DNA of 47,996 bases from a virus. A model generated the notes under the pieces. That model was not told the DNA's origin and searched no databases. It saw only the letters and a program-made list of their open reading frames with translations. Location of the stretch: positions 1-47,996 of the IMG/VR virus record IMGVR_UViG_3300044712_002276; one strand, given 5' to 3'. Positions 1 through 47,996 of the stretch are shown piece after piece (position 1 is the first letter of the stretch; the number at the start of each line of letters is the position of its first letter). The translations under genes and the position numbers were made by a program.

Positions 1-429
1 GGTCTGGCAACTGGTGGTAATGCAAAAGCAGCCTACGAAACTGGCATCAAACAATCGATTGAATTTTATTACAATGTGAATTCAACAGGTGTTTTCAGAA
101 CTCCTCTGACTCCACCAACTGATGCAGAGATAAGCGGTTATTTGAGTGGAACTGCGATTGCGTGGGATACCAATACGGACAAAATTGGTTTAATTGGTTA
201 TCAGAAATGGGTAAATACAGGTTTAGGACAAATGCCTCAAACATGGGCAGAACTTCGGCGTTTGGATAAACCTGCATTAAGTTTCTTTGTTGATAACAGC
301 AGTCAGCAACCTAATCCACCGTTACGTTGGTTATACCCAAATAGTGAAAAAAAGCTGAATGCAACAAATTATGCAGCGGTTTCAGCTAAGGATAATCTGA
401 CTACCAGAATTTTCTGGGATAAAAATTAA
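1..429 (+). CDS. SusD/RagB-like outer-membrane lipoprotein, C-terminal part
   Basis: The reading frame is open from the first base, so only the last 142 residues are present. The stretch QKWVNTGLGQMPQTWAELRR followed by a proline/tyrosine-rich segment (RWLYPNSEKKLNATNY) is typical of the C-terminus of the SusD-like_2 group of nutrient-binding lipoproteins. Such proteins sit on the outer surface of the outer membrane and work with a SusC-type TonB-dependent transporter, which would be expected upstream, outside the window. A hairpin terminator follows directly. It is host DNA, outside the prophage. The family call is from pattern recognition; the N-terminal lipobox cannot be seen. Confidence 0.75.
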   Translation, partial: GLATGGNAKAAYETGIKQSIEFYYNVNSTGVFRTPLTPPTDAEISGYLSGTAIAWDTNTDKIGLIGYQKWVNTGLGQMPQTWAELRRLDKPALSFFVDNSSQQPNPPLRWLYPNSEKKLNATNYAAVSAKDNLTTRIFWDKN

Positions 430-460
430 AGTACAGGTTAAAAGAGGATAGATTAATGCT

Positions 461-498
461 AAAACCGTTCCGGAATATCTTCGGGACGGTTTTTTTTG
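461..498 (+). terminator. Rho-independent terminator after the SusD-like gene
   Basis: The arms aaccgttccgg and tcgggacggtt can pair around a short loop and are followed by a run of eight or more T. It lies 32 bases after the stop codon of the SusD-like gene and before the next gene. Confidence 0.8.
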
Positions 499-545
499 TT
501 TGTTCACAAGAACATTTGATTGATGTTATAAACTAAATACGAACC

Positions 546-2261
546 ATGAGAAAACTAATTATTATTGCTTCCCTGGTTGTTTCTGCAATTCAGGGTATTG
601 CCGCACCTAAAGATTTACCAAAGTTAGTTGAAATATCCTATCAGGTTGTAGTGAATGGAAAGGTCGATACTGATGCAGCGAAAATCAAATTGTTGTGTTC
701 TTCTGAAGCGTCAAAATCGTGGATTGATAATGGAACAAAGAAGTTATTGCCAATAGCTGCAAAAGAGTCTAACTATATTGATTTTGCTCGGGAAAAAACC
801 TATCAGGTAGCCCGGTTTTCAGATGGTACTTTTATAAATACTCCTTTGGCATTTTCAGAATATCCGGTTTTGACAGAGACCAACGAAACCTCTGTTATTC
901 TTGGGTACAACTGCAAGCACCTCAAAACTTCGCTTCGATCAAACTCTATAGACATCTGGTACACTACTGAACTTGGAGTAAAAGGAACTCCTTCGATGGC
1001 ATATGGAATTCCGGATGGACTGGTGTTGAAAGTGGTCAGGAATGGAAATTATGAGATTGTTGCTACCGAAATAAATCCGTTAAAACAGAAAGATTCGATG
1101 CCTATCATTCCAGCCGAAATGGGTGAGAGCCTGGATTTGCCGCTCTACAAATACCGCATCACAGAAAATCTGATCACAACTGTTAATGTTTTCACAAACG
1201 AGCAAATCAGCTTCGGAAATGAACTGAAAAATCCAACGGATACAGCTTCTGAAAAGACTTTCGAGTATTCAGAAGGAACAGTTATTTTGAAAAAGGTAAA
1301 ATTACCGATTGTCCCCGACGACACACAGTTATTTGTTGAATTATACCAGCATTCGAATGGAGATGCATACGACCGCACTGGATCAGTTTTTATGATTCCA
1401 CAAGACAAAGAACGATCATTTTTAGATGGGCTGAAAAATGGGTTGAACAGCTTACCTTCATTTCAGGCAAAAAACGGGAAATCGTATCAAGGAGTTGTGG
1501 CTACCGAAAACTTTTCGCCACTTGTAGAGGTTATGCGTTTTTTTACCCCATTTGGAATTGGCCAGTTCAATAATAAAGTTCAGGTTTACGGCCAACATTG
1601 GGAAGATTCTACCTTTTACAAACAGGAGGTTACCGAATTACTTCCATTATTGCAGGGCGAACGCTGGATTGGTGTTTTTATCGGCAATTACGACAAAGGT
1701 GGCCATCGCATAAGCCTGAAACTGAAATATTATCCGGGTAGTATCGAGGTTTCAGAGAAACCCACTAAAAAGTATTGGACAATGCCGCTTTTCAATACGG
1801 TAAATGTGATGGAGATGACGGGCCAGGAATATGGAACCATGTTCGAAAACGATTCGCTCAGGGTAAATGTTACTATTCCTGAAGGAGTTAAAAACATTCG
1901 GATGCGCTATATCTCAACCGGTCATGGCGGATGGGACGGAGGTGATGAATACAACCAAAAAATGAATAATATTTTACTGGATGGAAAAGTTCTGTTCCAG
2001 TTCACTCCATGGAGGTGCGATTGCGCTACCTATCGGAGGTTTAACCCTGCTTCAGGTAATTTCTGGAATGGAATTACTTCCAGCGATGGCAGTCGTTCAG
2101 GCTGGTGCCCAGGGACAGCAACCAATCCTGTGTTTTTTCCGATTCCGGACTTTTTGTCCGGCAAACATCAAATTTCGGTTGCCATCCCAATTGGAAAAAA
2201 TGAAGGTGGAAGTTTTAGCGCGTGGAATATTTCAGGAATTTTAATCGGAGAGTTTGAATAA
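546..2261 (+). CDS. Secreted PNGase F-like glycoamidase with N-terminal GLPGLI-like domain
   Basis: The 571-residue protein starts with a signal peptide (about residues 1-20, ending in IAA). Residues about 25-200 resemble the GLPGLI family, including YGIPDGLVLKV. The rest resembles peptide-N4-(N-acetyl-beta-glucosaminyl)asparagine amidase F, which releases N-glycans from glycoproteins. Aligned by eye to Elizabethkingia PNGase F, the WDR motif carrying catalytic Asp60 corresponds to YDR here (Asp276), Glu206 corresponds to Glu468 in GGDEYNQ, and the GWCPG motif is kept. The position of Glu118 looks like Asn (GNYD), so activity may be altered. It follows a SusD-like gene, which fits a role in host glycan harvesting. 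It is chromosomal, not part of the prophage. The fold is well supported; the substrate is inferred. Confidence 0.8.
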   Translation: MRKLIIIASLVVSAIQGIAAPKDLPKLVEISYQVVVNGKVDTDAAKIKLLCSSEASKSWIDNGTKKLLPIAAKESNYIDFAREKTYQVARFSDGTFINTPLAFSEYPVLTETNETSVILGYNCKHLKTSLRSNSIDIWYTTELGVKGTPSMAYGIPDGLVLKVVRNGNYEIVATEINPLKQKDSMPIIPAEMGESLDLPLYKYRITENLITTVNVFTNEQISFGNELKNPTDTASEKTFEYSEGTVILKKVKLPIVPDDTQLFVELYQHSNGDAYDRTGSVFMIPQDKERSFLDGLKNGLNSLPSFQAKNGKSYQGVVATENFSPLVEVMRFFTPFGIGQFNNKVQVYGQHWEDSTFYKQEVTELLPLLQGERWIGVFIGNYDKGGHRISLKLKYYPGSIEVSEKPTKKYWTMPLFNTVNVMEMTGQEYGTMFENDSLRVNVTIPEGVKNIRMRYISTGHGGWDGGDEYNQKMNNILLDGKVLFQFTPWRCDCATYRRFNPASGNFWNGITSSDGSRSGWCPGTATNPVFFPIPDFLSGKHQISVAIPIGKNEGGSFSAWNISGILIGEFE

Positions 2262-2413
2262 CAAAGTATTCAGTGGTCAGTCTCAGTTGGCAACCATGCT
2301 AATTTACAGCAATTCCCTACTCTCTGCACCATGCTCCTTGCCCAATGCTCTTTGCTCCTTGCTCTCAGCAATAAATAAAATCAGCATATATCCTGAAATG
2401 GCTTAAAAAGTTG
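2262..2413. other. Host intergenic region with short CTCCTTGC-type repeats
   Basis: No gene is seen. Around 2328-2366 the motif GCTC(C/T)TTGC recurs several times in imperfect tandem. It precedes the ssrA promoter. Confidence 0.5.
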
Positions 2414-2421
2414 TATTTTTG
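2414..2421 (+). promoter_or_regulatory. -7 element of the ssrA promoter
   Basis: TATTTTTG matches the Bacteroidota -7 consensus TAnnTTTG and lies about 15 bases upstream of the mature tmRNA 5' end. No clear -33 TTTG was found at the usual distance, so this rests on the -7 box and position only. Confidence 0.55.
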
Positions 2422-2435
2422 TAGCCCTTAATACT

Positions 2436-2831
2436 GGGGCTGACTGGTTTTGACAGCGGGTAGAAGAGGTATGTAAGCATGCCGGGCCTTGATCGCACAG
2501 CCCGTAAAACTCGGCGTTCACATTTCAATTGGCGAAAATAACTACGCTCTTGCTGCGTAACCGAACTAAGTAGGTTATACTTTATTCCGGTATTAGATAC
2601 TGGAACGAGACATCGCCCGGGTGCTACTTCCCTGAAGCGGCCCGATCAGGCGGTGCAAATAAATCGGGGATAGCAGAAGTGGTGCTCCGGAACCTCTGCA
2701 AAAATTAAGGAGCTAAGATAAAAGTCGGTGGCCCTGATCCAGCTTTTATTCGAAAATCAAGTCTGGGGATAAACATGTAGAAAGCATATTGCTTCCTCGT
2801 TTGGACGCGGGTTCGATTCCCGCCAGCTCCA
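2436..2831 (+). ncRNA. ssrA: tmRNA (transfer-messenger RNA)
   Basis: The RNA rescues ribosomes stalled on broken messages by acting first as a tRNA and then as a short message. The 5' end GGGGCUGACUGG is the conserved tmRNA start and pairs with CAGCUCC at the 3' end to form the acceptor stem; GGTTCGATTCC is the T-loop. The tag frame reads GENNYALAA followed by TAA near 2530-2560. CCA is not encoded. The 3' end is the prophage attachment site: the last 14 bases belong to the 15-bp att repeat, so the integrated phage supplies or restores the tmRNA end without visible damage. Confidence 0.97.
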
Positions 2832-2832
2832 C
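2818..2832 (+). repeat. attL core within the tmRNA 3' end
   Basis: The 15-bp sequence tcccgccagctccac is identical to 47870-47884. It covers part of the T-arm and the 3' acceptor strand of ssrA, a common target for tyrosine recombinases. Confidence 0.9.
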
Positions 2833-2851
2833 AAGATTTTATAATACATTG

Positions 2852-2877
2852 ATTTTCAATTAGTTATTATTGAAAAT
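2852..2877. promoter_or_regulatory. AT-rich inverted repeat beside attL
   Basis: attttcaat and tattgaaaat form a 9-10 bp inverted repeat starting 20 bases inside attL. It may be an integrase arm site or a weak hairpin replacing the ssrA terminator that was moved to the right end. The sequence does not decide between these. Confidence 0.4.
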
Positions 2878-2918
2878 ATGTATGTAGGATTTTGAAAATT
2901 GTATGTCGTTGTGTATGT

Positions 2919-2943
2919 GTTTGTTTTTGGGGCGTGGGGACGC
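2919..2943 (+). repeat. Left copy of the GCGTGGGGACGC element
   Basis: gtttgttttt, two extra G, then ggcgtggggacgc; without the two G it is identical to 45481-45503. GCGT and ACGC form a small inverted repeat. This copy lies 17 bases before the chosen integrase start. Confidence 0.6.
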
Positions 2944-2959
2944 ACTTTTTTCAGACATT

Positions 2960-4222
2960 ATGAAACGACAGAAATTGTTCAGGTCGCCACGCCTGTTTGA
3001 TCAGGGTGGCGACCTTCAAAAGCCCTGGTGGGTTGAATTAGGATATCGGGATCCGCGCGATGGGAAGATGGTGCGAAAACGGTATCAGGAAGGTTTTGCC
3101 CAGCTCCGAACCAAAAAGGAGCGATACAAGTATGCCGAAGAATTAATAAGTAACCTCACGGCGAAGTTGCTTAAGGGTTGGAATCCGACAGATGATTCAT
3201 CTGTTCAGGTGGTGTATGTTGATGATTTGGAATATCATCAGGCAGCACAGGTTTACGGGCGCAAACGGAAGGCAAACAAAAACGTCAGGTTCTATGCCTC
3301 AGAGTATGTCACCCTTCAGAAAAACATTAAAGCAAAAAAGACTTACGAAAGTTATAGGGGAAAGCTCCGCGAATTTATTTCCTGGCTTGAGCGTGAAAAA
3401 TTGGTCGATAACGATCTGACAACATACAATCATGATCTGATTTTACGCTTTTTCGACTACCTGATTATTGATCGCAAATTGGCAGGCCCCACCGTCGAGA
3501 AATACAAATTAACACTCGACGGGTTCTGGGCATACCTTATTGATCGAAAAGTAATCAATGAAAGTCCGGTTGGAAAAATTGAATTGCCTGAAGCCGGAGA
3601 AGATTTCTCGGCCATTCCTTTTCTCGATGAAGATCTTCAGCAAATACTTCCAGTTATAAGGACCGAAGATCCACAACTGTTTTTAGGTGCGATGCTGCAG
3701 TACTTTTGTTTTGTTCGTCCGGGTGACGAATTACTCAAGCTAAAACTTAACCAGGTTAATTTGTCTGCAAGAACTATCCATATTCCCAAAAGCACAGCAA
3801 AAAAACGAAAGGAACGGACCGTTGACATTCCGGAGCAGATGTATAAAATACTGGTCGATCAAGGGATACAATGTTTTGGAAAAGACATGTACCTGATCAG
3901 TAAATTCGGGCGACCAGGTAAACAGCCAATTGGATATAATACCTTGAGAAACCGCTTTAACAAGTATCGCGAACAGTTAGGATTAACCGATCTTTATAAG
4001 TGGTATTCCTTCAAACATACAGGTGCCGGAAAATTGCTTGAGTCCGGAGCAACTATTATTGAGATCATGAATCAATTGGGTCACACTGATATCGCTTCAA
4101 CGTATCGATATATCCGGAGACATTTTGGAGACCGGTCTGAGCATGTCCGGACTAAGTTTCCTGATCCACCAGGATTCGTTCCTTTAGAAATACCAACTGA
4201 AGAATTTGAATTCTGTATTTAA
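2960..4222 (+). CDS. int: Phage integrase, tyrosine recombinase
   Basis: This 420-residue protein would catalyse recombination between phage attP and the ssrA attB site. An N-terminal arm-binding region (residues about 1-100) is followed by a SAM-like core-binding domain (about 105-205, YESYRGKLREFISWL) and the catalytic domain. Catalytic residues can be read as Arg253 (VRPGDEL), His353 (KHTGAG, with Ala where HxxR usually has Arg), His375 (LGHTD) and nucleophile Tyr382 (STYRYI). The frame is open back to 2903, but the ATG at 2960 was chosen because the preceding 57 bases carry a repeat element also present near the right end. Its place beside attL is typical. Confidence 0.93.
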   Translation: MKRQKLFRSPRLFDQGGDLQKPWWVELGYRDPRDGKMVRKRYQEGFAQLRTKKERYKYAEELISNLTAKLLKGWNPTDDSSVQVVYVDDLEYHQAAQVYGRKRKANKNVRFYASEYVTLQKNIKAKKTYESYRGKLREFISWLEREKLVDNDLTTYNHDLILRFFDYLIIDRKLAGPTVEKYKLTLDGFWAYLIDRKVINESPVGKIELPEAGEDFSAIPFLDEDLQQILPVIRTEDPQLFLGAMLQYFCFVRPGDELLKLKLNQVNLSARTIHIPKSTAKKRKERTVDIPEQMYKILVDQGIQCFGKDMYLISKFGRPGKQPIGYNTLRNRFNKYREQLGLTDLYKWYSFKHTGAGKLLESGATIIEIMNQLGHTDIASTYRYIRRHFGDRSEHVRTKFPDPPGFVPLEIPTEEFEFCI

Positions 4223-4229
4223 AATAAAT

Positions 4230-4260
4230 AACCCCGATCCTACACGGTGGACCGGGGTTA
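4230..4260. terminator. Bidirectional terminator between integrase and lysis genes
   Basis: aaccccgatcc and ggaccggggtt form an 11-bp stem with one mismatch. It sits between two converging genes; the minus strand has a T-rich tail after the hairpin. Confidence 0.75.
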
Positions 4261-4299
4261 AAACTAAACCAGTAAAACCTAACTTATGAAAATAAAACC

Positions 4300-4782
4300 T
4301 TATTTGATCAACCCATTTAATGTTTTTTGTTTGGCAACAGATCCTGAGCTAGACCCAAAATAGTAGCTGTATATCTGCGTAAGAACCGCACTGAGTACTC
4401 CTAATATATACAGGATAATATCTCGCTTTGAATCGGGAATTATCCCTGGCTGAAAAATTAGTACATAAAAAAGTAGAAGCGTTAGACCGACAGTTCCAAG
4501 CGCCAGGTATGGCGTAATATTTTTGCTGAGTTTTGTGGCAGTTTCGCTGGCTTGTACCTGTACCTCGCGCTGTCTGGCGTTGGCGACATCACCCAAAATT
4601 GCCACCTGCTCTTCGAGGCTCATCTTTTGCTTTTCAAGCTCGTACTGCATTTCGGCCTTGGCCAGTTCGTTGGCCAGTTGCAGTTTTTCTTCTTTGCTGG
4701 TAATTACATTGTCGAGTACCGCACCTACCGAATCAACCAATTTGGTTGCTCCAGATGAGAATAGTTTTTCTAAAAAGCTCAT
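4300..4782 (-). CDS. Holin-like membrane protein
   Basis: The 160-residue product has a charged, coiled-coil-like N-terminal half (about residues 28-80, rich in Lys, Glu and Gln) and two strong membrane segments, about 89-110 (YLALGTVGLTLLLFYVLIF) and 119-140. This layout resembles the 3TM-type holins that form holes in the inner membrane at the end of the lytic cycle. It directly follows the endolysin gene in transcription order. The ATG at 4782 avoids overlap with the endolysin stop at 4793; a longer frame opens at 4830. The holin role is inferred from position and topology. Confidence 0.65.
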   Translation of the reverse strand: MSFLEKLFSSGATKLVDSVGAVLDNVITSKEEKLQLANELAKAEMQYELEKQKMSLEEQVAILGDVANARQREVQVQASETATKLSKNITPYLALGTVGLTLLLFYVLIFQPGIIPDSKRDIILYILGVLSAVLTQIYSYYFGSSSGSVAKQKTLNGLIK

Positions 4783-4792
4783 GATCTGTTGT

Positions 4793-5329
4793 TTAAGAGT
4801 TTTCGCCCAATGCCCGACAAATCCATCCATAAAAATACTTCCGGCTGGCTGGCCTTTTCTTGACGATGTTTATATATCGGGCAATTTTGGCAACGGTGAA
4901 TGCTGCAAGAAAATGCTCCGGAATGAAAACATTCAATTTGGCAACTGTATTTTTACCAATTACGCCATCGACATCGGCACTTACGACCATTTGGGCCAGT
5001 GCTGCAGATGTGCCAACTCCTGCATTCACTCCGAAATCGAAGATTGATTCTGCCATCTTTTGTGATGCAATCTGATCACCGTTGATTTTATCCCAGAAGT
5101 TTACGCGGAAGAACTCTTCAACATCGTGCTGAAGTTCAACATCTTTGTCGAGATTGCCGGGGAAACCGGGCTGACGCTTTAATAAGTCTATTTTAGTCCA
5201 GCCTTCCCATTTGCTGAAAATCTTTCGTGCAACTCCTTTATAAGTTTCGCCACCCGGATCATCGGGGTCATTGACGTAACCGCCCTCGTTTGCGATTACC
5301 AACTGAAATGCTCTTGTAAAATCTGCCAT
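4793..5329 (-). CDS. Endolysin, glycoside hydrolase family 108-type lysozyme
   Basis: This 178-residue protein should cut peptidoglycan during lysis. The N-terminal motif EGGYVNDPDDPGGETYKGV is the signature of GH108 lysozymes, with Glu15 as the likely catalytic acid. The C-terminal half (about 95-175, with DGVIGKNTV) fits the peptidoglycan-binding_3 domain normally found after GH108. The start at 5329 (MADFTRAF) gives the usual family N-terminus; the frame is open 13 codons further. It lies between a small membrane protein gene and the holin gene, forming a lysis cassette at the end of the late region. Confidence 0.9.
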   Translation of the reverse strand: MADFTRAFQLVIANEGGYVNDPDDPGGETYKGVARKIFSKWEGWTKIDLLKRQPGFPGNLDKDVELQHDVEEFFRVNFWDKINGDQIASQKMAESIFDFGVNAGVGTSAALAQMVVSADVDGVIGKNTVAKLNVFIPEHFLAAFTVAKIARYINIVKKRPASRKYFYGWICRALGENS

Positions 5330-5333
5330 AATT

Positions 5334-5546
5334 TTAATCCTCCATTTCTTCAAGTTGTCGTTTTGCAATCTGGCTTTCGAGGAACTGCTTTCGAGCCTTG
5401 AAAGCCCAAAAAATTACTACGAAAGTTGAAATTACAATTGTAAAGCCCTGATTGATGGTGAGCTGTTTTAGCCATTCGGCGATATTTAAAAATAAAGCTG
5501 AAGGTGTTAGAACGTAAGATCCAAGGAAATTAAAGGTGTGTCTCAT
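5334..5546 (-). CDS. Small membrane protein in the lysis cassette
   Basis: A 70-residue protein with one clear membrane segment at about residues 35-51 (FTIVISTFVVIFWAF) followed by a charged tail (KARKQFLESQIAKRQLEEMED). It lies four bases upstream of the endolysin start. It could be a second holin, antiholin or a spanin-like partner; none of these can be shown from sequence. Confidence 0.7.
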   Translation of the reverse strand: MRHTFNFLGSYVLTPSALFLNIAEWLKQLTINQGFTIVISTFVVIFWAFKARKQFLESQIAKRQLEEMED

Positions 5547-5594
5547 CGTTTTTATTTCAAAAATGATCAGTAATTCTATTTAACCAAAGGACAA

Positions 5595-7589
5595 TTAGTA
5601 TCTCAAAGTTTTGCCGTTATAGTGTAATCTTTTACCATTATACATCAAGTCCTTTCGGCTTGATGTGCTTGCATAGGCAGCGTGTTTAAGCAGAATAATT
5701 GCAGTGCGTGCGTAAAGTGTAACCGATGTATGATCTGAATTTGTTGCTATATCGCGGTAATTCTGACCAAGCGGTATAGTTACTGGACTTGAACTTGAAT
5801 TATACTCAAACCTCAAATCTGATTCAGCCGAAACAGCGAACGGAGATTTTTTAGTATCGACATCTTTGCCCGAATAACCTTGCCATTGCGCTAGTGTTTT
5901 GGTCAACTCCCCTTCTGTAAGTACATTTGTGCTGATAGTTGTATTGTCATCTATAGGCCGGGCATAGATATTATTGTTTAAATCATGTGAGGCTATTTCG
6001 GTGGCGGATCCTGTACATCTTGTAGTATAACTAAACGCTACTTGAGTAGCTATTTTTGCAACCACAATATTCCCGGTAACAGTATTACGTTGCATCAAGG
6101 TATCGGTTGTCCAGTTTGCAAATCCAATCCCAGTAGTACAGTTGTAAATTGTGTTATTGATTACAGTATTATCCTTTGACCCATTGTTCTTGATTCCTTG
6201 AATAAAACAGTTAGCAATGGTATTATATCTGGCAATCATATTACCAGACCCCTGATCAAAATAAATACCCGAACCTCCTGACCCAATAATGGTATTATTT
6301 TCAATTATAAACGACTGACGCTGAGTTGTTGTAGAAGTATAGACGCTTGCCAAATCCCACCTTAAAACACAAGTGTTTTTTATGTAATTGCCTTTAACTA
6401 AGGTATTCAAAACGACCTGATTAAACGCGATACCACTATATGCCGTTGAATCAATCGCATTAGATTGTATTGTAGGATTGTCTCCATAAAGAAGGATTGC
6501 CCCTCTGTATATACCGATACTTCCCTGAGCCTCCGGAAGCCCAATTTTAGAGATATTGTTGTTAGTCAGAGTGGCATTTATTCCAGTCGTATAGATGCCA
6601 ATGCTATTAACATTACTAATCATACAGCTATCAACCTTCTGACCAACTCCATTTAGCAACATCGCACTTAATCCCGTATATGATATTGTACACGCCAGAA
6701 TATTGGCATCGTCATTTTGCCAGTTCAATTTAACGGCATCTTTTATGCATCCATAAAAAGAAATGTCTCTAATTGTCAAATTGTCTCTGCCTGTAGCGTT
6801 AAGTAGCAGATTGTCAAGCGTAGCTATTTTGATAGTTTTGGTGTTGGGATTTACTGCTCCAAAATACATGTAGAACTTTCCTGTTCCTGAAAAGTCGTGA
6901 TACCATTCACCAAAAGCATCCAATGTTTGCAAACTATTCTGAAAGAAATATTTTCCTTCAGAATGTGCTAAAATTGGAGTGTTATTTGATGCTGCTAAAT
7001 CTGTATAAGTGATTGTAGTAGTTGTGTGATTAGTTACCAAACATCTGTCAATTTCCCAACCATTTTTGTAAATACAAGTTTCTGCACCAGTCCAATTAGG
7101 GGTTCCTGTTAATTGATTATCTGTGATAGACACGTTAGTACTGAAAGATTCGTAAGTTAACCATGAACCTTTATTTGGCGTTCTACCCATCGCATACTGC
7201 TTTCCATCGATCAAAACCATGTTGGTTTGAGATTCTGCCGTTATTACTTTCGAGTAAATACCGCCTCCCTCATTTGTCCAGCCCGAAGTAATGGTAGTTA
7301 ATCCGGTAATAATTGGTTGACTTCCTGCGCCATAAGCTCCGTAAGTAATCGGGATTATTGTAGCTGAATATTTTGGGATGATTGTACCATACCAGGTGTC
7401 CCCTCTTTTGAGCAGAATCTTATCGCCAGATGCAAAGTTTACCGTATTAACTTTAGCTATAGTTTTCCAAGGAAGCGCTGTGGTCAGACCTGAATTGGCA
7501 TCATTCCCCGTACTACTGACATAGTAGTTTGTTGCCTCTAATGCTGAAATGCTACAAATCAGCAATACGAATAGTATTAACCTTTTCAT
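5595..7589 (-). CDS. Right-handed parallel beta-helix protein with signal peptide (tail-spike-like)
   Basis: The 664-residue protein begins with MKRLILFVLLICSISALEA, a convincing signal peptide, followed by NYYVSSTGNDANSGLTT, the usual opening of Bacteroidota beta-helix polysaccharide lyase-like domains. The middle (about 270-520) has repeated turns rich in Asn and Ile/Val (IENNTIIGSG, VINNTIYNC), as in pectate-lyase-type beta-helices. The C-terminus ends with two YNGK motifs, a feature of phage tail fibres. It is placed at the end of the tail gene run. It may be a spike that binds or cuts surface glycans, or a secreted enzyme. The signal peptide is odd for a virion protein. Confidence 0.7.
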   Translation of the reverse strand: MKRLILFVLLICSISALEATNYYVSSTGNDANSGLTTALPWKTIAKVNTVNFASGDKILLKRGDTWYGTIIPKYSATIIPITYGAYGAGSQPIITGLTTITSGWTNEGGGIYSKVITAESQTNMVLIDGKQYAMGRTPNKGSWLTYESFSTNVSITDNQLTGTPNWTGAETCIYKNGWEIDRCLVTNHTTTTITYTDLAASNNTPILAHSEGKYFFQNSLQTLDAFGEWYHDFSGTGKFYMYFGAVNPNTKTIKIATLDNLLLNATGRDNLTIRDISFYGCIKDAVKLNWQNDDANILACTISYTGLSAMLLNGVGQKVDSCMISNVNSIGIYTTGINATLTNNNISKIGLPEAQGSIGIYRGAILLYGDNPTIQSNAIDSTAYSGIAFNQVVLNTLVKGNYIKNTCVLRWDLASVYTSTTTQRQSFIIENNTIIGSGGSGIYFDQGSGNMIARYNTIANCFIQGIKNNGSKDNTVINNTIYNCTTGIGFANWTTDTLMQRNTVTGNIVVAKIATQVAFSYTTRCTGSATEIASHDLNNNIYARPIDDNTTISTNVLTEGELTKTLAQWQGYSGKDVDTKKSPFAVSAESDLRFEYNSSSSPVTIPLGQNYRDIATNSDHTSVTLYARTAIILLKHAAYASTSSRKDLMYNGKRLHYNGKTLRY

Positions 7590-7591
7590 AA

Positions 7592-8341
7592 TTAATTAAG
7601 CCAAATCCCAACTAATGTGCTCAGAACCCCTGTGAAATCAGTCCCGTTATAATTATAAGAACTAGCCGGAGATGTTATCGCTGTTTTTGATCGACCCGTT
7701 CTAAGGTTATCTGGGAAATTAATTGAACCGTTAGAAGTTCCAAATGTTGCCAATACTGGAGCTATAGTTGATGTATTAGCATTCCAGTTAGATAGCGTTA
7801 CAAGTAATTGACCTTCTGTTACAGTAATTGAACTGTTTAGATTTACTGTAGTAATAACATTGGCCGGAGCCGTCCACAGCGCGGGTGTATCAACCGTTCT
7901 TGCTAGTTCCACCATCGCAAGGGTGGTTTTATTAAGACTATATACTACAATTCCATTATACTCACCGCCAGTTGTTGTATAGGCTCCTGCCGTTGTTGTA
8001 ACAAAATTAGCCTTAGTTATTACTGTATCTCTATTAACTCTATAAAGGTTGCAATAAGCTGTGCCATCGGTCATAGTAAGAGTTCCACCTAATAAACTAT
8101 TTGCCCCGACAGGTAAAGCAAAAGAAGTAATTCCGAGTACCTTTAGTTGATTGGTAAAATACGATCTATATATAAGGGATTCAACCTGATCCTTTGTATA
8201 GAAATAATTTATTGCCGTCAACGTGTCTTTTTTTGCCGAATATCTCGCATCACTCTCAGATTTTGAAAAGTAACTAACTCCGGATCCGGCCATCAATGCG
8301 ATTGCAAAAACGACCGCCATTATTTTCATAAATGTTTTCAT
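7592..8341 (-). CDS. Putative tail-fibre protein with hydrophobic N-terminus
   Basis: The 249-residue product has a signal-like hydrophobic stretch near the start (IMAVVFAIALMAGSGVSYF), then SKSESDARYSAKKDTLT, similar to the SDARY pattern seen in many tail fibres, and a Thr/Asn/Val-rich beta-type C-terminal half. Start 8341 was chosen because it leaves four bases after the upstream stop; a frame also opens at 8362. It stands two bases from the beta-helix gene, so the two are probably cotranslated. Function is inferred from position. Confidence 0.55.
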   Translation of the reverse strand: MKTFMKIMAVVFAIALMAGSGVSYFSKSESDARYSAKKDTLTAINYFYTKDQVESLIYRSYFTNQLKVLGITSFALPVGANSLLGGTLTMTDGTAYCNLYRVNRDTVITKANFVTTTAGAYTTTGGEYNGIVVYSLNKTTLAMVELARTVDTPALWTAPANVITTVNLNSSITVTEGQLLVTLSNWNANTSTIAPVLATFGTSNGSINFPDNLRTGRSKTAITSPASSYNYNGTDFTGVLSTLVGIWLN

Positions 8342-8345
8342 ATTT

Positions 8346-8864
8346 TTAAATTTTTGTTCCATTAATTCTTACGGTGTCTGCTGCGGCTGGCGCATTGCCC
8401 GCCTTAAATGTTACTCCCGACACCTGACCGTTTGTCAACACTTCATCATATTCTATTCCGTTATGAAAAATTACCTGATTGATGGTTATCCACGTTGAAT
8501 TGGCCACCAATTTTTGATCGGTGGTGAATGCATAGTTTCCCACGCCAGAAGCATCGCCGTCTTGAGTTCCAGTAAGTGGCAACCCAATTCCAAGACCAGA
8601 AATTCCTATTCTACGAAAAAAAAAACCTTTACAAGCGGTATAGAATGTTGCGAAATCGGCATATGGTTGTTTGTCTGCATCCATAAACTCTGAAGGGCTG
8701 CGATTTAATCCGCCTACCTCATTATCGCGATTCATCCGGTCTCGAATGGTGAACGTCTCCTTCCCTTCAATATGATCGAGGCGATGTCCTCCGGAAGGAC
8801 ATAAACTTGTAAGGCTTCTTCCAAATACCCATGCGCCGTCTGAATTTAGAAATAAGTAATCCAT
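8346..8864 (-). CDS. Hypothetical tail-associated protein
   Basis: A 172-residue protein with no recognised domain. The first half has several charged stretches (DHIEGKETFTIRDRMNRDNE), and the second half is beta-rich. It lies between the large tail protein gene and the fibre-like gene, in the same orientation, which suggests a baseplate or fibre-linked part. Confidence 0.65.
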   Translation of the reverse strand: MDYLFLNSDGAWVFGRSLTSLCPSGGHRLDHIEGKETFTIRDRMNRDNEVGGLNRSPSEFMDADKQPYADFATFYTACKGFFFRRIGISGLGIGLPLTGTQDGDASGVGNYAFTTDQKLVANSTWITINQVIFHNGIEYDEVLTNGQVSGVTFKAGNAPAAADTVRINGTKI

Positions 8865-8963
8865 GACTTTAATTTTTAGTAATTAATGATTTTCTGAATC
8901 AAATATGGGGAGAGGAGGCGGGCGGAGAAAGGACAAAAAAGAAAGAAGTTCGGAGTACCTAAA

Positions 8964-8995
8964 GTGCCTAGAGTTCGGAGTTAAACTCTAGGCAC
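8964..8995. repeat. Perfect 12-bp inverted repeat between tail genes
   Basis: gtgcctagagtt and aactctaggcac are exact reverse complements around an 8-base loop. Neighbouring bases carry variants of the same cggagt/gtgccta units. The same style of units recurs at 31988-32060, and it resembles short repeats common between genes in Bacteroidota chromosomes. Confidence 0.8.
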
Positions 8996-9007
8996 ATAGC
9001 ATTTCTT

Positions 9008-11809
9008 TTAATACAAAAACAATTTTGTGAAGAAATACGGAACGTTCAGATAACTCCAAACTGCTTCAGGAATTTGCACATCGGCATTGTACCTGGCTAT
9101 GTAGTGATAACCTGCTCCATTGCGCACGCTGATATGTGCAAACTTAACGCCATCGAAACAACAACCTCCAGCCTTGTGAATCGACCAAGGAGTAATATTG
9201 GTTATTCCACTTACTGCAGGATTAACGTCCCAGATGCATTCCTTATCGTCGTCGCATATTACAAGAATTTGGTCGGCAAGTGTGTGCAGTAAGGCGCGTT
9301 GCTTTTGGCGTTTCGTGCCGGTTAATCCATAGCGGTAATATTGAGCGGTATTTGTTTTTTCGGCATAAAGGCTATCGTCGTTCACTTCGGCAACATACAA
9401 CCGGGTTGCTGTTTGAGCAATCTCGATAAACTCTGCAGAGATATCGGCAACCTGGTTCCACATGGTTGCAAGGTTAGCAGTGCGGAATACTTCGCCATCG
9501 CGGGTAATGGCGAAGTAATAACCATCGGCAAAAATGAAGCTTCGAAGGTGTCCGGTACCGTGATCGAACGAAGCGGTTTGTACGGCCTCGTTGCTCACAT
9601 AGTCGGCCCATGCTGCATGATAAGGTTGCGCCCATGCAGCGCATCCGTTTCCGTAGCCAATTAAAATGGTTTTTGTTGTGCCGTTATCGACCAAACTCAC
9701 CCCGGTTACATTCATGTATCCGAAAATTGAGATTGATTTATACCGCAGATTATCCATATCCGACAAATCGCATACATGCAGCATGCCACCCGTACCACCC
9801 ACGAAAAGCAATTTATCTGCGGCAGACCAGGCAATGCAAGTATAATTTGCATAATCAGCTGCAGACAATTGACCGAATACCGGCATTGGTCGGGTTAATC
9901 CGGCTGCATCGATCAAAATAGGAGCCCCGGTTTCGGTTGTACCGATATAAACCGGAGTAAATACCGTAACGGAATGTCCGCCTCCACCTTCGACCGTTTC
10001 GGGTGAGGTAACAAATACATTGTCTTCGTTTTTGAAAACGGTTAGTGTTGCTTCAACAAATTCGGAATTGTTTGCCTGAACCTGCATTTCACGGATAAAA
10101 AACGATCCGTCGCGATCGAGGTAAGGTTTGTATATTTCGTTCAGTACTTTATAAAAAATGTTTCCCGGAAGCCGAAAGTTTGCTTCCAATGGGAGCGCGT
10201 TGGCATAAAATGGCGCGGTGCGGCGGTATCGGCTGGCCACCAAACTTTTCCAGTCGATCGAAAGTCCACCGGTAGCGGTTGATCCTCCGGTATTGTTGCC
10301 GTTGTAAAACAGCACACGGGGCGTAAAATTTTCGCTGAACTGCGAAAACAGTTTGTTATTTCCCTTCTGAAAAGCGATCGGGAAACCATTCTTGTGCATC
10401 CGGAGTGTCGAAAATTTGGTTTCGATATCTTCCGATTCGTCGCCGGTTGGGTTGTATTTATAATCCTGAATATCGATGCTAAACGGCGCCCACATTAATA
10501 CATCAGCCGAATTGCCATCGGGTTTTTCTACGGTTTCGTGCCGATACTCGTAATAGGCTTTTTCGGTAGTTACCAGGCGAATTTTCCCGATAACGGGCGA
10601 AGTAATTGCCAGCAAATCGGCGTAAACAGCCACGGGTGGATCAACGTCTTCTTCGCGCGAGCTGATGTCGTTATAGTTTTCGTTGAATTCCTGATCGTCG
10701 GAATCGTGATCGAACTTAAAGACCAGGCATTTATTTTGGCGGGTACCGGGCAGCCAGCGACTAATGCGATACTTCGAAAGGTCGAATGGCTCCATGTCGA
10801 AAAGGCTCTCACGGTCGATGTTATCTACATCGTCGATTCCGGAGAAATGGAAAAAGGTATTTGTGAGGTTCTGAGCCGACAACAACAATTCGTTGAGTTC
10901 GATTTTTGGCAACAGTTTTTTAAGCTTGAAAGTATCGGTCGTCCAGCTCATTTCTGAAACCCTGCGAACTTCGATTGGGTTACCTTCCATCATCTCGGTT
11001 AATTTGTCGTGGTACGGAAACCCAATTATTGAGGTAACAACCGTATATATTTCGGCGGTACAAATCGAAGTGTTGTTGTATAGGCACAGGGTTTTAATTA
11101 CGGAGTCGGCAGCCATAAAATTATTGCGCACGAAAAACTTATTGTCGCGAAGCAATAATTCAATGAGTTTGGTTAAAAATGGGAATGGACTGACTACAAT
11201 TGCCTCCGTAATTCCGCCCGACGTTTTAACCCCTTCGGCAGTGGTGTAATTTACTTCGTTCGAAACGGTATTGGTAAACTTCCGGACTAAAATACCGCGC
11301 TGATCGGTATTGCCACTGGCATCGGTATAAGGCTCGGTGTCGCCTTTATCGACCCAAAACCCGGCATTGTTCAAGCGAATGGTGCAATACAAATCGGTAT
11401 CGGGATCGTAATTGAGTTTATTCTCGAATGTTAGTTCGCCCAAAAGGTTGTGGTCGCTGATTAATTTTTCGCGTTGTGAATCGCTAAGCGACCGCAGTTC
11501 ACTCTGAATATAACCGGAATAGCCTTCGTCGGTAGCCGATGTAATTACCAGCGTTCCGTAAATATAAAGGTAACCCCTCCAGCGCAATTCGGCTCGCGGA
11601 AATTTACGATCATTCGACCGGGCAATTTTTGAGAAGCGACCGGGAAAGCCAAGATAATTGCGGTTCACATCGTTATCGGGTATAGTTATATCTAGGCATA
11701 GCGGGCCTGGGATCTCGTTGAAGCACCAGCATGGATTTTTATAAACAAGTGGCACCCCGAAATCGGGATCGAGTATTAACTGGTTTGAATCGATAGTGAG
11801 TGTGAACAT
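9008..11809 (-). CDS. Large tail/baseplate protein with beta-propeller-like C-terminus
   Basis: The 933-residue protein opens with MFTLTIDSNQLILDPDFGVP and has a long N-terminal region of tail-hub or baseplate style, rich in beta-strand patterns. From about residue 640 to the end there are repeated blades with W, G and D spacing, such as AADKLLFVGGTGGML and DGYYFAITRDGEVF, suggesting a BNR- or WD-like propeller that may contact the cell surface. It is placed after the tape measure and three other tail genes. Homologues would be expected in other Bacteroidota phages. The exact role (hub, baseplate or receptor binding) is not shown. Confidence 0.65.
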   Translation of the reverse strand: MFTLTIDSNQLILDPDFGVPLVYKNPCWCFNEIPGPLCLDITIPDNDVNRNYLGFPGRFSKIARSNDRKFPRAELRWRGYLYIYGTLVITSATDEGYSGYIQSELRSLSDSQREKLISDHNLLGELTFENKLNYDPDTDLYCTIRLNNAGFWVDKGDTEPYTDASGNTDQRGILVRKFTNTVSNEVNYTTAEGVKTSGGITEAIVVSPFPFLTKLIELLLRDNKFFVRNNFMAADSVIKTLCLYNNTSICTAEIYTVVTSIIGFPYHDKLTEMMEGNPIEVRRVSEMSWTTDTFKLKKLLPKIELNELLLSAQNLTNTFFHFSGIDDVDNIDRESLFDMEPFDLSKYRISRWLPGTRQNKCLVFKFDHDSDDQEFNENYNDISSREEDVDPPVAVYADLLAITSPVIGKIRLVTTEKAYYEYRHETVEKPDGNSADVLMWAPFSIDIQDYKYNPTGDESEDIETKFSTLRMHKNGFPIAFQKGNNKLFSQFSENFTPRVLFYNGNNTGGSTATGGLSIDWKSLVASRYRRTAPFYANALPLEANFRLPGNIFYKVLNEIYKPYLDRDGSFFIREMQVQANNSEFVEATLTVFKNEDNVFVTSPETVEGGGGHSVTVFTPVYIGTTETGAPILIDAAGLTRPMPVFGQLSAADYANYTCIAWSAADKLLFVGGTGGMLHVCDLSDMDNLRYKSISIFGYMNVTGVSLVDNGTTKTILIGYGNGCAAWAQPYHAAWADYVSNEAVQTASFDHGTGHLRSFIFADGYYFAITRDGEVFRTANLATMWNQVADISAEFIEIAQTATRLYVAEVNDDSLYAEKTNTAQYYRYGLTGTKRQKQRALLHTLADQILVICDDDKECIWDVNPAVSGITNITPWSIHKAGGCCFDGVKFAHISVRNGAGYHYIARYNADVQIPEAVWSYLNVPYFFTKLFLY

Positions 11810-11814
11810 GGTTA

Positions 11815-12183
11815 TTAAGTTTCAAGTTTCAAGTTCAAAGTTTCAAGTGAGAAAGGCAGATTAGGATCTGTGCCTGTCCAATCCTTCTTTTCTTCGTTCC
11901 AGTATAAAATTGGTATTTCGGGCAACTCGGCACCCTGAATAACCGAAGGCGTGTCGATGGGATCGGAACCGCCCCAACCATCCTTCCATTTATTCTCCGG
12001 ACAGCGGCTATCGGGGCTGTGTGTTTTGCCCAGCTTCGGACATACACATTTGGTGCAAACTCCAAGCACTAAAACATCGCATTCAGCACAAACCAAGGCG
12101 CGTTCTTTGGCCATTGCCTCAATTTCAGGTGTCTGGAAGATTACATTTTTCCAACCTTCGTATATTTCGCTTAGCTTGCTCAT
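11815..12183 (-). CDS. Small Cys-rich, probably zinc-binding phage protein
   Basis: The 122-residue protein carries CAECD, CTKCVCP and a further Cys in SRCPENKW between residues 32 and 62, giving a likely zinc-binding knuckle. Its start overlaps the stop of the upstream 610-residue gene as ATGA. The last residues (LETLNLKLET) are encoded by aagtttcaagtttcaag-type repeat DNA, so the C-terminus was probably altered by repeat insertion. It lies among tail genes; role unknown. Confidence 0.75.
   Translation of the reverse strand: MSKLSEIYEGWKNVIFQTPEIEAMAKERALVCAECDVLVLGVCTKCVCPKLGKTHSPDSRCPENKWKDGWGGSDPIDTPSVIQGAELPEIPILYWNEEKKDWTGTDPNLPFSLETLNLKLET
11817..11847. repeat. Tandem AAGTTTC/AAGTTC repeat forming a coding end
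   Basis: Units of aagtttc and aagttc follow each other at the 3' end of the Cys-rich gene and encode its last codons. Such simple repeats are common between genes in Bacteroidota. Confidence 0.7.
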
Positions 12184-14012
12184 GGGATGATTTGTACTCC
12201 GTTTTCCATTTCAAAAACGATAACAGGTGAAGCCATAAGTGTTCCATCATCATTTAACCAAGTTGATAACCTGAAATTATTTGCAGGGTCGGCATTGTTT
12301 GTAATGTAACCGTTGACATAGCCTATGTAGGTGCCTATCCAGTTCGATCTTTCAATCCAATCAGAAGGAACACAATCAAATAAGGAGGCATTATATCCCC
12401 CAAAGGCAACTGAATTTTGTGTTTTTTGTGTCTCATCATAAACTGTTGCTGAAGATTGATAATATAAAAACAGAGGATTGGTGTAGGCGATAGATGTTTG
12501 AACATCAAAGTCCGCGAGTGCCAGCGTAGATGCAACCAAAGTAACAATGGAATTTGCCTGACTGTATTTTGTATTGCAGGGAGTCTCCGTGATCCCATTT
12601 GTTGTATTAGCTACGGTAAAAACCATAATATAATTAGCATCATCAAACGTAAACGTAGAATTATGGTGGCCATACAATTGTTTTGAAGTTTTTGTGTCCC
12701 CGCATGACGTTGCCAAATCTAAATGGATGCTAATTGCCTTATAATGCAAATGGCTTGTATTGTCAGACGAATAGTTTGTCCAATTTGCATTATTCACAGC
12801 AGCCGTATACGAATCTTTATACCGATTGTAATCGGTAGCATTTTGAAATGTAAAAGTGATAACATTGCCAACTTTTTGAATCCGGCAACTTGCTATTTGA
12901 TTATTACAAACGTTTGATGATAAAATGGAATACACTGGCCAGTTTTCTAACTTTCTAAAATAAAGATATAGTCTTTCTGTAGCACTGCCTTCCCATCCAA
13001 CCCCGCCACCAAATTGTGTAACATTTGTATAACTCCAATCGCTTGCCGGATAATTGTAAAAAGCATTATTTTTCCAAGATAATTTCCACCAGCAACTTGC
13101 CGGAACCCACTCCATTAATACCGTTGCAGGATCAATTGTGCGGCATCCAGACGGACCTGCGTAACAGTTAAAAGATGGCAAACATTTACACTTGAACTGC
13201 CAGTTTGTATTTGTGTTTGACGGTTCTAAAACGCGAGGAATAATATGAATAATTAAATAATCTCCTGATTGGTGATTGTATCCGGTTAAATTCAAAACCC
13301 TTTTTATGCTATTATAAGGGGATCCCATGACTTTTGGGTTTGACGTGTAATTTGTTGTCGCATTATACCCAACCACCCAATCGCAAATAACCACAGGATT
13401 TTCTTCGTCCGAAATATGAATGTAAGAGATTATGATACGATCTGCAACATTATACGCAACAAATTCAAATGCAAAATAAAGTGAAGATCCGTCCGAGTTT
13501 AAGTTAAAGCGCAAAGTTCGTTCAGCATTATTGGCGGGCTGTAACGTATTATTATAAGTAACATAGGTTGGATACCAATAGTCGCCGCTCGTACCATTGC
13601 TACAATTCATTGTAACAACAGTAACACTTCCCAAACAAGCCTTTAAATCGGGCGAGTATTGCCCCTGCCTAAAATACGGCGAATAACGTATGCCATCAAT
13701 CACAATATACCGGATTACAGCGTACAAAGTACCTCCAACGACCGGCTCAGAAACAAGCGGGTGAAACGCTTGTATGTCAGGATCAGAACCTACGCCTGTG
13801 ACTAACTGAATAGCTCCGGTAATACTTCCAAGCCTCCACTCAATCACGTAGTCGGTAATAGTAACGCCCGTGCCAATTACCGCGCCAACGGTCAGCAAAC
13901 CAATCAGGTTATTACTTGCCGATTGAAAGCGCAGGGTACTGGTGGCGCATTGTGTGTAGGTTCTCATATTCATGTGACCTATCTTTCCAAGGGAGCGGGT
14001 GAATCCTACCAT
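12180..14012 (-). CDS. Putative tail structural or receptor-binding protein
   Basis: A 610-residue protein without a signal peptide, rich in Tyr, Trp, Asn and Thr, with many short beta-strand-like stretches. Cysteines cluster in CKCLPSFNCYAGPSGCR near residues 277-293. Its start overlaps the upstream tail gene by one base, and its stop overlaps the next gene start. Its base and residue use is more A/T- and Asn/Tyr-rich than its tail neighbours, as often seen for host-range proteins that are swapped between phages. The receptor-binding role is an inference. Confidence 0.6.
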   Translation of the reverse strand: MVGFTRSLGKIGHMNMRTYTQCATSTLRFQSASNNLIGLLTVGAVIGTGVTITDYVIEWRLGSITGAIQLVTGVGSDPDIQAFHPLVSEPVVGGTLYAVIRYIVIDGIRYSPYFRQGQYSPDLKACLGSVTVVTMNCSNGTSGDYWYPTYVTYNNTLQPANNAERTLRFNLNSDGSSLYFAFEFVAYNVADRIIISYIHISDEENPVVICDWVVGYNATTNYTSNPKVMGSPYNSIKRVLNLTGYNHQSGDYLIIHIIPRVLEPSNTNTNWQFKCKCLPSFNCYAGPSGCRTIDPATVLMEWVPASCWWKLSWKNNAFYNYPASDWSYTNVTQFGGGVGWEGSATERLYLYFRKLENWPVYSILSSNVCNNQIASCRIQKVGNVITFTFQNATDYNRYKDSYTAAVNNANWTNYSSDNTSHLHYKAISIHLDLATSCGDTKTSKQLYGHHNSTFTFDDANYIMVFTVANTTNGITETPCNTKYSQANSIVTLVASTLALADFDVQTSIAYTNPLFLYYQSSATVYDETQKTQNSVAFGGYNASLFDCVPSDWIERSNWIGTYIGYVNGYITNNADPANNFRLSTWLNDDGTLMASPVIVFEMENGVQIIP

Positions 14013-14809
14013 TATACTTTTACTGTGAAATTGATGTAGTGATCATTTAACACACCATCGGCGGCAACCGCAAGGTTAGCTGCTGCATAGGTTTTTAATT
14101 CCATTACATCAGCCGAAATTCGCTGAAGAGTTAAGAAGTTTCCCCAGATATCCATCATACAATCATGAACAGGAGATGTTTTATCGGCTGGAAACGCCCC
14201 GGCCAAGGTAAAGTGGTAAGTTCCGGCAGCATATCGGCTTGGCACTACTGCACCAATTTCGTTCAACTGAATTTTAACGGTTGGTGCTGACGTTCCTGTT
14301 TGTGAAGCGTGAATGGTATATTGTTTTTGTGTAATAGCAGTACTGCTACCACCCGTGCGGTCAATCGCTATAATCAGGTTACCGTCTTTGTCGCCGGTTC
14401 CTATATATACGCGGATGTCGTTTTCGCCCCAAACTTCAGGATCGGACTGAATGAACAGTTCACCGGCTGTTATAACGCTCAGGTAATAGTCGGTTCCCTG
14501 AGCATATTCGCCCGGGAGTTTACCGGCACGCCGCACCCAAAAGGTATCGGCATTAACAACCTTGCACACTAAACCTATGCAGCGGGCATTGGCAAGGGCA
14601 TCGGCTTTAGCCAAAACCCATACTCCGGAAGCATTGATCCGAACAGCCTGGCCAATTGTAAACCCGTGCGCAGTTTGGATGATGTTTTCGGTTACGTTAT
14701 CGTCGCCGCGCCACAGCACCCTGATGATCTCGGATAGCTGCATGTAGGTGACCGGGTTGGTTTTGCTTACGCTCCGGATGGTCTTCAATAGTCGCTGTAA
14801 GGCTTCCAT
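14012..14809 (-). CDS. Hypothetical tail or baseplate protein
   Basis: The 265-residue protein has an N-terminal helix (MEALQRLLKTIRSV) and a beta-rich body including NIIQTAHGFTIGQAVRIN, a pattern seen in phage fibre and baseplate proteins, then a C1q-like or jelly-roll-like stretch (SRYAAGTYHFTLAGAF) near 190-205. It lies between two other tail genes and touches the next gene start. Domain naming is tentative. Confidence 0.65.
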   Translation of the reverse strand: MEALQRLLKTIRSVSKTNPVTYMQLSEIIRVLWRGDDNVTENIIQTAHGFTIGQAVRINASGVWVLAKADALANARCIGLVCKVVNADTFWVRRAGKLPGEYAQGTDYYLSVITAGELFIQSDPEVWGENDIRVYIGTGDKDGNLIIAIDRTGGSSTAITQKQYTIHASQTGTSAPTVKIQLNEIGAVVPSRYAAGTYHFTLAGAFPADKTSPVHDCMMDIWGNFLTLQRISADVMELKTYAAANLAVAADGVLNDHYINFTVKV

Positions 14810-14822
14810 GCTTTATTTTTTT

Positions 14823-14892
14823 TGAACCACATAGAAAACATAGTATATTTTTTATGTGTCTATTGTGTTCTATGTACCTATGTGGTTATATT
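14823..14892. repeat. Inverted repeat of AACCACATAG type
   Basis: aaccacatag near 14825 pairs with ctatgtggtt near 14879, with further cata/tatg units between. This fills the space between two tail genes and resembles a widespread Bacteroidota intergenic repeat. Confidence 0.75.
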
Positions 14893-14895
14893 TTA

Positions 14896-16104
14896 CTAGT
14901 AATAGTTGTTTTTGTGGCCTTCGGTAAATACCAGTTCCAGTTCGTCGTTAATAATTAAATCGCGCTTGGTATCGGTCAAATCGAAATCTCCATTTTCGAG
15001 ATTTACCGGTACGGTCTTCCCATTCCACACTATCCAAATGAATTTTGAATACAGTAGATCTTGCAGCGACTCCATATCGGCAACATTGAGCCGGTTTCCC
15101 GGAAATATTGACCATTTGCGCGAACCTGTTTTGCCAGTAACGATTACCGATCGGTCGCGGGTGGTGGCTGTGCGGTCGAGTTGTTGCAGTCCTGTTTCGC
15201 CTTCGGTGCTAAGTGTTAATTTAACTGCTCCCGTAAACCAAACATCGTCGATGCCCGAAAGCGAATTGGCAAAAAACAGGAAGGTGTTATTTTCGTAGTA
15301 GTCGGAATCGATGTAAAATGTGCGCATTTCGCCAACAATTGCCAGGTTTTCCATCTGGAAAACGGTGAATGAAGCGGTATTGGTTGGTAAATCCCAAAAC
15401 AAAGGATCGAGGATAAATTCATATAATCCATCAGGATCGATGGTGATGCTACGCATAGTAGCCCCTGCAGTGCCATCATCTAAAGTGTACACAATATATA
15501 AGGCCCTTGTTACCTGTACTGCTCCGGGCAATAAGTACCACAATCGTACAGGCTGATTATAGCTGATGCGTTGATTATTGGGACGGTTAGTTAAATACTT
15601 ATTTCCCTGGATAAAATCCTGATAAAAATTGGTGTTTGCTTCGTTGTATTGCGACTGTCGGTCCTGACTTAATCCTCCCTTCAATATACGCATCGATACG
15701 GCTTCTTCGGGAGCCTGCCATGCCTCAATCTTTTGTCCGTAAGTTGCGCTTAGGGGATCGTCGTCGATGTACGAAGCGCCTGCCAGTATGTCGATATCGA
15801 AAGCACGTAGCGGGTGTTTTATAGCAACCGAAGCGCCATACGGAAAGGTAAAATCCCAATCGGGCGGTGCATCGAGGTATTCCTGAAAATCGAATACTGC
15901 TTTCCCCGATCCTTCGACCGGTGTATCTAATGGTCGCCAATCGCGCGAATCTTTGAACGGGCCACCGGGCACAGCGCCATCGGTACTGGTTGCCTTAAGC
16001 AATGCCCTAGGCGATTCGCCAGTAATGGCATCGTTGGTTACTTCAACTTCAACCTGGTTTCCGGAGAGCTGAACAGTACCGCCGTATATGGAAAAGTCGA
16101 TCAT
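14896..16104 (-). CDS. Hypothetical tail protein downstream of the tape measure
   Basis: The 402-residue protein is beta-rich throughout (for example VQLSGNQVEVEVTNDA at the start) and has no signal peptide. It is the first gene after the tape-measure gene, a position usually held by a distal tail or tail-tip component. No enzyme motif was seen. Role inferred from order only. Confidence 0.65.
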   Translation of the reverse strand: MIDFSIYGGTVQLSGNQVEVEVTNDAITGESPRALLKATSTDGAVPGGPFKDSRDWRPLDTPVEGSGKAVFDFQEYLDAPPDWDFTFPYGASVAIKHPLRAFDIDILAGASYIDDDPLSATYGQKIEAWQAPEEAVSMRILKGGLSQDRQSQYNEANTNFYQDFIQGNKYLTNRPNNQRISYNQPVRLWYLLPGAVQVTRALYIVYTLDDGTAGATMRSITIDPDGLYEFILDPLFWDLPTNTASFTVFQMENLAIVGEMRTFYIDSDYYENNTFLFFANSLSGIDDVWFTGAVKLTLSTEGETGLQQLDRTATTRDRSVIVTGKTGSRKWSIFPGNRLNVADMESLQDLLYSKFIWIVWNGKTVPVNLENGDFDLTDTKRDLIINDELELVFTEGHKNNYY

Positions 16105-16187
16105 ACCGAGTTATGAATTATGAATTATAAATGATAATTTAAAAATAAGGTAGAAGGCAGAAGGTAGAAAGGACAGCTTTTTAGTTA

Positions 16188-16241
16188 TGAGTTATAAGTT
16201 ATGAGTTTGGTGGGCACGCATCACTCATAACTTATAACTCA
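16188..16241. repeat. Perfect 19-bp inverted repeat after the tape-measure gene
   Basis: TGAGTTATAAGTTATGAGT at 16188-16206 is exactly complementary to 16223-16241, around a 16-base loop. It may act as a transcription or mRNA-end hairpin, though there is no T run. It resembles host intergenic repeats. Confidence 0.85.
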
Positions 16242-16251
16242 AAACTCACAG

Positions 16252-18993
16252 CTATTTCTTGAATCCTCCCATTCCGGTTTGGTTAAGCAGGTCGGTAACA
16301 TCGTCGAGCTGCTTTTTGAAGGGTACAATGGGGAATTGTACACCGCGTTTCATGAGGAGCCCGGCTGCGATGGTCATGTTGTTGATGGCTGCGATGAGTT
16401 CGGGATCGGTGGTTGCCAGGGATCCTGAACCAAGTTCAGGATGACTGGATGCAGATGTCGAAGCCAAACTATATCCTCCGGACTGCAAACCTCCGGAGCC
16501 CATGACGGCAGGAAGGTTAAGAGTGCTAATTGTACCATTTTCTTGTGCCAGGTTGATAACATCTAAATAAGGTTTAACCGTAGGATTCCTCTTTGCTTTT
16601 GCGTTTGCAACAAATTCGTTGGAATGAACAAAGTCAACGATCTTATCATCTGAGGCCGCAGTATCGGTGTATCCTCCTGCTTTTTTACCTTTTGATTGGG
16701 TGAATGAAGCAATGCTCTGTGCTAATACACTGGCAATGCTTATTCCTGCAGTAATTGTATTAATGGCGACCCATGGCTGACCAAACGTCATCGGGGATGC
16801 TGCAACAGCACTTGCATTTGCAATGGCTGTTTTAAATATAATCTGTCCGATAGCAGCAGCCTGCTGAAAAAGGAAGAGAGCTTTACCTAAGGCTGTTTCT
16901 TTTCCGGCAAGATCAACCAGGGCTCCAAACATTGTGTCTGTAGCACTAAAAATGGCATTTCCGATTTGTTCTCTTTTGCTTAGTTCGTCGAGTTTAATCC
17001 GAATTATTTCATCAGCAAGTTTTTTCTCTGCCTGAGCCATCTTGGTCGCATTGCCCTTCGCATCTTTTAACTCCTTTGCATATTGTGCCCTTGCTATTGC
17101 TTGCTCTGCAGCCCAACGATCCTGATCGTTTGTGGCTTTTGCCTGATCATAGATCGCATGATCCATTTGTTTTTCCAACAGACCGGCACTGTCCAGATCA
17201 TTAATAGTTTTTTGATGAGCCTTCTCTTTTTCTTGAATGGTTTTGTTAATGGCATCATTCAGGGCAATATCCTGTTCTTTAAGGTCTTTCTTATCGTTTA
17301 GCTGTTTTCTTAAGCCAGCCAATTCTTCCTGCCAGCGCTGTTCCTCTTTCGCTTTTTCTTTAGCGATACCATCTTCAAGGTTTTCAATTTTGGCATTGGC
17401 CAGTTCTTTGTTCGCCTGAAGAATCAAGTCTTTTACCGTTTTTTCGGCCTGAACTTGTTTTTCGAGCGATTGCATCTGGGCTTCTTCGTATTCCTTGCTT
17501 CCGACTTTATACACATTTGCTTTATCGGAAAGGAATTTCAGTTCCTGAATAAGTAATTCGGCATTGTATTGATCTTCGGTAGTTTTACCCTCCAAAAATC
17601 TTTTTTTGATTATGCCCATTTCAGAACTGTTCGCAGCTTCCAAAGATTCCAGCCGTTTTTTCCGGGCATCATCAGTAGCTTTTTTGTCTTCTTCAATCAT
17701 TGCTTTTTTATCTGCAGATAATTGTTTCTGAAGCCTGCGTGTTTCGGTCTGGAATTCAGCATCCTTATCGAGTTCTTCAGCTTTTTGCTTTTGAAGCGCC
17801 TGAAATGCTTCCTCATTTTTATCTACAAAATCAGCAAAAGCAGCATCTTTCTTGGATAACGAAGCCAGCTCTTTATCATCAACCGATAGCCATTGTTTGA
17901 GCTGAGCTTCTTTTTGAGCCATGGTCAGTTTACTATTCTGGATCTTTGATGCCAAATTCATTGTTTCAACATCAGTACGCTCACTCAGGAATCCCTTCTC
18001 GATGCTGTTCAACTCAATCTCTTTGTCCATAGCCTGCTGAGCCAATTCCATCTTTTCCCTGGTGGTCTTCATGCTATCCTTTGAAGCATTCTTAAGGGTT
18101 TCTATTTCGACTTTTAATTTAGACATTCTTATTTGGGCAGCAGCTTCCCGATCATCAATGTCATCCATGGACTTTGCATATTCCCATCCGGCTGTGGTAG
18201 CATCCTTAATTGCTGACCCGATTCCGCCAAATGCATCTTTGGCATTCGCTTTTACTCCTTCCCAATCGAAGGTCACCAGGGACCAGAGCATTTTATAATA
18301 ACTCATCGCTCGGTCGATCAGGATATCCATGACATTGCCGATTGCTTTCATGGTTCCTTCCATCTTTACCGCACCGTCATCAGTACTGGTGAAAGCTTTG
18401 TAAAGTAACATCAAGCTTACTACTATGGCCGCTATGGTTGCACCAACCGGATTAGCGACTAAAGCCCAGAGAGCTTTACCCATTCCAAATATGCTTTGAA
18501 TAACAGCACCAACAGGACCAGGTATCGATGTAAGGCTATTCCCGAGTTGGCCCATAAAACCACGGGTTTCGCCAATGCTCGATTTTACCAGGTTCATTTG
18601 TTTCTCGGTGGCCACCAACTCTGAATTTAGTTTTGCCCATCTTGCAGGATCAGCGCCCTGATTCATGCTGTTCAGTTCACGCCTTAAGTTTGTTGCCTGG
18701 CCACGCAATTGCTTCATGGTCATATCAGATAATCCAAGCGTTTTGCGAAGCCCGTCCATCTGACTTTGATTCGCATTGATTGTCTTCGTGTTTTCACGAA
18801 CTTCTTTTGACAAAGCTTTGTATTCGTCTGATTGTTCTTTTCCAATCGCTTTCAGTCCGGCCATTGACTTCCGGAGCATATCGTTCTTATTGCTCAGCTC
18901 TGCCGTTTTCTGAGAAAGATCGACCAGTGATTTCTGTGCTTCATTGGAACCTATTTGTACTTCAGCTCCAATGATGTCCTTTTTTAAGCTCAT
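16252..18993 (-). CDS. Tape-measure protein
   Basis: The 913-residue protein sets tail length and lines the tail tube. The N-terminal 150 residues are helical (KSLVDLSQKTAELSNKNDML), followed by membrane-type segments near 175-205 (ALVANPVGATIAAIVVSLML), a long Lys/Glu/Gln-rich coiled coil (about 260-660) and hydrophobic segments near 720-770. This is the classic composition of tape-measure proteins and it is one of the longest genes in the tail region. Near the C-terminus the coding DNA contains a tcctgaac-caa-gttcagga palindrome typical of intergenic repeats, encoding SSHPELGSGS. Its start overlaps the upstream stop as ATGA. Confidence 0.88.
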   Translation of the reverse strand: MSLKKDIIGAEVQIGSNEAQKSLVDLSQKTAELSNKNDMLRKSMAGLKAIGKEQSDEYKALSKEVRENTKTINANQSQMDGLRKTLGLSDMTMKQLRGQATNLRRELNSMNQGADPARWAKLNSELVATEKQMNLVKSSIGETRGFMGQLGNSLTSIPGPVGAVIQSIFGMGKALWALVANPVGATIAAIVVSLMLLYKAFTSTDDGAVKMEGTMKAIGNVMDILIDRAMSYYKMLWSLVTFDWEGVKANAKDAFGGIGSAIKDATTAGWEYAKSMDDIDDREAAAQIRMSKLKVEIETLKNASKDSMKTTREKMELAQQAMDKEIELNSIEKGFLSERTDVETMNLASKIQNSKLTMAQKEAQLKQWLSVDDKELASLSKKDAAFADFVDKNEEAFQALQKQKAEELDKDAEFQTETRRLQKQLSADKKAMIEEDKKATDDARKKRLESLEAANSSEMGIIKKRFLEGKTTEDQYNAELLIQELKFLSDKANVYKVGSKEYEEAQMQSLEKQVQAEKTVKDLILQANKELANAKIENLEDGIAKEKAKEEQRWQEELAGLRKQLNDKKDLKEQDIALNDAINKTIQEKEKAHQKTINDLDSAGLLEKQMDHAIYDQAKATNDQDRWAAEQAIARAQYAKELKDAKGNATKMAQAEKKLADEIIRIKLDELSKREQIGNAIFSATDTMFGALVDLAGKETALGKALFLFQQAAAIGQIIFKTAIANASAVAASPMTFGQPWVAINTITAGISIASVLAQSIASFTQSKGKKAGGYTDTAASDDKIVDFVHSNEFVANAKAKRNPTVKPYLDVINLAQENGTISTLNLPAVMGSGGLQSGGYSLASTSASSHPELGSGSLATTDPELIAAINNMTIAAGLLMKRGVQFPIVPFKKQLDDVTDLLNQTGMGGFKK
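16423..16441. repeat. TCCTGAAC palindrome inside the tape-measure frame
   Basis: tcctgaac and gttcagga are exact reverse complements separated by three bases. The same motif is a familiar intergenic repeat in many bacteria; here it is read in frame. Confidence 0.75.
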
Positions 18994-19403
18994 TGTTCAA
19001 GGGGTTTTTTATAAGATTCGCGAATTGCATCAAATATGTAAGCCTGGATAGTTTCTGACAGACCGTATCGGAGGGTTCCGAAGATATAGCCATACACATA
19101 TCCCCAGAGTGGGCGATTATAAACCGGTCCGTACACTTGCTTTTTATGGCCCAAAGCAGTAGTCTTCATATCAAGAAATCGGAGATCGATCAGATAATCA
19201 AATTCAAGAACAGCGCCATCGCCCATCTTTTGAACCTTGAAAGATTGAGTTCTTAATTGATCGGCAATATGCCCGGATTGACGCGTATAATACGATTCTA
19301 CCCGGTTCGCTTGCTCTGTAAGAATTTTAGGCCCTGCTGTGCGTAGAACCTGGGCAGTGAATTCGGAATATAGCTGGCCGCGTATGAATTTGTCTGATAT
19401 CAT
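18990..19403 (-). CDS. Hypothetical protein before the tape-measure gene
   Basis: A 137-residue protein with a helical N-terminal half and a Tyr/Gly-rich second half (NRPLWGYVYGYIFGTLRYGL). Its stop overlaps the tape-measure ATG by four bases, so the two are translationally coupled. By place it may be a tail-completion or tail-assembly protein; no family recognised. Confidence 0.7.
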   Translation of the reverse strand: MISDKFIRGQLYSEFTAQVLRTAGPKILTEQANRVESYYTRQSGHIADQLRTQSFKVQKMGDGAVLEFDYLIDLRFLDMKTTALGHKKQVYGPVYNRPLWGYVYGYIFGTLRYGLSETIQAYIFDAIRESYKKPLEQ

Positions 19404-19470
19404 GAACCAATAATTGATTTACTGATTCAAAGATCGGACTGGCCATATTGTCAAGAAAGGACAAAGGAAA

Positions 19471-19492
19471 AGCCCCGCTGAGAGGCGAGGCT
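19471..19492 (-). terminator. Hairpin terminator after the 84-residue gene
   Basis: agccccgc and gcgaggct pair with one mismatch; on the minus strand the stem is followed by a T-rich stretch. It sits just past the stop of the gene ending at 19498. Confidence 0.6.
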
Positions 19493-19497
19493 ACACA

Positions 19498-19752
19498 TTA
19501 TTGATTGCGGATGATCATCCACTTGAGTTGAAATGTCATTTTACCCGGATCCGGACAATAAAGATAACCGGCATCGGTCATGGCCTGAAATATTTGTTCT
19601 TCGTTGACTTTTGCACCGGGATGAAACTGATTTAAGGCTTCAGCAATTTCGGCTGTACTTAAAAAATCGGTTGCATGCGCGATGTCGGATGCAGGAGCAT
19701 ACCAGGTTGAGAACTGGTCTAGGATTTCGGCAATGAATTCGATGTTTTCCAT
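19498..19752 (-). CDS. Hypothetical small protein in the tail region
   Basis: The 84-residue product from the ATG at 19752 starts MENIEFIAEILDQF and has a helix-rich body with a possible winged-helix-like pattern (LSTAEIAEALNQF, NEEQIFQAMTDAGYLY). Another ATG lies at 19764, and the frame is open to 19794 with a TTG. Its neighbours are tail genes. Function unknown. Confidence 0.6.
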   Translation of the reverse strand: MENIEFIAEILDQFSTWYAPASDIAHATDFLSTAEIAEALNQFHPGAKVNEEQIFQAMTDAGYLYCPDPGKMTFQLKWMIIRNQ

Positions 19753-19784
19753 AAGGGTTGGCATAAAGACCCCGATAGCGGGTC

Positions 19785-19886
19785 GCCAAACCAAAAACGT
19801 AACATCAGAATATCTGCTGCTATGTAACGCTACCGGGGAAATATGTCCCGGCAGAGATATTCTAATGCTTGTATTCTTGGTTTGGC
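19785..19886. repeat. Nested inverted repeat (three stacked stems)
   Basis: An outer 10-bp stem (gccaaaccaa with ttggtttggc), a middle stem (agaatatct-g-ctgc with gcagagatattct, one bulged base, extendable by cat/atg) and an inner cggg/cccg stem fold into one long hairpin of about 100 bases. No reading frame is evident. It could be an RNA element or a small non-autonomous insertion. Confidence 0.75.
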
Positions 19887-19943
19887 CCTGTAAAGATAGG
19901 TAATAATGTGAAAAAGAAAACCCGATTAGAAGAGGAGTTTATT

Positions 19944-20054
19944 TTAAATAATGCCCATAAAGTATGCAAATATGACGATTATCAGAATGACAAGACCTGA
20001 AATTAGTAAAGGTTTTATCCGATACTTCCAAATATTATTTGATAGGTCATCCAT
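19944..20054 (-). CDS. 36-residue single-span membrane peptide
   Basis: This short frame starts with ATG at 20054 and ends with TAA at 19944. After a short polar start (MDDLSNNIWKYRIK) comes one strong membrane segment, LLISGLVILIIVIFAYFMG. It starts three bases after the upstream DUF4468-like gene stops, so coupled translation is likely. Function unknown; the tight spacing and clean topology support it as real. Confidence 0.6.
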   Translation of the reverse strand: MDDLSNNIWKYRIKPLLISGLVILIIVIFAYFMGII

Positions 20055-20056
20055 CG

Positions 20057-20593
20057 CTACCAATTATCTTCAGGTTTCGATTTGTTTGTTTTTCCTTCTA
20101 TCTCAATAAAAATATGATTTGAAATTGCTTCGGCTTTCTCTTTTAAATCGCACCAAACTTTGTTTATGCCATTCTTGCCCATGCCTTCTGTCTTATATTC
20201 TTGTGCAGTAGTAAGTAATCCCATGTTACACCCGGCTGAATTTTTAGGTAAAACCGAATGTGCAAAATTATTAATCTCAATTTTGTACCGGCCTTCCTTA
20301 AGCTGGACTTTCACCGTGTAGTTTATAAATCCGTCATAACATAAATACATTGTCTTTCCAAAGGTATAACTTTCGGCTCCTTTGCCTATGATAATTCCGG
20401 CATCCTTATCGGACATTTGGATAACATCCTGTGCAGAATTATAATTTACGGCAAACCAATCACTAACTTCAATGAATAATTCCGTTTTACTTTTATTGGG
20501 AGTTTCGATAACTTTTGAAAAGGATAGCGGTTCTTGTGCGCTTGCTGTAGTAAAAATAATAAAAACAGGTAGATAAAATAATAGTTTTTTCAT
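20057..20593 (-). CDS. Secreted DUF4468-like protein (cargo gene)
   Basis: The 178-residue protein starts with a signal peptide MKKLLFYLPVFIIFTTASAQ (cleavage expected after ASA). The mature part has FSKVIETPNKSKTELFIEVS DWF-like order and a basic/acidic tail, resembling the DUF4468 TBP-like-fold domain common in secreted Bacteroidota proteins. The ATG at 20593 was chosen since it starts the signal peptide; the frame opens at 20623. A secreted protein among tail genes is best explained as a cargo gene expressed for host benefit or for release, together with the 36-residue membrane peptide. Function of the family is not known to me. Confidence 0.7.
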   Translation of the reverse strand: MKKLLFYLPVFIIFTTASAQEPLSFSKVIETPNKSKTELFIEVSDWFAVNYNSAQDVIQMSDKDAGIIIGKGAESYTFGKTMYLCYDGFINYTVKVQLKEGRYKIEINNFAHSVLPKNSAGCNMGLLTTAQEYKTEGMGKNGINKVWCDLKEKAEAISNHIFIEIEGKTNKSKPEDNW

Positions 20594-20635
20594 AAGGAGT
20601 GATTTTGGTTTAACATTCCGCAATTTACGGAAAAA

Positions 20636-21202
20636 CTAAATCATATCAATCCCCGATTTCGAAAACATCATAGAGAAGCCGGTGGCATTACAAAGATCGC
20701 GTGCATACCAGGGCGAGATCCGATGTGGAAAATCGAGCTGTTTTATCCAGGGATGGTTTTTGGAGTCGGTAAGCATGATTTCGCGTACCCGGCGCGTGGT
20801 ATTCAGAAGTTCGTCCTGCAGAAGTAAGGTTTCGGCCATGTCGTATTCTTCGGGCTTCAGCTTCCGGGCAATGATTATGCCCAACTCAAACTGATCGTTT
20901 TTTCGTTCCATGCCATCCTTTGAGCTACTGAGTTGGCCGTAATCCAACAGCATAAACATACCCTTTGTATCTTCAATTTCATTCTTCAGCTTGTCCTCGT
21001 TGCTTGAGAATAGGAAGTTGAGTATTTCGGGAACCTGGGAGTTTACGGCAAGGGCTGTAATTTCGGCTTTTAGGGCAGCATAGCCGGTAACTGAGGTTTT
21101 ACCGGAACGGAACATGCTGCTAAGTACTCCGGCCAATAATGGAAACTTTGAGAAATATATGAATGATTCGCGAAGTAGCTGTGGATTGTTGGCTATACTC
21201 AT
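20636..21202 (-). CDS. Hypothetical phage structural protein
   Basis: A 188-residue protein of mixed helix and strand with no recognised domain. It follows the portal, connector-like and 330-residue genes and precedes the tail region, so a neck, completion or minor tail role is plausible. Confidence 0.65.
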   Translation of the reverse strand: MSIANNPQLLRESFIYFSKFPLLAGVLSSMFRSGKTSVTGYAALKAEITALAVNSQVPEILNFLFSSNEDKLKNEIEDTKGMFMLLDYGQLSSSKDGMERKNDQFELGIIIARKLKPEEYDMAETLLLQDELLNTTRRVREIMLTDSKNHPWIKQLDFPHRISPWYARDLCNATGFSMMFSKSGIDMI

Positions 21203-21229
21203 AATGTGTTGCGTGTTTCGGGTTACAAG

Positions 21230-22222
21230 TTAAATGATCTGGTTGATCTTAGAGATTGAAAGTCCGGTTTGTTCGGATATTTTGTCGATTGTTAATCCCT
21301 GCCGGTGTAGTGAGGTTACATTGCTAATGAGCTCGGAATACATGATCTCGAAAAATTTAACCAGGTTGCTGTTTTCAATATCACCGTACCCGGCTTTAAT
21401 CAGCGAGTGAGCGACGGATCCAAGTCCAAGGATGTTGTGTTTTGAGCGTGGAGCTTGGGGCGTGGAGCTTGGGGCGTTAAAAAGGATGGAGTATTTGGTA
21501 CGGGTGATCAGGAAAGACTGGATGGCATTGAAATTAATGTAAATGGCCTTTTTTGTAGTCGTATCAAGCCAATCCAATTTTTTAGCAAACAGCACCGATT
21601 GCTGGGCATCGTAAGGATTACCATAAAGGATAGCAACCAAAAGATTGAGCAGTGATTCTTTGCCTGTTTCCTGAATTTCGTTGGCCACTGTTTGTGCATC
21701 GATGAACTGAGCGGTGGTGAGCGAAGTAATCAGGATCTTGTCGGATACTTCGAAGGTATAACCTTTCCAGGCGTGGCGACGGCGACCGATTACCGGGACC
21801 AGGTTGGCAGCAAATACAATATCGGGCATTATATTTTTATCGGCTTTTTCAGCCCAGCGAACTTCCGGCGTTTGTTCCAACTCGAATGGAAGATACCTGG
21901 AGAGCTGATCACGAACCTCCTTCTTAAGCTTCAGCAGTGATTTTTCGTTCTTGTATTTTACCTGAAGTGGAAAAATTAACTGCTGAGCAATGCGCCATAT
22001 ATTTTCGCACTGCTGATCAGTCTTTTTATGATCCGGATGCAGCCGAAGACTCACGCCTGAGATGAGTGCAAACAGTTTTAAGCGAAAATGGCGCAAACTA
22101 AGCTCACCGGCCATGAATAGCACAATCAGGTCTAACAAAGCGATGTATTGCTTTGTGGTTAATTCTTCCCAGCTATTTTTGAGCTGATATGTGTGGCCGT
22201 TGTTGAAAGGGATTTCGATCAT
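21230..22222 (-). CDS. Hypothetical phage protein, connector/tail-assembly region
   Basis: The 330-residue protein begins MIEIPFNNGHTYQLKNSWEE and is mostly helical. The last 25 residues (LTIDKISEQTGLSISKIN) look like a helix-turn-helix. Two exact 14-bp tandem units at 21447-21474 encode a Pro/Ser-rich insert (NAPSSTPQAPRSKHN) that looks like a later addition. Its start overlaps the stop of the DUF6712-like gene. By position it may be a tail-assembly or head-completion protein. Confidence 0.65.
   Translation of the reverse strand: MIEIPFNNGHTYQLKNSWEELTTKQYIALLDLIVLFMAGELSLRHFRLKLFALISGVSLRLHPDHKKTDQQCENIWRIAQQLIFPLQVKYKNEKSLLKLKKEVRDQLSRYLPFELEQTPEVRWAEKADKNIMPDIVFAANLVPVIGRRRHAWKGYTFEVSDKILITSLTTAQFIDAQTVANEIQETGKESLLNLLVAILYGNPYDAQQSVLFAKKLDWLDTTTKKAIYINFNAIQSFLITRTKYSILFNAPSSTPQAPRSKHNILGLGSVAHSLIKAGYGDIENSNLVKFFEIMYSELISNVTSLHRQGLTIDKISEQTGLSISKINQII
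21447..21474. repeat. 14-bp tandem repeat in frame
   Basis: cgtggagcttgggg occurs twice without a gap, inside the 330-residue gene. Confidence 0.85.
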
Positions 22223-23118
22223 GGCATGTAAAATTTATCGGTTTCGGTCAAAGTGCTTTCGGGCAGGATGTAGGTCCCGGAATTGCGTGGAATATTGTTG
22301 GCTTCTTCAATTTTTAGAAAATACATGGCAGCTTTGTTCCGAAAAAATGCTGCAGATGAATTTTTAAGATCGGTTTCGGTAATCATGCCTTTAGCAGTCC
22401 GGGAATCGGTGTCTTTTTGAATATCAGCACGGATACCAGCTGGAAGTTCGGTATAATCGAGCTGTTGACAAGCCCTTGCAAGAGTTTCATAAGTAATTGC
22501 CTTTCCAATCAGAAATTTAAGGTTCGAATCAGTAATTTCAGGAAAAGCTTTAACGCGGGATTTAATTTCGTCGTTCTGTATTTCTTCGATGATAAAAACT
22601 ACGTTATTAAAGAAGTAAGCCGAATTGACAGCTCCATAATAGCGCTGAAACTCTTTTGCATTCTTAATGAACAGCGTTTGGCGAAGGGTGTATTGCTCGG
22701 TTGCGGCATAATCGGTGAAGGTGACAATCTCTGTTTCCAGGTGATTGATCAGGAAGTTTAGCTCTGTCCAGGCATTCTCAAGGTAAGTTTCAATCTGTTT
22801 TTGTTCCTGGTATCGATAAAGCTTGTTTTCGGTGTTGTTGCGTTGACCGGCTTCGAAATTGAAGTATGGAATTGCGGTAAGGTTGGCCAGCGCTCCACGC
22901 AGGAATCCAACAGCAATGCCTTCAATGGTTGTTTCATCGAATGCTTCATCGGCATAAGCATCCTTTAACAGATCGTAAGTTTCCTGACCGATCAGGTTAA
23001 CCAGTTTTTGATACTGGGGCCGGTAATGAGCCTCCATATTTTCGATTTTGCCGTCGGTGGGCATTTGCGGAGCGAATTCGCGAAGCTCTGAAGTGAATTT
23101 AAAGAAATCGGTTATCAT
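22219..23118 (-). CDS. Head-tail connector-like protein (DUF6712-like)
   Basis: A 299-residue helical protein starting MITDFFKFTSELREFAPQMP. It follows the portal gene with a four-base overlap, and the length and style fit the DUF6712 group found at this place in Bacteroidota phages. Such proteins are likely head-completion or connector subunits. The family name is from memory of similar genes and was not searched. Confidence 0.6.
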   Translation of the reverse strand: MITDFFKFTSELREFAPQMPTDGKIENMEAHYRPQYQKLVNLIGQETYDLLKDAYADEAFDETTIEGIAVGFLRGALANLTAIPYFNFEAGQRNNTENKLYRYQEQKQIETYLENAWTELNFLINHLETEIVTFTDYAATEQYTLRQTLFIKNAKEFQRYYGAVNSAYFFNNVVFIIEEIQNDEIKSRVKAFPEITDSNLKFLIGKAITYETLARACQQLDYTELPAGIRADIQKDTDSRTAKGMITETDLKNSSAAFFRNKAAMYFLKIEEANNIPRNSGTYILPESTLTETDKFYMP

Positions 23119-24668
23119 TTTTCCAGAATATTTAAGATTTTGGCCATTGTTGATTCGGCTTTATCCAGGCGTTTATTGACCTGTTCTGTCGATTTGTTTT
23201 GCTGATTTTGCAAGCGATCGTTCGGGGCTACATCTTGCTGCTGAGATGGTACGTCGGTGTATAATCCGATCCTGAAGCCTTGTTTGTACAAAGCTGGAAA
23301 ATTGACGCTTATGGCTTCGTTCAATGCTGAACATGTCATTCGTTCGGCAGTTGGAAGGTTCGCGTATAAATAAATGATGTAATTGTAGTAAGCGTCGGAT
23401 CCGGATTTGCTGATCACACCATCCTTTGATATGTTCGAAATGCTGGAGTCTAATCCGATCGAGCTGGTGATGACTTCATCGGCACGTTTATCGTAATCAT
23501 TCAGGGCAGTGATAAATTCCCGGTATTTCATGTCAAGAGAAATGATTTCCCAACCAACGGAATCACCTTTTTCAGTTTGATACTTAAACGTTGTGAATGT
23601 TTTACCCTGATTCTTGATTCCGGATAAAAAATCGGTGAGTTTACGCATTTCGGCCTTGATATAGGCATCGACTAATCCTTCGTGGAATTCAGTCCCGACT
23701 TCGATACCATTCGGAGTTAATAAGGCTTCATTCCTGGTTGTAAGATCAGCGTTTCTATCACAATAGCCCTGAATTTTGTCAGTAATATACGATACCCACT
23801 CTTGAGGAATAATAACATGAACTTTTGCCGAAAGTGAGTTTTCGAGGTATGAGTTAATGTATTTTGGATTGCGATTGGTGGCTATCAACCATTCCTTAAT
23901 TCCTTGATAAAACTTATTTGTTCCATAAATTTCGCCTGGAGTATGGTGTTTGTGATATGAAATTGCAACATCATACTGAAGCGCTTTGTTTTGGAAAAAT
24001 CGTTCGTAAGTGTCTGTTTCAAAGCTTAAATTACTACCCCATTTTGCAACAACCACTTTATTAAAGTCTTTTTCTTCGTAATTTCCCGATAATAAATTAA
24101 TCTTACTTGAAGATGCCAATCTACATCTATAATTCTCAACATGCTCCAATCCCGCAACCGGCATACGTCCGATTACTCTACCTGCCAAAAATCGCCATTT
24201 TGTCCAATAGTCTTCAAAATAGTAGCTGTCCTTAATTACTTTGTCGATGTATTGTTCAGGGCTATCGGATAAACCATTGCGCTGCCAGTCACCAAGCCAA
24301 TTCTCTATTGTTGGATTGTTTTTCCAGTCTCTGAATAGCTTCTTGTCTTCAAATGCCTGCTGGTAAACGAATAGGCCCTTGCCGTACAATAGCTTGTATT
24401 GTTTATCGATCAGCCCGGGAAGGAACCGATTGGTTCCAAACATGACCTTAATCTCATCAGGTAGCATATTGTTTGTGCCCTTTGATAGGACTCTATTCCC
24501 ATCTACATTGAGTAGTAACTGGGATGGCAGTCCGGAAGACAGATTCGTATCAAATGAATCGTACTGCTTATCGATAGCGACAGGTGTGCCTTCACCTAGC
24601 TGGAATGACATCAGTGTGCCATTGTCGTTGTAGGAGCCTAAGCTTCCATTTCTTTTATAGTCTTCCAT
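23115..24668 (-). CDS. Portal protein
   Basis: The 517-residue protein lies two genes downstream of the large terminase and directly before the connector-like gene. Portal proteins form the dodecameric ring through which DNA enters the capsid. The length fits, as do the helical stretch near the C-terminus (NKRLDKAESTMAKILNILEK) and the Trp/Tyr-rich stem region (SYYFEDYWTKWRFLAGR). No short diagnostic motif exists for portals, so the call depends on length, composition and order. Confidence 0.7.
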   Translation of the reverse strand: MEDYKRNGSLGSYNDNGTLMSFQLGEGTPVAIDKQYDSFDTNLSSGLPSQLLLNVDGNRVLSKGTNNMLPDEIKVMFGTNRFLPGLIDKQYKLLYGKGLFVYQQAFEDKKLFRDWKNNPTIENWLGDWQRNGLSDSPEQYIDKVIKDSYYFEDYWTKWRFLAGRVIGRMPVAGLEHVENYRCRLASSSKINLLSGNYEEKDFNKVVVAKWGSNLSFETDTYERFFQNKALQYDVAISYHKHHTPGEIYGTNKFYQGIKEWLIATNRNPKYINSYLENSLSAKVHVIIPQEWVSYITDKIQGYCDRNADLTTRNEALLTPNGIEVGTEFHEGLVDAYIKAEMRKLTDFLSGIKNQGKTFTTFKYQTEKGDSVGWEIISLDMKYREFITALNDYDKRADEVITSSIGLDSSISNISKDGVISKSGSDAYYNYIIYLYANLPTAERMTCSALNEAISVNFPALYKQGFRIGLYTDVPSQQQDVAPNDRLQNQQNKSTEQVNKRLDKAESTMAKILNILEK

Positions 24669-24669
24669 A

Positions 24670-24978
24670 TCAAGTCCAGTTTACTTTTCGCAATGTGTAT
24701 GAATCGGATGAGAAAGCAATGAAGCGAATGAGTATGCGGTAACAGGTCTTAGGTTTGCCATCCTTATCTACAAACAGGAAGAAGTTCTCTGAATCTCGCT
24801 GGAACTGATCCTCCGGCAATTGAGTCCTAACCTTGCACTGTTCTATAACCCGGAGAGTAGCTGAAGCCTTACCCTTTGTCGAGTTGTAAGGAAAGAACAT
24901 GATAGTGAATCGACCGTCCGGAAGCTTTGAAATTTCCGTTGCCAGATTGATCGCATCTATGCCTCTTATTTCTTTCAT
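24670..24978 (-). CDS. Hypothetical protein between terminase and portal
   Basis: A 102-residue protein with a beta-rich middle (DGRFTIMFFPYNSTKGKASATLRVI). It ends one base before the portal start, which suggests cotranslation. No family recognised. Confidence 0.7.
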   Translation of the reverse strand: MKEIRGIDAINLATEISKLPDGRFTIMFFPYNSTKGKASATLRVIEQCKVRTQLPEDQFQRDSENFFLFVDKDGKPKTCYRILIRFIAFSSDSYTLRKVNWT

Positions 24979-25328
24979 GATTCAAATGTCATCATGCAAC
25001 CAAAAAGGAGAAAGGACAATTTGAAATGCAAAAACATTATTGCCTTTTCTTATCATTTTTTCCTTTTTAATCTTGAATTGCAATGAACTCAAGACTAATG
25101 GTCTGAAACCCGCACCAGGCAAGGCCTCTGTCATATTTCCGTGAAATAGGGCCTTTTGCCATGCCGATCAGGAATTTAGTGATGCGTGCTTAGGGGAAGC
25201 TGTTCAAAATCTTTTTTTCGGCTGGCTTACTATAATGTTATTGAAAATAAGGTTTTTAGATATTAGAAAACTATTTTTTTAGCTCGTTTTCGTTCATTTT
25301 TCGGTAATTATTGGCAAAAAAATAGAGT
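24979..25328. other. 350-base gap between terminase and the next gene
   Basis: No strong gene is seen. A possible 31-codon minus-strand frame lies at 25067-25162, starting MAKGPISRKYDRGLAW and without known relatives. Imperfect ggcaaggcc/ggccttttgcc arms at about 25118-25160 may form a hairpin. The gap suggests a break in the late operon, but no consensus promoter was found. Confidence 0.35.
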
Positions 25329-27071
25329 TTATGTAGAAATATTGTCAGGCATTGTTTGTTTGCGCTTAATGTTGCTGGGTAGAAAGTTTTGAAACAGACC
25401 GAACAGGCCATAAGTGAGCGCTGAAGGTAGCTGTGTTGTAAGCCCCGCCTGGTATGGAAGCGCAACTTTATCCTCACTTGTTTTGTCAAGCTCTATTTTT
25501 CCATCGTCAGTATGGCGAAGCGGTGAAAGGTGAATAGCTGACACCAAATTAGGACATTCATTTTCGCAAATCCGCACACGCGGGGTGTTTCGTTGCTCTT
25601 CGCCAAACAGAATCAGAGCTAATTTATAGTGTTCATAATAGAAAATTGTCCGCTGTTTTTCATTCTGAAGTCGAACTCGAAAGCCTAATACTTCTAGTTC
25701 CATCTTTAATTGCTTTGCATCTGTGGTGATCTTCGCCTGTATTTCGCGGCGTTTATTCCCGGCGCGGTCATAGAATAGCTCAATGCGATGGCAGCTGCTA
25801 TCATCATAGAAAAAGGCATGTATCATCCGGGCAAGATCGGATTGTTGTTTGGGATGCCAGACAAAGAACTCTTTGATTATCCTTAATTCATTGGCCTTTT
25901 TATTGAACTGTCCGACTATCACACTGGAAAAGTGTCCAGGATCATACATTAAAATCAGTGGTTCCTTTGGGTTGAAGTACTTTAGATAGCCGGCTGTGAG
26001 CTTGAAAGTATCCTTTAAATCAAACTGAAGGATTGAATTGTATTTATAACTGTCTGAAAAGCAGTGCTTACTTTTCTTGAAATTGCCAAAGAACATGTTA
26101 ACGATCTGCTTTGGAGCGATGTTACAAATGGCTGTAAGGAATTCATCCAGTGTCAATGAGTCAAACTGCGTTTTAAAAAAGTTCACTCCTAAGATATCCT
26201 TATTCACAAAGCTTGAGGCTGTAATGTAATACGTGCAGGCTTTGCGTTGATCCCGAACAATGGGTTCCCACATCTTGATGATATGTTCACATTTCCAGAT
26301 TTCTTTCTTCAGGTTATTGATCTCAACTATGTCCTTCGATGCCCGAAGCAGCTGCTCCAGATAAAACATCCGGACCATTGCATCGTTCAAATGTTTGGCA
26401 GAAGTGGCCAGTTCGTTTATCAGATCGTTGCTCATGTTCTTTTCAAAGTCTTCAAACCAGTTGTCTTCGCCCAAATCGACGCGGGCCGTGTCGGATATAC
26501 CAGTGATGCCCTGATAATATGGGCTTTTACGGTTCTGAATTGACCCACCACGTAAGCCTGGAAAGATGCGAGTCTTTACTTTTTCGCCTTTATTATGCTT
26601 CATTTCCTCGATGAATGCATGAACTCCGGAGCGACCGGCCATAGAATCAGGCTGATCGGATGCCACCAATTGGAAGTGGTGACCAGTGCGGATCACGATC
26701 GAGTGTTTTGGATAAGCCACTTCGTACAATGGTTTTTTGAAGTGTGCCGGAAGCTTTGTTGCACCAACCACATAGTCGATGCCTTCTTTAAACATGGGTT
26801 CCTGTTTTTCGCCCACCGGCTTTTTAAATCCAGCCAATATAGCCGGGACCATATTAATCATGGCAGCGGTATAGGTCTTGTGGATCAGGAACGACAGTTC
26901 GCCAGGCATGGAGAAGGCTACCCGGAGCAGGCGCGGAATAAGTATCCCTTCGGTTTTTCCTCCGGCACGGGCAATTCGAGCAATCAGAATGTTTGGATCG
27001 ATGAGATTAGCGCGGATCTGCATCTTATTCATATACGAATCTTCGAGTTCTGATATCTTATTCTGGTCCAT
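25329..27071 (-). CDS. terL: Terminase large subunit
   Basis: The 580-residue protein would translocate and cut phage DNA during packaging. The N-terminal ATPase has a Walker A motif ARAGGKTE (about residues 34-42 from this start) and a Walker B-like HAFIEE (about 151-156). The C-terminal nuclease has the expected acidic pattern: Asp in LMYDPGHFSS (about 377) and Asp in LFYDRAGNKR (about 435). The ATG at 27071 is used; a TTG at 27089 would add six residues. It overlaps the upstream gene by 14 bases. The place before the portal gene supports the call. Confidence 0.88.
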   Translation of the reverse strand: MDQNKISELEDSYMNKMQIRANLIDPNILIARIARAGGKTEGILIPRLLRVAFSMPGELSFLIHKTYTAAMINMVPAILAGFKKPVGEKQEPMFKEGIDYVVGATKLPAHFKKPLYEVAYPKHSIVIRTGHHFQLVASDQPDSMAGRSGVHAFIEEMKHNKGEKVKTRIFPGLRGGSIQNRKSPYYQGITGISDTARVDLGEDNWFEDFEKNMSNDLINELATSAKHLNDAMVRMFYLEQLLRASKDIVEINNLKKEIWKCEHIIKMWEPIVRDQRKACTYYITASSFVNKDILGVNFFKTQFDSLTLDEFLTAICNIAPKQIVNMFFGNFKKSKHCFSDSYKYNSILQFDLKDTFKLTAGYLKYFNPKEPLILMYDPGHFSSVIVGQFNKKANELRIIKEFFVWHPKQQSDLARMIHAFFYDDSSCHRIELFYDRAGNKRREIQAKITTDAKQLKMELEVLGFRVRLQNEKQRTIFYYEHYKLALILFGEEQRNTPRVRICENECPNLVSAIHLSPLRHTDDGKIELDKTSEDKVALPYQAGLTTQLPSALTYGLFGLFQNFLPSNIKRKQTMPDNIST

Positions 27072-27711
27072 TGTTGTCGATTTCTTCAATTATTTTGGCA
27101 TCTTCAATTCCGGCATCGTACAGTAACCGGCGCTTATCGCTTTTGTCAACTGGCAGTTTGGTAATCAGTTCTAAATAGAACCCGTCTGTATGTTTTCGGG
27201 CAATCTCCTTGAGGTTTTTCTTTTCGAATCCCAGCTCATCCAGTGTCATTTTATCGCTGATCAGGAAGATTGGAGGCTGCATATCCGAAAGGGAAAGCTC
27301 AGCATTAGCCTTTACCCGGTACTCCGTTGCTTTTTCGTGGAAGCGACCGGCCTCTTGAAGTTTATCCTGGGCAATGGCCAGCTTGGTAAGGTCTTCAAAT
27401 TTATCGGCAGCATCGAGCAACCAGTACTTGTTGGAGACGGTACAATCTACATTGAAATATAGCTTTGAGTCATTGATCCGCTGTTTGCAGGCCATCAGTC
27501 CGAGGGTAATTCCTTGTTTGGCCTTAACACGCATTTTAAGCAACTTCGCGGCCCGGGTGATATTTCTTTCCGTCTCCCAGATTTCAACAGACCAGGTGAG
27601 CTGACTAATGATCAGCTGCAGGTCTTCCGGGATAGCCCGTGACATTCCGGTTTCAATGAAGTGTTCAATGATATCCGGATGAAGCGATTCTATTCTGGCT
27701 AAATAGTTCAT
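27058..27711 (-). CDS. Putative terminase small subunit
   Basis: The 217-residue helical protein lies directly upstream of and overlapping the large terminase gene, where the small subunit that recognises the packaging site is usually found. It has many basic residues and possible helix-turn-helix-like spacing near the start (RNITRAAKLLKMRVKAKQG). The 100-residue gene before it is another candidate. Assigned by order; moderate to low certainty. Confidence 0.45.
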   Translation of the reverse strand: MNYLARIESLHPDIIEHFIETGMSRAIPEDLQLIISQLTWSVEIWETERNITRAAKLLKMRVKAKQGITLGLMACKQRINDSKLYFNVDCTVSNKYWLLDAADKFEDLTKLAIAQDKLQEAGRFHEKATEYRVKANAELSLSDMQPPIFLISDKMTLDELGFEKKNLKEIARKHTDGFYLELITKLPVDKSDKRRLLYDAGIEDAKIIEEIDNNGPE

Positions 27712-28010
27712 ATTCCAAATAATTGTTTTTTGATCGTGCTTATTTTGGTTCGTTCCTGTCGGTTATTTAGTTCTATAATGGAAAGTATATCTCCTTTTTC
27801 CGACTGTTTTGCCAATTCAGCATCAATGTTGTAGTCGCCGATGGCCACGCCTTGGTCATAGAACTGCCGGATCTGGTTTTCTTCATCCTGAAACTCTACC
27901 AGAAACCGTTGAGCATCTTCGCCAAATAGTCCAAGCATCTTGCAGATTCGTTCCGGAGAGTATTTTAATGCTCCGTAATTTCTAATTTTTATCAGGCTGC
28001 TTTGGTCCAT
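27708..28010 (-). CDS. Small helical protein, alternative terminase small-subunit candidate
   Basis: A 100-residue protein with an N-terminal HTH-like pattern (KYSPERICKMLGLFGEDAQRF) followed by helices. It overlaps both neighbours: start inside the end of the methyltransferase gene and stop over the next start. The HTH could bind the packaging site. Confidence 0.6.
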   Translation of the reverse strand: MDQSSLIKIRNYGALKYSPERICKMLGLFGEDAQRFLVEFQDEENQIRQFYDQGVAIGDYNIDAELAKQSEKGDILSIIELNNRQERTKISTIKKQLFGI

Positions 28011-29299
28011 GATAGCTGATCTTTAATTTCGTTCCACAAATACTCTTTTCCATCACGAATCAGGCGAATATTATCACAGTTTTGATAATTATAGAAACGC
28101 TTTACGTCCTGATCCACATAAACCGGATCCAGCTCCATCGCGAAGCAGGTACGGTCGGTCTGTTCACAGGCCATTATTGTCGCTCCGGATCCGGAGAAAA
28201 AGTCAGCTACAATATGACCAGGCTTCGAACTGTTTTGTACCAGGTAAGCGATCAGGCCCACTGGCTTCATGGTTGGGTGGATATCGTTCCGGGTTGGCCG
28301 GTCGTATTCAATGACTGTCGATTGTTTCCGGTCAGCATACCAGGTATGCGATCCGGTGGGTTTCCATCCATAAAGTATGGGTTCGTGTTTCCAGTGGTAA
28401 TCCTGACGGCCCATTATGAAGGCTTGCTTCAACCAAATCAGACACTGAGCAAGTTTGAACTGAACATCCAGAAGCGCCTGCCTGAAATTATGCCCTTCAG
28501 TATCGGCATGGAAAATATAATAAGAAGCACCATCGTGCATTACTCGGTACATGTTTCGGTAAAAGTCAAACAGAAACTGGTAGAACTGGCCACCGGTCAT
28601 GTGATCGTTTTTGATTTTAAGCGCATCCTTTGTTTTGCCCTCGTAGTTGACATTGTATGGTGGATCCGTGACAACTAAATTGGCCAGTTTTCCGACCATT
28701 AGCCGCTTAACGTCGCTCCAAATAGTGCTACTGCCACACATCAGGCGATGTTTGCCCAGCAGCCAGATATCACCCTGACGTGAGAAGATATTCGTCTCAT
28801 CCAGTTCCGGAGCTTCATCTTCTTCAATTTCCGTGTAGTCTGTAGTAATCGAGGCGTGTTCTTTCTCAAATCCAAGGGTTTCATCTCCAAAATTCAGATT
28901 GAAACGCTGGAGCGTATCCATCCCGATATCGTAATGAGCGAACAACTGGGTATCTGAATTCTTTTTGGCAAACTCTGAATTGTAAGCAGCGATTTCTTCC
29001 ACCGCTTCGCGTTTGTCTTTCGCCTGGATAGGTTCGTATGGGATGGGTGGAATAATAAATCCATTCTTCCGGAGGATCAGCAAGGCCGCTTTTCGCTGAT
29101 GCGCATCGATGATCCATAACTTTCCGTCCGGATCCTGCCAGGCTTTGAATGCATATTTAAAACCCCGTGTGATGATGAGCATCTGGAGCTTCAGGTTCTT
29201 ATCCGGATCGAAAACTTTAAAATCTTCCTGCAGCTCCTGAAATTGGTCGATTTCTGCAGTGGGTAAATTACCAAGGTTGAATACAGTTAACTCATTCAT
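27992..29299 (-). CDS. ParB-like / N6-adenine DNA methyltransferase fusion
   Basis: The 435-residue protein has an N-terminal ParB/sulfiredoxin-like segment (about 1-150, with WIIDAHQRKAALLIL) and a C-terminal methyltransferase with motif IV DPPY at 212-215 and motif I DFFSGSGAT at 366-374. The order DPPY before FxGxG marks the beta group of amino-methyltransferases. It probably methylates adenine in phage DNA, for protection from host enzymes or to mark DNA for packaging. No partner restriction gene is nearby. It overlaps the next gene at both ends, deep in the packaging region. Confidence 0.88.
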   Translation of the reverse strand: MNELTVFNLGNLPTAEIDQFQELQEDFKVFDPDKNLKLQMLIITRGFKYAFKAWQDPDGKLWIIDAHQRKAALLILRKNGFIIPPIPYEPIQAKDKREAVEEIAAYNSEFAKKNSDTQLFAHYDIGMDTLQRFNLNFGDETLGFEKEHASITTDYTEIEEDEAPELDETNIFSRQGDIWLLGKHRLMCGSSTIWSDVKRLMVGKLANLVVTDPPYNVNYEGKTKDALKIKNDHMTGGQFYQFLFDFYRNMYRVMHDGASYYIFHADTEGHNFRQALLDVQFKLAQCLIWLKQAFIMGRQDYHWKHEPILYGWKPTGSHTWYADRKQSTVIEYDRPTRNDIHPTMKPVGLIAYLVQNSSKPGHIVADFFSGSGATIMACEQTDRTCFAMELDPVYVDQDVKRFYNYQNCDNIRLIRDGKEYLWNEIKDQLSWTKAA

Positions 29300-29736
29300 T
29301 TTTTGTTCTCCTCCAACACTTCGCGCATGATTGCTTCGCGCTCGGCATGTTTTTTAAGATTATCACGATCTTTTTCGTGTTGGTTTGGCGACCTTTTTTT
29401 ATTATTAAGAAAGCTATTGTACCGGCTCACGTTGTTGGCAGTATTGGCATATTCAGCCAGAAACTCTCCCGGTTTGTCATTCAGGAGTTCCTTATATTTA
29501 AATCTGATGCTATGGTGAACGATTAGCGGGTGCCGGTTGAGCCATTTGCCAGTATCGTTAAAGTTTTGAAGTTCTTTAAATGCGAGAAGATTGCGGTTGC
29601 GAAGCTCTGCCAGATCAATTACCAGGTCTTCAGTTGGATCTTTATCAATGACCGCATCAATCGCCTTCATTTTTCGATAGGTATTGACACGGTCATTGTA
29701 GATAATTACAGCTTTTTGAACCTCTGGATTCTCCAA
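29296..29736 (-). CDS. Hypothetical protein without ATG; possible -1 frameshift partner
   Basis: The 146-codon frame opens with TTG at 29736, and no ATG is present upstream in the frame. The frame continues open further upstream, across the end of the coiled-coil gene, to the A9 run at 29804-29812. Either TTG is used or the region is reached by a -1 shift from the upstream gene. The product is charged and helical, with a Lys/Glu-rich C-terminus. It overlaps the methyltransferase start by four bases. Confidence 0.6.
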   Translation of the reverse strand: MENPEVQKAVIIYNDRVNTYRKMKAIDAVIDKDPTEDLVIDLAELRNRNLLAFKELQNFNDTGKWLNRHPLIVHHSIRFKYKELLNDKPGEFLAEYANTANNVSRYNSFLNNKKRSPNQHEKDRDNLKKHAEREAIMREVLEENKK

Positions 29737-29777
29737 TTTATCCCATTTAATCGAGGGATACTCTTCTTCTTTCTGAA

Positions 29778-30545
29778 CTAAACTGGATCCGGACTGGATT
29801 CGCTTTTTTTTTCTTCCTCTAGCTGATCTTCCAGCAGCTCTTTTTCAGCTTCAGCGTCCTCCAGTTGCTCCTGCAGGTCCTCGTTTTCCGATTCCAGTTC
29901 TTCAACTTTACCTTCCAGTTCTTCTTTTTCAGCATTCATCTGATCAATTACCTGGTCAGAGTGTGATTCAGAAACTTTGGGTAAGTTCAACCGATATTCT
30001 TCCAGAATAGGGCGAAGGGTAGCCAGTTTATAGTCGGGAGCTTCAATTTTTAATCCCCTGGCTATGTTTGCAAGTTCAGGTTGTTTGACTGTTAAAAAGT
30101 CAACAGCAAGCAACTTTTCAATAAATTCAGCGGGTTTAACGAAGTCAGGGATAATTGATTCAGGTAATTTGAGAATGACTGAAACTACATCTGCCGGAAA
30201 ATCTTTAATCAATTCCTTAATCTGAGCAATAATTTCAGCCTTTTCCTCTAAGGATTTGACTTTATGGACATGTGCAGCAAGTTTCCCGGTTTCTGCAGTA
30301 ATATCCTTCATTTCCTCAATCGTGAGCTTCTTTACCGGAGCTGGCCTATTAGAAAGAATTTCTTCCACGCTGGCCACGTCAAGCAGCGCCCACAAAATTT
30401 CGCGCTGGGCACGTTCCTTATCAATTACTCCGGAAGTAAGTGCCGGATCGTTCGGAGATTTCTTTGCCAGCAGGCCCCGGTCTGCTTCCAGATGCTTCTC
30501 ATGTTGCAACTGGGGATAGGCTTCTTTTTTTTCTGCAAAATCCAT
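29778..30545 (-). CDS. Coiled-coil protein with acidic C-terminus
   Basis: A 255-residue protein with a helical N-terminal half and a long coiled coil at about 195-250 made of Glu/Asp-rich heptads (EELEGKVEELESENEDLQEQ). Start ATG 30545 is used; an earlier frame opening at 30602 would overlap the preceding gene. It follows the capsid genes and may be a scaffold or structural accessory protein. Near its end the codons GAA AAA AAA AGC form an A9 run and an A AAA AAA slippery heptamer. Confidence 0.75.
   Translation of the reverse strand: MDFAEKKEAYPQLQHEKHLEADRGLLAKKSPNDPALTSGVIDKERAQREILWALLDVASVEEILSNRPAPVKKLTIEEMKDITAETGKLAAHVHKVKSLEEKAEIIAQIKELIKDFPADVVSVILKLPESIIPDFVKPAEFIEKLLAVDFLTVKQPELANIARGLKIEAPDYKLATLRPILEEYRLNLPKVSESHSDQVIDQMNAEKEELEGKVEELESENEDLQEQLEDAEAEKELLEDQLEEEKKSESSPDPV
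29804..29812 (-). promoter_or_regulatory. A9 run, candidate -1 frameshift site
   Basis: On the minus strand nine A follow GAAG, read as GAA AAA AAA AGC. A -1 slip gives AAG CGA ATC and stays open through the TTG-started downstream frame, yielding a fused product of about 416 residues. RNA polymerase slippage would be an alternative route. Confidence 0.55.
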
Positions 30546-30564
30546 GATATTAGATTTTAATGGG

Positions 30565-30798
30565 TTAGTTTTCAACCGGACTAATTTCAAGCATATACTC
30601 ATTTCCCAATTTAAACATATCTGCAGCTTCTTGATTTACGGTATTTAAAACCATTGTTGTTCCACCAGACATTTGATAAAATACGGAGTTTTGATCATAC
30701 GGAACATGTAGTTCAATTGCTGTACAAATTGGTTTTTTTGGATCGTAATTCGCAGTTTCCTTTTTTGAATTGCATTTTACTTTTACAGTTGTTTTCAT
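30565..30798 (-). CDS. Hypothetical 77-residue protein
   Basis: A small protein with beta pattern and a basic N-terminus (MKTTVKVKCNSKKETANYDP). It lies behind a strong terminator and a -7-like box, so it may open a new transcription unit running into the coiled-coil and packaging genes. Function unknown. Confidence 0.7.
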   Translation of the reverse strand: MKTTVKVKCNSKKETANYDPKKPICTAIELHVPYDQNSVFYQMSGGTTMVLNTVNQEAADMFKLGNEYMLEISPVEN

Positions 30799-30820
30799 TG
30801 TATAAAATTTAAGATTTGAT

Positions 30821-30828
30821 CAAATGTA
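30821..30828 (-). promoter_or_regulatory. -7 promoter element before the 77-residue gene
   Basis: The minus strand reads TACATTTG, matching TAnnTTTG, 23 bases before the start codon. No TTTG at the right spacing was found. The terminator just upstream makes a promoter here likely. Confidence 0.45.
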
Positions 30829-30860
30829 TTTTGCATTGCAAAAAAACGAAAGGACATAAA

Positions 30861-30891
30861 AAGCCCGGGTACTGAATAGGTGCCCGGGCTT
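30861..30891 (-). terminator. Strong terminator after the capsid gene cluster
   Basis: aagcccgggta and tgcccgggctt form an 11-bp stem; on the minus strand the stem is followed by TTTATG. It closes the protease-capsid unit. Confidence 0.8.
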
Positions 30892-30952
30892 GAATAAAAC
30901 TATGTCCAAATAGTAGTAAAAAAGTTGCTTTGGCGCCTCAGCCTGTCGAAGG

Positions 30953-31954
30953 CTAAGCGGTCTGGATCCTGCTTTTCTCCACAAGCGTGTCCGAGTCCAT
31001 TACCTGGAATATAATCTGACTTCCCGGATTAGCGGTCCACGATACTTCATCCCGAAGAATAAATGCCGTATTATCAGCAATAACAGGTGCGGTTCCATCC
31101 ACTGCAGGAGCCTTAACTGTTATGTATCGGCCATGGTCAGCGGCGGCAAGTCCGCTAACAGTTGCAATGGTTGCAGCCCCGTTAGTCAGCGTATAAGTGT
31201 CAACACCATTCTGAATGGCAAGGTTTGTAAGTCCGGTTCCAATAACAACTGGTGCTGCTACGGTGAGAGATCCGGTAAGGATCATTTCTTTGCGCCAGTG
31301 CTCATTAGCAAAGGTCAATGAAATGTACTTCCCGTCCTTGTCTTTCTTCACTTCATGACTTTTCAATATCAGCGCCTTCTCATAGGTTCCAAGCTGATAG
31401 ATCAAAGGATCCTCGCATTCTTTATAATTCAGGATAAACCCTTTTCCCTGGTATTCATCCAAAAAGTTAAGAGTAGCAACCGAATACCTGATAATTATTG
31501 ACATGGTATTCTCAAAAGTAGAAGTAATGTCACCATGATCACCTTTAGCGCTATACTTCAAAGAATTTTCAACTCCCTCGAAAATATGCTGTACTTCTCC
31601 TGACAGTAATGGTGTGGTTCCTATTTCACGCGAGGCATTAGGCATCGGAAATGCAACCGTAGTATCAACCTGGTCACGGGCAGTAAGCCATAACTGGAAA
31701 CCCAATTGATTTCCTCCGGTTTCACGGTCGTTGGGTTGCGTAATATTGCCGATGGTAGCCATCGATAACAGAATAAGCATACCCACGCCCATTTCAGTTA
31801 CCGGTTTTACAGCGGCTGGATCGGAGACTATCTGGGTCGCCGAAACCGCAAAAAATAGCAGCATCGCAAAGCTGAACATCCGAAGAAGCAGCCCGAATTT
31901 GCTCTCATTTATTTTCCTGACCGAGTAGGCCAGTTGTTTTTTATTGTATTTCAT
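30953..31954 (-). CDS. Putative capsid-associated protein with N-terminal membrane segments
   Basis: The 333-residue protein has two hydrophobic segments near the start, about 25-42 (LLRMFSFAMLLFFAVSATQ) and 57-72 (GVGMLILLSMATIG), then a soluble body and a beta-type C-terminal domain (about 240-333). It follows the major capsid gene, where a decoration or second capsid protein would be expected. The membrane segments are unexpected for a capsid part and may be removed by processing. Role uncertain. Confidence 0.55.
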   Translation of the reverse strand: MKYNKKQLAYSVRKINESKFGLLLRMFSFAMLLFFAVSATQIVSDPAAVKPVTEMGVGMLILLSMATIGNITQPNDRETGGNQLGFQLWLTARDQVDTTVAFPMPNASREIGTTPLLSGEVQHIFEGVENSLKYSAKGDHGDITSTFENTMSIIIRYSVATLNFLDEYQGKGFILNYKECEDPLIYQLGTYEKALILKSHEVKKDKDGKYISLTFANEHWRKEMILTGSLTVAAPVVIGTGLTNLAIQNGVDTYTLTNGAATIATVSGLAAADHGRYITVKAPAVDGTAPVIADNTAFILRDEVSWTANPGSQIIFQVMDSDTLVEKSRIQTA

Positions 31955-31987
31955 ATCGAAATCGAATATTAAGAGTTAAAAAAAAAG

Positions 31988-32060
31988 TTTGAAGACCGAA
32001 GTCCGAAGTCCGGAGTACCAAGTTTAAACTTTAGACACTCCGAACTTTAGGCACTTCGAA
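31988..32060. repeat. Intergenic cggagt/aagtttaaactt palindromic repeats
   Basis: The 12-bp palindrome aagtttaaactt is flanked by cggagt and actccg arms and by repeated gtccgaa and gaactt units. The region fills the gap after the capsid gene and resembles the element at 8964-8995. Confidence 0.75.
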
Positions 32061-32065
32061 CTTTT

Positions 32066-34084
32066 TTAAGTCCTTGCCTCTGGTAAAGTAGGCTGAACCA
32101 ACGCATTTACGGTGCGAACACCGGCAACACAACGTTCAAGTTCGCGGAAAGCAGTACCGGCATTGTCGAGAATTACCATCAGGTAATCACCAACGGCTGT
32201 TGGAGTCCAGGCAGCAGTGAGGTTTGCAAATTTGGCAGCTTTATCGATGGTTTGTGGTTGGGTAATCCCGCCACATTCGATGATATAAACCTGACCGGCT
32301 TTCGCGTTGGTAATGTCGGTAATTTTCTTTCCGGCAGTGGTATTGTTGGTTGTCAGGAACCAGAAGTTCAGGGCAGCATTCAGCGTAACCGAATCGTCGA
32401 CAATTGCCAAAGCCGGTTTGTTCGTGAAAATCTGCTGATACTCATAATTGTTGGCCAGCAATGCGGCTGCAGTGCTGAATTTTTTACCAACAAAAGCAGC
32501 GCTCATCCCTTCTTTCCAACGCGAGCGAACCAGGATATCTTCAAAGTCCTGAGTAAACTCAAGTGCAAGCATTTCGCCCGGAAGGTTTTCCAGTTGCTGA
32601 ACGTTACCAGGTTTCAGTAAAGTCATGAAAGTTAATTTTTCCATGGCTGGCATCCAGTAAATCGGGATGTCGTAATCAGGAACAACGTTACTCTTCGGAC
32701 CAGTAAAGTCGGTCATCAAACCGAATTTAGTCCTGACATTGGCTAACCACCATGTTTTGTGGTTTGCATTCAGTATCAGAGTGAAATCAGAAAGAATCTG
32801 ATCGCCCAAAACAGCGACAACAGCATCCAGGTAAGCCTTCACGGTATCGAACATGGTTGTGCTATCGTAAGTTGCCAGCGACGCCGAGGTCATCGGCAAC
32901 AGCTTATACTGGTGCATGTAACGGATCAAAGTGAAAATGAATCCGGTTGATGCATTGATTGCCAATCCTGCGGCTGCAGTTTCGGGTTTTACAGCGCAAC
33001 CTAATACGCGACGTTTGGTTTGTTCCTGAACAGCTTTCAACAAAATGTTCAGTGTGTACCATTCAATCATTCCCAACTTGATGTCGCCCGAACCTTCTGT
33101 GTTCAGGTAACCCAAATAGTTGCGTTCCAAATCAACCAGCGGTGCAAACTGCAACTTGATCGATGCGTCGTCAACGTGACCACGTTCAGGTTCAATGGCT
33201 GCTGAGCCTTTGAAAACCTTACCAGCCTGCCAGCCTTGAGAAACCTCGGTGAACAGTGCGTTGATGATCAGTTCCTGATCCTGAATTCCATAACGGCGAG
33301 GGAAAATGTCGTTAACATTTTTTACAAGCAGAATTTGTGAAATCAGGTTATCCTGACGGCGAATCACAAACTGGTTGCCCATGTCGCTTCCAACAACAGT
33401 TAAATCAATGCTGGTCGATGAAAGTTTTTGTGGATCCAGTAGGTTATTCTGGTGCAAAAAGGCAAAACGGGCCTTTAGGCTTTCACCAAAAGTATTTACC
33501 TCTGCTTTAAACGAGATCTCATCCGCCGTTGTCGGACGTGAAATCTGTGCTATTGCTGCATTCACAGCAATTTTATTCCACCTTTTGTCCATTGAGAACA
33601 TGGCGTGTTCAATACCGAAGGCGTGTTTATCGGTATGGGTCATTGCAAATCCTTCTACTTTCACCGTTCCTTTTTTTGGATTGTCGTTTTCGAGAGTCAT
33701 GGATAACTTTTCGACTTTTTCGGAAAGATCCTTGTTTCCTTTTTCCAGACTGGCGTTTTTAGTCGCCAAATCTTTGATGGCCTGAGCCAGATCAACAGTT
33801 TTACCTTCCTTCTCAGGAGTTTCTGTTTTTTCGGTTGTTTCGCCTTCGGATTTTTCTTCCGGAGTCATTTCGGCTAACACAGCCATTGCTGCATCGAGGG
33901 CAGCAGCTTTCTGAGCTTGTTCCTGGTCTGCTTTCATATCGGCATAGAAGTCAGAGCTATGGGTTTCGTTGTAGCTGGCCACAACTTTATCCATGTCTTC
34001 CTTCGTTAGCGCCGACGCTTTGGCCTTTTCAGCCCAGCCGAGAGCAATCAAAACAGCCATAAGCTTTTCTTTGAATGTTTTCAT
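32066..34084 (-). CDS. Major capsid protein with N-terminal scaffold-like domain
   Basis: The 672-residue protein follows an S49 protease gene, the usual order of protease and capsid. The first 150 residues are helical and charged with a Glu/Thr-rich linker and coiled coil (LATKNASLEKGNKDLSEKVE), like the delta domain or scaffold that is cut off in HK97-type capsids. The body (about 160-530) fits a capsid fold by length. A beta-rich extra domain lies at about 550-650. The extreme N-terminus is hydrophobic (KLMAVLIALGW). The capsid assignment is by order, length and layout. Confidence 0.7.
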   Translation of the reverse strand: MKTFKEKLMAVLIALGWAEKAKASALTKEDMDKVVASYNETHSSDFYADMKADQEQAQKAAALDAAMAVLAEMTPEEKSEGETTEKTETPEKEGKTVDLAQAIKDLATKNASLEKGNKDLSEKVEKLSMTLENDNPKKGTVKVEGFAMTHTDKHAFGIEHAMFSMDKRWNKIAVNAAIAQISRPTTADEISFKAEVNTFGESLKARFAFLHQNNLLDPQKLSSTSIDLTVVGSDMGNQFVIRRQDNLISQILLVKNVNDIFPRRYGIQDQELIINALFTEVSQGWQAGKVFKGSAAIEPERGHVDDASIKLQFAPLVDLERNYLGYLNTEGSGDIKLGMIEWYTLNILLKAVQEQTKRRVLGCAVKPETAAAGLAINASTGFIFTLIRYMHQYKLLPMTSASLATYDSTTMFDTVKAYLDAVVAVLGDQILSDFTLILNANHKTWWLANVRTKFGLMTDFTGPKSNVVPDYDIPIYWMPAMEKLTFMTLLKPGNVQQLENLPGEMLALEFTQDFEDILVRSRWKEGMSAAFVGKKFSTAAALLANNYEYQQIFTNKPALAIVDDSVTLNAALNFWFLTTNNTTAGKKITDITNAKAGQVYIIECGGITQPQTIDKAAKFANLTAAWTPTAVGDYLMVILDNAGTAFRELERCVAGVRTVNALVQPTLPEART

Positions 34085-34098
34085 AACGAATTGATTGA

Positions 34099-35043
34099 TT
34101 AAAAATGATTAATAAAATGTAAAGCCTTATTCTTGTCACGTTGCTTCCCCAGGTAAGTTTGTCCTAACTGGTATGCTTCGTTCAGCGCTTCTTTAAGAGA
34201 TTTTTTGCCATCGATTAACCCAAGGTCGGTGGCCTGTGCAGTAGCGAAAGTCTCGCCTCTGAAGAGCGGGTGGTCTTCAGGGAGTGATCCAGCCTTGGGT
34301 CGCGCTTTACGCACTGCGGCTTCAAATTGCTGCTGGAGGGGGTTGAGTTCTTCTTCGATGAATTGTTTTGGTTTTCCATTGGTCAAATCATTAAATTTTT
34401 TGTTTTTAAGGTCCGATTTTGTAGCATACTCCTCAATTTTTTTCAATCCCATCTTTTCGTAATAGGGCATGAAATCCAAAAATGAAACCATGGTACCGAT
34501 AGAACCAAGGATTTCGTTCTGAGTAGCAGCATAAATTTTTTTAGAAGGAGAGAAAAGGTAAACGGCAGCGCTTCCACCTACACGTTCAACGATAGTTACC
34601 GATGGCTTGGTGGCCTTCATCAGGGTTTCAAAAGCAATATCCAAATACCAGGTATCGCCTCCGCCCGAATTGACATGTAAAAAGTGAGACATGATCATTG
34701 GGTTGGCTTCTGCCGCTTCAACGTCATCAACAAACTGTTTGGAAGAGAACCACCAGCTCGATTCGCCCATGATCATACCTTTAATACGGTAATAGGCTAC
34801 TGCTTCATTCTCAATGTCAGCATCTGTATAATCTACGGTAAGTGGAATATTACTTTCTTCGGCCAGTTTTTTGCATACTTTTTCAGATAGCTCCTGGTAA
34901 GTTGGCATTTCATCAAAATACCAGCTTTGTTTTTCAGCCAGGAATAAGTCGGCCAAAAACTCCTGCTTTGCTTCTTCGGTGCAAAAGATTCTTCCGGATG
35001 ATAGAAATCGGGATATTTCTGATAAAATTAAAGCCTTCGACAT
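34099..35043 (-). CDS. Prohead protease, peptidase S49 (ClpP/SppA fold)
   Basis: The 314-residue protein should mature the prohead by cutting scaffold or capsid N-termini. The SppA-like domain has HVNSGGGDTW (oxyanion region, about 123-132), nucleophile Ser158 in VGGSAAVYL and Lys209 in YATKSD. The 51-residue distance between Ser and Lys fits the Ser-Lys dyad of S49 peptidases. The C-terminal LGLIDGKKSLKEAL motif is also typical. It lies just before the capsid gene. Confidence 0.85.
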   Translation of the reverse strand: MSKALILSEISRFLSSGRIFCTEEAKQEFLADLFLAEKQSWYFDEMPTYQELSEKVCKKLAEESNIPLTVDYTDADIENEAVAYYRIKGMIMGESSWWFSSKQFVDDVEAAEANPMIMSHFLHVNSGGGDTWYLDIAFETLMKATKPSVTIVERVGGSAAVYLFSPSKKIYAATQNEILGSIGTMVSFLDFMPYYEKMGLKKIEEYATKSDLKNKKFNDLTNGKPKQFIEEELNPLQQQFEAAVRKARPKAGSLPEDHPLFRGETFATAQATDLGLIDGKKSLKEALNEAYQLGQTYLGKQRDKNKALHFINHF

Positions 35044-35159
35044 GTGGTAACATTAATGTTTAACCAAATGTGCGAAGGCTTTATTCCGTGCAAAAGGACT
35101 TTAAAAAAAAGGCTGTCCGAACCGTGTCCGTTTGCGCGGTTGGCGGGCTTTTCTGGTTT

Positions 35160-35540
35160 TTAAAAAACCGATTTTAAGGCAGTTCTTTTAAAATCCAGTA
35201 TATCTACATCCGGAGTTGGCGTTATTGTAATCCTGACCGGATAGTCTGCACTTCCCCATAATACCGGAGTTCCATCGTCGGTGAAAAGTAAAACCATTAC
35301 CGGCCTGCGGGTTACATATACAGCTCGCTGGGCATCTGTCAGCTTATCAGTTACTGCCCTAAGCGATTGTTTGTAGATAGTACCGGCACTGCCTGCATCA
35401 GGAGTATCTGTCAATACCAAATCGTTGTTGGTTGGAATATGGTCTGGTTCGTTTCCTGAATTGGTGATTAGACGCTCACCATCGAAACTATTATAGTCCG
35501 AGAGCGGAATAATCTTTAAATAATTAGCTAATGTTTTCAT
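35160..35540 (-). CDS. Hypothetical protein upstream of the protease
   Basis: A 126-residue protein, helical at the start and with Thr/Val-rich beta sections later (VRITITPTPDVDIL). It is in line with the head genes. No family recognised. Confidence 0.65.
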   Translation of the reverse strand: MKTLANYLKIIPLSDYNSFDGERLITNSGNEPDHIPTNNDLVLTDTPDAGSAGTIYKQSLRAVTDKLTDAQRAVYVTRRPVMVLLFTDDGTPVLWGSADYPVRITITPTPDVDILDFKRTALKSVF

Positions 35541-35577
35541 ATTGTTTTGAGTATCAAATATTTATGAATAATAAACG

Positions 35578-36129
35578 TTAAAACGCTGCAAAACCGACAA
35601 GTATCGGACAAAGAATGGATAAAAATAGCTCTAAACATGACGTTATTTTCCTTGTTTTTTTCACTAATTCTTGTCGGTCCCGGTATCTTTTATACTCTCT
35701 TTCCAGCGAATTGTATTTAAACGATTCTTCCTTGATTTCCATCGTTTCGCAGAAAAGTAAAATTATTCGTCTAATTTCAGTCAAACCTGATCCTTTCATT
35801 TCCATCACAAATTCATGAAGCTCGTAATTGAATCTCGAACGGATCTTGGATGCAATGATCCGTTCTGAATTTTCGGAGATGTAATTTCGGTATTCGTTAT
35901 TAACATCGTCGTAGGCCGGAAGAATGAATTCGACGTAAGAACCGGCATCGTAATTTATTTTTGGAGGAAAACGAGGCTGGCTCCGGAGCAGGTTTTTTAT
36001 GAGTAATCCAAAAGCGTGTTTTTCTGAAGCAACTACCTGGCCCTGTTTATTCGCTTCAAGCACATGTTTGGTAAAATCAGCATGCATCGGGTGCATTCTC
36101 ACTCGGATGGTAATTCCTGTTACTGACAT
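35578..36129 (-). CDS. Hypothetical protein with C-terminal hydrophobic segment
   Basis: The 183-residue protein has a mixed N-terminal domain, a charged helical region (about 95-160) and a hydrophobic end (CLELFLSILCPILVGFAAF). It is the first gene of the late block, just left of the GTAAC repeat array, and could be a regulator or a membrane-tethered protein; neither can be shown. Confidence 0.65.
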   Translation of the reverse strand: MSVTGITIRVRMHPMHADFTKHVLEANKQGQVVASEKHAFGLLIKNLLRSQPRFPPKINYDAGSYVEFILPAYDDVNNEYRNYISENSERIIASKIRSRFNYELHEFVMEMKGSGLTEIRRIILLFCETMEIKEESFKYNSLEREYKRYRDRQELVKKTRKITSCLELFLSILCPILVGFAAF

Positions 36130-36238
36130 ATCGTTATCATCGGGTTAAAGGTTGACACTTTAAAACCGGTGAATGAAGCGGCACTAATATAAGTGTTTTA
36201 TTTTTTAGTCTTGTTATACTGATTTTGCACTAAAAAAG

Positions 36239-36468
36239 TGTAACGGCGTAACTTCGTAACTTTTTGAAGTTAACTATTTATCAATCAAATTATTAATTGT
36301 TACAAATACCTTTTTTAAAAATGTGTCTGCCTTGAAAAAAAATTGTAACCGGATTTTTCTTTTTTTGTGGTTACGTTTTTTTTGTAACCGGCACAATTCC
36401 AAAAATCAAATTGTAACCTCATAACTCTTTAATATTCATTACTTTTTGAGTGTAGTTACAGAGTTACA
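36239..36468. repeat. GTAAC/GTTAC repeat array
   Basis: About ten GTAAC or GTTAC pentamers occur within 230 bases of AT-rich DNA, often as tgtaaccgg or agttaca. No gene is present. The 15-bp sequence agttacagagttaca at 36454-36468 recurs exactly at 41058-41072. This may be an operator array or a replication origin region. Confidence 0.65.
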
Positions 36469-36469
36469 A

Positions 36470-36823
36470 TTTTTTAGTAGTAAATAAACAAAAGGTAAGG
36501 AAAAGAAAAGACCAACCCCGCAAGCAAAGGTGGATCTGAGGTCGTGACCAGGTATCTGGCCGATGCGTAACCGGGTCGTATAAGCCATGGAAATGGCCCA
36601 ATTAAAATGTGTTTTGGTGTTTGCTTTGGCTGGCATAGTATGAGCCATGGGATGTTGAGAAGGTGTACCGGTAAGCCTTGATTGTAGATGCCAGGGTTTG
36701 ATTAATCGGTCCGGGTATAGCGCTCCGAATGTCAATTTTCGGACCTTTGGCGTGTGATTTTGTGCTGGATAGTATTGATACCCGGACTGGAGCTTTTCTT
36801 ATCGATACCGCTCCGGTACGAAT
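36470..36823. other. 354-base region without a supported gene; possible structured RNA
   Basis: A minus-strand frame of 98 codons (36439-36735) opens with TTG and contains no known motif, so it is not called. The DNA is more GC-balanced than the array beside it and holds several short pairings (ccag/ctgg near 36547, tccgaa/ttcgga near 36723-36742, ggagc/gctcc near 36789-36813). It sits between a terminator and the repeat array. It could hold a small RNA. Confidence 0.35.
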
Positions 36824-36827
36824 TAAA

Positions 36828-36853
36828 ACAGCCAGACCTGATGGGTCTGGCTG
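36828..36853 (-). terminator. Terminator ending the early leftward operon
   Basis: acagccagacc and ggtctggctgt form a perfect 11-bp stem with a four-base loop; on the minus strand it is followed by TTTTAATT. It lies just past the last small early gene. Confidence 0.85.
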
Positions 36854-36873
36854 TGGTTGCGATGGGTTTCGCT

Positions 36874-37092
36874 CTATACTTTCACTACTATTGGTCGCCT
36901 GGGTACCGGATAGATGAATACTGCCAACGCATCTGACGGATTATCCGGAATAGTTTGTCCGGTTACCTGATACCACTGCCCATTCTGCTCGATGTATTGA
37001 CCATTCATGATCAGGGCATATTCGTCGCTAAATAGGTAATTTTCCACCGTGGGCGCTAATTGTTCGTTGCTGATAAAAAAATCTACATTCAT
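36874..37092 (-). CDS. Hypothetical 72-residue early protein
   Basis: A small acidic protein (MNVDFFISNEQLAPTVENYL) that overlaps the stop of the preceding gene by four bases and ends just before the early terminator. Function unknown. Confidence 0.7.
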   Translation of the reverse strand: MNVDFFISNEQLAPTVENYLFSDEYALIMNGQYIEQNGQWYQVTGQTIPDNPSDALAVFIYPVPRRPIVVKV

Positions 37093-37382
37093 GGCTTACT
37101 TAATTCAAATCTCCTTATCTGTGTTACCTCCATTCTAAAGTTTCCGCCAACATCGATACATAAGCTTCCTTCAGTATGCGACCAGGTTTCAAGTTTGATC
37201 AAATCACAACGCGGATACTTCTCTTTAATATTCTGAATTTCGGCTTTAAACTCTTCAATTATTTCAGCCAGCCGCCTGTCATCGGCCACACAATTGTGAT
37301 ACTGGTTTGCAAATTTCTGGAATTCGGCATGTGCCCTGTTTTTTGTCGAATAGTTATATATCGACATAAAGTGTTGTTTCAT
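37089..37382 (-). CDS. Hypothetical 97-residue early protein
   Basis: A helical protein in its first two thirds (AEIIEEFKAEIQNIKEKYPR), with a beta end. It overlaps both neighbouring genes by four bases in the early operon. Function unknown. Confidence 0.7.
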   Translation of the reverse strand: MKQHFMSIYNYSTKNRAHAEFQKFANQYHNCVADDRRLAEIIEEFKAEIQNIKEKYPRCDLIKLETWSHTEGSLCIDVGGNFRMEVTQIRRFELSKP

Positions 37383-37594
37383 CGTTTGGATTTTAATTGG
37401 TAAATAATTTTATTCTTGTAGCAATTCACTTTAAAATGTTCGTCGATATCAACGGCCAGATCCATCAGATCCAGATCGCGGGTAATCTTGCATATCCGCT
37501 CCGGAGCATCTATCAGAAATATACATCCTTCACATGCTCGTTTGGCAGGAACGATTTTAAAACCATCTGGCAATATGCTTTTCAAATCACACAT
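37379..37594 (-). CDS. Hypothetical 71-residue Cys-containing protein
   Basis: The product has CEGC at about 20-23 and further Cys at 35 and 58, which could bind a metal. Its stop overlaps the next start. Function unknown. Confidence 0.65.
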   Translation of the reverse strand: MCDLKSILPDGFKIVPAKRACEGCIFLIDAPERICKITRDLDLMDLAVDIDEHFKVNCYKNKIIYQLKSKR

Positions 37595-37605
37595 AATTAA
37601 CTAAT

Positions 37606-37965
37606 TTAGAATGGCATATCTCTTTCAAAAATCAACTTCCAGTAGGTCGTTCTTTTAATTTTAACCATATCGATTCCAATAATGGACATCGTTTCCGTTT
37701 CACCGTCCGGATATAGAATAAAAATGTCTTTTACTTCAGCTATGACTTTCCCAAAAAAAACTTCAAGAGAAAACCATTCCCGGTCACCACTTTTGTATTC
37801 TACCTCTATTAGCTTTTCAGTTTTGCTGTAATCACATGGAGTGAGCCATTTTGGTAGTTTCCTTGTCCATCCTGGATGTGAAAATCTAAGACGGCCATTG
37901 CAGGTTGTAGGTTCTTTAACTAAGTGATCAATTTGTATTTTGATAAATTCAATTTTCTTTTCCAT
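37606..37965 (-). CDS. Hypothetical 119-residue early protein
   Basis: A mixed, Lys- and Trp-rich protein, possibly beta-barrel-like (VEYKSGDREWFSLEVFFG). It lies two bases after the preceding stop in the early operon. Function unknown. Confidence 0.65.
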   Translation of the reverse strand: MEKKIEFIKIQIDHLVKEPTTCNGRLRFSHPGWTRKLPKWLTPCDYSKTEKLIEVEYKSGDREWFSLEVFFGKVIAEVKDIFILYPDGETETMSIIGIDMVKIKRTTYWKLIFERDMPF

Positions 37966-37967
37966 GG

Positions 37968-38246
37968 TTAATTTGTTTGAGATTTATTTCTACTTTTTTC
38001 AAGGTTGTACTCCCATAATCCTTTGATTGCTTCCTCCGGGATTTCGAATTTCCGGATCTTGGTATAGTCGGTATTGAATTCAACGCCTCCGCCAAAATTG
38101 TACGACCGGATGTAGAGCTTCACTGCTTCGATAAATCGCTCCCGGTTCTCTTTCTTTACCAAATTTGCGATTGTAAACGACTTATCTGTTTCAGCCTTAT
38201 CCAGAAATTCAAAAACCGATTCGGTGTATTCGTCTCCTGTTCTCAT
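37968..38246 (-). CDS. Hypothetical 92-residue early protein
   Basis: The ATG at 38246 follows the primase/helicase stop directly; a TTG at 38252 is less likely. The product is helical and charged (EFLDKAETDKSFTIANLVKK). Tight spacing to the primase/helicase gene suggests a linked role. Confidence 0.65.
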   Translation of the reverse strand: MRTGDEYTESVFEFLDKAETDKSFTIANLVKKENRERFIEAVKLYIRSYNFGGGVEFNTDYTKIRKFEIPEEAIKGLWEYNLEKSRNKSQTN

Positions 38247-38248
38247 AA

Positions 38249-41056
38249 TCAAAATGGTTTATCCTCTTCAGAAACATTGGTAAAGTCAGAATCATCAGAA
38301 AGATCCTGTGGATTAACCAGATCGTGCTTGGTTTGCACGTAAATCATGTCTTCTGTAACACCATTAACCTTCTTACTGATGCGTTTCTGGCTGTTTTGGT
38401 AGGCTTTCGGGTTGAATGTAAATCCATAATAACGACACCAGCACTTCATGGACTTTGTAAATTTATTGGTGGTCCATGCTGTGTTTTTCGTTTTGTCCTG
38501 AAAGTTTTTTAGTGCGATGTCTTTTGCAATCATGGTGTCAATGTTCGATCCTTCCAAATCAAAGTAAGCATCGGCCCAATCTTTGAATGGTTGTGTCATT
38601 TCTGCAAGCATGTTCCGGAGGGTTACATTTCCCATTGGTGGATTTATCTTCCGGGGTGAGGGGACGGACAGGTAAAACCGGATGCACTGCGCGAAGAAGT
38701 TAAAATCGGCATTCCATTCAGCTTCGCTGTAATCGTATCCATACAGATCCTTGCCAAAATCGTCGCGTATGCCTCGTGTCTCTAGGTAATCGTTACTATC
38801 GCTCTGTTGGTGATAGTAGTCCGAAAATACATTGTAGAGCAAACGCGCCTCGAGCGATGGATCCAGATTGCGCTGGGCATGGTTGGAGGTAAATACAAAC
38901 TTGGGAGCTTTCTCGAACGGGATCTCGTACGACTGGTTGTTCTTCGGGTTTACGATCAACTCACCGGTGATGGAGTCAAAGAAGAATTTATAATTCAGGT
39001 ATTGATCGGCATCATCAACCAGGATGTAATCGGTATGCTCAGTAACCCGGTCGTACAAGTGAGGATTGTCCGTCAGTTTCGGGTTGCGTCCGGAGAGCGT
39101 TACCGACTTCATGAATGGGCGCAGCGCTTTGTATCCTGCTGACTTTCCGGAGCGGCCATTCGATTCGCCATCTTCTCCAATTACATTGTCCATCGCGAAC
39201 ACGCACCAGGCTTTCGATTGCGTTTTGTGCCGGTGCAGCACATATCCGATCGAAAATATCTTATTAATCAGGTGCAGCTTTTGTTCCATAATTTCTTCAG
39301 CCGAAAGCCTTGGTCCATCGATGCTGAACTTGTAATTTTTGCGGTATTCTTCCTGTTCTTTCTCCGGAAGTTCCTCCAATCCTTTCTCCAGCTCTTTGCG
39401 CCAGTGAATCCGCGATCCGTTAATCAGGAAGGATAAGTATTTGGAGTTCGTGTTGAATATTTCGATATCATAACCCACCACCGGCTTCTCGGTAATCTTG
39501 AAAAAATCGTCGATTTTCTTGACGTTGTGCGTGATCACTTCATCCTCCCAAACATAGCGGTCAATTTCACCCGGACGGCTCTCTGTAATGTCGCTGGAGG
39601 TGACTTTCCACGTTTTATTCTGGAAAAACAGGTATTGCGCGTCGTGATCGTAGTCGGTAAAGTCGATATCAATCTGCCTGAGTCCGGTTAAAGTTCCTTC
39701 GCCAAGCCGGTTGGTATTCAGAAGCAGCTCGAGTATTTCATTGCTCAGGTATTTCTCCTCGCAGAAACCGATCAGGAACGATTTGATATCTTTTGTCTGA
39801 ACTTCCTTGACTATATTCCCTTTAACCTGGACAAACATTTGCCCGGTTTTTGAGTTCTTATTTTCGATCTGGAAGAAACCGTTCGATTGCAGGAAAAACC
39901 GGGTATTTGAGCTGCTTAGATTGTATTTTGCGCCGTTTTTACCCTGACTCTGTGTCCAGAACCGGAGCGGCTTGGCCACGTTGATCAGCTTTTTGAAGTC
40001 CCAATCGGTCGGATAGATCTCGATATAGTCTAAGAAGTCTTTGCGCGACCGGCCACGGGGATCCTTGAATTTTTTAAGGTTATCGGGCAACCAGATAAAA
40101 TGGATATCCATGTATTCCATCCCCAATTTCACCGATGCCCGGACGCCGGTTTCATCGATATCCGGAAGAATATACAGCTTTTCGACACATCGGGTTATCG
40201 CCTTATAATCTTTTCCGGATAAGTTGGCCGTTTCGGAATTAAACCAGATTGGATAATAACCATAACCGGCAACGTTCAAGGCATCGCGCTCTCCGGAACA
40301 AATAATTGCTTCATCCAGTTTGTCAATTTCCTTTCCGCCCTCTTCATCTTCCGCCATTTCCTTCAATTGCCTGGTCTTGAAATCTTCGTAAGCCTTATTA
40401 AGCTGCAGTAGGCCATTGATGTAATCTTTTGGTTTGTTGCCCACGTATCTGAAGCGGTATTGCTTCTCCGGATTGAGCGGCTGGTAAATCTTTTTGAAAT
40501 CGCCATGGTCGAACATGAAAATCGGATAGCGCTCGTTGGATCCGGTAACCAGGGCTTCACGGTTTTTAATGTAGGTAAATGAATTTAGCGAAAATACGTT
40601 ATACCGCTTGCAAATTTCTATGGTTACTTTGGGACCAAGTACCTTTAGCTCCGCATCGGTAATCTGTTCTTTCACGTTGAAAGAATAAGATCCTTCAGCC
40701 TCTTCAGGAGTAGCCGGTCGTTTGTCGAAATCGGGTTTATTCAGTTCCGATTTAATACCACCCACGCCGTACCGATCGGCTAACATCACCAGAGCTTCAC
40801 GGAAGGTAATTGATTCTTCCTTCATACAGATCTGGATCCCATTGCGCGGGGTTTGGTCGCCTCCGAAATCGGTGACTACTGATACACCATCTCTTAGTAG
40901 TTTGAGCGCAGCTGAAGGGGTTTTTTCGTCGCCACGTATTTTGAAGCGTTTTTCTGCAGTTTCCTGCGCTGCTTTTGCCTGAGGATAATAATGAAATATG
41001 ATATCGAGTCCACCTGATGTTGCGTCTAATATCTCTTGCTGTTCGATAAATGCCAT
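38249..41056 (-). CDS. Primase/helicase: TOPRIM-like primase fused to SF3 helicase
   Basis: The 935-residue protein probably starts and drives phage DNA replication. The N-terminus (about 20-120) resembles a CHC2-type primase domain that lacks the zinc Cys residues (GDEKTPSAAL, GVSVVTDFGG). A TOPRIM-like section at about 248-330 has a conserved Glu (ICSGERDALN) and an Asp-x-Asp pair (LPDIDETG). The C-terminal half is a D5/SF3-like ATPase with Walker A GRSGKSAG near 640 and Walker B YILVDDAD near 690, followed by FVFTSNH, a sensor-like motif. GTTAC repeats precede its start. Confidence 0.82.
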   Translation of the reverse strand: MAFIEQQEILDATSGGLDIIFHYYPQAKAAQETAEKRFKIRGDEKTPSAALKLLRDGVSVVTDFGGDQTPRNGIQICMKEESITFREALVMLADRYGVGGIKSELNKPDFDKRPATPEEAEGSYSFNVKEQITDAELKVLGPKVTIEICKRYNVFSLNSFTYIKNREALVTGSNERYPIFMFDHGDFKKIYQPLNPEKQYRFRYVGNKPKDYINGLLQLNKAYEDFKTRQLKEMAEDEEGGKEIDKLDEAIICSGERDALNVAGYGYYPIWFNSETANLSGKDYKAITRCVEKLYILPDIDETGVRASVKLGMEYMDIHFIWLPDNLKKFKDPRGRSRKDFLDYIEIYPTDWDFKKLINVAKPLRFWTQSQGKNGAKYNLSSSNTRFFLQSNGFFQIENKNSKTGQMFVQVKGNIVKEVQTKDIKSFLIGFCEEKYLSNEILELLLNTNRLGEGTLTGLRQIDIDFTDYDHDAQYLFFQNKTWKVTSSDITESRPGEIDRYVWEDEVITHNVKKIDDFFKITEKPVVGYDIEIFNTNSKYLSFLINGSRIHWRKELEKGLEELPEKEQEEYRKNYKFSIDGPRLSAEEIMEQKLHLINKIFSIGYVLHRHKTQSKAWCVFAMDNVIGEDGESNGRSGKSAGYKALRPFMKSVTLSGRNPKLTDNPHLYDRVTEHTDYILVDDADQYLNYKFFFDSITGELIVNPKNNQSYEIPFEKAPKFVFTSNHAQRNLDPSLEARLLYNVFSDYYHQQSDSNDYLETRGIRDDFGKDLYGYDYSEAEWNADFNFFAQCIRFYLSVPSPRKINPPMGNVTLRNMLAEMTQPFKDWADAYFDLEGSNIDTMIAKDIALKNFQDKTKNTAWTTNKFTKSMKCWCRYYGFTFNPKAYQNSQKRISKKVNGVTEDMIYVQTKHDLVNPQDLSDDSDFTNVSEEDKPF

Positions 41057-41057
41057 T

Positions 41058-41080
41058 AGTTACAGAGTTACAAGGTTACG
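41058..41080. repeat. GTTAC repeats upstream of the primase/helicase gene
   Basis: Three GTTAC units in 22 bases directly before the start codon; the first 15 bases (agttacagagttaca) are identical to 36454-36468. Confidence 0.7.
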
Positions 41081-41112
41081 GTTGAGAAGCGTTGAATTGG
41101 TGATCTGATCAA

Positions 41113-41553
41113 TTATCCTGGCTCTGTAAGTTCCGGATGTAGATGGCCAAATATACGTTCGTATTCTTTGAAATAATCTGTAATTGAGTCAAGTCTGATA
41201 AAATCGAATCTTGCAGTAATACTAGATCCTTCAGAAAATTTGAATTTATCAGAATCAACTATAAAAATCATTTTAGGTTTTGGTATATCAAAAAACGAAG
41301 GATTACCCTTTTTGAAATACATAATCGTCCTGCCGGAAAACTCCGCCATCGCTTGTAATATAGATTTTTCAGGTATGTCGTCAATAACGATCAATTCCGT
41401 TTCTTCGGTTAATTCCTGAAGACGAAAATTTGAACGCGACTTAAAATAACTGCGCCCAGATATCCATAATGTATTTTTACTTTCAGCTATGTCTTTTGCA
41501 AGTCTGCTTTTTCCTGACCGTGCAGGTCCGTGAATGATGGTAATTTTTTCCAT
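41113..41553 (-). CDS. Small P-loop ATPase
   Basis: The 146-residue protein has Walker A GPARSGKS at 9-16, Walker B ELIVIDDI near 53-60 and a strand ending in MIFIVDS (sensor-like) near 95-101. The size and place just before the primase/helicase gene suggest a helicase loader or a DNA-linked AAA-type ATPase. Confidence 0.75.
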   Translation of the reverse strand: MEKITIIHGPARSGKSRLAKDIAESKNTLWISGRSYFKSRSNFRLQELTEETELIVIDDIPEKSILQAMAEFSGRTIMYFKKGNPSFFDIPKPKMIFIVDSDKFKFSEGSSITARFDFIRLDSITDYFKEYERIFGHLHPELTEPG

Positions 41554-41563
41554 TGTTAAGTTT

Positions 41564-41947
41564 TTAGAAAAATTTTAATTGTTGAGTCTTTTCCTTTGCC
41601 AGCTTTGCCTTTATTGGCGAAAGCGAATAGATCTCATAATCGCAAACAACCGACAGGTTATTGCTCATTACAAGCCGGTATTCAATCAATCCTTCGTTAT
41701 TCTTTACCCTGGAGGCTGACACGGGTTTTGCCGTTTCTATCTTCTCGTAAACAAGCGGTTCGCTCAGGTATAGCAGCATCAGGAAGTTTTCGACAGCAAG
41801 TGTAAACAGTCGCATATCCAAATGTTTGCGCTCAATTTCATCGAGCCTGATGTTTTCAAAATCTTCCAGATAATCTGTGATATCAGGAATGTTGCTGTAC
41901 TTTTTAGGGATCAGCTTCAGTGGCCGGTCGTTGTGGTGTATGATCAT
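41564..41947 (-). CDS. Hypothetical 127-residue protein near the DGR
   Basis: A helical N-terminal half (DYLEDFENIRLDEIERKHLD) and a beta-rich rest with a Lys-rich end. It lies two genes downstream of the reverse transcriptase. It does not clearly show the basic four-helix pattern of the DGR accessory protein Avd. Function unknown. Confidence 0.65.
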   Translation of the reverse strand: MIIHHNDRPLKLIPKKYSNIPDITDYLEDFENIRLDEIERKHLDMRLFTLAVENFLMLLYLSEPLVYEKIETAKPVSASRVKNNEGLIEYRLVMSNNLSVVCDYEIYSLSPIKAKLAKEKTQQLKFF

Positions 41948-41959
41948 GATTTTAAATTG

Positions 41960-42265
41960 TTAGGTAAATAAGTATCTGTCATTTTCTTCAACTATCGTTG
42001 TGGTGAAAGGGAATCCAGTTACAGGAATTTGCTTAATGACTTCAATCAAGCCGGTTGATCCGGTGAAAACAATATGCTTACGGCTGTCAAATGAAATTTG
42101 CAAACACAAACACTTTCCGGATCCTTTCTCTTTAAATACTTTAGAGTCCTCAATTTTGAAATGATGGACCACAATTTCCCGATTCAGTATTCTTGACATC
42201 TTTATTTTATCACCTTCAAAAGCCTGGCTTTCGACTTTGATGTTGAATTGGCTGAATGTATTCAT
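41960..42265 (-). CDS. Hypothetical 101-residue protein downstream of the reverse transcriptase
   Basis: A beta-rich protein (KCLCLQISFDSRKHIVFTGS) whose start overlaps the reverse transcriptase stop by four bases, so it is probably cotranslated. It is beta rather than helical, so it is not an evident Avd. It could be a nucleic-acid-binding accessory. Confidence 0.65.
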   Translation of the reverse strand: MNTFSQFNIKVESQAFEGDKIKMSRILNREIVVHHFKIEDSKVFKEKGSGKCLCLQISFDSRKHIVFTGSTGLIEVIKQIPVTGFPFTTTIVEENDRYLFT

Positions 42266-43212
42266 GCGAGTAGTTTTTTGAGAAGGTTTTTACTGTCGCA
42301 ATGTGAGGCCCATCCGTTGTATGATGCTATTGATTTTATATTCCGGTTCTTTACCAGCATCCGGGCAAAGTTCTGTTTAATGCTCTTCCGGAGTAGGACA
42401 TGCGTGTGCCGGAACACATAGCCAACAAAGTCGATTCCCCGCACATCAACCGGAAATACCTGGTAGTTTCCTTTGATCGTTAGTTTCAGCCGGTCATTTA
42501 AATAGGTTCTGATTTCGGCAAATAACTGGTGTAAATAAGGCTTGGATCCAGAGAGAATTACAAGGTCATCAGCGTAACGGAAATAATACTTTACACCTTT
42601 TACTTCTTTCATCCAGTGGTCAAAGTAGCTCAGATAGAAATTTGCAAAATACTGGCTTAGGTAATTGCCGATCGGAAGGCCGGCAGTGCTGTCAATAATC
42701 TCATCGAGTAACCACAGCAGATCCTTATCCTTTATTTTTCGGCGGAGCAGCTGCTTGAGTACTGTGTGATCAACATTCGGATAAAACTTCTTTATATCGA
42801 GCTTCAGGCAGTATTGAGTTCCGGGAACATCTTTTAGCGCAAGTTTCACCGCATTGGCAGCAGCATGAATGCCTTTCCCTTTGATACACGAATAAGTATC
42901 AGCCGTAAATGTTGATACAAATATGGGCTCCAGAACGTTCATCACCGCGTGATGGGTGATGCGGTCAGGATAATAAGGCAACCGGAAGATCAGGCGCTCT
43001 TTGGGTTCAAAGATGGTGAACGTGGTATATTCAGACGTTTTATAGGTTTTATCCTTCAGTATTTCATGCAGCTTTTGAATGTTTTCTTCCCGGTTCCGGT
43101 CGTGATTGATTACTCCGGGCTGTTTCGATTTCCCTTTTCGGGCAATAGCATCAGCCAACTGGAGGTTTTCAATGCTGTATATTTTCTCGTATAGATTATT
43201 GATCCGTTTCAT
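42262..43212 (-). CDS. Diversity-generating retroelement reverse transcriptase
   Basis: The 316-residue enzyme copies the template-repeat RNA into cDNA with errors at A, which then replaces the variable repeats in target genes. Catalytic Asp residues lie in CLKLDIKKFYPNVDH (Asp139) and in YADD (213-216). Motif 4 reads LPIGNYLSQYFANFYL (179-194); the SQ in place of the usual QG is the hallmark of DGR enzymes. The short length without maturase or endonuclease domain also fits. It follows the template repeat, the usual order being target, TR, RT. Its start overlaps a short TTG-opened frame over the TR. Confidence 0.93.
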   Translation of the reverse strand: MKRINNLYEKIYSIENLQLADAIARKGKSKQPGVINHDRNREENIQKLHEILKDKTYKTSEYTTFTIFEPKERLIFRLPYYPDRITHHAVMNVLEPIFVSTFTADTYSCIKGKGIHAAANAVKLALKDVPGTQYCLKLDIKKFYPNVDHTVLKQLLRRKIKDKDLLWLLDEIIDSTAGLPIGNYLSQYFANFYLSYFDHWMKEVKGVKYYFRYADDLVILSGSKPYLHQLFAEIRTYLNDRLKLTIKGNYQVFPVDVRGIDFVGYVFRHTHVLLRKSIKQNFARMLVKNRNIKSIASYNGWASHCDSKNLLKKLLA

Positions 43213-43310
43213 GCCTTTGCTTTTATTTGGTCGCTTTCGTTTTGGCTACCAGCGCCCATTGAAAATGATTTGTTTTTTGCACTGTTGGCAAGGTCTACGC
43301 TGCCAGTTTC

Positions 43311-43391
43311 GCATAGGTGAGAGCTGACATTCGTATTCGTGTTATCGTAGTTGTAATTCGAGTTCGAAAAACTGAAACTGGAAGACAGAAC
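43311..43391 (-). repeat. DGR template repeat (TR)
   Basis: This 81-bp sequence is nearly identical to 43507-43587 (VR1) and 43920-43997 (VR2). Read on the minus strand it is rich in AAC/AAT codons, the mark of a template for adenine mutagenesis. It holds 22 adenines on that strand; 19 differ in at least one VR, while none of the other bases differ. It lies between target 1 and the reverse transcriptase. A 67-codon frame spans it (43209-43412) but starts with TTG and is probably not a separate protein. Confidence 0.95.
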
Positions 43392-43425
43392 TAACAGCAA
43401 CGCAGCGTACAACCTTTCTTATATT

Positions 43426-43833
43426 TTACTCCGGATAGAGGAAGTATTCCTGGTATTCGTTCTGGAACTGTTCTGCTATATACTCAGCCTTCTCTGAGGT
43501 ATCAGTGCAAAGGCGAGAGCCGACACCCGTATTCGTGTGAACGAAGTCGAAATCCGAGAACGAAAAACCGAAACCGGAAGACAGAACCCCATACCAGGGA
43601 TAGTATTTCCATTGCGATGATTTACTCCAGTCTGGACGCCATCCGTTGTTTATCGCTCGGAAAATGATCATCAGTTTGTAAGCATTGACGATTGGCTTAC
43701 GGAGATCTTCCGGGATCATCGATACATCGGGCAGCGCTGTTGGATCAATACCTTCTTTTGCACAAGCATCTTCAAAGGTTTTGATTGTTCTAAAATCAAA
43801 ACCTGGTTTTTTTTCTGTTGATTTTTTGGCCAT
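43426..43833 (-). CDS. DGR target protein 1
   Basis: A 135-residue protein without signal peptide. The N-terminal 75 residues are helical (EDACAKEGIDPTALPDVSMI); then comes WRPDWSKSSQWKYYPWYG and the variable region at about residues 83-109, ending in GSRLC. A conserved helical tail follows (EKAEYIAEQFQNEYQEYFLY). The variable part is compatible with the C-type-lectin-like folds that DGRs usually diversify, but the fold was not computed. It is a paralogue of the next gene upstream. Substitutions against the TR are all at template adenines. Ligand unknown. Confidence 0.88.
   Translation of the reverse strand: MAKKSTEKKPGFDFRTIKTFEDACAKEGIDPTALPDVSMIPEDLRKPIVNAYKLMIIFRAINNGWRPDWSKSSQWKYYPWYGVLSSGFGFSFSDFDFVHTNTGVGSRLCTDTSEKAEYIAEQFQNEYQEYFLYPE
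43507..43587 (-). repeat. DGR variable repeat 1 (VR1)
   Basis: Aligned to the TR without gaps over 81 bases, 15 positions differ, and each is an A in the TR on the coding strand. Changes go to G, T and C. The 3' end (ggctctcgcctttgc on the coding strand) is identical to VR2 and may be the initiation-of-homing site. Confidence 0.94.
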
Positions 43834-43838
43834 GATTT

Positions 43839-44306
43839 TTACTTTTTAATGGTTATAAATTGTTCGTACAGATCAATGAATTGTGTGGCTGCATATTTGC
43901 ATTTCTCCTCACTCTCAAAGCAAAGGCGAGAGCCGACAGCCGCAAGCGTGCCATCGCAGTCGTAATGCGAGAGCGAAAAACTGAAACCGGAAGACAGCTT
44001 GAAGTATGGCCAGTATTTGTACTGATTGGAATTATCCCAATCGGGAGTCCAGTCGCCATTAATTGCCTTAACAACCATTTTTAACATGCGGTAAGCCCAT
44101 TCGTCCTGAGACTCCGGATCCTGCATTCTTAAATATCCCGTAGTATGGCCAGTTGCTTCAGCTGCATCTTCGAGTGTTTTAATTTCATCGAAGTTTTTCT
44201 TCTTGAAATAATCACTTCCGAAGGTTGCTGTTAATACTTTCCTGAACCAGTCTGGTGATTCTGGATAGAGTTCTTTTGCTGTTTTTTTGTCAAGTTTTAA
44301 TTCCAT
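43839..44306 (-). CDS. DGR target protein 2
   Basis: A 155-residue paralogue of target 1. It starts MELKLDKKTAKELYPESPDW, has a helical region, then DWTPDWDNSNQYKYWPYF and the variable region at about residues 104-129, again ending in GSRLC, and a helical tail ending in FITIKK. No signal peptide or membrane segment is seen, so it is either cytoplasmic or added to virions. It stands five bases upstream of target 1, in the same operon as the RT. Confidence 0.88.
   Translation of the reverse strand: MELKLDKKTAKELYPESPDWFRKVLTATFGSDYFKKKNFDEIKTLEDAAEATGHTTGYLRMQDPESQDEWAYRMLKMVVKAINGDWTPDWDNSNQYKYWPYFKLSSGFSFSLSHYDCDGTLAAVGSRLCFESEEKCKYAATQFIDLYEQFITIKK
43920..43997 (-). repeat. DGR variable repeat 2 (VR2)
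   Basis: Aligned to the TR without gaps over 78 bases, 16 positions differ, all at template adenines on the coding strand. It differs from VR1 at many of these sites, showing independent rounds of change. Confidence 0.94.
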
Positions 44307-44338
44307 GTTTTTAAGTTGTTTTTATTATTGATTATTGA

Positions 44339-44530
44339 CTAACTTTTTATTTGGCTAATATTCAATTGCTTTTTTGTAGCTGCAGCTTCGGTATAGGTTC
44401 CATACATCAATTTCTGGTATAATGATGAGTTCAGTAATAGGTCGGTTTCAATTAATTCTTCCTTCGAGCAATTGCGAAGAAATTGTTCCGGAGTAACCTC
44501 CAGCGTAAACATTTTATTGAGTATGGGCAT
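44339..44530 (-). CDS. Hypothetical 63-residue early protein
   Basis: The ATG at 44530 lies just after the preceding stop; another ATG at 44512 gives MFTLEVTPEQFLRNCS, which may be the true start. The product is short and helical. Function unknown. Confidence 0.6.
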   Translation of the reverse strand: MPILNKMFTLEVTPEQFLRNCSKEELIETDLLLNSSLYQKLMYGTYTEAAATKKQLNISQIKS

Positions 44531-44533
44531 CAA

Positions 44534-44770
44534 TCAGATCTTGATTTTTTCTTTAATCCTTCGCTCATTTACCGTCAGGTGAATAGGCTTTCCATTGTTC
44601 TGTCGGTCGAGCTGTACCCGGTACTGGTGAGAGCATTTGTTTTTGCTTAACCATGTTGTGTTTACATTTATAATGCGGCCTTTTTCAACCGGTTTTTCAA
44701 GTTCGTGGGAGCGGTAATTCTCGACTTTAACGCGATCTCCTGGGAATGCAATTGGAAGTTTTAGTGTCAT
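44534..44770 (-). CDS. Hypothetical 78-residue basic early protein
   Basis: A basic, beta-rich protein (GDRVKVENYRSHELEKPVEK), perhaps SH3- or KOW-like, possibly nucleic-acid binding. It overlaps the preceding stop by four bases. Function unknown. Confidence 0.65.
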   Translation of the reverse strand: MTLKLPIAFPGDRVKVENYRSHELEKPVEKGRIINVNTTWLSKNKCSHQYRVQLDRQNNGKPIHLTVNERRIKEKIKI

Positions 44771-45042
44771 TGGTTTTGAAGGGTTAAAAATTCGTTCATT
44801 AATTTTTTGAATCCAGGATAGCTTTCGTTTGGGATCAGGATTTTTATTTTGTCCCGATTACGATCAAAAAAGCTTCTCATTTTCTCATCCGAATCGTATT
44901 TGTAATAATTCAGGTATCTGGATAAATGCTCTCTGGCTTGCCGTACTGATGCCTGATCTATGCGCCGATAACCTTTCTTCTCGATCTTGTTTTGAATGTG
45001 GATCAGCTTCAGGATATATCGTTTGGCATCGGAGGCATACAT
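44767..45042 (-). CDS. Hypothetical 91-residue basic helical protein
   Basis: A Lys/Arg/Tyr-rich helical protein (YILKLIHIQNKIEKKGYRRI) in the early operon, three bases after the preceding stop. It overlaps the next gene. Function unknown. Confidence 0.65.
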   Translation of the reverse strand: MYASDAKRYILKLIHIQNKIEKKGYRRIDQASVRQAREHLSRYLNYYKYDSDEKMRSFFDRNRDKIKILIPNESYPGFKKLMNEFLTLQNQ

Positions 45043-45045
45043 GGC

Positions 45046-45264
45046 TCAGTTGTTTTGAGGATTTAAAAGCACATCGATCATTTCAACGCCTTTATCTCTC
45101 GACAACTGCACGCATTTGAGTTCGTTGGCTGCGAACAGTATTTGTTGCTCTAGTTGTGGATCTGTCATAGCTGCTTCAGCGAGAGTCTGCCCGAAGTGCT
45201 TCATTTCGCCGGTAAAAGCGATTACCTGGAAAGGCCCGACTGGATATTTTATCAGATGTTTCAT
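45046..45264 (-). CDS. Hypothetical 72-residue early protein
   Basis: A small mixed protein starting MKHLIKYPVGPFQVIAFTGE, overlapping the preceding stop by four bases. Function unknown. Confidence 0.65.
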   Translation of the reverse strand: MKHLIKYPVGPFQVIAFTGEMKHFGQTLAEAAMTDPQLEQQILFAANELKCVQLSRDKGVEMIDVLLNPQNN

Positions 45265-45476
45265 GACCGGGCGCTTACGAGTTCCTGATCAATCTTCTGA
45301 AACATTGCAACAACCAGTTTGCGCGGTTCTTTAAATGCTTCAGCATCCTTTAGTGAATGGTCTTTCAGTGTGACCAGGCTACTTTGAATTAGTTCAAGCT
45401 CATCAATCGTGAGATCTTGCAAAGCAAACCGAGCTTGTTTTGGATCTGGGTGAGGTGTTACATTTTCGACATACAT
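45261..45476 (-). CDS. Hypothetical 71-residue early protein
   Basis: A helical protein (LTIDELELIQSSLVTLKDHS), first gene of the small-gene run behind the tRNA. The GCGTGGGGACGC element lies just upstream of its start. Function unknown. Confidence 0.65.
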   Translation of the reverse strand: MYVENVTPHPDPKQARFALQDLTIDELELIQSSLVTLKDHSLKDAEAFKEPRKLVVAMFQKIDQELVSARS

Positions 45477-45480
45477 AGTT

Positions 45481-45503
45481 GTTTGTTTTTGGCGTGGGGA
45501 CGC
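45481..45503. repeat. Right copy of the GCGTGGGGACGC element
   Basis: gtttgttttt followed by ggcgtggggacgc; matches 2919-2943 apart from two extra G there. It lies in the leader of the first small early gene. Confidence 0.6.
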
Positions 45504-45530
45504 TGGTTGTTAAAAAAAAGGTGATAATCG

Positions 45531-45560
45531 GGGCACCGCAGGGATTCTACCCCGATTTTA
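45531..45560 (-). terminator. Hairpin downstream of the tRNA gene
   Basis: Arms aatcgggg and ccccgatt at about 45531-45559 form an 8-bp stem downstream of the tRNA on the minus strand; a run of A/T (eight T on the minus strand) follows a few bases later. Confidence 0.55.
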
Positions 45561-45574
45561 CTTCATTCACCGTG

Positions 45575-45647
45575 TAGCGGAGAAGGGACTTGAACCCCCG
45601 ACCTCGGGGTTATGAGCCCCGCGAGCTACCAACTGCTCTACTCCGCA
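45575..45647 (-). tRNA. tRNA-Met (CAT), initiator-like
   Basis: On the minus strand the cloverleaf reads GCGGAG...CTCCGC acceptor, GAGC/GCTC D-stem, CGGGG/CCCCG anticodon stem with loop CTCATAA, and GGGGG/CCCTT T-stem with TTCAAGT. Three initiator marks are seen: a mismatched first pair (T1 with T72), three G-C pairs next to the anticodon (GGG/CCC), and A11-U24 in the D-stem. CCA is not encoded. It lies within the prophage between regulators and early genes, flanked by hairpins. An elongator tRNA is less likely on these marks. Confidence 0.88.
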
Positions 45648-45651
45648 AAGT

Positions 45652-45678
45652 GCCCCGGAGAATAACCAAACTATCCGG
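45652..45678. promoter_or_regulatory. Hairpin upstream of the tRNA gene
   Basis: gccccgga and tccggggc form a perfect 8-bp stem five bases before the tRNA 5' end on the minus strand. It may end the regulator transcript or act in tRNA processing. Confidence 0.5.
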
Positions 45679-45759
45679 GGCGGGCGTTAATTAAATTAGA
45701 ATGCGTGAACACAGGCCGTTTTCGAGTAGCAGCGGCCAGTACTGCTTTATCAATCAAGT

Positions 45760-46032
45760 TCAAATTTTTTCGATTACAACTAATCGGTAATTCTTTTCCA
45801 TGTCACCAAACGGAAGGCTTCCAGCGAGAGTAATTAATCTTCCTTCCGGATTCCATTCTGCAGATACTATTCCATCTTCAAGGATACAATCATGCGTAAG
45901 GTGTTCTTTCTTGAAATCAATTGTTCCTACATACTTCAGCAGGTGACCTTTCAGTTCTAGAACTTTACTTTCGATGGTGTGCGCAGCCCCACGAACTGTT
46001 TGTGCTTTTTCGATCAAATCGTTGTTTTTCAT
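45760..46032 (-). CDS. Hypothetical 90-residue early protein
   Basis: The ATG at 46032 gives MKNNDLIEKAQTVRGAAHTI and avoids a long overlap with the LuxR-type gene; the frame itself is open to 46194. The product has a helical start and beta end. Function unknown. Confidence 0.6.
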   Translation of the reverse strand: MKNNDLIEKAQTVRGAAHTIESKVLELKGHLLKYVGTIDFKKEHLTHDCILEDGIVSAEWNPEGRLITLAGSLPFGDMEKNYRLVVIEKI

Positions 46033-46042
46033 TTTATTGGGT

Positions 46043-46597
46043 TTAAATTGTTCCTTGTTTATGCATCCAGAGGGCAATCTCGATGCGGTTATTACAGTGT
46101 AGTTTTTCGCGTATGCGTTCGATGTGTGTGCGGAGGGTGGGGATCTTGATTCCGAGCTGGTCGGCAATCTCTTTATCGAGCCTTCCGGAGGCAATTAATA
46201 TGGCTACCTGAAACTCGCGCCTGGCTAAACTTCCTCCGGGTCCTTCGGGAGCACAGCAAACCACACCGTATCCGGGACAAGTTTCAATTTCGTCGCACAC
46301 AGGCATGTCCGGAGTGGTTTTTCCACGTTTCAGGTCGGGTATATGGTTTAGGGCGCCATAACGGCAAGCCACGTAAGTTTCTTCCATGCGATCGGCTTCG
46401 GTAATACACATGCTTTCGCGCAAACATTTACACGCCTTTCGGTTTACAATCAATTCGGCCTGATACACTTCGCGGATATGGTCGGGCAAATCGAGGTAAT
46501 TAACGGTTTTGCCGTTGTAAATAGCCCGGGCCGTATTCTTGTGGCGGTAAATTTCGAGGTTGTTGTCTTCTAAACCTGCCGGAATGTTGACTATCAT
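46043..46597 (-). CDS. LuxR-type regulator with Cys-rich N-terminal region
   Basis: The 184-residue protein ends in a GerE/LuxR helix-turn-helix (about 125-180: LARREFQVAILIASGRLDKE and LRTHIERIREKLHCNN). The middle holds many Cys (CKCLRESMC near 57-65, ACRYG near 77-79, VCDEIETCPGYGVVCC near 98-114), suggesting metal binding or redox sensing. It lacks a receiver or autoinducer domain. It is the second gene behind the early promoter and overlaps the HTH gene by four bases. It probably controls early or late phage genes. Confidence 0.8.
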   Translation of the reverse strand: MIVNIPAGLEDNNLEIYRHKNTARAIYNGKTVNYLDLPDHIREVYQAELIVNRKACKCLRESMCITEADRMEETYVACRYGALNHIPDLKRGKTTPDMPVCDEIETCPGYGVVCCAPEGPGGSLARREFQVAILIASGRLDKEIADQLGIKIPTLRTHIERIREKLHCNNRIEIALWMHKQGTI

Positions 46598-46806
46598 AGC
46601 TCGCTGATTTTGAGTTTTTGCTCGGCCAAATATTGTTTATGAGCAGCAGCCAGTTCAATGGCTGCATCGATAATAGATATGCTGTTTTTTTCGCCACGGA
46701 AAACCTGATCGATATATCCGCTTGTTACATCGAATTGAGTGGCCAGTGTGTGACGGTACTTTGGCGGCATCGATTTGCGGAGCTTTTGTAGGTCTTTTTT
46801 CGTCAT
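46594..46806 (-). CDS. Small helix-turn-helix protein (Cro-like)
   Basis: A 70-residue protein with an HTH-like pattern (HTLATQFDVTSGYIDQVFRG), first gene of the leftward early operon and facing the repressor. This position fits a Cro-type switch protein. It is coupled to the LuxR-type gene. Confidence 0.7.
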   Translation of the reverse strand: MTKKDLQKLRKSMPPKYRHTLATQFDVTSGYIDQVFRGEKNSISIIDAAIELAAAHKQYLAEQKLKISEL

Positions 46807-46866
46807 TGTGTTAACGTATTTATTTAGTATTGTTTTTGTATTATATTAGTGGTGTGTTGGTGGTGT

Positions 46867-46897
46867 CAAATATACAGTTGTTTTCTGTAATTACAAA
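46867..46897 (-). promoter_or_regulatory. Leftward early promoter
   Basis: On the minus strand TTTG (46894-46897) is separated by 19 bases from TATATTTG (46867-46874), a full match to the Bacteroidota TTTG/TAnnTTTG promoter. It points to the Cro-like gene. Confidence 0.75.
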
Positions 46898-46909
46898 TAT
46901 TTACTGTAA
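46886..46909. promoter_or_regulatory. Probable repressor operators
   Basis: The palindrome TGTAATTACA (46886-46895) covers the -33 box of the leftward promoter; TTACTGTAA (46901-46909) is a second near copy next to it. Both share the ctgtaat unit. They sit between the divergent regulators. Confidence 0.65.
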
Positions 46910-46930
46910 TTTCTTGCAAATATTTTTAAA

Positions 46931-47350
46931 ATGAATTACATATCATTGAATATTAAATACTTGTTTGATAAACAAAATTTGTCAGAAGAGAATTTTGGAA
47001 AACAATTTGGATTAGGTAGGGGGGCTATTCAGTCTTATATGATACAGAAGGCTACACCTAAAATTGAAACAATACAGAAAATGACTGTAATGTATGGATT
47101 GACAATTGATGAATTTGTGAACTCAGATATAAGTAAGCTCATTAAATCAGAACCAGAGACGAAAAAACTTGGATTCAAAGACAGAATTCTAACCGTACAG
47201 GAGCCTTTAGTTGAGCTTTATTTATGCCCTGAATGTGTGAATAAGAAAAGAGTAATAGATGCGCAGGTTGAAACAATAGCCTCGCTGAAGGAGCAAATAA
47301 AATTACTTGAGTTTTGTCTGGGGAAGAACCAGCGAAATGGCTCAGAGTAG
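46931..47350 (+). CDS. HTH phage repressor (XRE-like)
   Basis: The 139-residue protein has an N-terminal XRE-type helix-turn-helix (about 15-62: LSEENFGKQFGLGRGAIQSY) and a C-terminal part with CPEC and a coiled-coil-like end (AQVETIASLKEQIKLLEFCL) for dimer formation. No LexA-like self-cleavage domain is seen. It faces the early operon across an operator region, so it is the likely lysogeny repressor. Confidence 0.8.
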   Translation: MNYISLNIKYLFDKQNLSEENFGKQFGLGRGAIQSYMIQKATPKIETIQKMTVMYGLTIDEFVNSDISKLIKSEPETKKLGFKDRILTVQEPLVELYLCPECVNKKRVIDAQVETIASLKEQIKLLEFCLGKNQRNGSE

Positions 47351-47423
47351 TACATAGAAAAAGAGCCATTTCTGAAGACCAGATGAAGATTGTGTTTGAA
47401 AATTAACTATTAAATAGAACCCA

Positions 47424-47759
47424 ATGAACAAACAGCAAGAATTAGAAAGAGAAATTTTTGAATCGCTTGGACAAGGATATGCCAGCAACTCGGTGATAAC
47501 TATTAAGGCACTCGAAATGGCGTGCTTAATTCTTGACCACAAATTTGGTAAGGACTTTTCAAAAACACATCCTGAACTGGCAGTTTCGATGACTGAGACA
47601 TTAATGAAAAACGTTCGACTAAACGATTTTCAATCTACCATTAAAAATGGAATAGGTGAGTATCTCGATGCCCTTCGCATTGTAATACTTGAGAAGGATT
47701 GCAATATAAAAGGATATTTGTCAGTGGAGATTCCAGGTGAAATAAAAATTGACAACTGA
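47424..47759 (+). CDS. Hypothetical protein next to attR
   Basis: A 111-residue helical protein (MNKQQELEREIFESLGQGYA) downstream of the repressor in the same direction, probably cotranscribed. Its place in the lysogeny module suggests it is expressed from the prophage state. Function unknown. Confidence 0.65.
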   Translation: MNKQQELEREIFESLGQGYASNSVITIKALEMACLILDHKFGKDFSKTHPELAVSMTETLMKNVRLNDFQSTIKNGIGEYLDALRIVILEKDCNIKGYLSVEIPGEIKIDN

Positions 47760-47869
47760 CATACACATTATATAATAGGTACACATCCAAATACCAAACA
47801 AAACTCGAACATACACATAATACGAATTTTGAAATCGTCAGGATTAGGGGGTTAGAGGGGTTTAGAATC

Positions 47870-47884
47870 TCCCGCCAGCTCCAC
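47870..47884 (+). repeat. attR core
   Basis: tcccgccagctccac matches the tmRNA 3' end at 2818-2832. It marks the right end of the prophage. Confidence 0.9.
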
Positions 47885-47905
47885 GAAGATGATTTGTAAG
47901 TTAAT

Positions 47906-47936
47906 AAAAACGAGCGCATTATATGTGTTCGTTTTT
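47906..47936 (+). terminator. Displaced ssrA terminator in the right flank
   Basis: aaaaacgagcgc and gtgttcgttttt pair over 12 bases with two G-U pairs, followed by more T. It lies 22 bases beyond attR, where the ssrA terminator would lie before integration. Confidence 0.65.
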
Positions 47937-47996
47937 ATTTTGGTCAATTTGGATCAAATGATTTTCGTTGGAGATAGAATGGAGATAGGTTTAGCT

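Follow-up and report, generated by a model that had tools for sequence, protein, structure and literature searches.

The 47,996-base IMG/VR virus record analysed here at full length (hereafter the window) carries a diversity-generating retroelement (DGR) with two target genes, a template repeat (TR), a reverse transcriptase (RT), and a small accessory gene that we call Acc101. We consider it highly probable (roughly 0.9) that this is a functional-type two-target DGR cassette residing in a tmRNA-integrated Bacteroidota prophage. The DGR machine is of a known kind; its companion protein and folded template RNA are new or barely described. Acc101 is the novel part of the cassette and the one most worth following.

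All components are encoded on the minus strand in the order TA, TB, TR, RT, and Acc101. The target gene TA (positions 43839 to 44306, 155 aa) carries VR2 (43920 to 43997), and the target gene TB (43426 to 43833, 135 aa) carries VR1 (43507 to 43587). Each VR is in frame, close to the 3ˊ end of its target gene, and ends with the IMH sequence CGCCTTTGC (43920 to 43928 in TA and 43507 to 43515 in TB). The TR (43311 to 43391) contains 22 A nucleotides, and its last nine nucleotides form the IMH* sequence CACCTATGC (43311 to 43319). An ungapped, base-aware repeat scan recovered the 81-bp TR and the two VRs, as had been predicted from the letters of the window.

The RT gene (42262 to 43212, 316 aa) encodes the GxxxSQ and YADD signatures of DGR enzymes in the form of IGNYLSQ (residue 181) and YADD (residue 213), which agrees with the DGR-type SQ motif noted earlier. 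Its product matches PHROG 1423 (E = 7e-129). The best PDB match is 8UB7 chain A, a 328-aa entry named ‘Reverse transcriptase’ that we take to be the BPP-1 enzyme (E = 2e-42; next match 5e-18), and group II intron RTs are far behind. The original prediction described a complete DGR at positions 42262 to 44306. The RT, TR, and two VRs are indeed present in this interval, but it omits the conserved 101-aa Acc101 gene (41960 to 42265, minus strand; phrog_19665), whose ATG overlaps the RT stop codon by 4 nt, and Avd was undetected. None of the cassette parts (RT, Acc101, TR, the two IMHs, and the reading frames of the two targets) is disrupted in the window.

The prophage assignment made in the original prediction is borne out by an integrase gene adjoining a tmRNA gene and by a 15-bp repeat at both ends. 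Specifically, the tmRNA gene (2436 to 2832, plus strand) serves as the integration site and includes the attL-like sequence TCCCGCCAGCTCCAC at 2818 to 2832. It is followed by a gene for a 439-aa tyrosine-family phage integrase (2903 to 4222, plus strand; PF00589, E = 2e-16). The tmRNA 3ˊ end recurs a single time as an attR-like copy with a 15/15 match (47870 to 47884, plus strand), and therefore the prophage extends from about 2818 to 47884. The host is presumably a member of Bacteroidota, given that the closest genome loci belong to Prolixibacteraceae. The cassette is located in the early or replication region of the prophage, with regulatory genes on one side and, on the other, a long ORF that has only a weak DUF5906 match. 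The genes for the head protease (34099 to 35043) and the tape-measure protein (16252 to 18993) are kilobases away, which places the targets outside the tail module. The prophage also includes a tRNA-Met gene (45574 to 45647) and a DNA methyltransferase gene with a weak ParB-like match (27992 to 29299). On the host side, a gene for a PNGase F-like N-glycanase (546 to 2261) adjoins the tmRNA integration site.

Adenine-specific differences in the window and its relatives

As originally predicted, all differences between the TR and its VRs fall at template A nucleotides (15/15 for VR1 over 81 nt and 16/16 for VR2 over 78 nt). The hypergeometric probability of such placement by chance is 2e-11 for VR1 and 4e-12 for VR2, and it is still 1e-9 and 3e-10, respectively, when the last nine nucleotides are left out. 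Between the two VRs there are 12 differences, again all (12/12) at template A.

When IMG/VR was scanned with the RT, 494 relatives were obtained, and the best 80 of these were read. TR/VR pairs are present in 74 of the 80 viral loci, with at least two pairs in 51. The six loci that lack a pair are mostly at contig edges, and two (L065 and L069) show none despite ample upstream sequence. With a repeat finder that is blind to base identity, we collected 105 TR-VR pairs from 61 related loci. Among these, template A nucleotides are changed at 1521 of 2299 positions (66%), and changes at the other template bases are found at 19/2123 C (0.9%), 15/1498 G (1.0%), and 17/2664 T (0.6%).

Both targets belong to PHROG 11581 (unknown function), and as paralogues with 42% identity over 114 aa they are expected to share a repeat. 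One alternative is therefore that the TR and the VRs are ordinary diverged duplicates, or that an APOBEC-like or strand-biased process produced the A-only pattern. However, the TR/VR similarity is limited to the repeat itself, template A nucleotides are converted to G, T, and C, and the other template bases are intact over more than 6000 positions. Likewise, control scans with the other template bases returned 15 pairs for G and 0 to 1 for C or T, compared to 129 for A. The survey of relatives refutes such origins, whose probability we regard as negligible.

Five sister loci (L047, L050, L051, L052, and L056) encode RTs that are 99.9 to 100% identical, and they differ almost only within VRs, with single differences elsewhere. 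For example, L050 and L051 have 25 differences in 3.6 kb, of which 13 are in one VR, 11 are in a second, and one is outside the VRs. All 13 in the first VR are at template A, as are 9 of the 11 in the second, leaving two at non-A template positions. A third VR differs between L050 and L056 at 12 sites, and all of these (12/12) are at template A. VR changes in these sister genomes are thus almost confined to template A. This comparison is the check on related genomes that was proposed with the original prediction, and it supports recent mutagenic homing in the DGR family of the window.

There is the alternative that the cassette in this prophage is an inactive relic, which diversified its targets formerly and no longer works. 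The exact prophage is available as a single genome copy whose VRs are static in the record, and in several pairs of identical IMG/VR loci the VRs are also the same, although such pairs might represent one genome that was sampled again. Because every cassette part is intact, and because VRs change at template A nucleotides in sister genomes with nearly identical RTs, we regard a relic as unlikely and favour a cassette of the functional type.

Some relatives carry a third VR-bearing target (L057 at 310 to 756, L050 at 3678 to 4217, L108, L128, and L132) with A-specific differences. In L057, L101, and L128, one target is located 3 to 4 kb from the TR, and its differences are also A-specific.

The 3ˊ boundary, position classes, and targets

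When 69 TR-VR pairs were anchored on the TR 3ˊ end, three classes of positions emerged. The first comprises positions 4 and 8, counted from the 3ˊ end, where the VRs always carry T and G, respectively. The change at position 4 is silent, and so selection on the protein offers no explanation for it. VRs nearly always end with CGCCTTTG(C/T), and TRs never do, which indicates that two of the differences in each VR are fixed IMH/IMH* marks. The same is seen in the Arg-Leu codons at the VR end, which are CGC in 148 and CTT in 149 of 153 VRs, and no TR ends in this manner. Where sister loci carry a variant TR end (CACCTCTGC, CACCGATGC, or CGAGTTTGT), the VRs still end with CGCCTTTG, which from these TR ends involves some non-A differences. 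The VR IMH is therefore unlike the TR IMH*, and the last nine nucleotides are an IMH/IMH* pair that is outside mutagenesis. In all anchored pairs, the TR and VR have the same bases at wobble positions 10 and 13, which puts the limit of transfer at about 9 nt, such that transfer reaches approximately nucleotide 10.

The second class is formed by positions 15, 63, and 69, which nearly always change from A to G (Ser to Gly). These near-fixed changes are best read as the result of selection; VR2 of the window retains A at position 63. Together, the fixed and near-fixed sites delimit a third class, a free block at about positions 20 to 54, where G, T, and C are all found, with about 20 to 89% changed. 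The original interpretation of the differences in the window as traces of past mutagenic homing is supported by the relatives, except that in each VR the differences at positions 4 and 8 are fixed IMH/IMH* marks. After removal of fixed and near-fixed sites, free mutagenesis accounts for 10 of the 15 differences in VR1 and 12 of the 16 in VR2.

The TR itself retains A at positions 15, 63, and 69 (window positions 43325, 43373, and 43379), where nearly all VRs have G. Many homing products should consequently lose a conserved residue. A search downstream of the VRs for a DNA hairpin like that of BPP-1 revealed no excess over shuffled sequences.

For the targets, a Pfam search gave no consistent match among 86 members, comparison with the PDB gave no match by sequence or fold and no CLec among the matches, and a tblastn search of ‘phages’ with TA gave no match. 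The AlphaFold model of the target shows helices together with a variable hairpin; its pLDDT of 84 falls to 63 to 75 in the VR hairpin. Owing to this low confidence in the VR part, a degenerate C-lectin is possible, and Roux et al. anticipate new C-lectin variants in such targets (PMC8144416). Most phage targets of the viral clades in that study are tail proteins (PMC8144416). We infer that TA and TB are diversified binders that are not visibly part of the tail.

Template RNA and the accessory protein Acc101

An alignment of 62 upstream regions supports the formation of a structured template RNA around the TR. An 11-bp stem, P1, formed by positions 43403 to 43414 (5ˊ arm) and 43292 to 43302 (3ˊ arm) on the minus strand, closes the TR. 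It is followed by a 3ˊ spacer (43216 to 43295, minus strand) that contains hairpin P2 and stem P3. In P1, 7 of the 11 pairs exhibit two-sided changes and 99.1% of cells are paired among the 62 sequences. For P1, P2, and P3 combined, 97.7% of cells pair, with two-sided changes in 15 of 22 pairs. This degree of covariation was reached in 0 of 500 shuffles, and pairing drops to 33 to 48% in slid controls. The spacer resembles the Rfam family RT-17 (RF03020), whose hairpins are located directly upstream of RT genes. The match in the window (30.2 bits, E = 5e-4) is below the gathering score of 40.4, and the relative L045 passes this score. Unlike the structure described here, the RT-17 model begins after P1 and thus excludes the stem that closes the TR.

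Acc101 is located at the RT stop codon in 77 of the 80 related viral loci, with no copy detected in the other three. Other neighbours of the cassette in the window are common to only 0 to 6 of the 80 loci. Searching 84,980 species genomes with Acc101 alone produced 55 loci, of which 48 have an RT directly upstream and three are cut by contig ends. Cultured relatives that share the layout of the window include Pedobacter arcticus, Flavobacterium sp., and Emticicia sp. In two more of the 55 loci (L126 and L133), the RT is one ORF away, L113 combines Acc101 with TR/VR repeats and a tail-like target, and L137 appears degenerate. The RT is adjacent in 68 of 69 newly fetched viral loci, and the remaining one is cut off. 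Moreover, the Prolixibacteraceae genome that contains L083 has a second Acc101 copy (36% identical) in a different DGR (L234, 5403 to 7939). This second DGR has an RT 47% identical to that of the window, a 431-aa tail-type target, and a 115-nt TR with differences 19/19 at A, and a 203-aa ORF separates its RT and Acc101. Homologues also follow the RT in the archaeal viruses ANMV-1 and vir525. Acc101 is thus found almost only in DGR surroundings.

Avd is usual in DGRs, although it is not universal. Searches with PF05635 and PF22296 found no Avd in the window and 15 relatives (16 viral records), and PF22296 detects the BPP-1 control. Among 20 genomes, Avd-like hits are present but never near Acc101. 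The bbp4 gene of BPP-1, which also overlaps the RT stop codon, was considered as a homologue of Acc101 and was rejected because the two share no similarity.

The structural model of Acc101 (pLDDT 91) has the strand order b-b-b-a-b-b, and there is no confident PDB match by sequence or fold (best E = 0.2). The fold order suggests nucleic-acid binding by an OB-like domain, where the OB reading derives from strand order only. On the basis of its linkage to DGRs and this predicted fold, Acc101 most likely does the job of Avd as a partner of the RT, RNA, or cDNA. Conceivably, it might instead be a host-takeover or replication gene that remains next to the DGR fortuitously or through operon inertia, given that the cassette lies in an early or replication region, that OB-like folds are common in phage ssDNA-binding proteins, and that Foldseek gives weak viral matches. 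However, Acc101 is constant while the flanking phage genes vary between loci, and it accompanies DGRs that differ in target type, TR length, and RT, including those of archaeal viruses. No clear stand-alone copy was seen among the 55 genome loci. We therefore consider such a gene quite improbable and favour a cofactor of the DGR.

The best viral structural matches of Acc101 are RT proteins, including the RT of the crAss-like phage cr7_1. The matched part is likely the C-terminal extension of about 90 residues in this RT (TMq 0.58, rmsd 1.5 Å; weak profile similarity). Pairwise hhalign between Acc101 and the crAss RT extension gives E = 0.0065 over 70 columns, and HMM scores are insignificant. 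A fusion of Acc101 to the RT in crAss-like phages is accordingly a lead that structure supports and sequence supports weakly. Extensions of about 90 residues with an apparently Acc101-like strand order are seen in crAss-like DGR RTs (L208, 4916 to 5236; L209, 4940 to 5239; L220, 2470 to 2793), and cr7_1 requires that TAG is read as Gln. In tail-target DGR phages (L113, L126, L133, L234, and the crAss-like L208/L209/L218), the RT is followed by an ORF of about 110 to 200 aa that overlaps its 3ˊ end, and this is perhaps a structural or chaperone gene.

According to PMC10053308, one further Pfam-less DGR accessory was proposed in earlier work (its reference 12, presumably Wu et al. 2018 in NAR), and Acc101 may be that protein.

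Known systems and a proposed mechanism

Most of what is known in detail about how DGRs work comes from Bordetella phage BPP-1. In its arrangement (mtd, avd, TR, brt), Avd sits between mtd and the TR and an Acc101 homologue is lacking, whereas the cassette of the window has Acc101 and no detected Avd. The BPP-1 target is a tail protein, in contrast to the two small early-region targets with a 9-nt IMH described here. In BPP-1, Avd is essential to retrohoming (PMC10053308). Like the window, the gut phage DGRs nd4 and nd12 (tentaclins, PMC10743442) use one TR to serve two VRs. Their targets are mutually unlike receptor-binding proteins with C-lectin domains rather than two paralogous small proteins, and their cassettes have avd. 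The DGRs of crAss-like phages (LMMB, cr7_1, and cr55_1) include RTs that are among the closest in named phages (50 to 60%), but they diversify a tail or collar protein. A separate Acc101 was not found in LMMB or cr55_1, and a scan with the LMMB RT gave no confirmed relatives. The window resembles ANMV-1 (PMC4372165) in its accessory gene, as in that virus the Acc101 homologue AJP62065.1 (annotated as hypothetical) comes directly after the RT, although this virus has a single Mtd-like target rather than two. An ORF of ANMV-1 was labelled Avd by the authors (PMC4372165), and our PF22296 search of that record found no Avd.

We infer the biochemical steps of homing as follows. The TR would be transcribed as a structured RNA in which P1 closes the TR and the RT-17-like 3ˊ spacer comes after it. 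The RT would copy the TR RNA with misincorporation opposite A, probably with Acc101 in the place of Avd as a partner of the RT, RNA, or cDNA. The cDNA would then replace the homologous part of either VR up to the 9-nt IMH CGCCTTTGC. Because the TR lacks an IMH, it would be protected from replacement.

More tentatively, and with the odds somewhat against it, this cassette might represent a large DGR clade of Bacteroidota and archaeal viruses that is Avd-free, relies on an OB-like Acc101 cofactor (fused to the RT in some crAss-like phages), uses a stem-closed TR RNA, and diversifies small targets that are neither tail proteins nor recognisable C-lectins. A family in which Avd is undetected, and which instead has an unvarying partner and a covarying RNA stem, would reveal the general parts of DGRs and provide a compact second DGR model. 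Diversified targets beyond the tail module would, in addition, prompt one to ask which proteins other than its receptor binder a temperate phage varies.
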